A stretch of DNA of 64,000 nt from Schizochytrium sp. TIO01 (lineage: Eukaryota > Sar > Bigyra > Thraustochytrida > Thraustochytriidae). Numbering within the stretch: the stretch's first letter is position 1; each line of letters opens with the position of its first letter. Position numbers and translations under genes: made by a program. The notes beneath the pieces were generated by a model that saw nothing but the letters and a program-made list of their open reading frames with translations, did not search any database and was not told where the DNA came from. Below are positions 1-64,000 of this stretch, piece by piece. The stretch lies in NCBI GenBank assembly GCA_004764695.1, contig SMSO01000014.1, positions 6,376,029 to 6,440,028 of the forward strand, given 5' to 3'.

Positions 1-2582
1 TTGGAATTCACGCAGCGCAACTCTTAAGGTGCTCGCTATAATGGATAACCAAACTGAGAGTAGGATCTGCCTGCAATTAATAGATAGCTCAAGAACAAAA
101 AAGCTTCGGAATATTTTTTCATGAATAGGGAATCGCACCAAGAGCTGTGTACTATCGCTTGTCCAGATCGCTTTCAGCTTGTGATATGCAAGTACAGTGC
201 TAGAGACCTGACATACCTCTCACATCCTTTTCTTCGGAATGCGTTAGAAACATTTTTTAATTGATTAATTAAAAAAAGAAAAGAAAAAAGGATTGTTTAT
301 TTATGGAGTAGGAGAGGTGTGTACTCAATGTACTAGTAAGTATTATTAGTTTGTTCTCCAAGAGGTTGTTCATGTCTATTCAGTTGAAGAAACGCCTAAT
401 GATCCATTTTACTCTCTAAGAGAGTAGGTAGTGCGCTCTCTCTTTTTTGCTGTATTCTTAGTTAGTTCTTTGCCACTTTCTCTGGTTTGCTTACTTTATC
501 TCAAACCTTTCTAACTTTGCGACTATATGACTTACAACGGCTCAGCGCACGCAAGCCTAAAGTAAATAGGCTTTTATTTTTTGGGGGTCAACACTTTAAA
601 GTTATATCAAAGATGAAGAGGGGTCCAGATTAAGTACAGATAGCCTGGCATCGTCATGAGATACATGCGTGCGTGCATTGATACAAGCGATTTCTGATTA
701 TGCATTAGCTTTACTGAAGCAGGCTCTTGTTAATCAAGAGTCCGTCTTGATAAAGGAGTGTAATTCTTAAACGTTGATCTTTGAGGTAACATAGCAAAAA
801 TCTCCGAGAGATCAGGAAGTAAGGCTAGGTAGGGGGGAGGGTCAAACATGGGAGGACTTGTGCAAAATGCCTGGTTTTCCCGTTATTTATACAGCGCGGG
901 GCAATTGATGCACAAATTGCCGCCGTATTTTGCCAGGAAAAACATATGGATTTCTACCTAATTTAATTAACACCTCAGCAGTTGTGGGGATTCCCCATTC
1001 GAAATAATCTAGAGCTAGGGTTCTCATAAATAGTGGTGGCGAGCTGTCAATGTCATATAACTTCATTTGATAACAGATTCACCAGAAGAAAGTCGTCTAT
1101 TTGTTGCTGTTTAATTGAGCTATGTTCCTGCATTGTCGATCATTGTCCATCTTTGTATGCAGAGGTGGTGACCTATTGCATTAATTTCATTGTAGCAAAG
1201 CAATAAAATAAGTGAGAGACAAATAAGAAAGGGATTTGAGCAAAACGAAATATTCTGCAAAGTTTGAAATATTTCACGAAACAAATATATGTCGAGGTTT
1301 CAGGAATTATAATCCAACTTTATTATAACTTATGACATTGCATTCCTAGTTACTCTTAAATTCAGCAATCAAAACTGATAAATCGTTCTTTCGTTTCCTT
1401 AATGTTTATTACACAAGAGTTTAACTCATGTATTTTTTTGCTACTTTTATAATTAAGTACGCCTCTCGAAAAGGCATAATAGGAGAGTCCTTGAAATCAA
1501 TATTTTCTACGAAATGCGTTCTATCCATGTATCGCTTACATAGAAATCCTTCTGACAGGCATCTAAGTTTTAACAAAAAAGAGAAGAGGTGTGTCCATGT
1601 CAAAATTGACATCTAGCACCTTCAGGAAAAAAAGCATCGCATTGTGTTGACTTCTTCAGGCTTTGAAATGCCCAGTCACATGTATGAATTCCGCAATTCC
1701 TTCTCCATGAAATAATTATTGTCAGATGTCTTGAAATATATATATGTGCATCCTCTCCCGCATGATGGCGGCCCTTTTATCAAGCTTCCTTCATACCTCC
1801 ATCGCTTCACCCCAGCATCTTGATTTCCGTGGCTGAGTCTTTCAAGTTTCACCCAGACTCAAAATCCATGAAATCACCAAATCATCAACTGGGGCCTAGC
1901 GTAACACATAAGCACCTCCTAGGCAATACCTAACGACCGCGCATGAACTGCCGGTGAATAGTCTATTGAGGAGTGCCCTCGCCAGTAGGTTATAGCTATT
2001 CTCTACAGTATACACCATCGTTTACCCCATAGTATTGGCATCAGGTTCACTATGGCCCCGCCTTCGACCTTTCTCTAGAGTTGTGAGGCTGTGCTGAGTT
2101 AATCAAACCAAGTTTGATCAACTTAAACATTGACCTTTGAAAGGGAAAGAAACTTGAAGTATGGCAACGTATAATGAACAAACAAATAGTCATGAATTTG
2201 GCCCTTTCGTTCCTCGTTTTCTTCTTATGGCTCGTTATTTAACACAGTTGCCTCCTATGAATGACTATATATCATATCCACTTAGATAAAGTGACGATGA
2301 TGGTTTGGAAAATCGAAGACTTGAATAGATAGGTATCTTCGGGAGGACTTGACAAACTCGGCGATCGATTTTCAGGACTCAGACAGTACCCTTTTGATTG
2401 ATCTGTGACTGCGCGTCGGTCTCGCGGGGCGCGGGACTTCTGGCGGTGTTGCATCCATCAGCTGTGCGAGGCTAGTGGAAAGCGTGGCGCTCTACAAGTG
2501 AACGTGTCGAGAGATTCGCCGTCTGGCGTCCACATCAACTAACATCGTTCATCGCCTGTCTCAAGCGCAAGCACCACTCGCC
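1..2582. other. AT-rich intergenic region, no gene seen
   Basis: No open frame longer than about 60 codons with plausible composition is present, and scattered GTAAGT-like motifs are not flanked by coding-looking sequence. The last 250 bases, which are more GC-rich, are probably the promoter and 5' leader of the PDS5 gene starting at 2583. I saw no tRNA or repeat array here. Confidence 0.6.
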
Positions 2583-5500
2583 ATGCCGAGACTCACGAGG
2601 GCATCCCGAAGGAGCGCTGCCAAAAAGGCGGAGGTCGAAGAGGAGGACCAGGTCGCAGATCAGACCGAAGAGCTCGCTGTGGAGAAGACTGTCGCTGCTG
2701 CTAAGAAAGACAGCGACGCCGAAGATGGCAACAAACCTGACGAAAAAAACGACGCAGCAAATGAGAATAATGACAACGAAAACGATTCTGCAAACGAAGT
2801 TAATGATGAAGAAGACCCCGACGAACGTGTGAGCGAAAACGGCGAAACCAAAGACAATGCGAAGGATGTTGAGGACGAGGACGATGTTGAAGAAGACGAA
2901 GAAGAAGACGAAGAAGACGAGGAAAAACCGACGCGTGCGAGGCGAGCATCTTCTGCTCGCAAGACAAACAAAGCTGACACAAAACCGCAATTGGAGCCAC
3001 TCTCACAGGGTAAAGGAGGAAAACTGCGGAAACGCCTCGAAGCTTGGCACAAAGAGCTCGAGCAACGAGAGCAGCTTGACGAAGACGAGGACTCGTCAGA
3101 ACTGGACCACATGGCGAGAGAGCTCATCAGACCGCTCGTCCTTAAGTGCAAAGAAAACACAGTGCTTCTTCTCGCCGGATGTTGCTTTGCAGATATCTTG
3201 CACATCTATGCCCCGGATCCCCCTTACCTCCCCGAGGAGATCAAAACAGTGTTTGAGTTCTTGGTGGACCGCCTTCGAGGCTTGCAACAAAAACCTGGTT
3301 CGACAACATATGCTTTAAGCTTCTATATCCTCCAGAAGCTCGCCTTGTGTCGCTCGAGTTGTATTCTTGTGGAGCTCACTGATGCAGATGATGACCCGCT
3401 CACCTCGGAAGACCTCATCGTCTCCCTGGTGGAGGCCATGTTTGATATTATGGTACCGACGCGGGAGCACAGTGTGGAGGCCTACGCCTTGGAACTTCTT
3501 GTCGGTCTCTTTGATGAAATGGATCGATTTTCTCCACGCGTGCTTGACGCATTGCTTGTGAAACTTTTACCTGAGTATCAAAAAGAGTCCCCTAAGGCTT
3601 TTGAGCTTGCGGTTAAAGTCATTCGCCAGCTCAGCGATCGTTTGCGAGAGCCGCTTTCTGCGCTCCTTAATGGGTTCGTATCTGGTATCCGCTCAGCGCG
3701 GGCAAGCGATGTTGTGGACAAGGGAAGAGCGCGCAAAAAGATGCGAAAATCCCTTAATGGCGATAGCGATGAAGATATGGATGAAGGTGATGACGAAGAA
3801 GGCAGCGAGGCTGAAGACAACGATCACATGCTTATTGGTGGAAATAATGAAGAGGAGGCTACTGCCACTGAGGTCAAAGATAATGTCTACGAGATCATCT
3901 TCCAACTCTTCCGTGTTGACCCATCCCTCCTCTTGTACACACTACCGCATGTTGCTGCACAGCTCGAGGCCTCCGATGAAGAGGCCCGTCGTGAGGCGGT
4001 AGGCGTAGTTGGCCGGATTTTCTGCCAAGTTGATCGTCAGTCTCTTCTTAGTGACAATTCTCGCCTCTGGGCCGCCTTTCTGCGTCGTATCCTCGATGTG
4101 GACAGTGGGATTCGTCTCTCCTTGGTGAGTTTTGCTGGTTTTGCTTTGAACAGGAGCGAACCAAGCAAGCCGGGCTCAGGAAACAGTGAGGATAATGACG
4201 AAGATGAAGATGAAAATGAGAATGGAGTATCTTCTGTTCCACATGGTGATACTAGTGAGTCGACTCTTGGGGCAGGTGCAGGGGCAAATTTCTGGGTGAA
4301 ACATTTTATTTCACCAAATTTTCATGCTGAGTACGCCAAGACGTTGGAATCCACATTGCTAGACCCATCGAAGCACGAACCTAGTTTCTTGGAGCTTGCT
4401 TTGAATGACAAGGACGTTAATGTAAGGCGGGAAGCTGTGGAGGTGGTAGTTGCCTTTATATCTCGCCCTGGTGTTCTTCGTCAGTTCAAGCGTTTCGACG
4501 TGCATGACTCCCTTGTGCGTGCACTATCTATGCGCTTGTGTGACAAACGAGTTGACCTAGCCACAAGTGCTTTGGAGGGTTTGGCAAAGTGTTTCAATGC
4601 CGGGCTTGTTGAGCCTTACTGGGTACCCCAAGCTGAATTGGAAAACGAGGTGAACGAAAAATCTGATCGCCTTCTTGAAAATGAAAGCAATGAGGATGGC
4701 CCTAGTGAAGACAGTGAAGCTGTTAGTTTCTCTAATACAAACAAGGAAATGAGAGATGAGCCTTCCGAAATGCAAACTTTTGCTGAGGAGGTTCTGGAGT
4801 GGATTCCGCATGATATGTTCCTCCATGTCCTTCACCAACGCGCACATGACGACACTTTGATGTATAGGCTTACGCTGTGCTCAGTAATGGATAGTGTTAT
4901 ACTTGGTAGACGAAAGCACCGGAACCTGAAGGTGCGTGCTTGGATCCTCGCCCGAGTCTGGTCAAAATTGGAAGATATTGCACGCAATGCGTTCGGCCTC
5001 ATCATGCTTAAGCAACGTGGCAGACTTGTGGGATTGCTTTCGCAAGTTACACAAGCGCGCGAAGCCATGGAAGGTAAGTCAACCAGACGTGGACGCCGCT
5101 CGCTGGGCCAGCAACAAAACCAACAGCAATCAACAGAAGAAGCGGCTGCCACAACGAAGGGGTGCCGGGCCTTGAAGCAACTTGCGCAGGAATTTGTCCC
5201 ATCGGTGCGTTGTCCTGATGCAGCTACCAAATTAGTTAATGTTTGGGATCTCAAAGACAAACATGTGTTTAGGGATTTAAAGATAATTGGAGAATGCCGT
5301 GGGGCCGACCCAGATCAAGTAGCAGATGCTGAAACCGATCTCATCCAGCGGCTTGGTTCCAAGTCAGAAACTGCTCGCGCAGCCCGAGTCCTGACTACAC
5401 GCCTTATGGCTACAACCTTCGGTGAATTGGAGATGCTGGAGTTGTTGGGTGTGTATGCACGCATCGTAGCTAAAAGGGGTGATGATGCAGAGGTTGAAAA

Positions 5501-7790
5501 TTTGTGTTCTCTCATTGAAGCAACAATGTCGGAGATGCCAGAACTTATCGGTGTCGAAGCAGTCAAATCTTCTGCATGGATTCTTGCACTCGCGGAAGCC
5601 CGGTTTTGTCATCAAAGAAAGGGCAATGATGAAACCCAAACATCATCAGAGGCGAGAAGTGACCAAGTATCTTCTCAGCAAAAGAAGAAGCAGCAGAAGC
5701 AACAGCAACAGAGGCGGCGTAGCTCGCGAAACCGCCGAAGTACTGCATCCGCTGGATCATCTGCTATTGAAGAGGAGACAGACGTTACTTCTAACTTGAC
5801 CCCAACAAAGAGCGTGCAAACGTCCGCCCTGCCTATCCCCACGATGTCTGCTCGCCAACTCCAAGCTTATGAGAAACTTTCAGACCACAGTCTGGAAAAT
5901 CTCTGTATCGCTGCATGTAACGTCGCGTCAGCTGCTGCCGCAAAGGATGGACCTTTGCCGGATGAGTCGCAGCTGGAGCGGATTTTTCGTTATTCAGGAC
6001 GTGTTGATTGTGTGAAATCAGCAAGTAAAGCTTGGGCGCTTCATGTCATCCGTGAAACAAAACTTGGCACCGGCCAAAATAATGTCATGCGAGCCCGATT
6101 CAAAGCAGTCCTAAAGGATGCGATTGAAGCTGTGAAAACAGTTTTGAGAGAGAAACGCCGCGACTCCAATACCGTACAGTGTACATTATCGGTATTGAAG
6201 GCTCTTATCAAGTTATGCCCAGAATTTGCTGCTGAAGCTGATATTGACCTCTTTGGTCTTACCTCAAAGGTATTCGAGTATGTTCGTCACCCTTTCTCGA
6301 AGAAGCGAAAAGATGGCACTCCGGCTTCAAGCTCCCCCTCGCCAGCATCTCAAGCTCTGGAGACCGCAAAAGCAAAGGTCTTAGGGATTAAATTTATTTG
6401 TTATGAAATTCTGCGTCGAGTACGGGATTTTGATCCAGATGATCTGACAGAGCTTCGCAAACTGGTCTTGCTCATGCGCAAATTTGTGTCTGATAGTGGG
6501 GATCCATGGTCTCGCGAACAACAACGCAAGGCAAGCGGTAGTGCCACAAAGACGACTCCGAATAAGAGAAGGAAGTCAATCAGCGAGACAATAGTCTGGC
6601 CACCTAGTGAGGATGAATCATTTGTCCAACTACGTCTGCATTCTGCAAAAGCATTGATTAAGCTTGAGGCACGCTGTCCCGGTGGACCTGCACGCGATGT
6701 ACTCCGTGAGGCAAATGAAAAACAGCAAAGTCACCAACGTGAAATTCAACGCTGGGTAGAACTGAGTTGGATTGCATTGGATCCTGATGAAGCAGCACGG
6801 GAGGCATTTGTTGCAACGCTCTACAAAGAGTTCATTACGCGTGGTCGGGAATTGTTTCGATATGGTGCGTTTTTCCCTTTGGCAGCTGCCCTACGACCCA
6901 AGGGTGCTGCACATGGCCACATGACTCAGCTTTTGAGATTTTTGCAACGTACATATCAAGCAAAGACAGAACGTGCTGCTCTGCTTGGTCGTGGTGAGAA
7001 TCTAAACATTGCTGCTCAATTCGCCCCAGAAAACATGGTGTCCACGCTTATTTATCTTGTGGCGCATCATCCTCAAATGCCCATTGCACGGGAAGCAGCT
7101 CAGGATTTTGTTAGTTCTCTTGCAGGACAGCGTGCGCTTATCAAGCCATTGGTAACTCTTTTTGATGGTTTGTCAAGTGTAGCTCCCCAACATAATACAA
7201 ATGCTGGCTTGCTGTATGCCTTGTTGGAAGTCATGCGTCGTCATACAGATGCACTTAATCCGGGATGTGACAACATTCACATGATTGGTGAGATTTGCCA
7301 GCTTCTTATTAAGCATCGTATGAAAGTGAGCCCGGATTTACTGGAGTACCCTGGTGGAATTATGCTACCTAAAATGTACGTAGCAGTTCAAGCTACACCT
7401 CTTCGCCAACACAACGATATTGCTTCCCCTGGAATGGCCCCGGTAACGCCTCGAAACAGCTCCAAGGCTACCGAACGATCAGCTCAACGCCAACGCCGTT
7501 CCTATCAAAATGGGGCAATGCTGCCTGCAAACTTTGAGCTACGTGTTGGTGCCGGTAGTGGAGGAGCTGCGTTGGCAACCTCAGCTGATGAATCCTTCAA
7601 TTTTCGGCGAAAGCGTGTACGACCCGTTGCCTCCAGGACTGGATCTTCCTCAAACAAACAACGAAAGCAGCAGCCCCAGTCACATGTCCCGCCTGTCACC
7701 CCTACACGCCGGCAACCTTCCCGAAGCACTAAAACTGATGTCGGCTACGCCGATGTGGAGCACAGCGATGACGATATGAGTGAGGAGTAA
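2583..7790 (+). CDS. PDS5: PDS5-type cohesin regulator (HEAT-repeat protein)
   Basis: This single 1735-codon frame starts at the first ATG and encodes a sister-chromatid cohesion regulator. In characterised eukaryotes PDS5 binds the cohesin ring in the nucleus and controls its loading, acetylation and release together with WAPL and sororin or Eco1. The diagnostic part is residues about 175-385. It includes the segments RPLVLKCKE, CCFADILHIYAPDPPY and ILVELTD, followed by the LLVKLLPEYQ helix, in the order and spacing of the PDS5 N-terminal HEAT region. Residues 15-120 form a very acidic, low-complexity leader, more extended than in animal PDS5. Helical repeats continue to about residue 1590, interrupted by acidic or Gln-rich loops. 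The C-terminus is basic (RRKRVRP, NKQRKQ), consistent with the DNA-binding tails of this family. The protein is longer than human PDS5B (about 1450 residues), mainly because of linkers. No intron is needed. Confidence 0.9.
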   Translation: MPRLTRASRRSAAKKAEVEEEDQVADQTEELAVEKTVAAAKKDSDAEDGNKPDEKNDAANENNDNENDSANEVNDEEDPDERVSENGETKDNAKDVEDEDDVEEDEEEDEEDEEKPTRARRASSARKTNKADTKPQLEPLSQGKGGKLRKRLEAWHKELEQREQLDEDEDSSELDHMARELIRPLVLKCKENTVLLLAGCCFADILHIYAPDPPYLPEEIKTVFEFLVDRLRGLQQKPGSTTYALSFYILQKLALCRSSCILVELTDADDDPLTSEDLIVSLVEAMFDIMVPTREHSVEAYALELLVGLFDEMDRFSPRVLDALLVKLLPEYQKESPKAFELAVKVIRQLSDRLREPLSALLNGFVSGIRSARASDVVDKGRARKKMRKSLNGDSDEDMDEGDDEEGSEAEDNDHMLIGGNNEEEATATEVKDNVYEIIFQLFRVDPSLLLYTLPHVAAQLEASDEEARREAVGVVGRIFCQVDRQSLLSDNSRLWAAFLRRILDVDSGIRLSLVSFAGFALNRSEPSKPGSGNSEDNDEDEDENENGVSSVPHGDTSESTLGAGAGANFWVKHFISPNFHAEYAKTLESTLLDPSKHEPSFLELALNDKDVNVRREAVEVVVAFISRPGVLRQFKRFDVHDSLVRALSMRLCDKRVDLATSALEGLAKCFNAGLVEPYWVPQAELENEVNEKSDRLLENESNEDGPSEDSEAVSFSNTNKEMRDEPSEMQTFAEEVLEWIPHDMFLHVLHQRAHDDTLMYRLTLCSVMDSVILGRRKHRNLKVRAWILARVWSKLEDIARNAFGLIMLKQRGRLVGLLSQVTQAREAMEGKSTRRGRRSLGQQQNQQQSTEEAAATTKGCRALKQLAQEFVPSVRCPDAATKLVNVWDLKDKHVFRDLKIIGECRGADPDQVADAETDLIQRLGSKSETARAARVLTTRLMATTFGELEMLELLGVYARIVAKRGDDAEVENLCSLIEATMSEMPELIGVEAVKSSAWILALAEARFCHQRKGNDETQTSSEARSDQVSSQQKKKQQKQQQQRRRSSRNRRSTASAGSSAIEEETDVTSNLTPTKSVQTSALPIPTMSARQLQAYEKLSDHSLENLCIAACNVASAAAAKDGPLPDESQLERIFRYSGRVDCVKSASKAWALHVIRETKLGTGQNNVMRARFKAVLKDAIEAVKTVLREKRRDSNTVQCTLSVLKALIKLCPEFAAEADIDLFGLTSKVFEYVRHPFSKKRKDGTPASSSPSPASQALETAKAKVLGIKFICYEILRRVRDFDPDDLTELRKLVLLMRKFVSDSGDPWSREQQRKASGSATKTTPNKRRKSISETIVWPPSEDESFVQLRLHSAKALIKLEARCPGGPARDVLREANEKQQSHQREIQRWVELSWIALDPDEAAREAFVATLYKEFITRGRELFRYGAFFPLAAALRPKGAAHGHMTQLLRFLQRTYQAKTERAALLGRGENLNIAAQFAPENMVSTLIYLVAHHPQMPIAREAAQDFVSSLAGQRALIKPLVTLFDGLSSVAPQHNTNAGLLYALLEVMRRHTDALNPGCDNIHMIGEICQLLIKHRMKVSPDLLEYPGGIMLPKMYVAVQATPLRQHNDIASPGMAPVTPRNSSKATERSAQRQRRSYQNGAMLPANFELRVGAGSGGAALATSADESFNFRRKRVRPVASRTGSSSNKQRKQQPQSHVPPVTPTRRQPSRSTKTDVGYADVEHSDDDMSEE

Positions 7791-8757
7791 AGAACGTGAA
7801 AATGGTAATACCATAATGTGTAGCATTAAAAACTTAAAGATTAGGTTTACTTTGTTATGGGCTTGCTTTATCCAGCAACCAATTTTTCCTGCTATAATTG
7901 GCATTGTCTTCAATCGTAAAGCTAGCTTCTTCGATTACGATAATGTATTTCTGTGATTTTGAACACCACAGCCTTCTTATAATTACTTGTCTAATTCTTG
8001 GTTCGTGCTCAAAATGTTGAGAACACCTTATATGATTTACAGTTGGATGATTCGACAAAAACGTAGAGTAGCAAATAGTACTACTGTTCATCACAGTTTG
8101 GCCTTAACTTATAAGAAAGCCTAATCTGAGCATTCAGACTATTAGGATATCAGTCTTCCCAAGCAAAACTTTACAAGAATTTTGCATTGTTTCATATTAT
8201 ATGGAGCGGCACGTTGCAAGAACTGTCCTCTCGTCTATACACTATGGAACATCCGAGCAGGTAACTAGCATTCGTGTTGTAGCCTGAGGCACTCACTCAA
8301 ACAAACACATAAACAGCCTTGGAACAAGCCATATACCTGTGCTTAGGTCCGCGAGTGTGTTAATCAGCGCATTTCTGCTCATTAGAATAGGAAGGTGGGT
8401 ACTTATACATGTTAAATGACAGCAGCCTAATCTTCAGCGAATGCTGCCTGAGAGTGATGAGCTGTAAGCCCCATTTGCAAGCGGCATATGTGAATAGATA
8501 TTCCGATGTGTCCTAAGATTGCCGCAACTTAAATGATGTTTTTCCATGTACTTGGGTAAGCTGCCTACAGATCTAGGTAGGTAGTTATGATTTATGAATA
8601 AAAATAATCTTTGTTGCATAAGTTCCTGTAACAATTGTCTTGGCACTTGAGGGAAAACTTCGAACATTCCAAACCTCAAACTCAAGGAGAGCGCAGTGAG
8701 ATACTAAAAGCATACGCGGCTTTTGCTTAGTCTGGCAGCGTTTGACAAAGAGTTGAA
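7791..8757. other. intergenic region between PDS5 and GFA genes
   Basis: About 970 bases of AT-rich DNA. A minus-strand open frame of 83 codons (8434-8685) has no ATG at its start, and I do not regard it as supported. Otherwise I see nothing beyond the PDS5 3' flank and the leader of the next gene. Confidence 0.55.
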
Positions 8758-9654
8758 ATGGAGTTAAAAGCGCCCACTGCAGTGCAAAGCTCTTGTCTGT
8801 GCGGAGCGGTGAAGATCAGTGCCAAGGCACCCATGCACATCGATCATTGCCACTGCGACAACTGCACACGTACGAGTGGAAGTCCAGTGGTGCCATGGGC
8901 CACAGTACCTTTTGAAGGCTATGAAGTCTCAGGTGATGCGGAAGTCTACGAATCGTCCTCACATGGAAAGCGGGTGTTTTGTAAGAAATGCGGATCCACG
9001 CTTGCTTTTGTCCCTGAGGGAGACGAAGAAGTGGACCTGGCAGTGGGCTGTCTTGAGAACCGCGCGGAGCAAAGCATGCGACCTGCATTTCACATTTTCA
9101 CCTACAATCGCATCAGCTGGGCAGACTCCATCGACGATGATTTGCCTACGCGTGAGGATGCCTTGAAGCAAGAGATGAAAGTCCAGAGCACTCGAGGCAG
9201 CTCAGATCCTATCTTGCGCGACGAGATGATCACTGGTCACTGCTTCTGTAAAAATATTGAACTCACATTGCAAGGCCCACCTATTACTTCCCTGTGGTGT
9301 CACTGCAAGTCTTGTCAAGCATCTTCTGGGGGTATTGCGATTGTCTGGGCTTGTTGGGCCAGCGAAATCACCCACGGTGCAGACTCTGATGAGAAGCGAA
9401 CCCCATACCGACACGGAGCAGAATTTGAGCGTAGATTTTGCAAGACCTGTGGGTCTATGGTATCTGGGCACACACCTGCAAGCCCAGAGAAGACCTGGGT
9501 ACCAATCCCTATTCTAGATGAGCCGGGGCGCGTAGCACCGATGTTTCATCAATTCACCAGCAGCGCGCTCCCATGGCTTCGTGTACGAGATAGGCGTCAC
9601 AAGTTCGCAGGTAGCGCCGACTACTCGTGCTCTTTGGATGCAGTGGTAGCATGA
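8758..9654 (+). CDS. tandem GFA/CENP-V-domain zinc protein
   Basis: A 298-residue protein made of two copies of the GFA (glutathione-dependent formaldehyde-activating enzyme-like/CENP-V) fold. Copy 1 (residues about 11-120) has the zinc ligands C13-x-C15, C31-x-C33-x2-C36 and C75-x2-C78. Copy 2 (about 158-275) repeats this with C162-x-C164, C181-x-C183-x2-C186 and C228-x2-C231. Each copy therefore keeps the full set of seven cysteines, which in the family bind one structural and one catalytic zinc. GFA proteins are usually single-domain proteins of about 130-190 residues. Members act in formaldehyde/S-hydroxymethyl-glutathione chemistry or are of unknown function, and CENP-V is a centromere protein. 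I see no targeting signal, so a cytosolic location is inferred. The ATG at 8758 lies directly upstream of the first domain. The exact substrate cannot be told from sequence. Confidence 0.9.
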   Translation: MELKAPTAVQSSCLCGAVKISAKAPMHIDHCHCDNCTRTSGSPVVPWATVPFEGYEVSGDAEVYESSSHGKRVFCKKCGSTLAFVPEGDEEVDLAVGCLENRAEQSMRPAFHIFTYNRISWADSIDDDLPTREDALKQEMKVQSTRGSSDPILRDEMITGHCFCKNIELTLQGPPITSLWCHCKSCQASSGGIAIVWACWASEITHGADSDEKRTPYRHGAEFERRFCKTCGSMVSGHTPASPEKTWVPIPILDEPGRVAPMFHQFTSSALPWLRVRDRRHKFAGSADYSCSLDAVVA

Positions 9655-10160
9655 TGTTTATTAGTATAACCACAAAATGATTGCTCTTGAAAAAATTAAA
9701 AAAGCATTTCCCTTTTTACCTCATAGTGACCAAAATTCTGCATCGAAAGAGTTGTAGATTTCCCATTTCAAGGTCTATCTATACCTACTTGTTTGGACAA
9801 TTTCCTCCTGCAATGAAATTTTGAACGATTTCAATTCAACAAAAGCACTTAAATTTCTGCAATTAGAAAACTACTACCGGTGCCAAACATCCAAACCCGA
9901 TTAAATGTTTAGCATAACCTGTGTCATCAAATCATCATTTTGTGTTGTAGTACATAACATAGACCCCTCCCAAACTAAGTTTCCAATCTGATATTTCCAA
10001 CCCACTTTGCTGTGACATTTACCTATTAATACTAGCGGCGTTCTTGTTCTCGTTCTTTCGCCCCAAAGTTTTTTTAACCTTTTTGGTGGATTCGCGACAG
10101 TGCTGTGAAAGTCAACGACGCATAACCACTCCGGGTAGTTTTCCTACACCGTGAATCACA
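9655..10160. other. intergenic region, no gene seen
   Basis: About 500 bases of AT-rich DNA between two plus-strand genes. It contains only very short open frames and no recognisable repeat. The stretch near 10030-10160 is probably the leader of the downstream acidic protein gene. Confidence 0.55.
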
Positions 10161-11123
10161 ATGCAGGCACGACCGGGCGGACCCCGCCGCTGTCCGATGC
10201 CACCTCCTTTTCCTTTCCCTCAGCGGTGGGCGGAAGTTGCACAAAATGGAGGCGTCATGGGCCAAGCGCAATGGATGGTGCCACCAGCATACTTAGTGCC
10301 CTTTCAGGCGCACTCAAGTGGAGAGGTCGAGAGCGCATCAAATATCACTGAAGGGGAAGACATGGAGAAATTCGAGAGCGAAGAAGCTTTTCCGTTTGAA
10401 AGTGAAGTGGGTTGTGAAGATATGCATGAGGACCATCGACAAATTATCTTTCGTCGTGCAGATTTTGGAGATGACGAGGATGATGAGGATTATGGAGGAG
10501 AAATAGGCGTGGGCTATGACAGGTACTATGAAGACTCCAATAACGTGGATGACGAGGAAGATATTGTAGATTATACCAAGATCGTGTTCAAGAAGGAAGA
10601 CTTTGCGAATGAGCTTGGCGAAGACGATGACTTTGGTCTTGATGGTGGCATAGATTCTGATGTTGAGGTAGACGAGATTGAGGAGTCCTTTAATCTTGAG
10701 GGCGAGGGCGAGATTGTGCTAGTTGATGCCTGGGCTTCGAAACTCGTCGTAGCCGCACAAAAGCGTCATAACCGCCTAGTACAAGAAGCAAATAGTTTAG
10801 CTGCAGAAGAGAAACAACAGCATCTAACAATAATTCCAGAGCCCCTTGGTGAGCCACCAAATCTTGATAAAATAGAAAATCAGAAGAAGAAGAAGGGATC
10901 CAAACCAAACGACAAGAAGAAAAAGAATGCAAAGAATATTGTATCAGCACGGGAGAAAAATCTTTATAAACGATATGGTCCAGAACGAGGAAAGCGTATT
11001 GCCTTGAGCGAAATGGCCTTGGACGCCATCTTCGCAGTTCGCGCAGCTCGCTCTGGCCACCTTGCCGCGTCAACACCTGCGGCAACAACCCAACCTTTGG
11101 TTTCAGTAGCTCCAGCAGAGTGA
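10161..11123 (+). CDS. acidic orphan protein with a duplicated [IV]FxxxDF motif
   Basis: A 320-residue protein I cannot assign to a family. It starts with a Pro/Phe-rich segment (residues 12-45, with PMPPPFPFPQRW). A strongly acidic middle follows (about 60-185), then a helix around 186-215, a Lys-rich stretch (about 232-262) and a compact basic segment near 265-300 (YKRYGPERGKR, then ALSEMALDAIF) that looks folded. The short motif QIIFRRADF (94-102) recurs as KIVFKKEDF (140-148), each followed by an acidic Gly/Asp run, so the middle looks like two copies of a linear interaction motif. The composition suggests a nuclear or RNP-associated scaffold, but this is inference only. Codon usage and a single uninterrupted frame with ATG support a real gene. 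It converges on the dioxygenase gene downstream. Confidence 0.65.
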   Translation: MQARPGGPRRCPMPPPFPFPQRWAEVAQNGGVMGQAQWMVPPAYLVPFQAHSSGEVESASNITEGEDMEKFESEEAFPFESEVGCEDMHEDHRQIIFRRADFGDDEDDEDYGGEIGVGYDRYYEDSNNVDDEEDIVDYTKIVFKKEDFANELGEDDDFGLDGGIDSDVEVDEIEESFNLEGEGEIVLVDAWASKLVVAAQKRHNRLVQEANSLAAEEKQQHLTIIPEPLGEPPNLDKIENQKKKKGSKPNDKKKKNAKNIVSAREKNLYKRYGPERGKRIALSEMALDAIFAVRAARSGHLAASTPAATTQPLVSVAPAE

Positions 11124-11435
11124 CTATTTGTTCATTGACTTTGACTCAACTGCGTCGCCACCGCAACGAAGCTAGTTGCAATGAGCTACACGTTGGAGAA
11201 AACTTAGAGAATTATATTGAAGCATTATTTCCTTTAAAAAAAACAAATCTGCAGGCCCGGGGACCCTATAGCAAATGTACTGTAGAAAATGCATGGTTGA
11301 GTGCGAATAGTTAGATTAATAGTGCAAAGCCATGTACAAGTTATTCATATCTCTTAATGTTGCTTTGTGTATTCCTTTGTTGTATATTATCAGTTTGAAA
11401 ACGGGCAAAAAGTAGGCAAGCAGTCTATAGAAATA
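11124..11435. other. short convergent intergenic region
   Basis: About 310 bases between the stop codons of two convergent genes. It includes an A-rich run near 11237-11246 and AT-rich stretches that could serve 3'-end formation on either strand. No gene is seen. Confidence 0.55.
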
Positions 11436-12359
11436 TCACTGATAAATATCAGCAAGTGTTGGGCTCATCTTGAACGCCCGACGAAAGAGTTGCATGGCTG
11501 CATCGCAGTCGCCAGCAACGGCTAGCTCCTGTGCCTCCTGATACATATTGAACGCCTCATGGTCCTTAGGGGTTTTGCAGACTGGGTCACGGCGCCGGTA
11601 CATCACATCAGAGCGGATGATATACTTTTGCGCATCATCACCAACGCAGACACCCTCATGCATGATGTTGTGGAAGAAAACAACCATGCGACCAGCGCGG
11701 GGCTCTGCAGTGAACCGCACAAGGTCAGGACGACCTGTGTAGCGGCCCTGGTCATCTTTGACGAGCTTGTCACGTTGCTCGTCCATATAGAATCTTGTGC
11801 CACCACCCACTTCGCAGTTGTTCAAGAAGAGTACGATAGAGTACATGCTACGCTCGTCACAGCTCACAATGTTGTAGCCATCGGTATGAGGTGCAAAATG
11901 GCCTCCTCGACGGTAACGAGCAAAAAGCAAGTTCTCGTTTGTGCCGTAGGGTTCCCATGTACCTTCAAGGTCGCGCTGCCAGCGCGGTGAGGTCTCGTCA
12001 TCTGTGATCTCCACGGGTTCAGGAATTTTGTCTTTAATGCGCTCCCAGAGCAACGCCGCGATTTCAGGCTGATGAGTCTCGATGGTATCAGCATTTCGGA
12101 ACTCTGTTTTGCTGTCGGGCCGGGCATCCCAGAAGGTGTAGCCGATTTTCTCAGTCTGCTCCACGAGGTAAGCGCACTCCTCTTCACTCAAAACATCATC
12201 GAGGATGACACAGTCCAAGCTTGGCTCAGGGCGAGTCTCGACCACCTCTCGATCCGAGTCGCGAAGTTGAGCCACATCCAAGAGATCTCCGGTTTCCGCC
12301 TGCGTCTTGAGCACGGAGGCTACCTCGCTGAACGGTGAAGGACCGTCTTCCGCCATCAT
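11436..12359 (-). CDS. prolyl-4-hydroxylase-type 2-oxoglutarate/Fe(II) dioxygenase
   Basis: A 307-residue protein. I take the first ATG at 12359; the codon just upstream is TTG. Residues about 48-255 form a Fe(II)/2-oxoglutarate oxygenase (P4H-like double-stranded beta helix). The iron triad is visible as H158-x-D160 (in APHTDG) and H234 (in NIMHEGV). The basic residue that holds 2-oxoglutarate should be K246 or R249 in QKYIIRSD. LYVEQT-like and FRNADT-like segments before the core and GGGTRFY between strands fit the family. Members hydroxylate prolyl or related residues in proteins. The substrate here is unknown, and with no signal peptide a cytosolic or nuclear role is inferred. The last 45 residues (EAFNMYQEAQELA, then AAMQLFRRAFKMSP) form a helix pair like one TPR, perhaps for binding a partner. 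Confidence 0.87.
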   Translation of the reverse strand: MMAEDGPSPFSEVASVLKTQAETGDLLDVAQLRDSDREVVETRPEPSLDCVILDDVLSEEECAYLVEQTEKIGYTFWDARPDSKTEFRNADTIETHQPEIAALLWERIKDKIPEPVEITDDETSPRWQRDLEGTWEPYGTNENLLFARYRRGGHFAPHTDGYNIVSCDERSMYSIVLFLNNCEVGGGTRFYMDEQRDKLVKDDQGRYTGRPDLVRFTAEPRAGRMVVFFHNIMHEGVCVGDDAQKYIIRSDVMYRRRDPVCKTPKDHEAFNMYQEAQELAVAGDCDAAMQLFRRAFKMSPTLADIYQ

Positions 12360-13774
12360 CAAACGCCTATAAGCCGGAGTCTTTAGCCTTTAAGGTGTCC
12401 TCGGCGATCAAGGTACGCGTCCACAAATTATTTCATAAATGCATTTTCTTCATTCGTCAATTCATTGATTTTCACTGACGAATTACAATTTCTTGCTTCG
12501 TCTATGGTCAAAGTCTCACTCTTAGGTTTTATGTTATGAGGGGTTAGTGAGGACGCTTGTTTTGCAAAGAGTGGCTCAGGGCGGCATGTGCAATTTCAAG
12601 CGAGCAATTGGTTTAGAGCTAAGCGAACATGAGCTTGAGTGACGAGGGTTTAATAGGTGCTGAATAGGTGATCCTTAAGTCTTGGGCTTGGGTAAAGTTT
12701 CTGAGGATGACTTCGAAGTGGCTGTGAACATGGTGTGACCTTGCAATTTTACAGAATCAGGGCGATATGCGATCTAGCTTCGTGTACGAGCTCCGTGTAT
12801 CTACTAGAAAACTTGTTGAGGTCCTCGGAAAATACTGTATGGACCTGTACAGGTGAGAAGCGGTGTTTAATATATTGTCTCCATACCAAAATATGATTAA
12901 TATCTCAAAGACGCTTCATTTACTCCTCGTAGGCACTGACTAGGCAGAGAGTCAGATTTATCAGAATAAGCCAATGTCGGAGAGAACTGCCAAGATAGTT
13001 ATTCATTCTTCGCACACACCCAAACCTCGTGCAATCTCACTATCTATTTTAATCTTTGTTCTGTATGACTGGCAAGAAAAGGTGACGACTTTGAGATGGA
13101 AATTAGAAGTGGTTAAGTATGACAGTGGTGGGATGATTTCCATTGTATTTCTTCTCTCATATGTCTGTTTTCTATTCGCGTTTGTCTACAGTAGTAAAGC
13201 GATCCAAAGAATCACAATCGGAACGCATAACTTGCCATCTGAACCGCGATAATATACAAATTACAATACATTGCTATACTCAGGGGACCAGCATAAAAAG
13301 GCGAATATATTGTATCCTCGCTTCAAGACATGAATCATTAAAAAACCCCTTATTCCCTATTTCCCTTAGGAGCTGACCTTTGAAATTGATCGCACGTAAG
13401 AAATTCGAACTTCCAGCTTGGTCAGCTCCACGCAGTCCATCATTCAGATCTTGACCGACAGCAGCAGATTCGTAGGCTTCGTGCACCCTGCCATGTTAAA
13501 TGATCAAATCTTACTTTTGATTAGCTATAGAAATGACTCCCGCTGCAACCTGAAAAAAATCTTAGCGAGCAGCTCCAAGTTCGTCGTGAAGTTTGGAATG
13601 GCCAGTTCTCGGCAGCGCGTGCAACTTACAATGAAATCCAACCAATGTTATCTCAAACCACCAATCAAGTCAACGTTGCTACAGCCTAACACGATTAGTG
13701 CCCCAAGTCCTTCGAGAACATTTCACCTTTGCCAGTCGATGGTGGCATGCACAAACTATAGCCTGCCCCGCGCC
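12360..13774. other. intergenic region with unresolved coding-like fragments
   Basis: The first few hundred bases are the 5' flank of the dioxygenase gene. An ATG-led 92-codon frame at 12974-13252 (+) encodes two hydrophobic stretches and might be a small membrane protein, but composition is the only support. Around 13380-13690 several frames on both strands look coding. Examples are a plus-strand segment ending near 13690 with the peptide WNGQFSAARATYNE, and a minus-strand frame over 13280-13486. I could not join these into a gene with convincing splice sites. Confidence 0.35.
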
Positions 13775-14134
13775 TTAGATCTCGGTCTTGTTGTCGGTGG
13801 CGATAATGAAGAGCTTTTGGAGAGCGGGGCCTCCATATTGGTTTGCTCCCAGGCGTGCATTCACTCGTAGAGTTAAGACTATTCTATGATTTTTTTATTT
13901 ACTTTTTTAAAGGGAAAAAAGGGGCACTAGACCTACTTCTTTCTCACCTCTCCTGTTCTTACCTTGTAATTGCCCAATGATGAGGTTCCATTCACTATAT
14001 AAAACGGATCTCGTTCCTCTTTTAAGCCCTTCATCTTGCTCGTCAAACTCTGCTGTTGCTCCGGCGAGCTTTGGTTTCCTCGAAGGCCGTGACACATAGA
14101 GCCCAAACCCAAACGTAAAAGAGCGAGCAAACAA
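13775..14134 (-). CDS. 3' part of a spliced gene of unknown function
   Basis: Two minus-strand exons are supported. The upstream exon ends at 13963 with a near-consensus donor (CAAG|GTAAGA). An 84-nt intron (13879-13962) ends in ATAG, and the last exon runs 13878 to 13775 with a TAA stop. The join is phase 1 and turns two separately open, coding-looking frames into one. The upstream frame contains AGATAEFDEQDEGL and VLYSEWNLIIGQ. The downstream frame contains RLGANQYGGPALQKLF and ends FIIATDNKTEI. I do not recognise the protein. The upstream exon boundary is uncertain: the frame is open back to about 14134 but has no ATG, so at least one more 5' exon is likely. The gene lies tail-to-tail with coding-looking plus-strand sequence near 13690. 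Confidence 0.5.
13879..13962 (-). other. intron, 84 nt (GTAAGA...ATAG)
   Basis: On the minus strand the donor is CAAG|GTAAGAAC and the acceptor GAATAG|TC. Removal joins two coding-looking frames in phase 1 and gives a terminal exon with an in-frame stop. The support is sequence composition and consensus only. Confidence 0.5.
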
Positions 14135-14307
14135 AAAACATTCAATGATTTTTAGTAAGCAAACTAAGTCATTATTATTTTATTGTTAAAAAAACAACTA
14201 AAATCCATGCGTTTCTTTCCTCTCCTGGCCTAGTGGGGCAGTGAGCACTGTCCCAGAGCCCACCCACTCTGAGTACAGTAGGATGTGAGTGCTGCAGTGA
14301 GTCTCGT

Positions 14308-14327
14308 GATCACTTTCTTCTTCTTCT
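14308..14327. repeat. TTC/GAA trinucleotide run
   Basis: About seven TTC units in a row, reading as GAA/AAG on the minus strand, where they would encode Glu or Lys if translated. It lies in a stretch between two spliced minus-strand genes. Confidence 0.8.
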
Positions 14328-14680
14328 TCTTCTTCATCAATTGCGCAAGTGCCGCGGCTGCGAGAGTCCTCCAAAACTCAATTGAAGAAATAACAAAGAA
14401 AGAACTTTGAAAGACCCACAAAAGTTTCCCCAGTTTATTATAAATTGGTTGTAGATGCCGGATAGGATGTCCTATGCCATGAACCGGTCATTGGCTGACT
14501 ATAAAATACATCACATAACATACCTTCTACACGGCACTCAATTAGCAAACCATGGTATACCTACATACCTATATTTCAAGGTTCTATTGCAGTCCCAATA
14601 AACTTGAAAGAATAGAATAACAATGACGTTCTTTCCCATCTATCGATTAATCTTTATTAACTATTTTCAGATTATTTATT

Positions 14681-14687
<7 letters not shown>

Positions 14688-14715
<28 letters not shown>
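14688..14715. repeat. poly(A) tract
   Basis: An uninterrupted run of about 27 A on the plus strand, about 30 bases beyond the stop codon of the minus-strand gene ending at 14745. As poly(T) on the gene's own strand it is not a retrocopy tail of that gene. No target-site duplication was evident. Confidence 0.85.
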
Positions 14716-14716
<1 letters not shown>

Positions 14717-14744
14717 TTGCGTGTTTTTTAATAACATTCTTCGG

Positions 14745-15111
14745 TTACTCGCCGACAATTGAAGCAAACTCGGGCTCCAAGTACCGGTGAAACGACGAAA
14801 CCCACTCGCAGCCGGGGTATCCCTGCGAGACAGCACGTTTCTCAGCTTTTCCCACGCGTCTCTGCTGCCCACGCGAGCGTCTCGAGGGCGAATCGGCACT
14901 CTTCTTTCGGCTGCGGCGTTGTTCCCTTGTCGGAATTGCCCCACTCAGAGAGGCTCGAAGCAGCAAGGCCTACAGAGCAAACGGCCAACCCAAAGTGAGT
15001 TATAGCGCCATTCTTCACTTACAGACCGTTCCGCAAGTGGAGTAAACGGAGGACAAAGTGGAGAATCGGCGCCGGAACAACTAGGAGATTGGCCATCAAA
15101 TTCGACACCCC
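14745..15111 (-). CDS. 3' part of a spliced gene encoding a basic protein
   Basis: The last exon (14969 to 14745) and the previous exon (15023 up to about 15111) are joined by a 53-nt intron with consensus ends (TCT|GTAAGT and CTGTAG|GCC). The phase-0 join gives a continuous frame. The first exon has SPLCPPFTPLAERS. The second has SGAIPTREQRRSRKKS, a very basic middle, and the C-terminus GCEWVSSFHRYLEPEF. Third-position GC is high, unlike the flanking AT-rich DNA, which supports real coding. I do not recognise the family. The 5' limit is not resolved. A further exon could lie upstream, and a GTAAGT donor on this strand occurs near 15192, next to the TTTG array. A poly(A) tract sits just past the stop. 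Confidence 0.5.
14970..15022 (-). other. intron, 53 nt (GTAAGT...CTGTAG)
   Basis: A consensus GTAAGTGA donor, an internal TATAACTCAC that could be the branch site, and a pyrimidine-biased GTTTGCTCTGTAG acceptor. The intron joins two GC-rich coding-looking segments in phase 0. It is one of the better examples of a very short intron in this window. Confidence 0.55.
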
Positions 15112-16071
15112 CTCATATTCTTCTTTATTATTGGATATTTGTATTTAGTCTTTGCTTTGTTTGCTCTACAGCGAATAATTAGATTTATTACTTACTTTGT
15201 AACAGAAGGCATCGAAGACTGTGTTTCGTTATTCGTTTCTTTTTTCATATTGTTTGTTTGTTTGTTTGTTTGTTTGTTTGTTTGTTTGTTTGTTTGTTTG
15301 TTTGTTTGTTTGTTTGTTTGTTTGTTTGTTTGTTTGTTTGTTTGTTTGTTTGTTTGTTTGTTTGTTTGTTTGTTTGTTTGTGTGTTTGTTTGTTTGTTGT
15401 TTGTTTGTTGTTGTTTGTTGTTGTTTGTTTGTTTTGTTGTTTGTGTTGTTTGTTGTTGTTTGTTTGTTTGTTGTTTGTTTGTTTGTTTGTTTGTTTGTTT
15501 GTTTGTTGTTTTGTTTGTTGTTGTTTGTTGTTGTTTGTTGTTGTTTGTTTGTTTGTTTGTTTGTTTGTTTGTTTGTTTGTTTGTTTGTTTGTTTGTTTGT
15601 TTGTTTGTTCCAAAGGGAGAATCACTTTGAGATCGACGATCGATCGACGGGATCGCGGTAATGTCCACAGCGAGCGTCGAAGAGGAAAAAGGAACCTCGC
15701 AAGGACTGTGCGGTTGGCCTCTCGACGCGGAAAGACGCCTCAGACAGCTAGCTGCAGCTCGCTTCTTCTCCTTCAGAGGCTCTCATTTCCTCAGAATTCT
15801 GGTTCTCGATTTGGGGATTGTTAAAAAGTTTTCTTTCCCCTTTAAATAAAAAATTCATCATAATACTCATGTGCTGTAAATGCCTTCGATGCCATCAATG
15901 CGTGATGAGTTGGAGAAGATGATATACATATCTATTCAGCGTCTGCTCGGGAAATGGGCACCAAGCTCGCCTGATTGAAGAAATGTTCTCCACACGAGCC
16001 GTCTTTGCGCCTGATATCGATTCCGGGGTCTGCTTGCGGGTTTGGGCGGTATTATTATTACCTATTTTAGA
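15112..16071. other. region dominated by the TTTG array, with small unproven frames
   Basis: Apart from the microsatellite at 15250-15609, a GC-richer segment follows. It holds an ATG-led 62-codon frame at 15661-15849 (+) and, at 15881-16050, coding-looking fragments on both strands. I could not assemble these with credible splice sites. They may be 5' exons or leader of the DnaJ-TPR gene. Confidence 0.4.
15250..15609. repeat. (TTTG)n microsatellite array
   Basis: About 360 bases of TTTG/CAAA repeat. Both ends are perfect, and an interrupted middle (about 15380-15545) mixes TTTG with TTG units. Because neither strand can form a stop codon, the array creates long artefactual frames (Cys-Leu-Phe-Val or Asn-Lys-Gln-Thr repeats) that should not be annotated as genes. 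Confidence 0.97.
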
Positions 16072-19000
16072 ATGAGGAATGAACATTCTGTTTTCCCATT
16101 CGAGTTCTTTTCTTTTTCTTTCTTTTGTGTTGAATGGTTTTCTAAAAGAAAAGAGAGAATTCTAATAACTGGCAATGAGGACAGAACAGATAATGAATTC
16201 ATCGAACAAGAAGAAAAGAAACAGAAAGGACAGACCCCGAAGAGCCCAGGCCTGAGCGCCGCACTCGCGATGCTCGGCGCCCCGCACACAGCGCATAGCG
16301 CCAGGTACGACCATGGCGGGGAACCAATTGACCTGACATCATGGTTGGAGAAGATGGAGATTGACGATTCGCCTGCTGCCTCACCATCCTCGTTCGGCAA
16401 CAGCTTCAACTACGAGACCATCAACAACTCCTATGCGCGCAGAAATGGAGGCAGGAACTATATTGGCGTTGACCTGGATGGCACAGAAGGATTGCCAACC
16501 CCACCGGTACCCAACAGACCTCCGCCGCAATCTCCTATGATGGACACTGGAGCGCTCTCACCAGGAGGCTTTGGGCTTGGAGGCTTCAGTGCCTTGGGTG
16601 TCGGTGTCCATGTCGATAACACCAGCAACACCACCAGCAACACCACCAGCAACACCACCATCAACAATAACAACAATTACATCAACAACGGCAGCGCGGA
16701 CATTATTAAACCCTCTCAAATTGCAAGGAACAGGAAAAAGAACGCCAATGCTCGTACCAAGAAAACACATCAGGACAAGGGTAGAGAGGAGACCAAAGTT
16801 AACGCGAACCCTATGAGGAATAATAACGAGGCAAATCAGCAACAATTTAGGATGAAGGGACCTTCTCCAGCACTTGAGGTGCTCGTAGACAACTTGAAGG
16901 ATAACTTTGAGGCTTACGTTAGGTCTCCATTGCACAATACAATTAATATTGCCGGAGTTAATTCGAGAATGCCAAAACAGAGCCATCAGACAAACCCAGC
17001 GACAGCAAAACCTAGCAGCGGCCGCATTGTGAAACCTTCGGGCAGCGGAAAGTCGAAGCAGAGTAGGAACTCGCGGAAACTTAACCGTACGCCACTTCAT
17101 GCAAACTTAGCAGCTACTGGAGCGTCGTCTACATCCCGAAGGAGAAGCTTTGGAACCTCCTCAACTAAGATGAACGGGAATGTTACAAACAACGAAAGCA
17201 ACAATCAACACTACACTAAGATCGAGGTTAACACAGATGGCAATGACGAGAACTTCGCCATGCCCCACAACAATCTCGGCCATGGCATTGATCACAACGC
17301 GGGTGCTATTCTGATGAAGAATCAAAGTGGCGCTGTGCATGTGAACCATTTCACGTCAAAATCAACATCAACAGCACACGAACACTTCGGTGATGATATC
17401 TCAAATCATCACTACAAACCTGCGGCACCACCAGGAGTACCTCCACCACAACCGCCCCCATCTTCTCCAGGACTTGACGACTCTACAGCCTTTGTTTCTG
17501 CCGCCACTTTTGCTGCCCACTTTTGACAACAAAACAAGACCACGTTCATCTAAAAATCGTCAGCGTCTGCGCGGTTTGTCTCGCACGCGAGCGACCAATA
17601 ACGTCGTGCCACGAACAGCAGAAAACCACCTGGCTGCTGCCAGGGCGAGCCATTCATTTCGAGAGTCAGCATCTCCCACTCCAGACACACAGGTGCACAT
17701 GAGAAAGAATTTCTCTCCTTCTCCGATTAATGTGCCAGATGATGATCAGGATGATGCATGCATGGAACTGACCGATGATGATGATGATGACAACGGTATT
17801 GACGAGAGAGTTGAAGAGGATACAGTACATTTTAGCTATAAACCACGTATTAACAAGAATATAAAACGTTCTGGACGACGTGCAACACGAGCCTTAAGAC
17901 GCGAGTGGATGAATCGCGATCTGTCTCCGTCATCTCTCGCCGAACGGGATGTCAGTTCTCCCGTAGAGCCTGAGATAACTTTGGATGCTGATTATTCGAG
18001 CGACGATCAAGGTTTAGATCAAAACGATGGCTACGAAGATGATGAGTCTCATCACGAGAATATATATGTAGTAGTAGACAATGTTGTTGAACATGATTCA
18101 TCTCAGCGCCATGTGTATCATGAAGAGGAGTCGAAGGGCGAAGTCGGTCCCGAACAAGACTCAGACTTTAACGAAAGCGATAGTGATAGTGATCCAGAGG
18201 AGGATAGCGTTGCAGAGGCGAACCAAATTAAGCTTTTGCTCGAAAATGCCAAACAAGAGCTGGAATTAGGGAATACAGACGCTGCATTCACACTTGTGGA
18301 CCCTATTTGTAACCAAGACAATGTGGATGCAGATACCTTGTTTCTGCGTTCGTCAATCCACATGGCGTGTCAGCGATATGCAACATGTCACAAAGATTGT
18401 CTCCGTGCCCTTGAGCTCGACCCGCATCATACGAAAGCTGCGATTCGCGCAGCCCGCATGTTGCGTACGATGGGGTGTTTTTCAGTTAAAGCTGATTGGC
18501 TTCGCGTGATAGGTAACGATGACGGTATTTTAGACCAAGCTCGTAATGAACTTGAGAGTATCGAGAAGGCAAGCGCTCTATTTGAAAGCATCACAAGCCG
18601 CATCTCTCGGACCCCGGGCGATGCCAGTATCGATGATCTCTTATGTCAATTGGTAAACTTGTGTGTGGGATGGCCGTGTGTATATCTTTTGCAAGGTATT
18701 CAGGCTTGCTGCAAGGGAGACAAAGCGGCCATGGATGCACATATTAATAAGGCTTATCAATTTGTTGCTGATGTAGAGACTATAGCGATGGACGCCAATG
18801 GCTGTTTCCTAGGCAGGTCCGTTGAGATAACGAATTGTGGCAAGGAGACTGCAAAAGCCATTAAAACAGTTCTGCGCTCGTTGCATTATGCTGACTATGT
18901 CCAGGAATCTACTACGTTTGCAAATGGATTGTTTAAGCGCTTTGCTGATTTACCTGCTGACAAAATTCTTCTCGTGCAAATTTGTGAACAGCAAGTCCGT

Positions 19001-19801
19001 ACTTTCGCACGACTTCAGGAAGCAAAGGACGCAGCAAATAACCTTTTCAGGACCAAAAACTATAGCAGGGCGATTAGTAAATACACAGAAGCCCTGAACA
19101 TTGATCCCGGGCATGATCGTTACAATGCAGTTATTCTTTCTAATCGTGCTGCGGCATACATGGCTAACGAGGACTTTGAGAATGCTGTCAAGGATTGCAC
19201 TCTCGCCCTCGAAAAGCTCGAGACATACACGAAAGCACGTGTGCGTCGCGCGCGTGCTAATGTGAAATTAGGTAAGCCCAAACTAGCGATGAATGACCTG
19301 GAGCGGGCGATCGCTGAGGACCCTCAACCCGAATATGAGGTTGAGCTTGAAAATCTTCGCGCGGAGGCTAGGCGCCAACGTGAGGCGAAAAGCGAGGCAC
19401 ACAGTCAGGCTCGCTGGGGCAAGTATGAGCGCAAGAAGCACTCGAATGCATCATCTACTTCGTCAGCAGCAAAATCCCGGTTTGGCGCTAATACCTGTTT
19501 GTACAAAGTTCTCGATATTCCCGAGACTGCCTCTCAGGAGCAGATTCGCAAGGCGTATCTGAAGCTTGCGCTCAAGTATCATCCTGATAAACGTGGTGCA
19601 AATGATGCCGAGGCAGTTGAGATTTTTAAGTGCATTGCTGAGGCCTATGAAACCTTAAAGGATCCTGTGAAAAAGGCAGAGTACGATCGCAAGCGCAGCT
19701 TTAACAATCGCTTCTCTCCCATACTTCTCAAGTTCGCGCGCGACATCTGGTTCTTCTGCTTCTTATTACTATGCATACTTTTAGAGAAACACAGAGCTTG
19801 A
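16072..19801 (+). CDS. TPR-DnaJ co-chaperone with Asn-rich N-terminus and hydrophobic tail
   Basis: Proposed join of 16072-17436 and 17489-19801, about 1225 residues. The N-terminal third is low-complexity (Asn-, Ser- and Pro-rich), followed by an acidic region. TPR-like helices begin near residue 700. A clear TPR block spans about 967-1070 (YSRAISKYTEALNIDP, then LSNRAAAYMANEDFENAV). A J domain spans about 1125-1190 with the HPD motif (KYHPDKRG) and ends in AYETLKDPVKKAEYD. This TPR-plus-J order is that of DNAJC7/TPR2 and DNAJC3-type co-chaperones, which pass clients between Hsp70 and Hsp90. The last 20 residues (FARDIWFFCFLLLCILL) are hydrophobic and could be a tail anchor, which DNAJC7 lacks. 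The two frames overlap at 17390-17526. The second has no ATG near its start, so one gene with a short intron or an indel is likely. A later in-frame ATG at 16270 is an alternative start, since the segment before it is T-rich. Confidence 0.82.
17437..17488 (+). other. candidate 52-nt intron in the DnaJ-TPR gene
   Basis: GTACCT...CTACAG, phase 0, with a CTTGAC element about 20 bases before the acceptor. Its removal moves the reading from the upstream Asn-rich frame into the TPR/J-domain frame without introducing a stop. The donor is not the GTAAGT consensus and the segment is Pro-rich low complexity. A one-base assembly or sequencing error is therefore the main alternative. Confidence 0.45.
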
Positions 19802-20981
19802 CAATGTTAGTCAGTGTTTCATAGTAGTAAATACCTGTATTGACCTCAGAGGAGCACTGTTTTGTTTATTTTAGTAAAGATGTTGATTGATTCTCGTTTT
19901 GATTTTGAAAAATAAAGAAGAAAAATACTTGAAGAAAAATACTTGAAGAAAAATATATGCATTTGCCATCGAGAAACCTATCGTTTGCAATTTAGGTTGC
20001 TTTCTTAAACACGATGAAAGAATCGAGTCTAAATGGCCCGTTTCAAGTATTACCAATATCCTGTTTTTAGAACCCACCCCCCGGCTCACCGGCGGGACTT
20101 GAAACGCAACATTTATTAAATTTACATCTATTCAAATTCGCTTCAGTATATTCCGAACTACTTTGTCCTAAGCAACTTGACTACCAAGAGTCACATTCAT
20201 TCAATTGAATGAAAAAGAGTCAAATAATGAAATTGGCAATACTATTACGTCCGTGAGAATTTATTTGTTATAATAGAAGGACATAAAATCTACATTAGCA
20301 CTCTGTCTTCATCTTCTTGTCGCTCGATAAACTGTGTAATTTTACCAGGGGATTCATGCAGCTAAGTTTTACACCCCTTTTACAACAAGGAAGGTGACGA
20401 TTGCTCATCTGCCACCTTCGTCTTTTTACTGCTCTTATTGTTAAAGTTACTATAGTGGTAGTTTCGAGTAGCATACGAGATATTCGTTCACCCCATCGAC
20501 TCGTTTTACATTTAATTGCTTTGCTTAATAGCGATAGCGTAGCTGGAGGTTCAATTACGCTGCAGCTAAACTTAGTTCATGGAGACCTTCAATGACGCTA
20601 GCTTCCACTCCCAAGTGACTATTGAAGTTCCCAAGGTTAAGCTCAACGCACACAGGAAATAAGTCCTTGAAGGTCATATGTCAGCAGACAGCATGCGTAT
20701 GACGGGTTTAAAAGCAGATCACCCTTGAGCAAACAAAGCTCGGTACTCGTGAGCAGGTCGGGTAGGTAGATAGTTGCACTTTATCGAATGGGAACAAATG
20801 ATTTGACGAGACATTCCGCTCACAGCCCACAAGAAAAAATGGGAGAGATAGATAGAGAAGGGAGAGACAAAGATTAAATGCTAGAATTCCACACGCAGCT
20901 GGCTCTAGCTAGCCTTGAATGTATCGATCAATCGACCAAACATGGCATGGACGAATCGTATCAATCAAAGGATCAATCAAA
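19802..20981. other. convergent intergenic region, no gene seen
   Basis: About 1.2 kb between the stop codons of the DnaJ-TPR and Nup35-like genes. An AATAAA at about 19911 may be the polyadenylation signal of the plus-strand gene. A short 14-bp tandem repeat follows at 19921. No coding-looking frame is present. Confidence 0.6.
19921..19955. repeat. 14-bp tandem repeat (AAAAATACTTGAAG)
   Basis: Two perfect copies and a partial third, just downstream of the probable polyadenylation signal of the DnaJ-TPR gene. Confidence 0.85.
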
Positions 20982-22058
20982 TTACACATCGAGAACCCAG
21001 GACCAAAAGCGCTTGCACATTGACATTGCGCGGTTTGGTGCGCGCTGAAGTTGCTCTGGGTCACGGACGCGGTATGACTGCTTAGCTTGGTGTGTGAAGT
21101 CAGTAGAGGTCATGCCCTGAGTGGATGCTGAAGCTGCAAAGCTAGCAAAACTCGGGTCATTGCAGGCTTTCACGCCAATCATGACTTGTGTGTCCCCAAT
21201 TTGGATAAAAGACCCATTGTGAGCTAGAGCGCGGCTAGCCTGAACGCGACTGCTGTAGAGAATATGCATCCAGTTCCCGGCCTCGTTCCTATGCTCGTGG
21301 ACCTCGCCATAGGTTTGAAAATGACGGAGCACCGCAAATCCAGCACCCGTGGGGTATCCAAAGACTGTCACCCAAGCAGAAGATCGTCCTCCATTCAAGT
21401 TCATACCTTCCCTCGATCGTCCAGAGAGGACCATAGGTGACGAGAGGTCCAACCCTCTTGGAGCATCCAGGTCAAGACCAACGCCTCCCGCTCCAGGTGT
21501 GCGAGCCGCTGGTCTACGGCGCATTGTGGTATTCGAGCCGCTCATTTCGTCGTCGTCCATCATGTCATTTCCTGAGTTTTGTGGTGTCGCCGGCATCCCA
21601 CTCAGTAGAGAGTTCGACGGCGGCATGAGCATTTCCTCATCTTCGCCCTCGGCGTTGCGCACGAGCGCGAGGTCCTCGCCAAATCCCATACCTTCGTGTC
21701 TTCCTGCATAAGACGATGATCCCATGCGATCATCGTAATTCACAAGCGAACTGGTGCGTGCGGGTGAATTGAATGAGTGTCCTTGCATCTCATTGCTGTT
21801 GACATTTTGCATGTGATTATTACGCATGGTATCGCTATCGCCTTCTTGGCGTGTGTTCCAATGACTCTGTAGTGAACCCGCGCTTGATGAAGATCCCGAC
21901 GAGAACATAGACTCACCCAAACCAGCGGAAGACTTCTGCACTGCGGATGGGCGCTCCTGAGCAGGCGTTGTTCGGCGTCCGAAGTAGTCCGGCGCATCGC
22001 GCATGCCCGCCTGGGATCGCGCCATCCCAGAACCCGGTGCCGGAGAGCCGCCGTACAT
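20982..22058 (-). CDS. Nup35/Nup53-type nucleoporin
   Basis: A 358-residue protein. I use the ATG at 22058, because the longer frame begins with GTG at 22094. Residues about 228-300 form the Nup35-type RRM (MPPN) domain. WVTVFGYP opens it, GEVHEHR and GNWMHILY follow, and SSRVQASRALAHNG and MIGVKACND close it. These are the conserved blocks of vertebrate Nup35 and yeast Nup53/Nup59. In those proteins the domain dimerises, and the protein links the inner ring of the nuclear pore to the pore membrane. The N-terminal two thirds are disordered, Ser/Gly/Met-rich, with only scattered FG. The C-terminus (MCKRFWSWVLDV) is short, amphipathic and aromatic, like the membrane-binding helix at the end of yeast Nup53, so membrane contact is likely retained. 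The frame is unbroken. Confidence 0.87.
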   Translation of the reverse strand: MYGGSPAPGSGMARSQAGMRDAPDYFGRRTTPAQERPSAVQKSSAGLGESMFSSGSSSSAGSLQSHWNTRQEGDSDTMRNNHMQNVNSNEMQGHSFNSPARTSSLVNYDDRMGSSSYAGRHEGMGFGEDLALVRNAEGEDEEMLMPPSNSLLSGMPATPQNSGNDMMDDDEMSGSNTTMRRRPAARTPGAGGVGLDLDAPRGLDLSSPMVLSGRSREGMNLNGGRSSAWVTVFGYPTGAGFAVLRHFQTYGEVHEHRNEAGNWMHILYSSRVQASRALAHNGSFIQIGDTQVMIGVKACNDPSFASFAASASTQGMTSTDFTHQAKQSYRVRDPEQLQRAPNRAMSMCKRFWSWVLDV

Positions 22059-23528
22059 TGTACAAGAGGTGAGCGAAGGGGTCCTCAGACACACAGAAAG
22101 TTCCTGTGGAACGACTCGCTAGTGATGCAGTCCACTTGGCCTTCTGCAGACGGGCCTTGATTGTTTGGTCGTTTGCTGCTCAAGTGACGCAGATGGCGAA
22201 TGATCCAAGCCTTTGATTTGGAGACTCTCAGTGTTCTGATCCCTACTATTGAAGCCCAATAGTTCACTTATACAAATACAGTATTTCCCTGCCTTACAAG
22301 TGAAGTATAATTATAACGTACTGAGTTGAAATTGCACCATTTCTTCAGGTGCTTTTTGACTAAACATCTCACTTTCAGCTTTCTATAGTTCAATTGAATA
22401 AATAAAATAGTCTACTTTGGAGGCGCTATACCCTACTTGCAAGCGCCTGGCGGCGGTTTTTTGCGAGTGAGCAAACCTGTAAACTAGACTTTAATACAAA
22501 TTTAATAAACAGGTTGAACGTTATGTCGTTGTTAATATGGGAAACCACAATGGAGAAATAACGTAGGTCGTTGGTAAATGTCTGACATTGCACAGCAAGG
22601 GAACACAGGGAAAGTGAACGGTAAGGTCCTAGCTACCTTCCAGTTGTCCTGTCTCTTAGGGGCCCCTCTGTTACGCCCCAAAGATACAATCTTCTTTGTT
22701 TGCTTCTTTCTTTCCATTGTTTTAGTGATCATGAGAGGTCCAGGCAGAGTATAGGCAGGCCTACTCTAAACGATAGAAGTGGCACCACGTGGAATATCGA
22801 ATGCAATGTGCAATTCGAGGACTTCTATTTTATAAATAAGCAGTGGAAGACGTGCCCAATGCTATCAGCTGGTTTGTACAGGGCGTTATTCGATGCGTCT
22901 GCGGGACTTCACGGGGTATTTGGGCTCCATTCGCAGGTGAAGGGCGAATTATACAACTACTTCTGCTGCCTCACCTCACGGAGAGAGGCCATTAAAGTAC
23001 ACATTTTAGTACACCAGCCACGCAGTCTGTCTTTTAATTGAATCTATTTTCAATTAAAAACTTAATTAAACAGAACTAAAAATCTAAAAAAACTAAAAAT
23101 TAAATTAAATTAAAACAGGGGCACACTACCGTTTGCGCTATGTGGCCCTAGCGCGGTCGACTGATTGATCGCGAAAACCTCGCCGTCTTAGCCTCCCAGA
23201 TAGACGAAACCCTTAGGAGTCGCTGTAGGTACGTACCTTCGCTCTTCCGCGATAGAGTACACAGCGGTAAGAGTGGCTTATGCCCTCTTAGTACATAGTA
23301 TGTAAAGAAACTAAGTAAGTACCCGAATCAACTGAATATGAAAGGAAACTAAGCCAAAGTAAAATTCACTGAGTACAGGTAAAACATCGACCAATGAGCC
23401 GTGGCCAAGAGCGCAGCAGCACAGCAGCAAAGGCCACCTCGGCTTGAGCACCACGGCCCGAGCCTAATACCAGTGGCTTGAGCAGCACGAGACAAGATTG
23501 ATTGTGCAATTGCCCATATCCGCTGTTT

Positions 23529-23538
<10 letters not shown>

Positions 23539-23582
<44 letters not shown>
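23539..23582. repeat. (ATT)n microsatellite
   Basis: About 14 ATT units. It produces artefactual poly-Ile or poly-Asn frames on the two strands and is not part of a recognisable gene. Confidence 0.95.
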
Positions 23583-23583
<1 letters not shown>

Positions 23584-23712
23584 GAGCATGGTAGAATACA
23601 TTAGTGATAACGCTAGCAGTAGGTTTGGGTTTTATTTTTCGAGTCTCCAATTTTCATTCGAGTTTGTTGATCTTTCATGGTTGTGCTAATTAAGTTTATC
23701 AAAAACTAAAAC

Positions 23713-23781
23713 AATGTATGAATGTGTGAATGTATGAATGTATGAGTGTATGATTGTATGAGTGTATGAATGTATGTATGT
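23713..23781. repeat. degenerate TGTATGA(A/G) repeat
   Basis: About eight 8-bp units of the type TGTATGAA/TGTATGAG with substitutions, ending in TATG repeats. Confidence 0.85.
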
Positions 23782-23977
23782 GCGTAGAGAGGCCTATGCT
23801 AAGAAGGTAACGAAGACTACTTAAACTTTGAGAGGAACGTGAATGTATTGAGAGACAGGATTGGAAAAGAACAGAACGGGTAGAACGAATAGAGAAGAGG
23901 AAAGAAGAGACCGCTCAAGCAAGCTGCGTTGAGAGCATTCAATCAATCTACTTCGCGCCGCTTCGCCTCGACTCCGC

Positions 23978-24004
23978 GCGAGCGAGCGAGCGAGCGAGCG
24001 AGAG
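23978..24004. repeat. (GAGC)n repeat
   Basis: About six GAGC units in a GC-rich stretch some 490 bases before the EDC4 start codon, so probably within its promoter or leader. Confidence 0.85.
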
Positions 24005-24487
24005 CGAGTCTCCCTCGTTCGGATTTCCTCGCCGCCTGCCGCCTCCTCGGACAGCCGCGAGAGCAAGATCACGCGGCCCGCGACTACCGCGGCCGCCGCG
24101 CATTGGGTCTCTGTATCTCTCTATCTGTCAATCTATCTTATTAGTTGTTGAGCGCGCTCGCTGTGCTCTTCGACGGCTTAGTTTTGCAAGGCCTCAACCT
24201 CGAACACACGTTCGAGCACCGAGAAGCACAGACTTGGGGCCCAAGTCCGTGTATTTGAGACCTTTGAGAAGAAGTATTGCGAAAGCCCAGACACCTGGAC
24301 TTTTGCGAGCAAACCTATAGAGATACATACCTTCGTGCAGCCGTTCACAGCAACGCGCGATCGAAGTTCTCTCAGCTGTGCACAGTAGGACTCATTCAGA
24401 TACACTCATTCGACAAGTTGAAGGTCGAGGCTTAGGTAGAGCAACAGAAGCAGTAGAAGCAGCAACGGTTTAAATTCTTGATTCAAA

Positions 24488-27450
24488 ATGTCGAGCAAAT
24501 CCAATCTTCTCAACGAGCTCTTCAAGGACCTTGCCACTGGTCCTCGTCAGCTTGCTGGTGGCCCTAAACCTCCTGCGGCACCTCTCTCCAAAGACCCGAA
24601 GGGTGTCTCAAACGTCGACTCCAACGGTGCCTCAAACCAGGCGAACAACACCAACAACCAGCAGCGGATGCGAACGGGAAGCGTCGCGAGCTCCTCCACA
24701 GCTACAACTCCGCCTCCAATGTCGGTGAACCGTGTGGACAGCGATGTATCTTCGTCTGCTGTACTCGCAGCCCCAACGATGCCTTCTCGAAGCCACTCCG
24801 GCACTGCCCTGCAGGTCTTCGCTAAGGCATCTTCGTACGTGGCTAAGACCTCCGCTGCTAAAGCTCTCAAGGCGACGACCATCACGCTCGTCAAGGCCGA
24901 CCCTTCGCAAGTGAGCATGGGCGCTCGCGTAGCTAGCAGTGGTAAATTCATCACGTACGCCAACAAGGCAGGCATGGTGCGCGTGATCCACACGGAATCC
25001 GTCCACACGGGCCTCCTTCGAGGCCACGCAGAGCCCATTGCTGATATGAAGTTCTGCCCGAACCAAGACTCGCTCGTGGCCACAGTTTCCTCGGACGGCT
25101 TCGCAATCGTGTGGGAGCTCAGGCACATGCCAGAGACCGGCAAGGTTGAGTTTAGAGAGGCTATCCGCCTCCACACGAGTAGACCCGAGGAGCCATTCCA
25201 CGGCGTGGAATGGCACGCCACTAACCAGCGCGTGTTTTCGCTGATGCATGGCAACACTATCTCTGTTGTCATGCTTAGCTCCAAACTCTGGAGCGCACAG
25301 CAGGCGGCAGGTCAGGAAGGTATTCCAATTGAGAATGCTCGTTGCGCGTATGCTCAGTTTGCAGGCAATAGCCCGGGCGGACGTGTGCTCAGCGCAAGCT
25401 TTTCAGCTGATGGAAACACCCTTTTAGCAGGCTGTGCGGACGGAACAGTGGCAGGACTCAATGCGTCATCGCTCATGGAGGATGCGGACAGCACGCCTCT
25501 GTCGACGTTGTGGCAGTTATCGGCTGGAGATGGACTTGGTGTATCGCTGTGTAGGTTTCTTAACAGGGGAGATCACTTTCTGCTCACAGCAGTTCGAGGC
25601 AACACCCTTCTAAGGCTGTGGACCTGGGACTCTGGTTCAGTAAAGTACAAACCTTCTCACGAACTTAAGCTCGCGGATGGTGGTCCTCTGTACTCAGCTG
25701 CAGTGGACTCTACTGGGCAGTATGTATTCGTTGGAATTCCCCAACGCAATGTACTTTTGTGCTCCAAGCTTGACACTACTGCAGTGCAACTCGAGCAGCC
25801 TGTGGAATACGAGCTGGACTGCCCTGTGCTTAGCTTTGCTACACGTCGGAGTGCCCCCGAGACCGAGGAGATTTTGTGCCAACAGACCAATGGTATCCAG
25901 TTCTTTTCGTTCTCGCCTGCAGCAGACTATGAGCAGGTGCGACGCCAGTCACCGTCGCCCGTAATTGCATCTCCGGTGCCCACCATGCCTGGTGGTCGTT
26001 CCACCCGCGAGCGTCAGGATAGCGGCCTCATGACACCTGACCAGCTTCAACATCAGCAGCAACAGCAACAGCAGCAACAACAACAGCCCAAAGCTCAGCA
26101 GCAGCAGCAACAACAACAGCAACAGCCTCAGCAGCCTCAGCAAGTCCAACAGGCTCCGCAAGTGCAGCAACCCCAGCATCAACCGCAACCGGTCATGTAT
26201 AGCCAGCAAGCTATGCCTATGCACCACATGCAGCAGGCTAACGGCATGATGTACGGGGCTGGAATCGGCAATCTGGACGAGGCCCTGGCCAGGCACTTGA
26301 GTGCTCTGGAGGCTCGTCAAAAAGAGGTCGCTGACGCCCAGGCTCAAACCTCCCTCGCACAGCAGAAGGGTCTCCTCGAAGTCCTGGCCAAGTCTCTTGG
26401 AGAGATTCCAGAAAATATTGATGACGCTGTGAAGGAGGCGTTCGAGGACGAAGAAGCTGCCGCCGCTCTTGCCGACGCTCTTCTTGTTAAGATTACCCCT
26501 GCCCTAGGATCTGCATTAACAGAGGCCATGGATACTCAGTCTGCAAGCAAGTTCAATGCTGTTGATGCCGTCGCAGCTAAGGTAGCTCAGGCGCTGCGCA
26601 AACCGGCACAGGAGGCATTCTCTGAGGCCATGCGGGTTTCTTTTATTCCTGCCTTCGAGGCTGGTTGTAACAATCTTTTGACACAGTTCCAGCAAGCGGC
26701 ACAACAACTCCAAGCTGCTACTTCAAGCAACGAGTCTGCCCTTGCACAGCAACTCCAGCAGGTTCGAGAGCGCCAGTCAAGCATGGAGTCCACTCTGCAG
26801 CGCATCGAGGCCATGCTTTCTGCATCAAACGGTCGCATGCAGCAGCAGCAACAATCGCCCTCACCGCCTCACCAACAGCAACATCAACAACCATGCAACA
26901 CACCCCTCCTCCCCAGCACACTCCCTCTCCGAACCTCCCATACCAGCAGCACCAGCAACACCAGCAGCACCAGCAAGGCGCAGTACGAAACAGTGCTACG
27001 TCCAAACCAATTTTCGGTGATATTATGTCGCATGTCTCGAATGGCAACTACGAAGGAGCTTTCCTCATGGCACTTAGTGAATCTGATCTTGATCTTGTGG
27101 TCGCAACGTGCAGCTTGGTTGACCCAGAGCGTGTTTTTGGCGGTGACCGGGGTCGTGTTGCACTAAGCCAACGCGTGCTGCTCGCTCTTGTCCAGCAGCT
27201 TAGCGTGGATCTTACTGTTGAGACGCCGCTCAAGTTGCAGTGGATGCAGCGCGGCGCACTGGCGTTGGACCCAAGTGACCCTGATGTTGGTATTCACGTA
27301 GCCCGGGTTATGTCGGATGTGCGAAGCCACATGGAGCAACAGCGCCCTTACATTGTGCAACCGGAAGGCACGGGCGCGTCTCCGAACCGATCTCTCTTTG
27401 AAATGTGCCTCAATATTGTTTCCTCTCGTGCCTCCACGCAGGCCTTTTAG
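24488..27450 (+). CDS. EDC4: EDC4/Ge-1 (VARICOSE-type) mRNA decapping scaffold
   Basis: Proposed join of 24488-26831 and 26879-27450, about 971 residues. EDC4 (Ge-1, plant VARICOSE) scaffolds the Dcp2 decapping complex in cytoplasmic P-bodies. Residues about 140-480 form a WD40 domain (GLLRGHAEPIADMKF, VSSDGFAIVWEL). A Gln-rich linker follows (26048-26190), then a long helical, Ala/Gln-rich coiled-coil region (about 600-780). The C-terminal globular domain includes YEGAFLMALSESDLDLV, SQRVLLALVQQLS and LDPSDPDVGIHVARVM, the classic Ge-1 C-terminal signature that mediates oligomerisation and decapping-factor contacts. The C-terminal domain lies in a different frame from the rest, and the switch occurs in a Gln/Pro/His-rich linker near 26832-26893. 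A 47-nt GT-AG segment or a small indel would explain it. Domain order and family identity are secure; the exact join is not. Confidence 0.88.
26048..26190 (+). repeat. CAG/CAA repeat (poly-Gln) in EDC4
   Basis: Mixed CAG/CAA codons encode a Gln tract of about 30 residues, broken by Pro, Lys-Ala and Val. It separates the WD40 domain from the helical region and is a likely site of length polymorphism. Confidence 0.9.
26832..26878 (+). other. candidate 47-nt intron in EDC4
   Basis: GTCGCATG...CAACAG, phase 1. Removing it fuses the helical-region frame to the C-terminal-domain frame. The ends are GT-AG but the donor is weak, and the sequence is a repeat-rich Gln/Pro linker. A microsatellite-type indel or an assembly error is an equally good explanation. 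Confidence 0.35.
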
Positions 27451-28324
27451 CTCTTCTTATAGCGGACCCTGACTTATTCTTCATACAGAATCATAAAAAA
27501 GCAAAACAAGATTCGTCATCTATATTCCCTCTGCTTTGCGTTGAAGAAGGTAGCATCCTTGATCCATGAACCTCTACTGCTCCAGCGCTTAAATTACGGA
27601 TGGGTAACACAGGCCCCTGTCGTCACCCTTTTTCGCTTATGGAAAAAGGGTGCGAATGAACGTATAATGACTGTTTTAAAACCTGCCATAATAATAGAGA
27701 TTTAAAAAATGCAAGTCCTTGGCTAGGCAAGTGTAGATGCTTTGTTACGTCACAAACATGAATTGATATGAGAGTTGTACAGCTGGTAGAACAAAAGAGA
27801 ATATAAATTTTCAATTATAAGACTAACTAGCAGCTGAAAAGCGCGTTAACTAGCAGCTAGATAGCGCGTGTCACCTCAAAGAAAGAACAGAGCTTTCATG
27901 TGTATTCCTTTCCACCGCGAGATCAACGCTTTGCTGAAAGGAACAAAAGAAATTTAGAAGACTAAGTGCCAACAATTACCCTTGTTAGCTCAGGCGTTTT
28001 GTACAAAAGTTCAAGCAAGTTATAGTCTAACATCCTTGAACCTGACAACAAAAGGTAAATAAGTTACCACTTGAACAGTCTAAAAATGAAAGAAAGTTTA
28101 ACAACTCTCGAAAACCTTACGTTTTAAAGTTGTTTTTCTTTGTAATCTTTCTCATTAAAAGAACACGATATACAAACCGTCTTGAATGGCACTGTCTCGT
28201 GGTTTCCACTATCAAAGAAAAAAAAAAAAAAGAGCACATAACGTTAAGACTGTCGGAATCTTTTTTAGTTAGGCTGCTCTGTGCAACCCATGAAAGTAAT
28301 AATGAGCACTCAGTTTACTGCCCC
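27451..28324. other. convergent intergenic region
   Basis: About 870 AT-rich bases between the EDC4 and PTEN-like/RING genes. It contains a 23-bp tandem duplication at 27824. No gene is seen. Confidence 0.6.
27824..27869. repeat. 23-bp tandem direct repeat
   Basis: Two adjacent copies beginning TAACTAGCAGCT and ending AGCGCGT. They match at about 20 of 23 positions and contain the palindromic AGCT core. No function is apparent. Confidence 0.85.
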
Positions 28325-31221
28325 TTACTCGTGGGAATAATCGTGCGCATCTCGTTGACAAATAGGACATTTGGCATTATCTAAAAGCCAGCGAACGATG
28401 CAATCTGAATGAAAACGACTGTGTTGTAAAGTATACCGAAAGTTGAAACAAGAGTTAGTGATAATTCTTTTCCTTGATGATTGGGAAAATGGCCTTCAAG
28501 ACACACTACCTTTCTTCATAGACACAGGTAAATTTAAATTTGGCAGGGAAAACTTACTGAAAACATGGTAATGTGCGTAGGCAATCGCCGTCGCAGTAGT
28601 CACCCAGGCAAATAAGACAATTCATTTGATCACCTTGGTAATTACCCAGACGATATTCATGTTCAGGGAGACGCAAAATTTCTCGTTCACTCATGCCCAT
28701 GCTGCGGCGTCGTCGCAATCCCGAGTTATCTGCGAACTGCACTGTCAGCATGCTTGCGAACAATTGTTCCATCAAAGATTCCTCGCGGCCGCTTCCACCT
28801 CGTAACATTGAAACTCGCGGTGCATTATCTGTGATGGCATCACCTGATTCATCAACGCTGCCACCAGACGGCAAGTTAAATCTAACCTGTGCATCGTCAT
28901 CGCCACGAGCCCCAAGAGTGAAGCGAACATTGCGACGAGAGACCCGGCGTGAGGGTGAGCGATCATCGAAGCCCTCTAGACTCTGAATGACAAAGTTTTG
29001 TACTGCTTGATCGGCCTCTGCCTCTGAACTACACCCTGCGAGGCTCATGCCTAACCGTCGTTCAATATCTCGACGTTCAGTGATACGAAGCGCACCAAGA
29101 ACTTCACATACAGATTGAACACGCGCTTCAAAAGCTGGACCTTCATTGAAAACTGTGCTTAAGGCACCACTTGTTGGTGATAATTGTTCACCCTCAGTCA
29201 AAGTGGCTCGATCTCCCGCTGGCTCTAATTCCGTATCTTCACTATTCTCGCCTTGTATCGCCAAATCGTCATTTGCGGGTGCTTTCGGCTGACGCTGTGC
29301 CATGGGTTGTCCCAGCTGCGGGGCCAGGTGCAGGAGCAGGAATGGAAATAGGCGACCCCGATCGGACACTGCTGTGGTCGAAATCATCATGGAAATTAGA
29401 TTTTTCTTCGTCACTTGTATGCCCCTCGTTATTGTTTCTGGCATCATCATCGTCTTCTGCTTCTGTTGTAGAAGTCGAGTCAACGAATCCACAGCCAGCA
29501 GCACGATCTCCAGAAGAAGAACTCTCAGCAATTTCCTGAACCATTGTGTTTACCGAAGGCGAAGCGCGCGCTTGCAACGAACAGAGGGCGCAGGTTAGAG
29601 TTTTTGACGATACATGGCGAGAGGATATGCGATTAATCCCACCACGTCCTAACCCGGAGCCCAACGTGCTATTCACGTCTCCCTGCTGAATATACTGTAA
29701 ATGCCCGCAAGAATCATTCGAGCATTTGAACTGCATAGGCGGAAGAGGCTGCTGCATGTCAAGTGGTGGTACTGAAGCTGAGCCGTCTGCACCTCCGTAA
29801 CCACTGAGGTTTTCTTCAGTACGAAAGCCCCGAGGGCCTTCAAGTTCGACAGCTCGATCCCTAGCTTGCATGCCAAAAACACATGAAATCTGAAAATTAT
29901 CATCTAACGTGTTCGCCAAACTCAGTACGTCGATTGAATTTTTGGGGACATTAACTAACACAAGTTGTTCTCCTTCGGGGTATTGATCATATATGGCTGC
30001 ATCCTCCACAGGTTCTGCGCTTGCCACATTCACATGCACCTGGAAAAGTACGCGGCCGGGCTGCCCGGGTTCTAAATGGTACACTTTTAACACAACGTCA
30101 CGATCTACGCGACGATTGATGTCAAAAGCAACATCAGCAGTCATTGAGTAAAGTGCTGGGCGAATTCCTTGCACCATCGTTGAATGTAAGAAATCGCTCT
30201 GATCTCCATTCATGACCATGATGTAGGGTCGACAGCCACGTTGTGCTCCTAAATGTTCGGAGAGAACACGCGGCGCATGTGAAAGAATTACTTTACGTAA
30301 AATCATCCGTCTCCAGCGTGTTGTCTCTGCGTCGAATGGGACGGCAGGGCGCAAATAGCCCATTGTGCCCACTACACGTAGTGCACTTGCTGATACATCG
30401 TGTTCGTCATTTGTAGAGCCTTTTGAGGAATTGTTAGAGCCACGGCTCCACCGCCTAACAGCACTGTTTCCTTTTGTTCTAACCTTTATGCGTGTGTTTT
30501 TATTACATCGCGACAGGGGGTTGTTATCGTTTGACGGGCTCGACGTTGTGGTTTCAGTGGCATGAGCGCTTGTGCTTGTCAGTTGCAAGCTATTCACGCC
30601 ACGAGCACGGGCCTGTCCAAACATAGAGAGCGCCGAACAAATGTCGGCACTTCGTCCCTGGGATGAAGAGCTGTACAGGACACAAGCTATTGCTAAGAAT
30701 GCAAGGTGTGCTTCTGAAGAAGCAAGGACTACGGCAACCCGGCCAGGCGCTTCACGAGTCCAGAAGATAACCTTGCGGGCATCATCCATACAGAAACAGG
30801 GAGCAACAATACCAGTACGGCCGGGGTCTCCTGAGGAGGTGATATGCAAAGCATCATTAGGGAAGACAGTCTCGAGACCACATTGGTCACTAGTCATTCC
30901 GAAAGAGAATATCGCAAAAGAACGCTTGCTGCGAGCAAGCCCCTGTGCAACGCGTTTCAGTGAGGATTGAAAACGATTAATTTGCGAGGCCGATGGGGAT
31001 GCGCCAGCTTCGTCTTCTTTCTTGACAATCTCGTATAGCTGTTGCGCCTGACGATTCTGCAATATTAGGATCTGGGGTGTAAGTGCCGTCAAGCCGTAAT
31101 GGCTCCATTTTGGATTCGGCTGACCACCATTGCGCTCGCGACTTGATGCAAATTCACGAATCTTTGACCAAAAAGATCGCTTGGGGCTCTGTTTCGTCTC
31201 AAGTTCCTCTGTGCCAACCAT
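28325..31221 (-). CDS. PTEN-like pseudophosphatase and C2 domain fused to a RING-H2 finger
   Basis: Three exons (31221-29368, 29315-28558, 28418-28325) give about 901 residues. Residues about 35-310 resemble a PTEN/auxilin-type dual-specificity phosphatase (AIFSFGM, ADICSALSMFGQARARG, YLRPAVPF). At the catalytic loop, where HCxxGxxR is expected, VVLASSEAHLAF is found, so the nucleophilic Cys and the Arg are missing. A roughly 70-residue Ser/Asn-rich insertion follows. Residues about 328-430 match a PTEN-type C2 domain (GCRPYIMVM, VVLKVYHLEPGQPGRVLFQ), which binds membranes in that family. A small Cys pair region lies near 505-560 (CSNDSC, CALC), followed by acidic linkers. The C-terminus is a complete RING-H2 finger (CLIC, LPCFHRFHSDC, CPIC), typical of E3 ubiquitin ligases. 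The inferred role is a membrane-directed ubiquitin ligase that uses a dead phosphatase/C2 module for targeting. The RING assignment is secure; the PTEN-like assignment is by pattern only. Confidence 0.72.
28419..28557 (-). other. intron, 139 nt, splitting the RING-H2 finger
   Basis: On the minus strand the donor is TTTCA|GTAAGT and the acceptor ACACAG|TCG. Splicing turns the truncated LPCFQ-stop into LPCFHRFHSDC and adds WLLDNAKCPIC, which completes the C-x-H-x2-H-x2-C...C-x2-C ligand set exactly. This is the best-supported intron in the window. Confidence 0.95.
29316..29367 (-). other. candidate 52-nt intron in the PTEN-like/RING gene
   Basis: GTCCGA...CCGCAG, phase 0, with a pyrimidine-rich second half. 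Removal joins the C2-side frame (ending DFDHSS) to the RING-side frame (LGQPMAQRQPKAPAND). The donor is non-consensus and lies in a Pro/Ala-rich linker, so a small indel is possible. A real upstream RING fusion still requires some frame connection here. Confidence 0.5.
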
Positions 31222-33177
31222 AGTTGTAGGTTGGATGCACTAATTAGTTTAATTAAATTCTGCCAGGCTAAATAGTCGTCCTTCTCCTTCTCCTCTTCCA
31301 CAAAATCCAAGCTTGTAAAGTCTCTAGGCAACCTAGCGTTTACAGAAGACTTCAGAGATGTCTGGGTCCTTCGTAGAATTTCTTGCAATATGCGCGTTGC
31401 CTTTTAAGATCGTGTTGAGATTTCGTAAAACCAAATCAAAGACAGAAAGAAAACGACAATTCCAATTCCTTCTCAGGAACCAGCAACAACACCCACACTC
31501 CCAAAATTAAGCGCCGCCGAGCGAACAACCTACCCTTTCAAGGATATTTTCGCAATAAGAAATGACCCTGCTCGTCTCCCTGGCAATTTGCGAACCTCGG
31601 TTGATCAAAGCAATGGAAGCTTCTGCAAAAAGAGAGAAAGGTGAAGGTGGCTTTTAATAGAAATGCTCGATGGCGGAAATTGCGCCTCGGGTCTGCTGCT
31701 AGGAGGGTCTACGAAAGCAGCGGCGGCAGACGTCGTTGGGAGGGACCAAGCCGTTCGAACTAGGGTTTGGGAGGGACGGTGTCTAGGCAACGGTGCCGGA
31801 GCGAAGCTTCCTGCTCCGCGAAGGCGTTCTCCGGCGCGTCCTCGAAGTCGTTCTGCGCTTTCCGCTCCGGACCGGATTCGAGCCCCCGCATATTTATCCG
31901 ACCAACTTCTTTCAATATTATCCCAATCTACCCTACACTTATTTACCGATACTTTACATTTATTACTGTTAAAATATTTGTTTTTGTTTTACCGAAGGGG
32001 TTATGTTGAAATATATACTGTCTATTCGGCGAAATTAAAGCAAAGAGCGGAAAGTGCAGATATTATTTCGGCGAAATAAAATTCGGCTCTGAGGAGAAAC
32101 AAGGAGAGAGAGAGAGAGAGTTCGGAGAAACATGATTTGCCGGTAGTGCATCGTCGAAACAGTACTAGCAGGTACATGTGCAAGGGAGCCAGAAGCAGAA
32201 GCTTTGTCGCGAGGCCAGGCGTCCCAGGGAGATGAAAGCCACCAAGGACCTTCCCTGCTCCGACACCCTCTGCTCCAACTTTCTTCCCGACTGATTTGCT
32301 GTTTGATGAGCCAATACACCGTGTGAACCATCGACAACACGTTTGGTTTGGCCTAATTTACCTTTTCACATAGCCCAGAGAAAAGAATGTTTTAAATTAA
32401 AAAAGGTGAACAGAGCATCATTGACAAATTAAAATTAATTCGCCCATGGGCATCAGAACTTTACACGCCAGAGCTCTGGCAAGACAAAGATCTCACCTCT
32501 CTCGAGTTGGGAAGGTCGTGGAAAGCTGACGGGGTCAAGCGGCAGGCACGGTTCGTGCGTTTGCGATTCAAACTGACGTTAGAGGCCACGGAGGAAGGGA
32601 GTTGCGCGCATCGATGGATGGCTGACTTGAACGCTCAAGATGGCGCTGACGCGTAGTGCTCATCGATACCGAAAGGACATCGGTAAGGTGGGCAGCGTCA
32701 GCCCGATGTCAAAGCTTGGTTCAGGTTGTGGTGAAAATACTGATTGGGTTTCCAGCTGCAATTCTTGCTTGCACTGCAAAGTTTGTGTATCTACTGCTTT
32801 TTTAATGTCTAGTGCATGTTATGGTCACAAACGACTCGACAAAGTGCACTGCATAAGAAACGAAACGAAAGACCGTAGGATCTCTGGGTCTCATCGAGGG
32901 GCCTTTCATCTCATTCTCATGCAGACTTTGGGGGCGCTGGCCTACTGCCGGGTGTATGTCTTCAGCTTTCAGCGCTTCGGAGTTGTGCCGCAATGCCGCA
33001 GCAACTCTGGAGTAAGTTCGCCGCATGTCCAAAAAAGGGACTGGTCTCACGTTTACTACCAGTTATCTTGAATTTTACTTGAGCAGAGCCATCGTGGATG
33101 GTAAATCCTGCAGCGAGGTCTGCCAAGAGCCACTCTAAAGGCGCTGTAATTCCATGTGATAACTTTACCAACTAAAG
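31222..33177. other. 5' flank of the PTEN-like/RING gene and unresolved upstream exons
   Basis: The first 400-600 bases are the promoter and leader of the minus-strand gene. Within 32640-33012 a plus-strand ATG frame has donor-like sites at 32683 (G|GTAAGG) and 33013 (GGA|GTAAGT). It could supply the 5' exons of the gene whose exons lie at 33178 and 33558. A short GA repeat lies at 32105-32121. Confidence 0.4.
32105..32121. repeat. short (GA)n repeat
   Basis: About eight GA units in an otherwise unremarkable intergenic stretch. Confidence 0.8.
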
Positions 33178-33642
33178 GCCACGACCTTTGAAACCTACCT
33201 CCAGAACGACGTCGATAACAGCAGCGCAGCCGCCGCCGCCTTTGCCAACTTTCCTCGCTGCATCAGAGACGCCGAAGAGAGTCGCAACCAGAACTTAGGT
33301 TCTCGTGTATCTGCAGAGCTCGCTCTCACTCATTCTTGCCACAAAGGTACCTCTGCAGTAGGTGCAGCGGCACTTATCTTCTGCAGTCCACAGTGCGCAA
33401 TCCTTCACGTTGTGCCGTGTACCGACACATCGGTGGCATCGCTTCCGCAAACGTAAGGAAGACAAGGCCAGGCCTGGTCCCGGAGGCCAGTGGGCCTTCG
33501 CAGGCAGTCGAAGTGGGCCTCACCGTGGACCCTGCGCCCTGTTCATTGTCTGCGCAGATTAGACGGTCCTCGGGAGCCCTTCAACTTCGAGCGAGCCCCG
33601 TCTTGCGAGCAGCTCTACAACGGCCTCTTCAGACAAACATAA
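33178..33642 (+). CDS. 3' exons of a spliced gene of unknown function
   Basis: An exon at 33178-33452 is open in a frame with many C-ending codons (TTFETYLQNDVDN, FPRCIRDAEESRNQN). It ends exactly at a consensus donor (AAAC|GTAAGG). A 105-nt intron ends in TGCGCAG at 33557. The last exon, 33558-33642, continues in phase 2 (DGPREPFNFERAPSCEQLY, then NGLFRQT and TAA). The exon start follows an AACTAAAG acceptor in phase 0. This matches in phase a perfect GGA|GTAAGT donor at 33013, so a 5' exon ending RSNSG is plausible, but the start codon is unresolved. The peptide is Cys-containing with an Ala-rich stretch and matches no family I recognise. Other frames over 33240-33660 are also open, which lowers certainty. 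Confidence 0.5.
33453..33557 (+). other. intron, 105 nt (GTAAGG...GCGCAG)
   Basis: A consensus donor at the end of a coding-looking exon and an acceptor after GTTCATTGTCTGCGCAG. The phase-2 join yields a continuous frame with a plausible C-terminus and stop. Confidence 0.55.
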
Positions 33643-34093
33643 TACCAATGAACTTCATTTTAATTTAATATTTCATCATTTTTGGAAAGGAGCTGTATTT
33701 AATTTGAATACCTTTATTAAAATAAAAAAATAAATAAAAATGAAAAGCTATCGCTGTTGTTTAAAAGTTTTTCCTTTCCTTTCATCAATAAAATAGAAGA
33801 CTTAATGGGAAAGTATGATAAAAGCAGAGGACAATGATCAAGCAAGCTCCGCCTCGTTTCTTGCCGTTCTGTTCTTCGCAAAGAGAACTGTTAACGGGCT
33901 ATTACTGATACCGTTACAAGGGCTTATGAGAAGATCAGGTGTCAGCTAGGCGTTTCCTATTGGCTGCTAGATAGACATAGAGGACTAGCACTAAAAAGAA
34001 AGGTATGATGCCATGATGACGAGCAACGAAAGAAAGTAGGTAGGACCTACATAATGCTTACTAATAAAGTCACTGATGCTCAAGATTTAAAAA

Positions 34094-34150
34094 GATGATA
34101 GATAGATACATAGATAGTACATACATAAATACATACATACATACATAGAT
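34094..34150. repeat. GATA/CATA tetranucleotide repeats
   Basis: Mixed ATAG and ACAT tetranucleotide units followed by a short TTGA run. Confidence 0.85.
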
Positions 34151-35237
34151 TGATTGATTGTGTAGAAATCTGTGCAGGCTACACGAGGGAAGGAGCGAAA
34201 AGGGTGGAGGAGTGAAGACGCTTATCTGCTTGCTTATTAGTTCCTCTGGCTTCGTCAACTTTGTTCTCAGTTCTTTCTTGGGCATTTCGTTTCGTCTGTT
34301 CATATGTAATCTGATCCTTAGCTCTTTTTTCTTCCGAGTTCTTTTATATATTATTACTGGTATTAAGTTTATAGTAATGATTCTTGCTTTAAAAATAAAA
34401 GAAAAATGAAATAAAGAATAAAAGAAAATACGAAAAAGGCTCTTCATTATTGTTTAACTCATTAAAGAAACTTGAAAGAACTTTAATATCTATTGCTAGT
34501 GTGAACAAGTAGGTAGCCACATAGAACCTCAACAAGTGAACTAAACTAAAGTGATTTCGATTTCTTTCCGTTCGAGTCGACTTTGAAGATGGCAACTCCT
34601 AGGTCTTGACGAACAGTGGTGGAGGCGATGGCAACAACTTCAACTTCGAGCTTCACGCTCCCTCAGATTGCCTAAGGGCGCAGGCTTTTCTCTCATAACC
34701 TCTTGAAGCTTTCCCTAACTTCCCTCCAAAACTCGAGCTAGCTAGTGAGTGAGCACAATGATCTGCCTCGCGAAGAACTGCAGAGAAGCGCGTTCTGGCT
34801 TCTACCTACTGTCTACATAGCGCCTCCTAAGTAGGTAGCAATCTAGATAGGTATTTTCAGAAGAAAAACTTCTTTCATGGAAAGAACTTGGGTAGTGTAC
34901 CTTAAAGTAAACCATAGGAGGGGCCTTGAAAGGGAGGAACCAGCGAGAGAAGCTCTCATAATACCAAAGGGCAAAAACTCAAGTTTTTCATCATAGAACA
35001 AAAGTAGTGTATAGTATGGCGTATCTATCACCTATATCTCTGTCTATCTATCGTACCATCAGTAGATAGATAGTAGACGAGTTACTGCTAGCTGGGGTCC
35101 TAGAAGCCCTATATAATGCCTCCTAAAGATAGAGAGGAAAGGTTTTGGAAGGACTTGGAGAGGATAAAGAGAAAGAAGTTAGAAAGAAAGATTTGTTGTA
35201 AGTCAGAGAAACGATTTTGCGGTTTATGGATTTAAGA

Positions 35238-35517
35238 ACAAACAAACAAACAATTACAAACAAACAAACAAACAAACAAACAAACAAACAAACAAACAAA
35301 CAAACAAACAAACAAACAAACAAACAAACAAACAAACAAACAAACAAACAAACAAACAAACAAACAAACAAACAAACAAACAAACAAACAAACAAACAAA
35401 CAAACAAACAAACAAACAAACAAACAAACAAACAAACAAACAAACAAACAAACAAACAAACAAACAAACAAACAAACAAACAAACAAACAAACAAACAAA
35501 CAAACAAACAAACAAAC
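35238..35517. repeat. (CAAA)n microsatellite array
   Basis: About 280 bases of nearly perfect CAAA repeat, with one early interruption (CAATTACAAA). It is the reverse complement of the TTTG array at 15250 and again produces long artefactual frames on both strands. It lies some 270 bases upstream of the BEACH start codon. Confidence 0.97.
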
Positions 35518-35601
35518 TTGAAAATGTATTTAAAACTTAATTTTTTAAGAAAAAGGGAGAGGAATGAAGGCCTCTTTACCTCTAAAGGGGAAAAGAAGGG
35601 A

Positions 35602-35705
35602 TAGATTTGACTAGATAGATACATAGATAGAGAGATAGAGAGATAGATAGAGAGACAGATAGAGAGACAGATAGAGAGACAGATAGAAATCTTAGATAGA
35701 TAGAG
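35602..35705. repeat. GATA/GACA/GAGA compound repeat
   Basis: Tandem GATA, GAGA and GACA units over about 100 bases in the probable leader or promoter of the BEACH gene. Confidence 0.85.
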
Positions 35706-35782
35706 ATACTTTTTGTTCATTCTCCTTTCTCTTCTTTCTTCTGCAGCAGATCGTCAGCAGATCAGCGCCGCGTTGGGCGGGC

Positions 35783-38700
35783 ATGAGGTCCTTCTTCAAC
35801 CGCTTCAGGGCCGGCGGCGGCGGGTCCGAGGCAGGATCCGGCGGTGGCAGCGGGGCTGGAGGAGACGCGAGGACAGGCGCAGGAAGGCTCGAGGGCGGCA
35901 GGAAGGCAAGCGCAGCCTCCGCAGCGGGTCTGAGCGGAGCGAGGACAGGGGCTTACACGCGCAAGAATGGCGGCAGGCAGAATCAGGAGCCCTCAGGGAG
36001 GAGAGGGAATCGTAGTATGAAAGCAGGGTTCGCGCGAAGGGCACACAGGACAGTGGCAGCGTACTTTGCGGATGCGGAACTGGAGAAGGCCATGACGCAG
36101 GATAAAATTAGGGATAATTTGCAACTTGCTGAAGACGTTTTGCCGGGCCTCGTAGCAGACGCGCTGCTGCAGAGCGGGTCAAATTTGGTGGAGGTTATGG
36201 CGGTTCTCAGTGGGCATATTCGTATCAGCGTCGGGGCGGGCCAGTCCACGGTTGTCACGCTACAAAAAGCTTCGGTAGCGAGACAAGGTTTGTGTTTCCA
36301 GACGTTGGACGTCCTGGAACAAATCTCGTGCGCGCTTGAAGATGGCCCCGACGCATGTGCTGCAGTGGGACTGCCAGCGCAGCTCCTCAATGCGCTGGCG
36401 CTGTACTTTGGAGTTATCATCTCAGAAGACTGTAGCTCTTACACCTTGAGATCTGAAGAGGCACTTAGCCCCGACCGTATGCGGCTCGACTCCATGGAAG
36501 AAGGTTTTATGACAGAGGGGGATACCGATGACGAAGACGACGAGGCCAGCGAACATCGCAGAGGATACTTTATGGGGGTAGAGTCTCCCATTGAGGTCTA
36601 CCAGGGAGCCAATGGCGCGCAGGCAAGCCCATTCGACACCATGGCCAAGGCCCAATCTGAGACAGAAGGTAAAATGCTCCGCTCTCAAAACTTTATGCAA
36701 CGTTTGGTAGCAACACTCTGTCATTTACTTCCTAACGAGTCGGTCCTCCTTAGCTTGCTGCGTGAGCCCTATCATGGTCTACGGATCTTATTCTTCATGG
36801 TTGAAGCCACGAGGGCACGGGACGAGGTTACCTCTTTGGTGAAGGCTGTGTCGGAAAGCCTTATGCCCGCTGCTGTCGTGGAGCGTATCGTCGAGGACCG
36901 CTTGCTGGCACGCTGGATGGACGAAATTCGTGAAAACCCCTTAAATATATCTAGCGTTGGCCTTCTGACATGCATTGTGCAACTGCTCGTAGCATCATGC
37001 CGTTCAAGCCAGCGGATGCTTGACGACTACCAGGAATACGGAGGTTATGTGTTATATTATGACGTTCTCTGTGCGGTGCCTAGCATGACAGAGGTACTTC
37101 TTACAAATCTACGCCAGCTTGTCTACCTTGGACCAGGATTTGCAGAAGCTGAGGAAGATGCAGAGCATCTTGGGGTTGTTCATTCCGTTTTTCTTGCCCG
37201 AAACGAGCCTGCATTTGCTGTTGTGGCTGGCATGCTCTGCCATTTAGAGTATGCTATTTGCGCACAAAACCGCCAAGCTCAGGAGAAAATATGGCATCAC
37301 CACGTTTTTGCATGGCGGTATATGTCCATGAGCGAAAATCCAACGAAGTCCGCACTCGACCGGTATCGTCGTCCAATTGCAAACTCGGATCTTTTGCGAT
37401 TACCTTTGTTGCATTGTGTCTTGACGATTTACTCTTCTAATCCTGTTAACTTTGGGATGCTTGATGAAAAGTTTGGTGTCATGAGCACTTTGCTTGTTAG
37501 CCTTGGTGCAAGCCTTGATGTGCACGAAGAGTTTCTTTTCATGGTCGCTAAGCTCCTTGAACTTATATCAATGGGAATGGACTATCGCCCTGCGTCTCTT
37601 CTCGAAACGATATGTAAACGAACATTACCAACATTGGTCATTAACCGTCGAGTCAAGTACAAAAAGGTCGAAAATCCCCTTGAACAACTTGAGATTGACG
37701 CTCGTGCTACGGCTGCTGCAGAATTCCCCGCCCTACTTGAGGAGCCACCTACTCAAGGCCCTACAGCAGATGCTTTAGCAGCCATTGCTGGTCCGCCTCC
37801 TCCTCTCGACCCGGAGACCCTTGCGGAGGTCAATCAACGAATTTCAGGAATTCCATTCCTTTCAGCAGATCAAACAGCGTCATCATCTCCAATCTCTGAT
37901 CCAAACTCAGCGACCTCCCATGACTCCTCGCAAGTAGCTGCCGGGACATTTATCATGCACGTGTTATGCCAGACTCTAGTAAAAATGATTCGAAGCGATG
38001 AGGGATACCGTGCTGAGCTTCGAGAAGCTGGACTCCTTTCACAAGCAATCTTCCCCTTCCTCTTTCTGGCCGCTGATGCACCCTCAGAGGAAGATGACCC
38101 TGAGCTTTTCAATATGCTGTCGAGCTGGTGTTCTTTATTATGCGATATGCTGGATGGGGATCCAGTAAATGAGCATGAATTGCGCAAAACTAACGCTCAC
38201 CTATCCTTGTACAAACTCATTCTGCGTCGACCTACACCACCGCTTCTCGTACTTTTACAACTTGCACGGGGTGATAGCCCTTACCTTGAGCAAGATGTTA
38301 ATGCACTGTTTGAGATTCTTCAACAGCAACCTGAGGGGTGGGCTCTAAAATGGGAAATCCTTGGTACTCTTATTGAGATGATGCGGAAGAACCACACTGT
38401 AAAAGATTTGATGCGCCGTCTTGGCGGATTCGAGATAATGATGTATGTTATCTCTGGCCTTGAAGGCAAATTCTTACCAGAAGTTTCTGAAGAGGATAGC
38501 AGACAAGCAATTGATGTATTGGAGCGTGTCTTTCAAGTTTTTACCGTCGCTATGACAGGTAATCACCTCGTCAATCGGGCCTTTGTTAAAGAGGAGATTC
38601 GGTATGAATCCATGTCATCATCATGCCAAATCATTGGTGTGTTTGGTTCAACCTATGATCGTAATCTCGTTGATATGGTCATTGATTGCATTACCGAGGC

Positions 38701-41700
38701 AAGTGAGATTCGCCTCAGTCGCAATCGAAGCCAAATGTATCGCATGAATGAAATGATTGATTGTGATACACTTCGAATTCGTAATGTGGACCCGCTTCAA
38801 ATACTTACCATCCGCCTTTCGCTTCTCAGCGAAGCAGGCCTCGGCCAGCTTTTGACGCGACTTGCGTGCATGGTACATGGAGACCATAGTGAACAAGCTG
38901 CTAACTGCGAAATTCTGTGCGAAACCTGGCTTCCTAATCTGCTCATGGATGAGCTCTTTGTGAATATTCTTGGCAATCAGGAACACCCTCAGCATGAGAC
39001 TGCCATCTCTTTGTTGGGCAGCCTTGAACGCCACCGCTCTACTACTCGATCCGTCGAGCGTCTTCTTGGTAAGATTTTTGACATTTACAATAACGAAGAA
39101 ACCACAACCCCACAAGACTACGCAACTGTGGTTGCACTTTTGAAAGTTCTTAACCTCGCTGCAAATCCTGGAAATGACGATGCCTTCTTTTGTCCCTATG
39201 TACAGATGTCCGGGCCCAGCGATGTTTTTATCCTTGCAGACGAAGCAAGTTCCAGTCGTGATGGAGGCAAAGCTGCCCCGCGCCAAGTCGCTAAACAAGC
39301 AAGCCATCGCTCCTCTGTGCAGGACAATGCGCCAGGAAATTTGCATATTGCAGGCCTTGGCAAGCGGCCATGGCCTCCAACTGTCGGCTATACTCTATCG
39401 TTTTGGGTATGGCTTGGAAAAGAGGCAGGTGAGCCCATCGTACTTGCTTCCATACGAAACAAAGAGGGTCAGCAACTTTTGCGTGTCACAATTGAAGATG
39501 GAGGGATGGTCCGGTGTCGCACCTGTGGCCCGCATTCTGCAGCGGGGACAAGTTCACCTCGCTCCACTACGATTGCCAGCATCCCGGCGGCAGTCGGCGC
39601 GGCAGCAGGGCTCGGCACTTCAATGCGAGGCTTGGATCCATCTGCAAGTTCAGCTTCTCTTAGCTCTGGAAGTAGTACAAACGGTATGGGTAGCTCAGGC
39701 CAGATCTTTGACGAACTTGGTTCCAGCTCGACTTTACCGGAGCTCACAAGAGCTGCACTTGCAGCTGTCACTGCATCTGCCGAAGCAAGTGCCGCAGTTT
39801 CTTCTTTATTAGGTATTTCACGAAGCAGTGGGAACAACTCTCCTCCTTCTCCAAATACGTATCACTCAAACGCTGGTTCTAGCCCTCGGGAGCGCTTCCT
39901 TCAAGATCTCGCTCCATACGAAATTCTTTTTCCAAACCTCAACCTTCGCCCCGGACACTGGCATCACTTGGTACTCGTGCACAAATCGGTGAGCAACATT
40001 GGTCTTATTATCGACAAGTCTCTTAATGGACGCATGACTCTCTTTTGTGATGGCGTGGAAGTTGCCACTTCTAAGTTTCCTTATCCTACTTCAGCTAACA
40101 ATGGAGGACTCAAGACATCAGTATTTATGGGTGTTGATCCAGTGGTCTCTGCGACCAGACGATCAAGTGATCCTGTTCGTTTCTGGAGATTGGGTCCCAT
40201 GCTTATGCTCGACATCCCCAAAAACGACACGTTTGCGCGTGACATGTATTTGCTTGGTGTGAACTATAATGGTTCCATGAGTCGTAGCTGCGCAACCTTA
40301 CGCGACGCCCGCTCATTCACGACAGTGCTTCTAGAGCAGGTTTTTGCATACGAGCGCGGCAGCGACGAGGCAGACGCAGGATCGGTTACAAGTCACCTTG
40401 AGAGGCTCGGTCTGCCGAGTACTAGCTGGAAAGATCTCCTACAGCGCAACAGCGAGTTCTTGCATCAACCCGGTCATGTTGACCTCGACAATGTCATTTG
40501 CTCTTTTTATGCGGGTCGTCGAACAACTCTTGAAGGCTTTAAATCCATTGATACAAAATCGCTAGTGGAAAAGAAGATTCGGGAGCTTGATGTCCCGCGC
40601 ACAGTTCTCGTGAACAGTGCAACCACAACTGCACCGGGTTCCGGTGAGCAACAGATTCTTGCTGTTCTGGGCGGTGGGGCGTTCGCAGTTACTCCATTGC
40701 CTCTCTGTGATACTGTACGAAGTGTTGGTGGGGTGACAGTGATTTTGCGTCTCTTGGAATTAAGCCCTGACCCAAATGTCACAGTGCTAACACTTCGTTT
40801 GCTTCGAAATATTATTGGTGCTCACGAATACAATCGTTTTGCCTTTCGGCAGTCGAATGGTCATCGGTTGCTTGCGTGGATTCTTTTTGGGCAGGCACAA
40901 CGCACGACAGAGATTTTTACCCCAGAAGTTTTTGAAAATATGCTCAATCTTGCAGTACTTGGCGAAGGAGAGGACGCTCTAATTGTTGATCCAGAGATGT
41001 TACATCAACTCGTGCTCAATCATCAGGTGTGGCGTGGTTCGGAAAAATCTGGTTTCCAACGCTGGAGATTTGTAATTATCATTTTGCAGTGGTTGAGCAA
41101 CCTTGTTGATGTCGATAATCTCAACGTAAGACTCAACCTTGACGGTCTACAGCGCCTTGGTATTATTGACTGGGTTTTGGAGATGATTCTCACACTTGCA
41201 ATTGATATTCCAAACGAAGAGGAGATTATTTCTGATGTTCTTGCAGCAGCGCTTCAGTTCTTGCATAATATTATGAAACAACGTCTAGTTAGACGCTCTC
41301 TCTTTGAACTTTTTAAGCATATCCTTGTGTCTCTTCCTTATGAAGTAGACGAAGACGAAGTAATGGGACCTATCCCAGAAGATGATAGTGTCCCTCTTAG
41401 TACTCCTGCGAGTTCTGTAGATCCACGGCTCCGAACACGAGAGTCGGATGATGTTTCTTCTTCATGGGATGTGGGGTCCAATCCGTGTTCTCCGCGTCAT
41501 GCAGGTGACGGACTGGCTTCACCCTATTTCTCTTCGCCAAAGTTTGGAGGAAAGTCTACCCGGCGCCGGCGTCGCTCTGTTACTGATATGGTGAAAAGCA
41601 AAAACAAGGCCAGTCGTCGTCTTGCTGCATTTACGGTAGATGATGAAATCTCTGAGGCCGGGGAAGCTATTCTTCGTAAAATTCGTTGCATGCTCTTTGC

Positions 41701-44700
41701 ATTGCTGCTCGAAATACCTGAAAAGATTCCGCACGACTCAACCCGAACAGCTGCTGAGCATAGAACCACAATCTATGCTATCTTTTCTGATATACTCTCT
41801 GTGCATTGGTTTACCTGCCTCATTCGTCCGGAGAGTGATACCGAAACTTTCGTACTTGCAGTTCGACTGCTTGTAGAAATTCTTCAAGAGAGCCCAGATT
41901 TCGCTCGTCACTTCATTGCCCATGGAGGTTTTGCTATGCTTGTAGAAGGTGGAAAGTCTCACAAAGAGCTACAAAGCCTCGCCTTTAGTCTGCTTGTACT
42001 ACTATGTGGCATCCCTGGACACCTGATGGGATCTCCGATCACCTATGAGGGAAAGGAGCAGTCAAGACCAGTGATAACATCACCAGTCCTTGGTTTAAAG
42101 CCGGGCTCGCCGTCAGGCTTTCCTTCTTTAGATGAGCATTGCAAGAATGTCGAAGACCCTTCTCCCTCAGATGACACAAGTCCCTCCACTGCACATAGTG
42201 ATGCTGATCGCATAAGCAGCTTTGTAAGTCCTGGAGTCAAAAGGCGTTTGTTAAGCCGCAAGTCTACAGTTGATGCCATTTCAAACGTAGATATGTTCCG
42301 TACAAGATTTGTCGAGCAATTCCGCAATCTGATGCTCTCTCTCCCGCGCTTTACACCGCCGCGCTGGTACCTTGATGCGCATGAGTCACTTATGAAACTC
42401 CTTAGTGGTGCCCTCGTTCGCATCCGAGAACACGAAGGTGCACCCTCGTATGTGCAGGACCTTAGTGCGCCACCTAGCAATCGTCGTAGCCTTATCAAGT
42501 GGAAGCGTAATGATGTCGAAACGCTTTGCAATGATGTTTGCTCTTGTTTGGTAGTGACAACACAACGATTCCCTGAATCTGTAGGATTCTTCGAGACAAG
42601 TGCATTTATAGATCTCTGCTCCGAGCTAATGTTCACCGATGCCAAAACGAGCTTAAGCAAGAACGAACTACTAGAACAGATGCCTGGCCCGGAGGAGTCT
42701 GCATTATCATTACCAGATGATATAAAGTCAGAAACTGCCACGACAGAGGAGACAATAGAGGAAGATAAGAAGAGGATCGACCTCGACATTTCTTCTCAAC
42801 AAGCGCTATCTTCAGATAAGGATATATCTTCCTCTAGTGGAAAGTTTGCGGGACCTGTTTCGCATGGAATGCTTGTCTTTTACAGCGAGCTTTTATGCCG
42901 TTCAGTTGCAGAAGATTCCTCCAATGTGCCAACATCCACGACCAACAGTGGACCTATTCCTCTCACCGAACACCCGCTTCTGCGTGCTAAAGAAGGCCGC
43001 AAATTGCTTGAAACATTTATGCAATCATTCCCTCTAGAAGCTCCGACTGAGGATGCGTTGATTTTTCAGACAGCTCTGATTCAGGCTTTCTTGCCTCGCC
43101 TCACGCTCATGCTAGACGATCGTACATGGGAAGCACGACGCAGCGCTGGGAGCTTGATGAAATTACCGCACAATGCTGACCCTAATAAAGTTGGCACATT
43201 GGTTTGCTTTCTCGCAGGTAGAGCATCTTTTGGTTGGATTCCTTTTGCGGAGCACACAATTTTGGAGCTCACGCTACAGGCCAAATCTCGTGTTGACACT
43301 CTTGAATTTCGGGAGCGTATTCTGCGTTGCGCGAGAGGCCTCATCCTATGGTCTCTTGACGTGGCTCTGCTCAATCACACCAATCACCTGGTCGGTCAGT
43401 TATTGCAGGCTGTACGGAGAAATTATAATGAATTGCGCACAAACGAGGTGATTAGCAATCTTTTGAAACAACAAGGATCATCGCCTTCTGACAGAGATGC
43501 ATATGTACCACAAACCTTGATCCCGGAAGCATTGCAATCTGAGTTCAATGCTTATGATGAAAGTACCCTCTTTGTTGCATGCTTTATTGGGCTCTGCCTT
43601 GAACATCTTGAATTAGCTTTCACATCTGGTGATGAAGAAGCGCAGCAACTACTTGCAAGGAACCTTGCTAAAGCTATTGCAAGTCGACAGCGACTATTTC
43701 TCCAAGAAACAACCATGCAAGACGGATTTCGCCTTTTAGTTCTCGGAAATTCAGAAGCGGCCATTGCAAACTCTGTACCTATCGACACGGAACAACACCC
43801 GAGTGCAATTCCATCATTTCTTGCCTGGGCCAAGACGCGCCATGACGAAGGTACACTTCGCGCTCGTTGGTTAATGCAGGTTTGGGCTCGTATCAAGCGC
43901 ATTGAACTTTTTGGCAGCCATCAGCAATGTGGATTGACTCCACCTGCTGTGCTTGCTTCCACGGCAAGCACTTTCAACATGGAGTTCCCAGAAAAACGAA
44001 AGTATTTGCATATGGAAGTAGAGTACATGAAGCGACAGAACAATAAACGTCGTTTGAGCAACAATGACTTATCGAAGCGTGCTAAGGTTTCCCCTGAGCG
44101 CTTACTGATGGAGGCAAAAACCCTCATGAGTACCACTCAAGTTGAAGCTGTAGAAAGACATCGTAGATGGCTGCGTATCAGTCTTGAGCACCTGCTTCGT
44201 GGTAAACGAGTATGGAAAGACGTGGCTCAATCTTATGAGCGTGGTGTGCACAGTTCCTTTTTTCAGAATCCTGCTGCGCTTAAAAACCCTCTCGTATCTC
44301 GTGAGCATTACCTTCTTGATTGCAGTGATGGCCGTGACCGCATGCGGAGACGTACACAGAGAAACCTTGAGTTTATCAACACGTTTCGTTTTGCAGGTTA
44401 CCTCGCGGATCCAACCCAATTGTCTCCTGAGCCCCTTGACATGCCACTGCCGCCACCACTACCAGGTGTAAATGTCGATGCGCTGCCAACACCGCGTTCT
44501 CAAACTCCTGCTGGCCGTGGGACTGGAGAGATTAACGACGATGAACAGGAAGATGAGATGAATATGGTTCTGCGAACACTGCGAGTTCCAAGATCTGATA
44601 GCAAATCACGACGCCCTTCAGCTCTTGACAGTGGAGAGCTTGACCATAATGACGAAGAGTATGGAGAAGAGGAAGAAGATAATGAAGATGATGATTCTTT

Positions 44701-47700
44701 GTTGGAGTCTGAGACACTTGGCAGAACAAGTGATAAACAAGACTCGGCAAGTCCCAGGGGAGCTCGAAGAAGCAGCGCAGACCAAGACCTAGAAAAGGAT
44801 AATGAGGACTCGGCATCCATCGATGACGACCTTGAGAAGTCTGAAATTGAAGCAAATATCCCGGTACATGAAGATTTCCGGTTTACTTCCGAGCTGGAAG
44901 TTGCCCGTCCCAGTATGCTTCAAAAAAGTGAGTCGCTTCGTATTCCTCAAAGTGGAGTTTTGCCGGAATTGCACAATCAGGCAGATGATAAAGAAGAAAG
45001 CACTGGGCCAACAGTATCTACTCCTAAGCTACCACCAACATCGCCCTTGTCGTCAAAGTCAAAGTCAAGCTCATTTGCTCAAACAGGAGTAAAGGTGACT
45101 CAACCTTCTGAGGAGAATGTAAACGTAGAAGAAGCATTGGAGAAGGGCACGAGTGAGCAATTCGGCGAAGCTGAATTCTCCGAAAAGTTGATGCCACCTG
45201 AAATTGATGTTTCACATAGTGAGAGTGAGGTTGTAGTTGAATCACAGGTTTCGGGAGAAACTGATCCAGATCTGCATCACGCGCATGTTACGCACAAGCG
45301 TTTCTCCCTTGAAGCGGAAATGAATGCCCTTGGTCTCGATAATGAACAGCGAATCATTACAGAGCTGGATTATATGGATCAACAAAGTAGCGAAAATGAG
45401 CGAATTGTAAACTGCGCTGATGTGAGTGGCATGGAGGCCAGCAAAGGAATCTGCCTTTTAAGGGAGACGTCGTTATATTTTATTTCAAACCATCGTGCTT
45501 ACCGTAATCCAGATCGTACTGCAAAGAAACTGTACCTTATCGAGGAACTTCCCCAGTCTGAAAGGACAGAGAGCCCAACGTTTGAGGTGACTCTGAATGG
45601 AGAGTATGTCCATATCTTGTCACATGGAGATTCGGTGGACTTGCTTGAAGTCCCAGGAAAAGGAGTTCGACGTCTTTTATCAGGAATCTCAAGTGCCTCT
45701 CAATCAGGTGAGGCCGACGAAGCTGCTAATGAAGTGCCCAATACAACTTACGAGGTTCGAAAGGTCCGCTATGACCAGATGAGAGAAATGTATCGTCGTC
45801 GGTACATGTTCTGTGAAGTTGGTATTGAGTTCTTTTCTGTTGACGGAGCTAACTTTTTACTTGTTTTTGATTCACCAGAGGAAAGAGACTGGGTTTTTAC
45901 CAAGGTTCTAGCCAAAGACATGCCCCACTTGATTATCTCAAAGTCTAGTACCATGCAGGGATTAGCTCAGTCATCACTAATGAATCCGGAGGGACTGTCT
46001 CTGGGGGCTCTTATGGCTCCTTTCAGACGTTTTCGTGCTTCAGTGACCCGGCAGTGGCTAGATGGTGAGATTTCTAACTTTTCTTATCTGATGTACTTAA
46101 ACATGCTGGCTGGTCGGTCGCATAACGATTTGACCCAATATCCAGTTTTCCCATGGATTCTACAGCAATATACTGAAGAGACAATTGACCTCGAAGACCC
46201 GTCTTCGTATCGTGATTTGTCTAAGCCAATGGGAGCTTTAAACCCTGACCGTGCTCGACAATTTCAAGAACGTTACTCGTTGCTTGCTTCAACCGCGGCA
46301 GAAACACAAATGCAACCATTCCATTACGGTACGCACTACTCGTGTTCTGCTTATGTCTTGCAATATCTCATTCGCCTCGAGCCCTACGCCAGTATGGCTC
46401 TCGAGCTTCAAGGTGGTCAATTTGACCGTGCTGACCGGCTTTTCTACTCTTTCATGTCAAGCTGGCGTAGTGTGTCAGGTCAAGACTTCAATGCTCAGGA
46501 TGTACGGGAATTGATCCCTGAATTTTTCTACTTGCCTGAGTTTCTTTACAACAGAAACAAATTCGATTTTGGTACTACCCAGCGTGGAATTCGCGTTGAC
46601 GATGTAGAACTTCCAAAGTGGAGTGAGAATGACCCATACTATTTCGTGCGTTTGCACCGTCGAGCTCTGGAATCCCGATATGTATCTGAACATCTCCACG
46701 AATGGGTGGATCTCATTTTTGGCTACAAGCAGCGCGGTCGTGCAGCCATTGAAGCTCAAAATGTGTTTCATCCATTGACCTATGAGGGTGAGGTGAATCC
46801 TGATGAAATTGAAGACCCGGTGCTGAAAAAGGCGGCTCTGGCACAAATCCACAACTTTGGTCAGACCCCGCGAAAGCTATTTTCAAAGCCTCATCCAAAA
46901 CGCATTGTTCCGCACATCGTCTCAGGAAGGCCCATTGGAGAAGTTGATATTGCATCAATCCAATGGCATCAACATTTGGCACCTCCTTTGGTCATACCAG
47001 GCGCATTTAAGCGTCCAGACATTCTGGAGCCAGGGGAAAATGGTGTCCTGCAACATCCTGGCCACTGCTCCTTAGTGAAGCAAGAATCTGGCTTCATTCA
47101 GAAACATTTTGGCAGCATTGGCCCCGCGCAAGAACTCTTGGTGTGGAGTGACAAGGTGGTAATGCTTCTAGGCAACGTGACAGCAATGCAACCATTTATG
47201 AACCATTACCTAAGTTGGGGCTCTGAAAATGGTTCATTGCGTCTCCACGCTGTGCCCCCGTCCGGTGGTGTGAATAACGTTTTGATGCCAGGAAAGGTTG
47301 TCGCAGTATTTGAAGCACTTCATATTGGGCCAATTACTGCGTGCAGCGTGATTGATGATGGTACACAGATCTGGACAGGTGGTACAGACGCTTTAGTGTC
47401 AGTCTGGCACCTCCGGAAGTCCAAGGTGCGGGGCGGAGCATGGATGCTTGACCAATTGCAAGTGCTGTCATCGCATAGCGGACAGATCACCTCATTGGCA
47501 ACTTCACAAAAACAAGGAATTGCTGTTTCCGGTTCGCGAGACTGTTCTGCCGTACTTTGGGACCTTGAAAAGAAATGCTTCATTCGCCGTTTAGCCCGTC
47601 AGACCGGGCCCGTCAATCAGGTTTCGATCAACGAAGCCAATGGCAACATTCTGACCCTTTCAGGAGCTGATTTATGTTATTGGCATGTAAATGGTGAACC

Positions 47701-48016
47701 TCTCGTCACGATGCATATGACACCTGTTGTATCCGGAGTGCGTCTTGAGCATGTGAAGTGCTGCATTGCCACAGCATGTGATGATTTCCAGGATGGAATC
47801 ACAGTTATTACAGGCCATGCTGGAGGCGGGGTAGCATTGTGGGACCTTCCAGAGGGCCCTGGGCGACGTCATCTTGCCCTGCGCGTTTTCTTGCAAACTG
47901 GGTACAATCAACCAGTAACCGCGCTTGCTTTAGATAAGGCTCAACGTCGACTTGCGTGCGGTAACGCGTCTGGCCAATTGCGTCTCTGGACATCTGCAGA
48001 GCTGTATTCGTACTAA
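35783..48016 (+). CDS. giant BEACH-WD40 protein (WDFY3/ALFY-SPIRRIG type)
   Basis: One uninterrupted frame of 4077 codons from the ATG at 35783. After a Gly/Arg-rich start, most of the protein is armadillo/HEAT-like helices. A concanavalin A-like (LamG) domain lies at about 1195-1480 (YTLSFWVWLG, PGHWHHLVLVH). A long acidic/Ser-rich linker (about 2900-3190) follows. A PH-BEACH domain spans about 3206-3390 (IVNCADVSGMEASKGICLL, FLLVFDSPEERD). The BEACH domain spans about 3407-3706 (RWLDG-like QWLDGEISNFSYLMYLN, HYGTHYSCSAYV, ELIPEFFYLPEFL, DLIFGYKQRG). WD40 repeats run from about 3780 to the end. The order LamG, PH-BEACH, BEACH, WD40 is that of ALFY/WDFY3 and plant SPIRRIG. No C-terminal FYVE finger is present, so it resembles the SPIRRIG form. 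Such proteins act in membrane trafficking, selective autophagy or mRNP-body biology; which applies here is not visible. Confidence 0.95.
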   Translation: MRSFFNRFRAGGGGSEAGSGGGSGAGGDARTGAGRLEGGRKASAASAAGLSGARTGAYTRKNGGRQNQEPSGRRGNRSMKAGFARRAHRTVAAYFADAELEKAMTQDKIRDNLQLAEDVLPGLVADALLQSGSNLVEVMAVLSGHIRISVGAGQSTVVTLQKASVARQGLCFQTLDVLEQISCALEDGPDACAAVGLPAQLLNALALYFGVIISEDCSSYTLRSEEALSPDRMRLDSMEEGFMTEGDTDDEDDEASEHRRGYFMGVESPIEVYQGANGAQASPFDTMAKAQSETEGKMLRSQNFMQRLVATLCHLLPNESVLLSLLREPYHGLRILFFMVEATRARDEVTSLVKAVSESLMPAAVVERIVEDRLLARWMDEIRENPLNISSVGLLTCIVQLLVASCRSSQRMLDDYQEYGGYVLYYDVLCAVPSMTEVLLTNLRQLVYLGPGFAEAEEDAEHLGVVHSVFLARNEPAFAVVAGMLCHLEYAICAQNRQAQEKIWHHHVFAWRYMSMSENPTKSALDRYRRPIANSDLLRLPLLHCVLTIYSSNPVNFGMLDEKFGVMSTLLVSLGASLDVHEEFLFMVAKLLELISMGMDYRPASLLETICKRTLPTLVINRRVKYKKVENPLEQLEIDARATAAAEFPALLEEPPTQGPTADALAAIAGPPPPLDPETLAEVNQRISGIPFLSADQTASSSPISDPNSATSHDSSQVAAGTFIMHVLCQTLVKMIRSDEGYRAELREAGLLSQAIFPFLFLAADAPSEEDDPELFNMLSSWCSLLCDMLDGDPVNEHELRKTNAHLSLYKLILRRPTPPLLVLLQLARGDSPYLEQDVNALFEILQQQPEGWALKWEILGTLIEMMRKNHTVKDLMRRLGGFEIMMYVISGLEGKFLPEVSEEDSRQAIDVLERVFQVFTVAMTGNHLVNRAFVKEEIRYESMSSSCQIIGVFGSTYDRNLVDMVIDCITEASEIRLSRNRSQMYRMNEMIDCDTLRIRNVDPLQILTIRLSLLSEAGLGQLLTRLACMVHGDHSEQAANCEILCETWLPNLLMDELFVNILGNQEHPQHETAISLLGSLERHRSTTRSVERLLGKIFDIYNNEETTTPQDYATVVALLKVLNLAANPGNDDAFFCPYVQMSGPSDVFILADEASSSRDGGKAAPRQVAKQASHRSSVQDNAPGNLHIAGLGKRPWPPTVGYTLSFWVWLGKEAGEPIVLASIRNKEGQQLLRVTIEDGGMVRCRTCGPHSAAGTSSPRSTTIASIPAAVGAAAGLGTSMRGLDPSASSASLSSGSSTNGMGSSGQIFDELGSSSTLPELTRAALAAVTASAEASAAVSSLLGISRSSGNNSPPSPNTYHSNAGSSPRERFLQDLAPYEILFPNLNLRPGHWHHLVLVHKSVSNIGLIIDKSLNGRMTLFCDGVEVATSKFPYPTSANNGGLKTSVFMGVDPVVSATRRSSDPVRFWRLGPMLMLDIPKNDTFARDMYLLGVNYNGSMSRSCATLRDARSFTTVLLEQVFAYERGSDEADAGSVTSHLERLGLPSTSWKDLLQRNSEFLHQPGHVDLDNVICSFYAGRRTTLEGFKSIDTKSLVEKKIRELDVPRTVLVNSATTTAPGSGEQQILAVLGGGAFAVTPLPLCDTVRSVGGVTVILRLLELSPDPNVTVLTLRLLRNIIGAHEYNRFAFRQSNGHRLLAWILFGQAQRTTEIFTPEVFENMLNLAVLGEGEDALIVDPEMLHQLVLNHQVWRGSEKSGFQRWRFVIIILQWLSNLVDVDNLNVRLNLDGLQRLGIIDWVLEMILTLAIDIPNEEEIISDVLAAALQFLHNIMKQRLVRRSLFELFKHILVSLPYEVDEDEVMGPIPEDDSVPLSTPASSVDPRLRTRESDDVSSSWDVGSNPCSPRHAGDGLASPYFSSPKFGGKSTRRRRRSVTDMVKSKNKASRRLAAFTVDDEISEAGEAILRKIRCMLFALLLEIPEKIPHDSTRTAAEHRTTIYAIFSDILSVHWFTCLIRPESDTETFVLAVRLLVEILQESPDFARHFIAHGGFAMLVEGGKSHKELQSLAFSLLVLLCGIPGHLMGSPITYEGKEQSRPVITSPVLGLKPGSPSGFPSLDEHCKNVEDPSPSDDTSPSTAHSDADRISSFVSPGVKRRLLSRKSTVDAISNVDMFRTRFVEQFRNLMLSLPRFTPPRWYLDAHESLMKLLSGALVRIREHEGAPSYVQDLSAPPSNRRSLIKWKRNDVETLCNDVCSCLVVTTQRFPESVGFFETSAFIDLCSELMFTDAKTSLSKNELLEQMPGPEESALSLPDDIKSETATTEETIEEDKKRIDLDISSQQALSSDKDISSSSGKFAGPVSHGMLVFYSELLCRSVAEDSSNVPTSTTNSGPIPLTEHPLLRAKEGRKLLETFMQSFPLEAPTEDALIFQTALIQAFLPRLTLMLDDRTWEARRSAGSLMKLPHNADPNKVGTLVCFLAGRASFGWIPFAEHTILELTLQAKSRVDTLEFRERILRCARGLILWSLDVALLNHTNHLVGQLLQAVRRNYNELRTNEVISNLLKQQGSSPSDRDAYVPQTLIPEALQSEFNAYDESTLFVACFIGLCLEHLELAFTSGDEEAQQLLARNLAKAIASRQRLFLQETTMQDGFRLLVLGNSEAAIANSVPIDTEQHPSAIPSFLAWAKTRHDEGTLRARWLMQVWARIKRIELFGSHQQCGLTPPAVLASTASTFNMEFPEKRKYLHMEVEYMKRQNNKRRLSNNDLSKRAKVSPERLLMEAKTLMSTTQVEAVERHRRWLRISLEHLLRGKRVWKDVAQSYERGVHSSFFQNPAALKNPLVSREHYLLDCSDGRDRMRRRTQRNLEFINTFRFAGYLADPTQLSPEPLDMPLPPPLPGVNVDALPTPRSQTPAGRGTGEINDDEQEDEMNMVLRTLRVPRSDSKSRRPSALDSGELDHNDEEYGEEEEDNEDDDSLLESETLGRTSDKQDSASPRGARRSSADQDLEKDNEDSASIDDDLEKSEIEANIPVHEDFRFTSELEVARPSMLQKSESLRIPQSGVLPELHNQADDKEESTGPTVSTPKLPPTSPLSSKSKSSSFAQTGVKVTQPSEENVNVEEALEKGTSEQFGEAEFSEKLMPPEIDVSHSESEVVVESQVSGETDPDLHHAHVTHKRFSLEAEMNALGLDNEQRIITELDYMDQQSSENERIVNCADVSGMEASKGICLLRETSLYFISNHRAYRNPDRTAKKLYLIEELPQSERTESPTFEVTLNGEYVHILSHGDSVDLLEVPGKGVRRLLSGISSASQSGEADEAANEVPNTTYEVRKVRYDQMREMYRRRYMFCEVGIEFFSVDGANFLLVFDSPEERDWVFTKVLAKDMPHLIISKSSTMQGLAQSSLMNPEGLSLGALMAPFRRFRASVTRQWLDGEISNFSYLMYLNMLAGRSHNDLTQYPVFPWILQQYTEETIDLEDPSSYRDLSKPMGALNPDRARQFQERYSLLASTAAETQMQPFHYGTHYSCSAYVLQYLIRLEPYASMALELQGGQFDRADRLFYSFMSSWRSVSGQDFNAQDVRELIPEFFYLPEFLYNRNKFDFGTTQRGIRVDDVELPKWSENDPYYFVRLHRRALESRYVSEHLHEWVDLIFGYKQRGRAAIEAQNVFHPLTYEGEVNPDEIEDPVLKKAALAQIHNFGQTPRKLFSKPHPKRIVPHIVSGRPIGEVDIASIQWHQHLAPPLVIPGAFKRPDILEPGENGVLQHPGHCSLVKQESGFIQKHFGSIGPAQELLVWSDKVVMLLGNVTAMQPFMNHYLSWGSENGSLRLHAVPPSGGVNNVLMPGKVVAVFEALHIGPITACSVIDDGTQIWTGGTDALVSVWHLRKSKVRGGAWMLDQLQVLSSHSGQITSLATSQKQGIAVSGSRDCSAVLWDLEKKCFIRRLARQTGPVNQVSINEANGNILTLSGADLCYWHVNGEPLVTMHMTPVVSGVRLEHVKCCIATACDDFQDGITVITGHAGGGVALWDLPEGPGRRHLALRVFLQTGYNQPVTALALDKAQRRLACGNASGQLRLWTSAELYSY

Positions 48017-48416
48017 ACAAAGGCGAAATAAGTCCATTGGAGTTCAGAAAGGAGGATTATGTTAAGATTCCTTGCTACCTTAACTATTAATTTGGACCCA
48101 ATACCTTTTCAATCTTGGTCACCCTTTACTATTCAAAGTGCTGATTTAGTTTGTTTGTATTGATTTGTAATTTTCAAAAATTTGCTTATCTATTCCTGAA
48201 TGTTAGTTGTTGCGTTGCGCCTATCACCAATAATTATGCCGTCAGCGGTTCCTTCGCGGTTGTGTATAGCTATCTTCCTAATTACCACGAAACAATGTAC
48301 GAAGGTATGCTCGTGATTATTGACTGTGTTATACGTAAGTGTCCTCTAGATTCTAGTTGTCCTAAATGTAGATCTTTCTAAAATGTTTATGGGAGTCCCT
48401 TCTTCTTCTCGTTGGC
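48017..48416. other. convergent intergenic region, no gene seen
   Basis: About 400 AT-rich bases between the stops of the BEACH gene and the PSMG3-like gene, without a credible frame or repeat. Confidence 0.6.
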
Positions 48417-48884
48417 CTACTTTGCGGAGCCTTCTGCACTAGGCTTAGCTTGTTCAGAAACCTTGTTAAAAAGAGCAATTGCTCGCCTAATTTTAGCCTC
48501 TGATTCCTCTGTGTTCTCATCATCTTCATTTGCCAAGACCAAAGAGCACATGAGCAGAAGCGGTTTCTGTGCGAGCTTGAATGTTTTCTCAACAAGTTGG
48601 CGAGCCAGCACCCGCACCCAAAGGTTTTCGCGATCGCCAAGCTTAACATCAATGCTAAAGCCACCCTTGGTCTGGTCCCTAGGCTGGTCTTTGCGTGCCT
48701 CAATCACCGTGCCAATGCGGCCAAGCTCTGAAATAAAAATCATCCACTGGTTCTTGTACTCACAGGAAATAAGCTCAATATCACCGTCACGTGCCTGGAT
48801 CATGTCCGGAAACCCCTCGGTCTTGTCGTAGGCCCACATTTCTGCTTCGTTGGTATTTGCCGTTGCTGATGCCATAGCTGCCAT
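48417..48884 (-). CDS. PSMG3: proteasome assembly chaperone 3-like protein
   Basis: A 155-residue protein with an ATG start. The pattern of residues about 45-130 fits PSMG3/PAC3. A strand pair includes MIFISELGRIGTVIEA, then FSIDVKLGDRE, then VRVLARQLVE and LLLMCSLVLA, and a final helix is KIRRAIALFNKV. In animals PAC3 (about 120 residues) pairs with PAC4 and guides assembly of the 20S proteasome alpha ring in the cytosol. The first 25 residues and the last 15 are extra and look disordered. The match rests on secondary-structure pattern and short motifs such as the G-x-[IL]-GT turn, so I hold it as likely rather than certain. The gene converges on the BEACH gene. Confidence 0.65.
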   Translation of the reverse strand: MAAMASATANTNEAEMWAYDKTEGFPDMIQARDGDIELISCEYKNQWMIFISELGRIGTVIEARKDQPRDQTKGGFSIDVKLGDRENLWVRVLARQLVEKTFKLAQKPLLLMCSLVLANEDDENTEESEAKIRRAIALFNKVSEQAKPSAEGSAK

Positions 48885-50632
48885 TGTGTAAAGTACTATA
48901 CGAGCAGGATTTATTTGGCCACAAGTGGTCTTTTGGCCCCGTAGAAAATAGTTGAAGCTTTTTAAAACCTTGCACGAAGGTTCTCAGGTTTGGTACGCAG
49001 AAACCCTGGATGCTTTTGCGTGGCTTGGCTCCTTCTTTGCTCTTCGTTTCGTGCTAACGATGCTCAATTTCGACAGTGCGGCACAGTAGAATAGCCTCGT
49101 CTGCTGTGAAGAGTGTGCACAGAAGTAAATGACAGGTGCCTCCGCACAGTGTCTCACGGGCTCTGAATAATTCTTCAGGCTGATGCAGTTGAAGGACTGT
49201 ACATCGGAAAGGTATCCATGCTCAAATTATTCATGATGTTCTTTTATTCCTTTCTAAAATATTCGCAGATTATGAATTGATACAAATGCTTTATTATTTT
49301 ATTTTAAAATTAGTACTTAATGTCACTCTACCGACCTAGAATGTATTTCGCAAACAAACTTGAGTTTCAAGTAATTTGCACTGCGTGATTGCTCTGGTTG
49401 AGTTGCCACCCGAGCTAAAAGATTTAAAGCCCCCCTCTGATTAGTGAGAGTGAAACAGTTGTAATTAAAATCTTTATGGTACTGAAATCACGTTGTTCAT
49501 GGTGGAAATGGAGACGCATTTGGTCGTATGATCTGCTTTTTATGCGCTTCCTCCGACACATTCCGTTTAGGAAATCGTGAGATATAATAGAACCAATTAT
49601 AGTAACCTTGGAAAGAGTGGGCGGGGAGTTATTCTTCGATTGGTTTTAAACATATGATTGATTGGCATGATGGTTCACAATACCAGTTTGCTGAAAAAGT
49701 TGAATTCAGTATATATCATTTGTTCATACTTATTAGTGTGGAATAACCATCTGAAGACTGTTAAAGATAATGAAAAATACATGTATATTGTATGAGGGCT
49801 TCTGCACCGAAATAATCTAGTAGATGACGCACCTTCGTATGCGAGAATGAAAACATAAGGCAAGATTTATCATGCCACACAGGTTCACGGAAAGACACAA
49901 CAAACCAGAAACCCTTTTCATATAGATCTAGTAGTCAATTAAATGTATTTCCTTCTACAAGTATGCTTCATAACCCTTGAAAATCCTCCTTGATATTGTT
50001 CTCTGCTCAAGCCTGACTTCTATGGTCTTCACTGGTTAACATAAGCAATAAATATTCGCCATCATTTAGTTCAAGAAATTCTTTACGAAAAGGCCTGTGT
50101 TGTATATATAATATATATAGGGCCTATCTTCATTTTGATTTTAAGCGCCACTTTCTCACTCCTGCGCTTCATACAGTGCCTATAGTGGGCATTGAAAAGC
50201 GATATTGGGTTTGCAAATCTCACGATGTATTTATATTTTTTAATTTTTTTCTTTAACTTGTCCTCATTTTTTCCTTCGTTTTCTCTGTTGAATTTGTTAC
50301 ATGCATAACTTATTCGCTCCCAACAGCTTTAAGTTCTCGTCGCGGACTTATTGCGGCAAAGAGACGCATAAGACTCCACATTCTTCGCGTCAAGGCTTTG
50401 CGAGGTCACATAGGGAGTCTACTTGTGTCAGGAACAGGGCCGTGTTCCTCAAGAGGATCAAGTAAAAGTCTACGATCAACTTCATCAACAGCATCTCTCT
50501 GTCTTTGAGATCGCCTGCAAGGGTTCTGACTCTACTATTGACCTGCTCCGAGGCATTCCGCGGCAATCCCTGTCAAAGGTTTGATTTATTTCTGAGACAA
50601 AATAAACTTTGATTTGTTTTCTGGCAAAGGCT
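48885..50632. other. divergent intergenic region, no gene seen
   Basis: About 1.75 kb of AT-rich DNA between divergent genes. No frame above 62 codons and no donor/acceptor pair with coding-looking flanks was found. A TATATATAATATATATA stretch lies near 50103. The last 300 bases are richer in GC and probably form the leader of the piggyBac-derived gene. Confidence 0.6.
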
Positions 50633-53600
50633 ATGGTCTCAAAGGAGCACGCAAGACCCGGTGAAGAGGTTTTTGTGGTAGTTCGAACCACATTTTCGTC
50701 CAAAGAAGGCCGGGCCCTTTTTGGGCCTTCTTGGCGGTCTAAAGTTATTCGTGGCGTAGTCACAGATGTTGTCCGCAAGGCGAGGGCTCGCACGGTACGA
50801 CTTGATGGTCTTGAAGATGAGCGAAAAGTTGCAAGCCGCAATTTGTGGTCATCAAGAAAAGCAGCTCTCATGAGCTTATCTGAGATAGACCGCAAGAGTG
50901 GTTCAGAGTCATGGCATATCGAGCATGGTACAGAAGCAGATCTTCATGCAGAGCGAGATCTAGTACATTGCGAACCTCCTGAGGATCGTGTTCATAGTGA
51001 TCACAATTATGCTCAAGGTCATGGTGTCCACGAAAACGAAAATATGGAAGATGAAAGCTGTGACAATAACAACAATAACAGCAGTACCAATAAAAAGAGT
51101 AGTACCGTCCGTTCTGTCAGCAACGAAAGTGGTCTTGAGGGCAGCAGCACAAGTCATGGAGGTAAACAGAATTCGGTTAGTCTCAAAAATAAAAGTCGTA
51201 GTGGAAACAACAGTGGAAATGAGGTCAACTTTAGTGAAAGCCGAGTCCGAGATAGTGTTTACAACGCCCCTACTCCAAGCGGCCATAGCCGATCACCACA
51301 ACCGCCATCAGCATCATCGTCATCATCATCGCTGGGGTCATTAATTACATTTCCGACTTTACCTCCTAAGGATGCAGAAGCTGAAGACAGCAGCTCTGCG
51401 GAACCCTACGGAAACCATGGAAGTGCGAAACGAAGGAAAATAACGCATACAGATATGACAGACAATAGTATAGTAGAATTGGGCCAGGGCGAGCCGCCAG
51501 CGGTTGCCCAAGAGGGTCACGCCAATTTAGAATCTTCTTCATCATCGTCATCATCTGCGAATCATTTAAATGACGGAGCATCTTTGAATTCTATAGTAAA
51601 TACACATCATCATTTAGAAGATGCCATACACGGGGATCAACTGGCTGAAAATGATGGAGTCCGATGGGAGATAAAAGAACTATCTGAAGAGGAAAACTCA
51701 CGTGCGGGCCCTGACGAGTTTGACATTTCGAATAATGAGGACAATGACTTGTCAGGTTGTGCAAGTGTGCGATTAGAGTGGCCGGACCGCAATTCAGATA
51801 TGCATGAACGACGCCCGATCGACTATTTTAAGTTTTTCTTTTTGACTAGTTCCTACCTTAAGGAGCTTATAGAAAGTACAAATGTAAACTTACGTAATGT
51901 AGGAGAAGAACCTCTGAAAGGAGAAAACGAACTCTTTCGCTTTTGTGGAATTTTACTAAACATGAGCTTGTTCAATGGAGTTGAGCCTGCTGACTTATGG
52001 AGCGGGAAGAGCATGTCTTTCATGAACTACCCAAACTTCTCCAATGTCCTTCCTTTCCGTAGGTTTCGCGCTATTGTCACAGCACTAGCATTTTCCGACA
52101 CATCACCGGGAGCATTACCAGAGGAAATAGAACATTCGAGTACTTTGGAAAGTTCAAAGAATTCTGACAAATCTAATTCATTATCAGGGTCCTCTCAATC
52201 AGACTCTTCCGTAACAGCTTTGCATAAGCAAGCCGGTTTTCAGCGCTTCATCGAAAGTGTCAACGCTTCACGAACACCTTTGATACAGCCAAATATGCGA
52301 CTTATATGTGGGCCACTTGATGATAGAAGCCGCTGTCCAGGATTTTCGTCCTTATCAAATACCCAGTTTACACCTCATCACAATGAGCCAGAGTTAGATC
52401 ACATTCCACAATTTCTAGGGAATGGGCGAGTACCTATTGGGTGTGGGCTCCATGGAATTTTCTGCGCCCAAACGGGTATTCTTTTACGCATTGAAGCAGT
52501 AGGTGATGCTTGGGCTCCTGGCCAGCTCTACCATGACCCTGAAAATAGCTTTGGCTCCCTGTTGATCCAGCGATTAATGACGAGTTTTCAAAGCTCTAAA
52601 CCTCGCCTTGTTATATGTGACCCCATTTATGCTGGCATTAAAACTGCTTTGAGCTTAAAACATATCTATGACATTCCTTTTGTCGGGGCTCTCTCAGGCT
52701 ATGCGGCTGTACCTTCTGTGCCCCTCATCCGACCTTTGCGCCAGGGTCCCCGCTCCAAGATTTCAAGAAGCTACCACGCAAATACGGAGGGTGTTCATCT
52801 GCAAGTTCATGAGCCAACTGCCAAAACGCCTTTTCTAGTCTTGACGACATTATTAGAACATCCTTCAATGAAAGTTCTGTCTGGACTTGAGATTCCGCGG
52901 CTACATCATAAGTTCCGATCTTTCTATCTCCCGTTGCAGGATTTAAAAATCGGCCAGCGTTGGGAGATAGGTTTATTCTCAACTATACTCTCTGTGTGTT
53001 TTACAGATGCGTATTTTGCTTTGCGTTATTTTTGTCCCAAAAATTCTATTCGCTACGCGGCAAGCTTTGATGATTTTCGTTTTATCCTTATTGCTCAACT
53101 TTGCAAATGTGGGTCTGACAAAAATTCACAACTCGCAAGACCTGCACTCTCATTGCAAAAACGACCCATGGCCTCTCTGGGGGATAACATTTCTCAGCCG
53201 CCTCCTTCACAAGGCGATCTTTCTGTTGAGATCGTTAATGACTCGGGTAACCATGGTATTGGTAGTTCGCATAATGGTACTATAACTGATGACCAAAATG
53301 CACCATTGCCTCCACCAAAGGGCGCGAAATTACATGCTTCTTCTCTTGAAGCCGCTACCGCCGTCCTAGAAACTAGCCAAGGGGCAAGCCCTTCAGCAAA
53401 CCTTATTGATCCTGTCAATGTATCAACATTCCAGAATTCACAAAATGTAGCAGAACACTCATCGTTTCCAGAACCATTTTCTCAGGATTCTCAAGCAAGC
53501 ACGATTGTTTCCCGCATATGGCGTCCGAAGATGATTCTTGAACAACTCTCAGCGCTGAATCGTGAATACAAGTTATGGAGGGACCCATACCCTAATCCTC

Positions 53601-53788
53601 GGTGTAAAGACTGTGTAAAACTTAATAATAGCCCCGTCCATAGGGGAAGCAAACACTGTATAATATGCACAAATGACGCAAAAGCAAGCGCCGGCGCGAT
53701 TGCTTTAATTGGCCGCCATGTTCATGTAATATGTAAGAAATGCGAAGCCAATCATGTCGCCTTGCATCATCACATGCAAGGCGTCTAA
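50633..53788 (+). CDS. piggyBac transposase-derived protein (probably domesticated or inactive)
   Basis: A 1051-residue protein from the ATG at 50633; the frame extends upstream only to a TTG. Residues about 7-80 form a compact N-terminal domain (LFGPSWRSKVIRGVV, RTVRLDGLEDERKV). A long Ser/Asn/His-rich acidic linker follows. From about residue 395 the protein follows the piggyBac DDE transposase fold: KFFFLTSSYLKELIEST, FCGILLNMSLFNGVEPADLW, VGCGLHGIF-like IGCGLHGIFCAQTGILLR, CDPIYAGIKTALSL, and CFTDAYFALRYF. The second catalytic Asp is kept (ICDPIY). The first (in the IDES-type motif) appears replaced in MRLICGPL, and the third position reads LEIPRLHH with Glu for Asp. A Cys/His cluster near 990-1045 (RCKDC, HCIIC, CKKCEANH) matches the C-terminal zinc finger of the family. 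No terminal inverted repeats were recognised. Loss of the acid triad with an intact frame suggests co-option. Confidence 0.8.
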   Translation: MVSKEHARPGEEVFVVVRTTFSSKEGRALFGPSWRSKVIRGVVTDVVRKARARTVRLDGLEDERKVASRNLWSSRKAALMSLSEIDRKSGSESWHIEHGTEADLHAERDLVHCEPPEDRVHSDHNYAQGHGVHENENMEDESCDNNNNNSSTNKKSSTVRSVSNESGLEGSSTSHGGKQNSVSLKNKSRSGNNSGNEVNFSESRVRDSVYNAPTPSGHSRSPQPPSASSSSSSLGSLITFPTLPPKDAEAEDSSSAEPYGNHGSAKRRKITHTDMTDNSIVELGQGEPPAVAQEGHANLESSSSSSSSANHLNDGASLNSIVNTHHHLEDAIHGDQLAENDGVRWEIKELSEEENSRAGPDEFDISNNEDNDLSGCASVRLEWPDRNSDMHERRPIDYFKFFFLTSSYLKELIESTNVNLRNVGEEPLKGENELFRFCGILLNMSLFNGVEPADLWSGKSMSFMNYPNFSNVLPFRRFRAIVTALAFSDTSPGALPEEIEHSSTLESSKNSDKSNSLSGSSQSDSSVTALHKQAGFQRFIESVNASRTPLIQPNMRLICGPLDDRSRCPGFSSLSNTQFTPHHNEPELDHIPQFLGNGRVPIGCGLHGIFCAQTGILLRIEAVGDAWAPGQLYHDPENSFGSLLIQRLMTSFQSSKPRLVICDPIYAGIKTALSLKHIYDIPFVGALSGYAAVPSVPLIRPLRQGPRSKISRSYHANTEGVHLQVHEPTAKTPFLVLTTLLEHPSMKVLSGLEIPRLHHKFRSFYLPLQDLKIGQRWEIGLFSTILSVCFTDAYFALRYFCPKNSIRYAASFDDFRFILIAQLCKCGSDKNSQLARPALSLQKRPMASLGDNISQPPPSQGDLSVEIVNDSGNHGIGSSHNGTITDDQNAPLPPPKGAKLHASSLEAATAVLETSQGASPSANLIDPVNVSTFQNSQNVAEHSSFPEPFSQDSQASTIVSRIWRPKMILEQLSALNREYKLWRDPYPNPRCKDCVKLNNSPVHRGSKHCIICTNDAKASAGAIALIGRHVHVICKKCEANHVALHHHMQGV

Positions 53789-54297
53789 TAAAGCTCCTAT
53801 AATAACAATGGCTTCTGAAGAAAGCGATTTTAGGGAAGTGACATAAAATAGGTTTCCTTTGTGCTTTTGGGGGCTACCGCTATTGTTCTGAATATACACA
53901 ATCCTAATATTTCCTCGCCTATAAGGACGTTTTAATTGGAATATCAAGTGGTCTATCGTGGCTCCCTCGAGGTTGACAAGGAAGTCAGATTCCCATCCTT
54001 TAATCTTTTTATGCTCAAGACTTAGCTTCAGGACATTAATGCTTCAGTCCTATAACGCTCTCATGTCGATATCATAATGATTCAAGTCCGACGTTTAACT
54101 TTTTTTGCTTTACAATTCATGTTCTCAAGCAAAATACTTAATCAATGGAAGCTTTCTTGCTATATATCCACCCATCATCTCCGTAGGTACTCTTCGTTTC
54201 TGCAGGCTGCCAGTAAGAAGAGCCAACTTCGCCCTGAGGTCAAATTTGACACAAATGTCTTTTCTTTGAAAAAAGTAATTTATAACGAAATCAGCCT
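53789..54297. other. intergenic region, no gene seen
   Basis: About 510 bases between the piggyBac-derived gene and the end of the spliced minus-strand gene. A 160-codon plus-strand ATG frame starts inside it at 54077 and crosses that gene. I consider it less likely than the spliced minus-strand reading. Confidence 0.45.
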
Positions 54298-54706
54298 TCA
54301 AGTTAGTGATAAATTTGGAGTCTGCCATGCCATAGTTCTTGCCCTAGTTTCGGCAATCATACCTATCGCGCCTCAGGTCATTGTACTGCTTACTCCAAGT
54401 ATTCCTCATCCGCAGAGGCCTCTTAGTAGTTCCAGGGTGTCGTTTCGCCAATCTTTTTATTTTTTCCGTCGCAAGTTTCTTCTCGACGCTCTCTCTCCAC
54501 ATATTAGAACTCTTACTAACTACTACTTTCAATTGAATGTTACTTTGAGCAACTGGTAATGAGTATGTAGGCACTGAGCTAGGCGAGTAGAAGAACAACT
54601 CCACCTCGGAAACCAAAGGCAAACTCCGGACTCCGAGTCCTCAGCAGTCGTTGCTCTCGGAAAACGTTGGTTGGTGCAATCTTTGGGCTACCCTTGTGCT
54701 GGCCAT
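54298..54706 (-). CDS. small spliced gene of unknown function, divergent from RPAP2
   Basis: The last exon is 54343 to 54298. It is joined by a 50-nt intron with a consensus donor (TTGGA|GTAAGC) and a CTAG|GG acceptor to an upstream exon ending at 54394. In one phase the join reads EASADEEYL then EARTMAWQTPNLSLT and stop. In another phase the upstream frame is basic (KRLAKRHPGTTKRPLRMRNT) and continues QELWHGRLQIYH and stop. Composition alone does not decide between them. A possible 5' exon with ATG at 54706 (ASTRVAQRLHQPTFSESND) lies 80 bases from the divergent RPAP2 start, which would make a shared promoter. Exons between it and 54430 are not resolved. I recognise no family. Confidence 0.4.
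54344..54393 (-). other. intron, 50 nt (GTAAGC...CTAG)
   Basis: A consensus-like donor, a GATTGCCGAAACTAG acceptor, and coding-looking sequence on both sides in at least two phases. It is one of the shortest introns proposed here. Confidence 0.45.
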
Positions 54707-54787
54707 CCCTCCCTCCTTGTTATTTTCTATTCACTTGAAGGTCTTTGCGTCTTGGGATTCGAGGGTGGCAGTCATCGGTTTGAAAAG

Positions 54788-56617
54788 ATGGGCGACTACG
54801 GCACAAAGCGTGAGCTCTCCGAAGAGGATGTCCGCGTGCTCAAAGACCACCTTCGACGCCAAAAGGCTGTATTTAAGCTTCAGGTTGCTCTTTTGGACCA
54901 AGAGCGTATGTCTGTAGACCTTTTGCGGAATGCAGCTCGCAGATTTCAACCTGCAGACCTTGACGACCTCGCGGAGGAGCGTATGCTCAACAAACTTTGC
55001 GGATACCCACTATGTGGCAAGAAGCCACGTAAGGATTTGCCCAAGGTCAGGGTTGTGGACGCGGAGAGGAAACTTATTGTCAGCGCAGAACAGGCAAGGC
55101 GATTCTGCAGCATGGACTGCTTGCATAGGCTGGAGCTGCTTAAGGTACAGGTTCCTGCGAACAGCCTTGACAGCCGTATCGACATCCCTCTTATGGATGG
55201 TTATACCGACACTGCGAAGGGTGATGATAGTGCGAAGAAAGAAGCTAGCGTTGCAACCAATGTCAAACCAGAAAAAGTAAGTTCGTCTCCAGAGGCGACA
55301 GATGAATCTACAACAGGGGTGCTAAAATCGCTTCGAGCTGGTGATACGGTAGCATCATTAGTGACAAGCACAGCACCAGTTCTAGAGCGTGAGGTAGATA
55401 AGGAAGCTAATACCCACTCGTTCCCTGCCCCAGGGTCCAAGGTCTCCACCTATGCGGTTGAGGGTTACCGCACAATGCCCGAAGACAAGCTCGAGCGGGC
55501 AGCTCTTGTTGAGAAGATTAAAGCCAAGAAGCAACAGCAGCAGCAGCAACCCAAACCCAAAGAGACAAGCGAAAAGGGGTCCCATGACGCTGAAGAGAAC
55601 GAAGAAAGTACCTTAGCTGTGAAACAAGCTTCTGCGGCCTCGCCTCCTTCGGCGATTGCACAAGCATTTTCTGCAGACACTAAACCACCATCAGCGCCAG
55701 ACCATGAGCAAACAGCTGAACAAATTTTGGCCCAGCTTCGCGAGTTAGGGATCAACGAAGACGAAGATTTCGCTGGTGCTGCAAAAGCTGCAGCTGCAGC
55801 TGCTGAAGCCTCTACTTCAGCGATGATTGCCAATACTGCAGACAATCAGAAGCCAGCAATTGACAATATTAACAAAGTGGGAGACAAAGAGGATGCGCAG
55901 GATGTAGAAAGCGATGGACTCGGCTCGGACGACGAGGAAGAGGAAAAGAACCTGAACGATGTTGAAAATGCCCTTGAAGATGAGCAGGAGGAAGAGGAAG
56001 AGGAGGACGACCTTGATCTTGATGCCGATATGGACCTTAGTTCTTCCACATTCAGCTTTTTTGATGTCTCAACCCTTTCGCAAGATTTGAATGCTTTCCA
56101 GTTTACTCCCCTCATGCGTTTCACTGATGTGATGAATTCTTGGACCAGCCCTCGCTCGAATGAGTTTGATTCAGGAAATGAAGTCGACCCAATTACCCAA
56201 AGTCGGGCACAGGTTCTCCATTCGAATCTGTCACGAGCATGTGGTATTGTTTCGAATGCTCTACCATCTGGCCGTTATTACCGTTCTGCCTGTCAACAGG
56301 CGCTTCTCGACGCCTCGTCGGGGTTTAACCATGCTCGTCCTGTGCATTCATTCTCTGCTATGGAGTGGCAAGTACTCTCTGCTGTTATGTTACATGCCCT
56401 TGTTCCAACGGTAGAAAGCCTTGATATAAAGCTCCTTGACCCGCTCCGTACATTCGCGATCTCCTCAGAGCGTGGCAAAGCGAAGCTTGAAGAAGCGGAA
56501 TTTGATAGCATTGCAAGTTATGTTCGCATCTCTCTCGCTGAAGCTAAGGCTCAGAGCGTGCAACTTACCACTGTCCCAAGTGCCCCAGAGGAACCTCTTC
56601 AATCTATCCCCGAGTGA
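54788..56617 (+). CDS. RPAP2: RPAP2/Rtr1-type RNA polymerase II CTD phosphatase
   Basis: A 609-residue protein. I start at the ATG at 54788 because the longer frame begins at a TTG. Residues about 10-125 form the Rtr1/RPAP2 domain: a helical start (EEDVRVLKDHLRRQKAVFKL), then the zinc site C71-x4-C76 (LCGYPLC) and C107-x3-C111 (RFCSMDC). In yeast and humans this protein binds RNA polymerase II, removes Ser5 phosphate from the CTD and helps nuclear import of the polymerase. After the domain come Ala/Glu-rich, disordered and strongly acidic linkers. A C-terminal helical region (about 430-600; FQFTPLMRFTDVMNSWTS, WQVLSAVMLHALVP) fits the C-terminal domain of plant and metazoan RPAP2. The start lies close to a divergent small gene, suggesting a bidirectional promoter. 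Confidence 0.87.
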   Translation: MGDYGTKRELSEEDVRVLKDHLRRQKAVFKLQVALLDQERMSVDLLRNAARRFQPADLDDLAEERMLNKLCGYPLCGKKPRKDLPKVRVVDAERKLIVSAEQARRFCSMDCLHRLELLKVQVPANSLDSRIDIPLMDGYTDTAKGDDSAKKEASVATNVKPEKVSSSPEATDESTTGVLKSLRAGDTVASLVTSTAPVLEREVDKEANTHSFPAPGSKVSTYAVEGYRTMPEDKLERAALVEKIKAKKQQQQQQPKPKETSEKGSHDAEENEESTLAVKQASAASPPSAIAQAFSADTKPPSAPDHEQTAEQILAQLRELGINEDEDFAGAAKAAAAAAEASTSAMIANTADNQKPAIDNINKVGDKEDAQDVESDGLGSDDEEEEKNLNDVENALEDEQEEEEEEDDLDLDADMDLSSSTFSFFDVSTLSQDLNAFQFTPLMRFTDVMNSWTSPRSNEFDSGNEVDPITQSRAQVLHSNLSRACGIVSNALPSGRYYRSACQQALLDASSGFNHARPVHSFSAMEWQVLSAVMLHALVPTVESLDIKLLDPLRTFAISSERGKAKLEEAEFDSIASYVRISLAEAKAQSVQLTTVPSAPEEPLQSIPE

Positions 56618-57505
56618 GAGATGGCAAGTGTAGCCTCGAAATTCCACTTTTTCCGTGCTCAAGTACGATCTTACACTGATACAGTCAAAAACACAACAAA
56701 CTTTCATCACAAAAGAAACCTCCACATGCAGTTGGAGTTTTTCATAATTTCTATGTAATCCGACGTTTGCGTCGCATTATTGCACATTCTATTACTTCTA
56801 TGAAACTAAGGAAGTGATTCACATAAACCGATTTTGCCATGTTTTTTCTTTATTCTGCTCTGTCAGCTCAGGTTTTCATGAATATCTAAGTAAACGACTT
56901 CTTTTCAAGTGCGCTCACGTTGAGTGAGGTACACACCTCTATATTTTAAGTTTTGCGATCTTCCCCGGGCCTCGCTTCATTTCGCCTCAACACCCCTAAA
57001 CACCAGGCTAAAATAACAAACCTCTTATAAAAAGGAGTGACCCCAAGAGCGCCTCTTTCTATTGCGGCGCGTGCCGCCTAGTGTTTACATTGTAATATAT
57101 ATCTACTAGTTCACTACCAAGTAAGTAAGAATTCTTTTTCCTTACTTTAAACATACGTCAAATACTTCGACAAAGCTTAATGCGCACAATACCTACCCAG
57201 ATACCTATCTGCCTACAAAAATTGCAGCTCTTGCCAAACTCCAAACCCAACTCGGAGCACCTGTGAGTATAGCTTGTATGCCTAGCTTTCCAAATATCGT
57301 CACGGCCGCCTTTCCCCTCGCGAGAGGAAGGTCGAGAAGTGCCATCAGTACTAGCACGTACAACGAAAAACGTGAGAAGTAAAGCTGGGCCTTTCTTTGA
57401 AAGGTATATCACTGAGACTACCGAGCTTGGTTGAATGGGGCAGAGACTAACCTACAACTGCTTGTTTAGTTGACTGAATTGCGGCATAGTGGTGAAAATT
57501 CTACG
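56618..57505. other. intergenic region, no clear gene
   Basis: About 890 bases. A minus-strand frame of 84 codons (57158-57412) contains a Ser/Arg-rich stretch and a few Cys but starts with GTG and has no supported splice partner. The final 100 bases lead into the lectin gene. Confidence 0.5.
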
Positions 57506-59042
57506 ATGTCAACACAAGGTGAGAGCAGCGTTCTGGCGAGTGCAGTTCTTGGAGGTCTTGCACAAGCACTACACGCATTTGGCATCGATAGTGACGATGA
57601 AACTGATGCCGGGGAATGCAACACTATTGTTTCGAGTAATGTACGCATAAGTAATATGCCAGAATGCGAAGATCACGGGATGCTGGTCTCAGTTCGAATG
57701 CGGACTGGTCGCCACGTTGACGCAATTGAGCTTGAATTTGAAGACGGTCATATCAAACAGTACGGAAACGACTCTGGTGGAGAGGTGCAAGACTCCTTCG
57801 AGATCAATGCAGGGGACCGTGAATACCTTGTGCGGATCCAAGGTCGTCAGAACAAATACCTTGATGGAATTCAATTTATCACAAACTACGGACGTGCAAG
57901 TAGATGGTATGGAGGTCGGGGAGGCCGCCCTTTTGCTAGTCGGGCTAGTGCTGGATCAATGATTGTAGGGCTGCACATGGAAGGCGACTTTTGCCCTTGC
58001 TTTCGACAGATACGTATCCAGGCTGCCCCCAGCCCGCCAAAATATCTTGGGATTCTCAGGCTCTTGTTTCACAAAAATGTACGATCGTTAATTTATAGTG
58101 GAAAGCCTTCACTTTTTGATCTATCCCGGCAAGGTAAGCCATCTGTACTTTTTCTTTTAATACGACATCGCGCACGTATGCTGCGGCTTTTTATCCGTGG
58201 CAAACCTTCATTTGCAAGACTTATGCTTGAAGGTGAACAAAGTCCTCAGCCGTCTTCTCTTTTCCGGAGACTCTGCACATCTCTCCCAGAAGGCGAATAT
58301 TCTCCAATGGAGTTAATATTAAAAAGTCCTAGAAAGGATAAATCATCAAGAAGTCTGGCGCAGCTAATGTTGCTAGGATCCCCGTCAATGGCACGCCAAT
58401 TCATGGGGGCTCGCCTTTCCAAGCTGACACCCTTGGCGCGCATGCTTTTCGAAGGCGATACTATAAATGGCTTTCCTTCTTTAACATACCTGTTGACTTT
58501 GCGAGATTCCTTCGAAGGTAAGCAACACCCTAGTGTGCTCGAGTCTATCTTACAATACGAAGAACTTCAATGGGAGTTACCTATGCACGAGCTCGCTACG
58601 GCACCTATGTCGTTGATGCGTCTATTACTGATGGGAAAACCATCTTTGTTTGATCTTATTCTTGATGGGGAGCGATCAGGTCGAGGCTCTCTGTTAAGAC
58701 GCATTGTCACGGCTTCAAACAACGATGGTCTCTCGATTGCACGCATGGTCTTGACGAGTTTTGATAATCAGCATGGTCACCGGCCAGCGCTCTCGTTGTA
58801 CCTGTTCGGAGGTGAAAACCTCGAAGGTCATCGCTCCTCAATTTTGAGGTTGATGATTGCAGCAGAGCGGAGGTCAGATCAACTTTCCATCATGCGTTTA
58901 CTCTTGTATCAATTTGAAGCACACCCGAAGACTCCACATCTACTGCGAAATTTATCTGGCCTTGGTAAACACGCTGCAAACAAGGGTGATGTCTCAAAAG
59001 GTGTTGCATGGCATACCCCAGAGAGTGATAAGTTAAGGGGTA

Positions 59043-59083
<41 letters not shown>

Positions 59084-60064
59084 ACTGTGAGTGGCGATCC
59101 TGCAAGCCCCTCTCAACCGAGGCTTTTTCGAAACCCTTTGCGTCTAGAAAAGCAGCGGTCACTTATGGACCTTCTCACTGCAGGAAGTCCATCAATTGCC
59201 TATTTGTTTTTTGAAGGAGAACTTCAAGGCGAAGACTCCTTAGCTCGTCTTATGTTTGGTACAAGTGTAGATTTCAAAGACGGCTACTTGCGACTTGGTA
59301 AAACATTAAGCGAAGACAATGCAGGTGTCTCATTAATGCAGATGCTTTTGGCTGGGGAAGAAGATAGTGGACCCGGTATATCTCTAATGCGACTTCTTTT
59401 GTTGGGCGAGGAAGAGTCAGGATCTTCAATCTTACGTTTGCTGCTCACAGCTGAAAGGTCATCAGAACCATCGCTTCTTCGGATTCTTATAATTGCTCTG
59501 AAGGCAGTGTTGATTGCAGCCAAAACGCGCCCAAACCAATTTCGCACTGGAGAGTGGCGGGATCATTTTAAAAGAATCCGCGATGCAATTTTTAATAATC
59601 AGCATCAAGGTGGGTCACCGCGCTCCCAAATGAAGAGTATCTCTGATGCGCTAAATCCACAAGGAGGCCAGCTTCAAGCAATCTTAGGGGTCTTATCGAC
59701 TATTCGCAGCCGAAACAAACGTTTTCAGGCTCGTTGGAAAGAGCAGTTCCTGCGTGTGGCTCATGAGATAGAGCTTGCAGGAGAGCGTGCCCACCCGGGA
59801 ACTTTGTGGCATGAAATGGCACCGAAATGGGAAAAGATTGCTGTTGATATTGGTTTACAGAACTGGGGACAGCTTATGGCAGATGTTGCATCTTCGGTCA
59901 GCTCTTTGCAAGGGCTTTCCCAGTGGGTTGAACGACTCAACTCAAAAACACCAGTTTGGCTAAGGGATACGTTGCGTCAAGCTTCCTCACAAATTTCATC
60001 ATGGCAACGTTCTGGAAGCGTAGAACTTGATCCAGACGACGATTATCGTGAATACTACCATTGA
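57506..60064 (+). CDS. jacalin-like lectin protein with SLxRLLLxGE-type repeats
   Basis: An 852-residue protein from the ATG at 57506; the frame continues upstream only to a TTG. Residues about 45-172 look like a jacalin-related lectin domain: VDAIELEFEDG, then GDREYLVRIQGR, YLDGIQFITNYGR, WYGGRGG and MIVGLHME in the usual strand order. That fold binds mannose or galactose. Residues about 180-470 and 550-665 carry at least 15 copies of a short unit, roughly S-[LI]-x-R-L-[LM]-[LF]-x-G-[EK]-x-S. Clear examples are PMSLMRLLLMGKPS, GVSLMQMLLAGEEDS, GISLMRLLLLGEEES and SSILRLLLTAERSS, spaced 15-17 residues. A poly-Asp run (513-525) splits the two blocks. The C-terminal 180 residues are predicted helical (WKEQFLRVAHEIELAGE). 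No signal peptide or transmembrane segment is seen. The repeats suggest an amphipathic helical solenoid or membrane-associating region. I know of no named family for them. Confidence 0.75.
59042..59080 (+). repeat. (GAT)n repeat encoding poly-Asp
   Basis: Thirteen GAT-type codons in frame within the lectin-repeat gene separate its two repeat blocks. A likely length-polymorphic site. Confidence 0.95.
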
Positions 60065-61153
60065 ATAAACCATGAATTTAATTCTTAAGCAGACTTCCCA
60101 TCCCTTCAACACTGCTATAGTATCAGGTGCATGCTGTAAACTGGATATGTGAAAACCAAATAAATTAGTCTCAATTAAAACTCACTTGATTAACTTATCA
60201 AATTTCACGTTGTGCTATCAACCTCGACATAAATCCATTAATGTAAGCTGGTTCCTGTACAAAGCACTCAAACTTTAATTGTGCCCCGGCTCCGACGCTA
60301 CCTACTCCTGGGCCAGGTAGATAGATGGGCTGACTACCTTGCCTTCTTTCAGATTATTCATGTCATCTCAAAGTGCCATCCAAAGAGGTTTATATACTTG
60401 CATTTCAGGTCACAGGTAATGTATTCCTTAAATGTCAAAGTTGCGTCATCATTGCATGGGTTTGACATCTCAAATAAGACTTTGCTGGCTTCAGCTCCCT
60501 TTCCGAACCGTTATGCAGTAGTAGCAAGTAGTACCTACTGCAGTTATTTCGGATGATTTTCCGGCCTCGTCGAACCTCACGAATTTGCAGCGACCGTCAC
60601 AAAGTAGTGGTTGTACTTTCTGTTGGTAGCCTATCCTCACGGCTTGTTCTAGTCGTACCCTCATTTGCGATGGTCTTGAGCAAATGGAGCTCAAATGGGT
60701 AAAATCATCCTTGTGCAACGCCTCCTTTCTTGAATGGGGAAAAGGTAAAAAACAGAATGACAAATAAAGAACTATTATTCTAAACACATAGGTACCGAAA
60801 GACCTATGTGTTTAGGAAAAAAGTAAAAATATCAGAAGTAACGAAGAAGAATTTAGGTTTCTAAATCTTTAGAGTGCAATCAAGTCACCAAATAGAAATC
60901 GGGGATGGGCTGCGATGGCGCCAGAAGAGATGCTGCACTACGTTAATTCCTGTCGAATCATCTTCTCGTTTTGAAAAACTTATTAGCGAGTCTGCCTTGA
61001 GTCCCATCTCTAAATACGTACTACTACTACTAGTAATAGTCAAAGTAGTATTAGTAGTGCAACTTAATATTTTTTCAGACGATCATTGTCGATTCCGTCT
61101 GCAGAACCGGTACTACTATCAACCCCCCCCAAAGCCTTCTACCTCGTGGTGAG
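60065..61153. other. intergenic region with a possible 5' exon
   Basis: About 1.1 kb. An AATAAA near 60160 may end the lectin gene. At 60916 a short ATG frame (APEEMLHYVNSC) and at 61060-61078 a strong pyrimidine-rich acceptor (ATTTTTTCAG) suggest parts of a spliced gene that continues downstream. No full model could be built. Confidence 0.4.
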
Positions 61154-61341
61154 GTTCTTTCGGTGAGTGCGACTGCTACCTGGGGGCGCCTTCTATTGCT
61201 GCCCCTGAAGTCGCCGTGGCTGCTTTGCGGCGACGTTGTTCTGTGTCGGTTGGGACTGGGTCATCTGGGGTGCCAAAGGATTTGGGTAGAGAGTTTCGTC
61301 TTCTTCCCTTACACGACCAAAGAAAACTATCCTTCATATGA
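61154..61341 (+). CDS. possible 3' exon of a small spliced gene
   Basis: An open, GC-rich, coding-looking segment (APEVAVAALRRRCSVSVG, then SSGVPKDLGREFRLLPLHD) ends at a TGA at 61339. It has no ATG of its own. An upstream exon after the acceptor at 61078 would need a GTGAGG or GTGAGT donor at 61149 or 61163. A competing frame over the same bases is also open, so both the exact exon structure and the reality of the gene are uncertain. Confidence 0.3.
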
Positions 61342-61500
61342 GAATCAGGGATTTTAGAAATAACAAGTGAAGGCGTCTCTATAAAACACCTTGATAAGAC
61401 GGCTTTCGTCTCAGGTTTGAATTGTGCTTACTGTATCTCGTGAGCAAGTTGGTTTCTTCCCTCATTTAATATCATCTACGGGCTTAGGGTGCGGAGCAGA

Positions 61501-63030
61501 ATGTTCGCTTTTACACTCGAAGCTGTAGACCTCGATGTTCTAGAGATGGCAAGGACTCAGCTAGAGCAATGCTTGGTTGCAGAGACTGGGACTTTTCATG
61601 AGGATACCCGGACGGGTAAACACGATGTGCATCTGAAGGGTGAGCATTATGACACTAGCGAGTTTTCACTATATGAGGACGAAGCCAGCGACTTGGATGT
61701 GGACGAGAATAAGTATCACGGCAACGATCGTTACTATGACCATGAGTTTGCGTCTTCACCATCAATAAATTCGCCAACTTCAATTGCTGAGCGACGTGCT
61801 CGTGGTATGCCAAGGTCTTCACTGGACCGAGTCGTAGAAATTAGAATGCAATGCATGGCTTTGAGAATCATGATCAGTCTTTTGCTACGCTATGGATTGG
61901 TTAAGTTTCGGTGTGAGCTATTACGACTCGGTGCAGAGCTGATGGAGTTGCAAGCAGACGCTGGGGTGGCGAATGCTAGTGAAGTTTACTTTACAGATAT
62001 TAATGTTGTACAATTTTCATGCGCGCTTGCACAACGTTTTGATGGAGAAACTGAACTGCAACCTGCTGAAGCATATACGCAGTATCGTAGTTGTGGTCGT
62101 GGGCATGAAACGAAGTCAAATATCAGAAAAGTGAGAGCAAACTCGACGAGCTCATCAACGAGTGCTCATCAGCCGAAGCATGAAAATCGAGAACACTTCA
62201 ACACTGAGGAGAAGTTATCCGGTTATTCTGCAGGTCCACCTACACATCTGCGAATTGATCCGCGGCCACCTATGCAGCAAGCAGGTGTCTATTCACCAGC
62301 TAGCGGGGCTTTGCGCAACCGCATTCAAGAAAAACAAAAACGCTTTATACGCTCACGAATACTTACATCAGCCGCAGCAGCTCATAATCGAAAAACGCCT
62401 AAGAGTCAACCTTTATTTCAAGACGATAGATCCTGGGCTCAGCAGTTGCGAAGCTCTAAACCTTCGCCCCCCACATCGCCATCTGGAGATGTTGCAGCAC
62501 AGACAGGTTTGACAACTTCTGCAGCTATCTCAGCGGTGGTAGCTGCAGCAATACAAGGCTCTAGCAAAATAGGCGACTCCTGTTTTACAGCTTCAGAGCT
62601 TGCAGCTATGAGCGCTTCCAATGTATCTATCTCATCATCAGCGTACTTGAAAAGCCTTGGGCGGTCACGCACTCCAACAGCGCAGGAACTAGGTCAATTG
62701 CATCGGGGTGGTCATGCAAGCCCTTCTTCGTCGCTTGTAGAATCTGTTTTGCAAAAAGCATTAACACCGACATCCCTGCGAACAATGTCTGTTGATGGTG
62801 GTCGTTCTTCACGAAGGCGGAGTCGCGAGCGCAGCAATTCGGATGCGGCTCTTCGTCGGCGTATGTCTCAGGCATATGGCAACTTTTACTCGCAACAGAA
62901 CGCGCGCAAACAAGCTGAGCGCGCCCGGCAGATTCAAGTGAATGCTGAGAGCATGATGTCAAATTTAGGTGCCTCGTCTTTCTCGACAGCAAGCTCCATG
63001 ACTGCGCTATCGTCTGCACCTATTCACTAA
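61501..63030 (+). CDS. orphan protein, helical core with Ser/Ala-rich tail
   Basis: A 509-residue protein. The ATG at 61501 is the first in frame; the frame begins with GTG at 61489. An N-terminal helix (LEAVDLDVLEMARTQLEQCL) is followed by an acidic loop with many Asp/His/Tyr. A second helical block at about 105-190 (EIRMQCMALRIMISLLLRYG, then CELLRLGAELMELQADAG) looks like a folded helical bundle. The rest is Ser/Arg/Ala/Gln-rich, with RRRSRERSNSD and an acidic-free basic tail, probably disordered and phosphorylated. I recognise no domain. An intact 1.5-kb frame with ordinary codon use supports a real gene. It follows the lectin gene on the same strand, but I infer no shared function. Confidence 0.7.
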   Translation: MFAFTLEAVDLDVLEMARTQLEQCLVAETGTFHEDTRTGKHDVHLKGEHYDTSEFSLYEDEASDLDVDENKYHGNDRYYDHEFASSPSINSPTSIAERRARGMPRSSLDRVVEIRMQCMALRIMISLLLRYGLVKFRCELLRLGAELMELQADAGVANASEVYFTDINVVQFSCALAQRFDGETELQPAEAYTQYRSCGRGHETKSNIRKVRANSTSSSTSAHQPKHENREHFNTEEKLSGYSAGPPTHLRIDPRPPMQQAGVYSPASGALRNRIQEKQKRFIRSRILTSAAAAHNRKTPKSQPLFQDDRSWAQQLRSSKPSPPTSPSGDVAAQTGLTTSAAISAVVAAAIQGSSKIGDSCFTASELAAMSASNVSISSSAYLKSLGRSRTPTAQELGQLHRGGHASPSSSLVESVLQKALTPTSLRTMSVDGGRSSRRRSRERSNSDAALRRRMSQAYGNFYSQQNARKQAERARQIQVNAESMMSNLGASSFSTASSMTALSSAPIH

Positions 63031-64000
63031 CTATTCTCGTTTTGTTTTCAAGTAGTATGACTTTGAGGAAATCAAGCGTGCTGTTTCTCTTGTTTCTCGT
63101 TTTAGATATGCTCTAATGAGTTTTTTCCTGCAAAAAAAACTGTAAAGGTATTTAATTGCAAGTGAAAGTTTCTATTTTCATGTTGTTCCATTTTTTCCAA
63201 GTCATTCTGTTCCTTGCTACTGCCGGCGATGGCAATACATGGAATTGAGAAGATTCTCATTTCCTTTTTGTCTCCCAACTGAGTCCGTTCTAATATATGT
63301 GAGAATATAGCCTTTCGATCCTTGCAAGGTAAATTTTCATGTAGCATTCCCAAGACAAACTTTACCAATAATATTCCACACAATAATAAAATGCACAGGA
63401 GACAAATCACAAGCACAATTGATTGCAAGATTTAGAATTGTATGCATGAGAGGCGGGGAAGAAGCTAGCGAAAATTAATTATCGATCTGCATTTCTTCCC
63501 CTCTTCTATCGACTGCAACTAAATATCTCTACATGATCGTGGAGCGAGCAAGCAAGCAGCCCGTTGTCGCAATAGCAGTAGATGAATGATGGAGGACGAA
63601 TATGCATATGCAGCACAGCTTGTATTTGAAGAGAAAAGAGAAGAAAGGCCGGAGGAGGGACACAAATTAAAGTAGAAGATGTAGGAAAAAAAGTAAGATG
63701 TATGTAAGTACGTAAGTGGGTAAAAGGTAGTAGGTAAAAGTAGAGGTAGAAATATTTATCGTCATCATCATCGTCGTCGTTGAGATGGTGTTTGATAATG
63801 TTGAAATCAAAGAACTTCACAATTCACCTCGAAGAGGAATTAGAAAATAATGACGGGTAAATGTGAATCAGGGGCCCGTAGTAGCGAGCTGTGCGCAGAG
63901 AGAAGAAATTAGTAGCCAAGAATGAAGATGTTATTCATTCCATGAGATATTTCACCCAATTCTGTCACAGTGACAACGCAAAGCAAAGCAGATCAGAGCA
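63031..64000. other. 3' flanking region, no gene seen
   Basis: About 970 bases of AT-rich DNA with a short ATC/GTC run near 63757-63780. Minus-strand frames of about 105 codons occur but are hydrophobic or low-complexity and lack support. The window may end before the start of a neighbouring gene. Confidence 0.5.

Follow-up and report, generated by a model that had tools for sequence, protein, structure and literature searches.

A putative RING-H2 ubiquitin ligase with a dead PTEN-like phosphatase/C2 unit in Schizochytrium sp. TIO01

Relation to described PTEN-type and ligase architectures

In tensin and auxilin, a dead PTP-like domain is described as being followed directly by a C2 domain (PMC3507883, in part). 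Formins with PTEN domains that have probably lost their activity are reported from stramenopiles, and the eroded PTEN domains of plant formins may serve localisation (Grunt et al., PMC2386819, in part). The PTEN domain of the moss formin For2A binds phosphoinositides (PMC3817587, in part). As far as these sources describe them, the stramenopile, plant, and moss formins thus provide a precedent for a dead PTEN unit acting as a positioning part.

We analysed a candidate gene of Schizochytrium sp. TIO01 located at 28325..31221 on the minus strand of a 64,000-nucleotide stretch of contig SMSO01000014.1 (hereafter, the window). The whole proposed gene consists of two coding frames, one clear intron, and one unexplained frame change, and its product would comprise 918 residues provided that a single base accounts for the frame change. 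The coordinates, strand, and start given in an earlier note on this DNA were right: the first ATG downstream of an in-frame stop is the one at 31221, and the stop codon lies at 28327-28325. We favour, with modest confidence, a single gene that would encode a RING-H2 ubiquitin ligase carrying a dead PTEN-like phosphatase/C2 unit at its N terminus as its protein-docking part. The combination of dead phosphatase, C2 domain, and RING-H2 finger put forward in that note remains the best reading; its C2 and RING parts are firm, and its phosphatase part finds support only when taken together with the C2 domain. A match to Mu Gp27 (E values of 0.039 and 0.0088), below its cut-off, was regarded as chance.

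As in auxilin/GAK and tensin, a PTEN-type unit, here of a probable PTP-like region and a C2 domain, lacks the full signature (PMC3507883, in part); the hallmarks of those proteins, namely the J (DnaJ), kinase, SH2, and PTB domains, gave no match here at E<=10. The dead-PTEN formins (plant class II and stramenopile PTEN-FH2) likewise carry an eroded phosphatase/C2 unit before a different effector (PMC2386819, in part). Their effector is FH2, whereas the effector here is a RING, and the P-loop is far more eroded here. No FH2 match was found at E<=10 in the first-frame protein (P0001), in P0002, or in the finger. The C2 domain of the NEDD4-type HECT ligases (WWP2) is of a different type. In these enzymes, too, a C2 domain precedes the ubiquitin ligase (PMC9034101, in part), but the ligase is of the HECT type rather than a RING and there is no PTP remnant.

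Of the other PTEN-like genes in this genome, L002 is a PTEN whose loop is intact, L003 is auxilin-like, L004 is eroded, and L005/L012 (G000:C13:3495500-3501714) is a formin whose PTEN loop has eroded and whose FH2 domain matched with an E value of 8.4e-65. The PTEN domain of this formin is probably dead, because its loop reads FCKNGVHTCR, and we count the formin as a further precedent for a positioning role of such units. A CCDC53-like match was also observed in the formin gene, and the stretch in which its frame changes contains six consecutive C.

The genome comprises 37 contigs totalling 64 Mb; when it was searched, P0001 and the second-frame protein matched only themselves (5 and 2 candidates scored, respectively). 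In two collections that are unlikely places for protist relatives, P0001 gave 4 pattern stretches (viral_contigs) and 39 pattern stretches (genome_contigs), and the spliced second-frame protein gave 3 (viral_contigs); none of these was confirmed. A PTEN-RING fusion appeared in none of the titles or abstract starts covered by our literature search, the coverage of which lies mostly outside subscription journals, and we know of no such fusion. The pairing of a PTEN-like unit with a RING appears to be unusual, judging from a single case in one genome.

PTEN-like phosphatase and C2 regions

The PTEN-type C2 domain lies at 29842..30366 on the minus strand. In the Pfam protein scan, PTEN_C2 (PF10409) matched residues 307-449 with an E value of 6.5e-5, the alignment covering positions 7-131 of the 133 in the profile, and the score of 23.1 bits was borderline with respect to the curated cut-off of 27.1. 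In the genome search (5 candidates scored), the domain was the weakest of the 5 PTEN_C2 places; it scored 26.8 bits, or 27.2 bits counting neighbours in frame, and passed the cut-off only in the latter case. The hhalign score was 35.1 against a profile of six members (four other PTEN-like genes of the same genome, an auxilin chain, and a PTEN chain), whereas the controls reached at most 17.3 (100 shuffles) and 17.7 (65 unrelated stretches of the window). The earlier claim of a PTEN-type C2 domain is borne out by the Pfam match, borderline by its curated score, and by these 165 controls, and we regard the presence of the C2 domain as firm at the level of sequence comparison.

The AlphaFold2 model of the C2 region was built without an alignment and had a pLDDT of 39.2. 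Auxilin (3n0a) took the top row of the Foldseek comparison with a probability of 0.99, but with an E value of 9.3e-3 and a TM-score of 0.26, and PTEN ranked seventh among the solved structures. Most of the best 50 of the 1126 matches at E<=10 were C2-domain proteins, judged by title or known family, with TM-scores of 0.30 or less by query length; none of the matches reached E<=0.001. The model is poor, and this result was taken as minor support only.

At E<=10, none of the phosphatase models of Pfam matched the PTEN/auxilin-type phosphatase-like region (30577..31116, minus strand). Residues 31-228 alone scored 21.9 against the phosphatase profile, compared with 20.3 for the best of 100 shuffles. 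One of the 65 unrelated stretches scored higher (22.4), and the six members of the profile, eroded ones included, reached 92.5 to 263.8 when each was scored with itself omitted. These values favour the reading that the RING is preceded by a C2 domain only, the N-terminal region being no phosphatase remnant. The alignment of the region together with its own C2 domain, after removal of the low-complexity insert and with three choices of cut, points the other way. The local score climbed from 37.5 for the C2 domain alone to 45.2, 50.8, and 49.4, and was matched by shuffles in 1/60, 0/60, and 0/60 trials and by unrelated stretches, drawn for all three cuts from the same window proteins, in 0/65 trials per cut (1/375 control trials overall). 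The joint global score was matched by none of 40 shuffles for each of the three cuts. The remnant would also stand in the right order, because a PTP-like domain precedes the PTEN-type C2 domain in tensin and auxilin (PMC3507883, in part). A C2 domain without any phosphatase remnant is distinctly unlikely in our estimate, and the view that the region before the C2 domain is a dead PTEN phosphatase remnant appears supported, if weakly. The PTEN/auxilin-type phosphatase that had been proposed is therefore supported jointly with the C2 domain and is close to noise by itself. A larger AlphaFold2 model, also built without an alignment (pLDDT 32.5), gave 52 Foldseek matches at E<=10, none of them at E<=0.001, and no PTEN or PTP-type entry was present among the best 50 of the 52.

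The stretch VVLASSEAHLAF (residues 164-175; 30697..30732, minus strand) aligns onto the PTEN P-loop. At the HCxxGxxR signature it reads LASSEAHL, in which H, C, G, and R are replaced by L, A, E, and L. Since 0/4 signature residues are retained, the protein cannot be a phosphatase of the PTEN class, in agreement with the earlier description of a catalytic loop devoid of Cys and Arg.

The earlier note had further suggested a phosphoinositide- or membrane-directed ubiquitin ligase. The former P-loop contains no Lys or Arg, and has one His and one Glu. Residues 381-395 and 427-445, which we take to correspond to the CBR3 loop and the c-alpha-2 helix of PTEN, contain one Arg and one Lys (the latter at the edge), respectively, and the Lys/Arg cluster is missing from both. 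Positive c-alpha-2 residues are described as necessary for the membrane localisation of PTEN in Dictyostelium (PMC4161299, in part), which likewise speaks against lipid targeting. Two basic elements remain. The N-terminal tail (31117..31221, minus strand) contains a moderately basic amphipathic stretch at residues 13-30, the lipid-helix score of which (1.67) was equalled by 172/5999 stretches in other window proteins, and the low-complexity insert (30367..30576, minus strand) carries a strongly basic cluster with a charge of +7 at residues about 240-263. Either element could possibly provide an unspecific membrane contact. These elements, together with phosphoinositide binding by a moss class II formin through its eroded PTEN domain (PMC3817587, in part), are in favour of a lipid-directed ligase. 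With the Lys and Arg of the P-loop and the basic patches of the C2 domain gone and the remaining elements unspecific, the suggestion is weakened, and we consider a ligase of this kind unlikely. Docking to a protein is preferred over lipid targeting because the P-loop and the basic patches of the C2 domain are lost.

Between the C2 domain and the linker, a possible zinc-binding pair was observed at 29581..29724 (minus strand). Its Cx4C and Cx2C pairs are 38 residues apart and resemble an unnamed zinc ribbon, and the stretch matched no Pfam family at E<=10.

RING-H2 finger and frame change

The second frame extends from 29549 to 28557 on the minus strand. Its part at 28558..29309 comprises linker, an RNF38-like LPEHEYRLGNYQ lead-in, and the first half of the RING, and taken alone it ends in the middle of the finger. 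The finger becomes complete only after removal of a GT-AG intron of 139 nt (28419..28557, phase 2), which interrupts a His codon after its first two bases; the last exon (28325..28418) supplies the second half of the RING-H2, ending in CPICQRDAHDYSHE, and then the stop. The spliced finger matched zf-RING_2 (PF13639) with an E value of 2.8e-13 and contains the C3H2C3 zinc ligands in order, as the earlier note had anticipated for the finger after splicing. We consider the presence of a RING-H2 finger to be firm on this sequence evidence.

RNF38 was the closest of the 59 distinct solved sequences at E<=0.001 (E value of 3.4e-17), and the 70 aligned residues take in the RING and the stretch just before the finger. 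RNF44 is grouped with RNF38 as RING-H2 ligases, and outside this region RNF38 bears no resemblance to PTEN. None of the eight zinc ligands of the RING is lost here, and the CxIC and CPIC motifs are kept together with the Trp that follows the sixth ligand. The linchpin after the last zinc Cys is Gln (CPICQ) instead of the Arg of RNF38 (CPICR), so the finger departs from RNF38 at this position. In RNF38, the R454Q substitution is reported to weaken E2~Ub binding 11.6-fold and to be one of those variants whose activity with UBE2D2 is minimal (PMC12326332, in part). The Gln linchpin therefore predicts a slow or E2-selective ligase, and a putative, slow ubiquitin-ligase activity is favoured.

The first frame (P0001) encodes 650 residues from the ATG at 31221 to the stop at 29271-29269 on the minus strand, contains an acidic, Ser-rich linker (29302..29499) that reads as coding by codon usage, and overlaps the second frame by 281 nt. 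Codon scores trained on the other window genes favour the first frame until about 29315 and the second frame thereafter, with the best frame-change point within 29272..29326 (minus strand). The PTEN-like protein could in principle end at the stop of the first frame, with a separate RING protein starting at the second-frame ATG at 29303, which is followed by G. The two genes would then share 35 nt on the same strand, which leaves no space for either a terminator or a promoter. The codon score of the first frame turns negative ahead of its own stop (-5.5 over 29313-29269, stop included), by which point the second frame has become positive (1.7 over 29315-29271). Two separate genes are hardly probable in our judgement. 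Because the 281-nt frame overlap and the switch in codon bias leave no room for a gene boundary, we infer that the PTEN-like and RING frames likely form a single gene.

In regard to the nature of the frame change, the interval 29326-29272 accommodates no intron with a convincing donor, the best GT-AG pairs there having poor ones. In an intron candidate of 238 nt (29553 to 29316), the donor is fair and the acceptor good; the candidate was rejected, as it would delete about 79 codons that show coding bias. The splice continuation into the RING proposed earlier is thus upheld for intron 28557-28419, which completes the finger, and is unconfirmed between the PTEN-like and RING frames. We analysed five frame breaks in the genome (this one, an EDC4/Ge-1 gene, a frame pair at 16-19.8 kb, the L005 formin, and a PfaA gene), and 0/5 has a strong donor, which favours an assembly indel at 29326-29272. 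The shift lengths modulo 3 at these breaks are 1, 2, 1, 2, and, for PfaA, 1; because the breaks need shifts of both kinds, programmed frameshifting as a habit of the genome is not favoured. At this site, a weak intron or a +1 frameshift confined to the site is a less favoured possibility.

The window looks eukaryotic in its gene content and in having an intron, and a PUFA-synthase PfaA match at C4:608161-617209, above the curated cut-off counting neighbours in frame, points to a thraustochytrid. This PfaA gene (L011 220-9316; G000:C4:607900-617400) is divided between two frames, of 1031 and 2172 residues, that overlap; the frame changes within 18 nt (L011 3128-3145), where no strong intron candidate was found, and the break is likely an assembly indel. 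PfaA in thraustochytrids is known as one unbroken frame, and because it is also split here, an assembly indel is the likeliest explanation for the frame change of the candidate gene. Because one clear intron (the RING intron, donor GTAAGT) served as the only donor yardstick, this indel is inferred rather than seen. In favour of a decaying pseudogene marked by a real frame change stand the break itself and the finding of no second copy of the gene among the candidates scored in the genome. Coding bias is kept on either side of the break, all zinc ligands of the RING are kept across the intron, and other genes of the assembly, including a PUFA synthase, are similarly broken; we regard decay as most improbable.

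Several observations were made on neighbouring genes. The EDC4/Ge-1 gene at 24482-27450 of the window (plus strand) matched Ge1_WD40 (E value of 6.3e-11) and EDC4_C (1.7e-23), and switches frame near 26838 in a CAG/CAA-rich stretch. The break may be a real intron: in a fair candidate of 155 nt, the weak donor is preceded by CAG and the acceptor is very rich in pyrimidines. A long repeat of a short unit at about 15180-15820 reads CLFVCLFV in one frame. A single open frame of 4106 residues occupies 35696-48013 (plus strand); an Armadillo-like model (1.5e-11) was the sole match to its first 1835 residues at E<=0.001.

Proposed working of the putative ligase

In the working scheme that we propose, which is built by reasoning from the parts above, the PTEN-C2 unit would neither hydrolyse phosphate nor hold it via the P-loop. 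By analogy and by exclusion, it may serve as a scaffold on which a protein partner docks. The long acidic, flexible linker would let the RNF38-like RING reach the docked partner. The RING with its Gln linchpin would be slow or E2-selective and would depend on being concentrated with its substrate. We put forward only tentatively, as possible rather than probable, that the protein is a lineage-specific ligase in which a PTEN-C2 pseudophosphatase was turned to docking the substrate for a RING-H2 enzyme whose linchpin has been tuned down.

The finger would be a natural RNF38-type RING carrying a Gln linchpin, the substitution for which measurements in RNF38 are already reported (PMC12326332, in part). 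If the proposal is true, a RING would now stand behind a dead PTEN unit, as FH2 does in the formins and the J domain in the auxilins, and ubiquitin ligation would join the short list of activities found behind such units. The PTEN unit would have been reused even after the loss of its phosphate-holding loop and of the basic patches of its C2 domain. Its use as a scaffold would then be separable from lipid reading, and the gene would offer a concrete test of what dead PTEN units bind.
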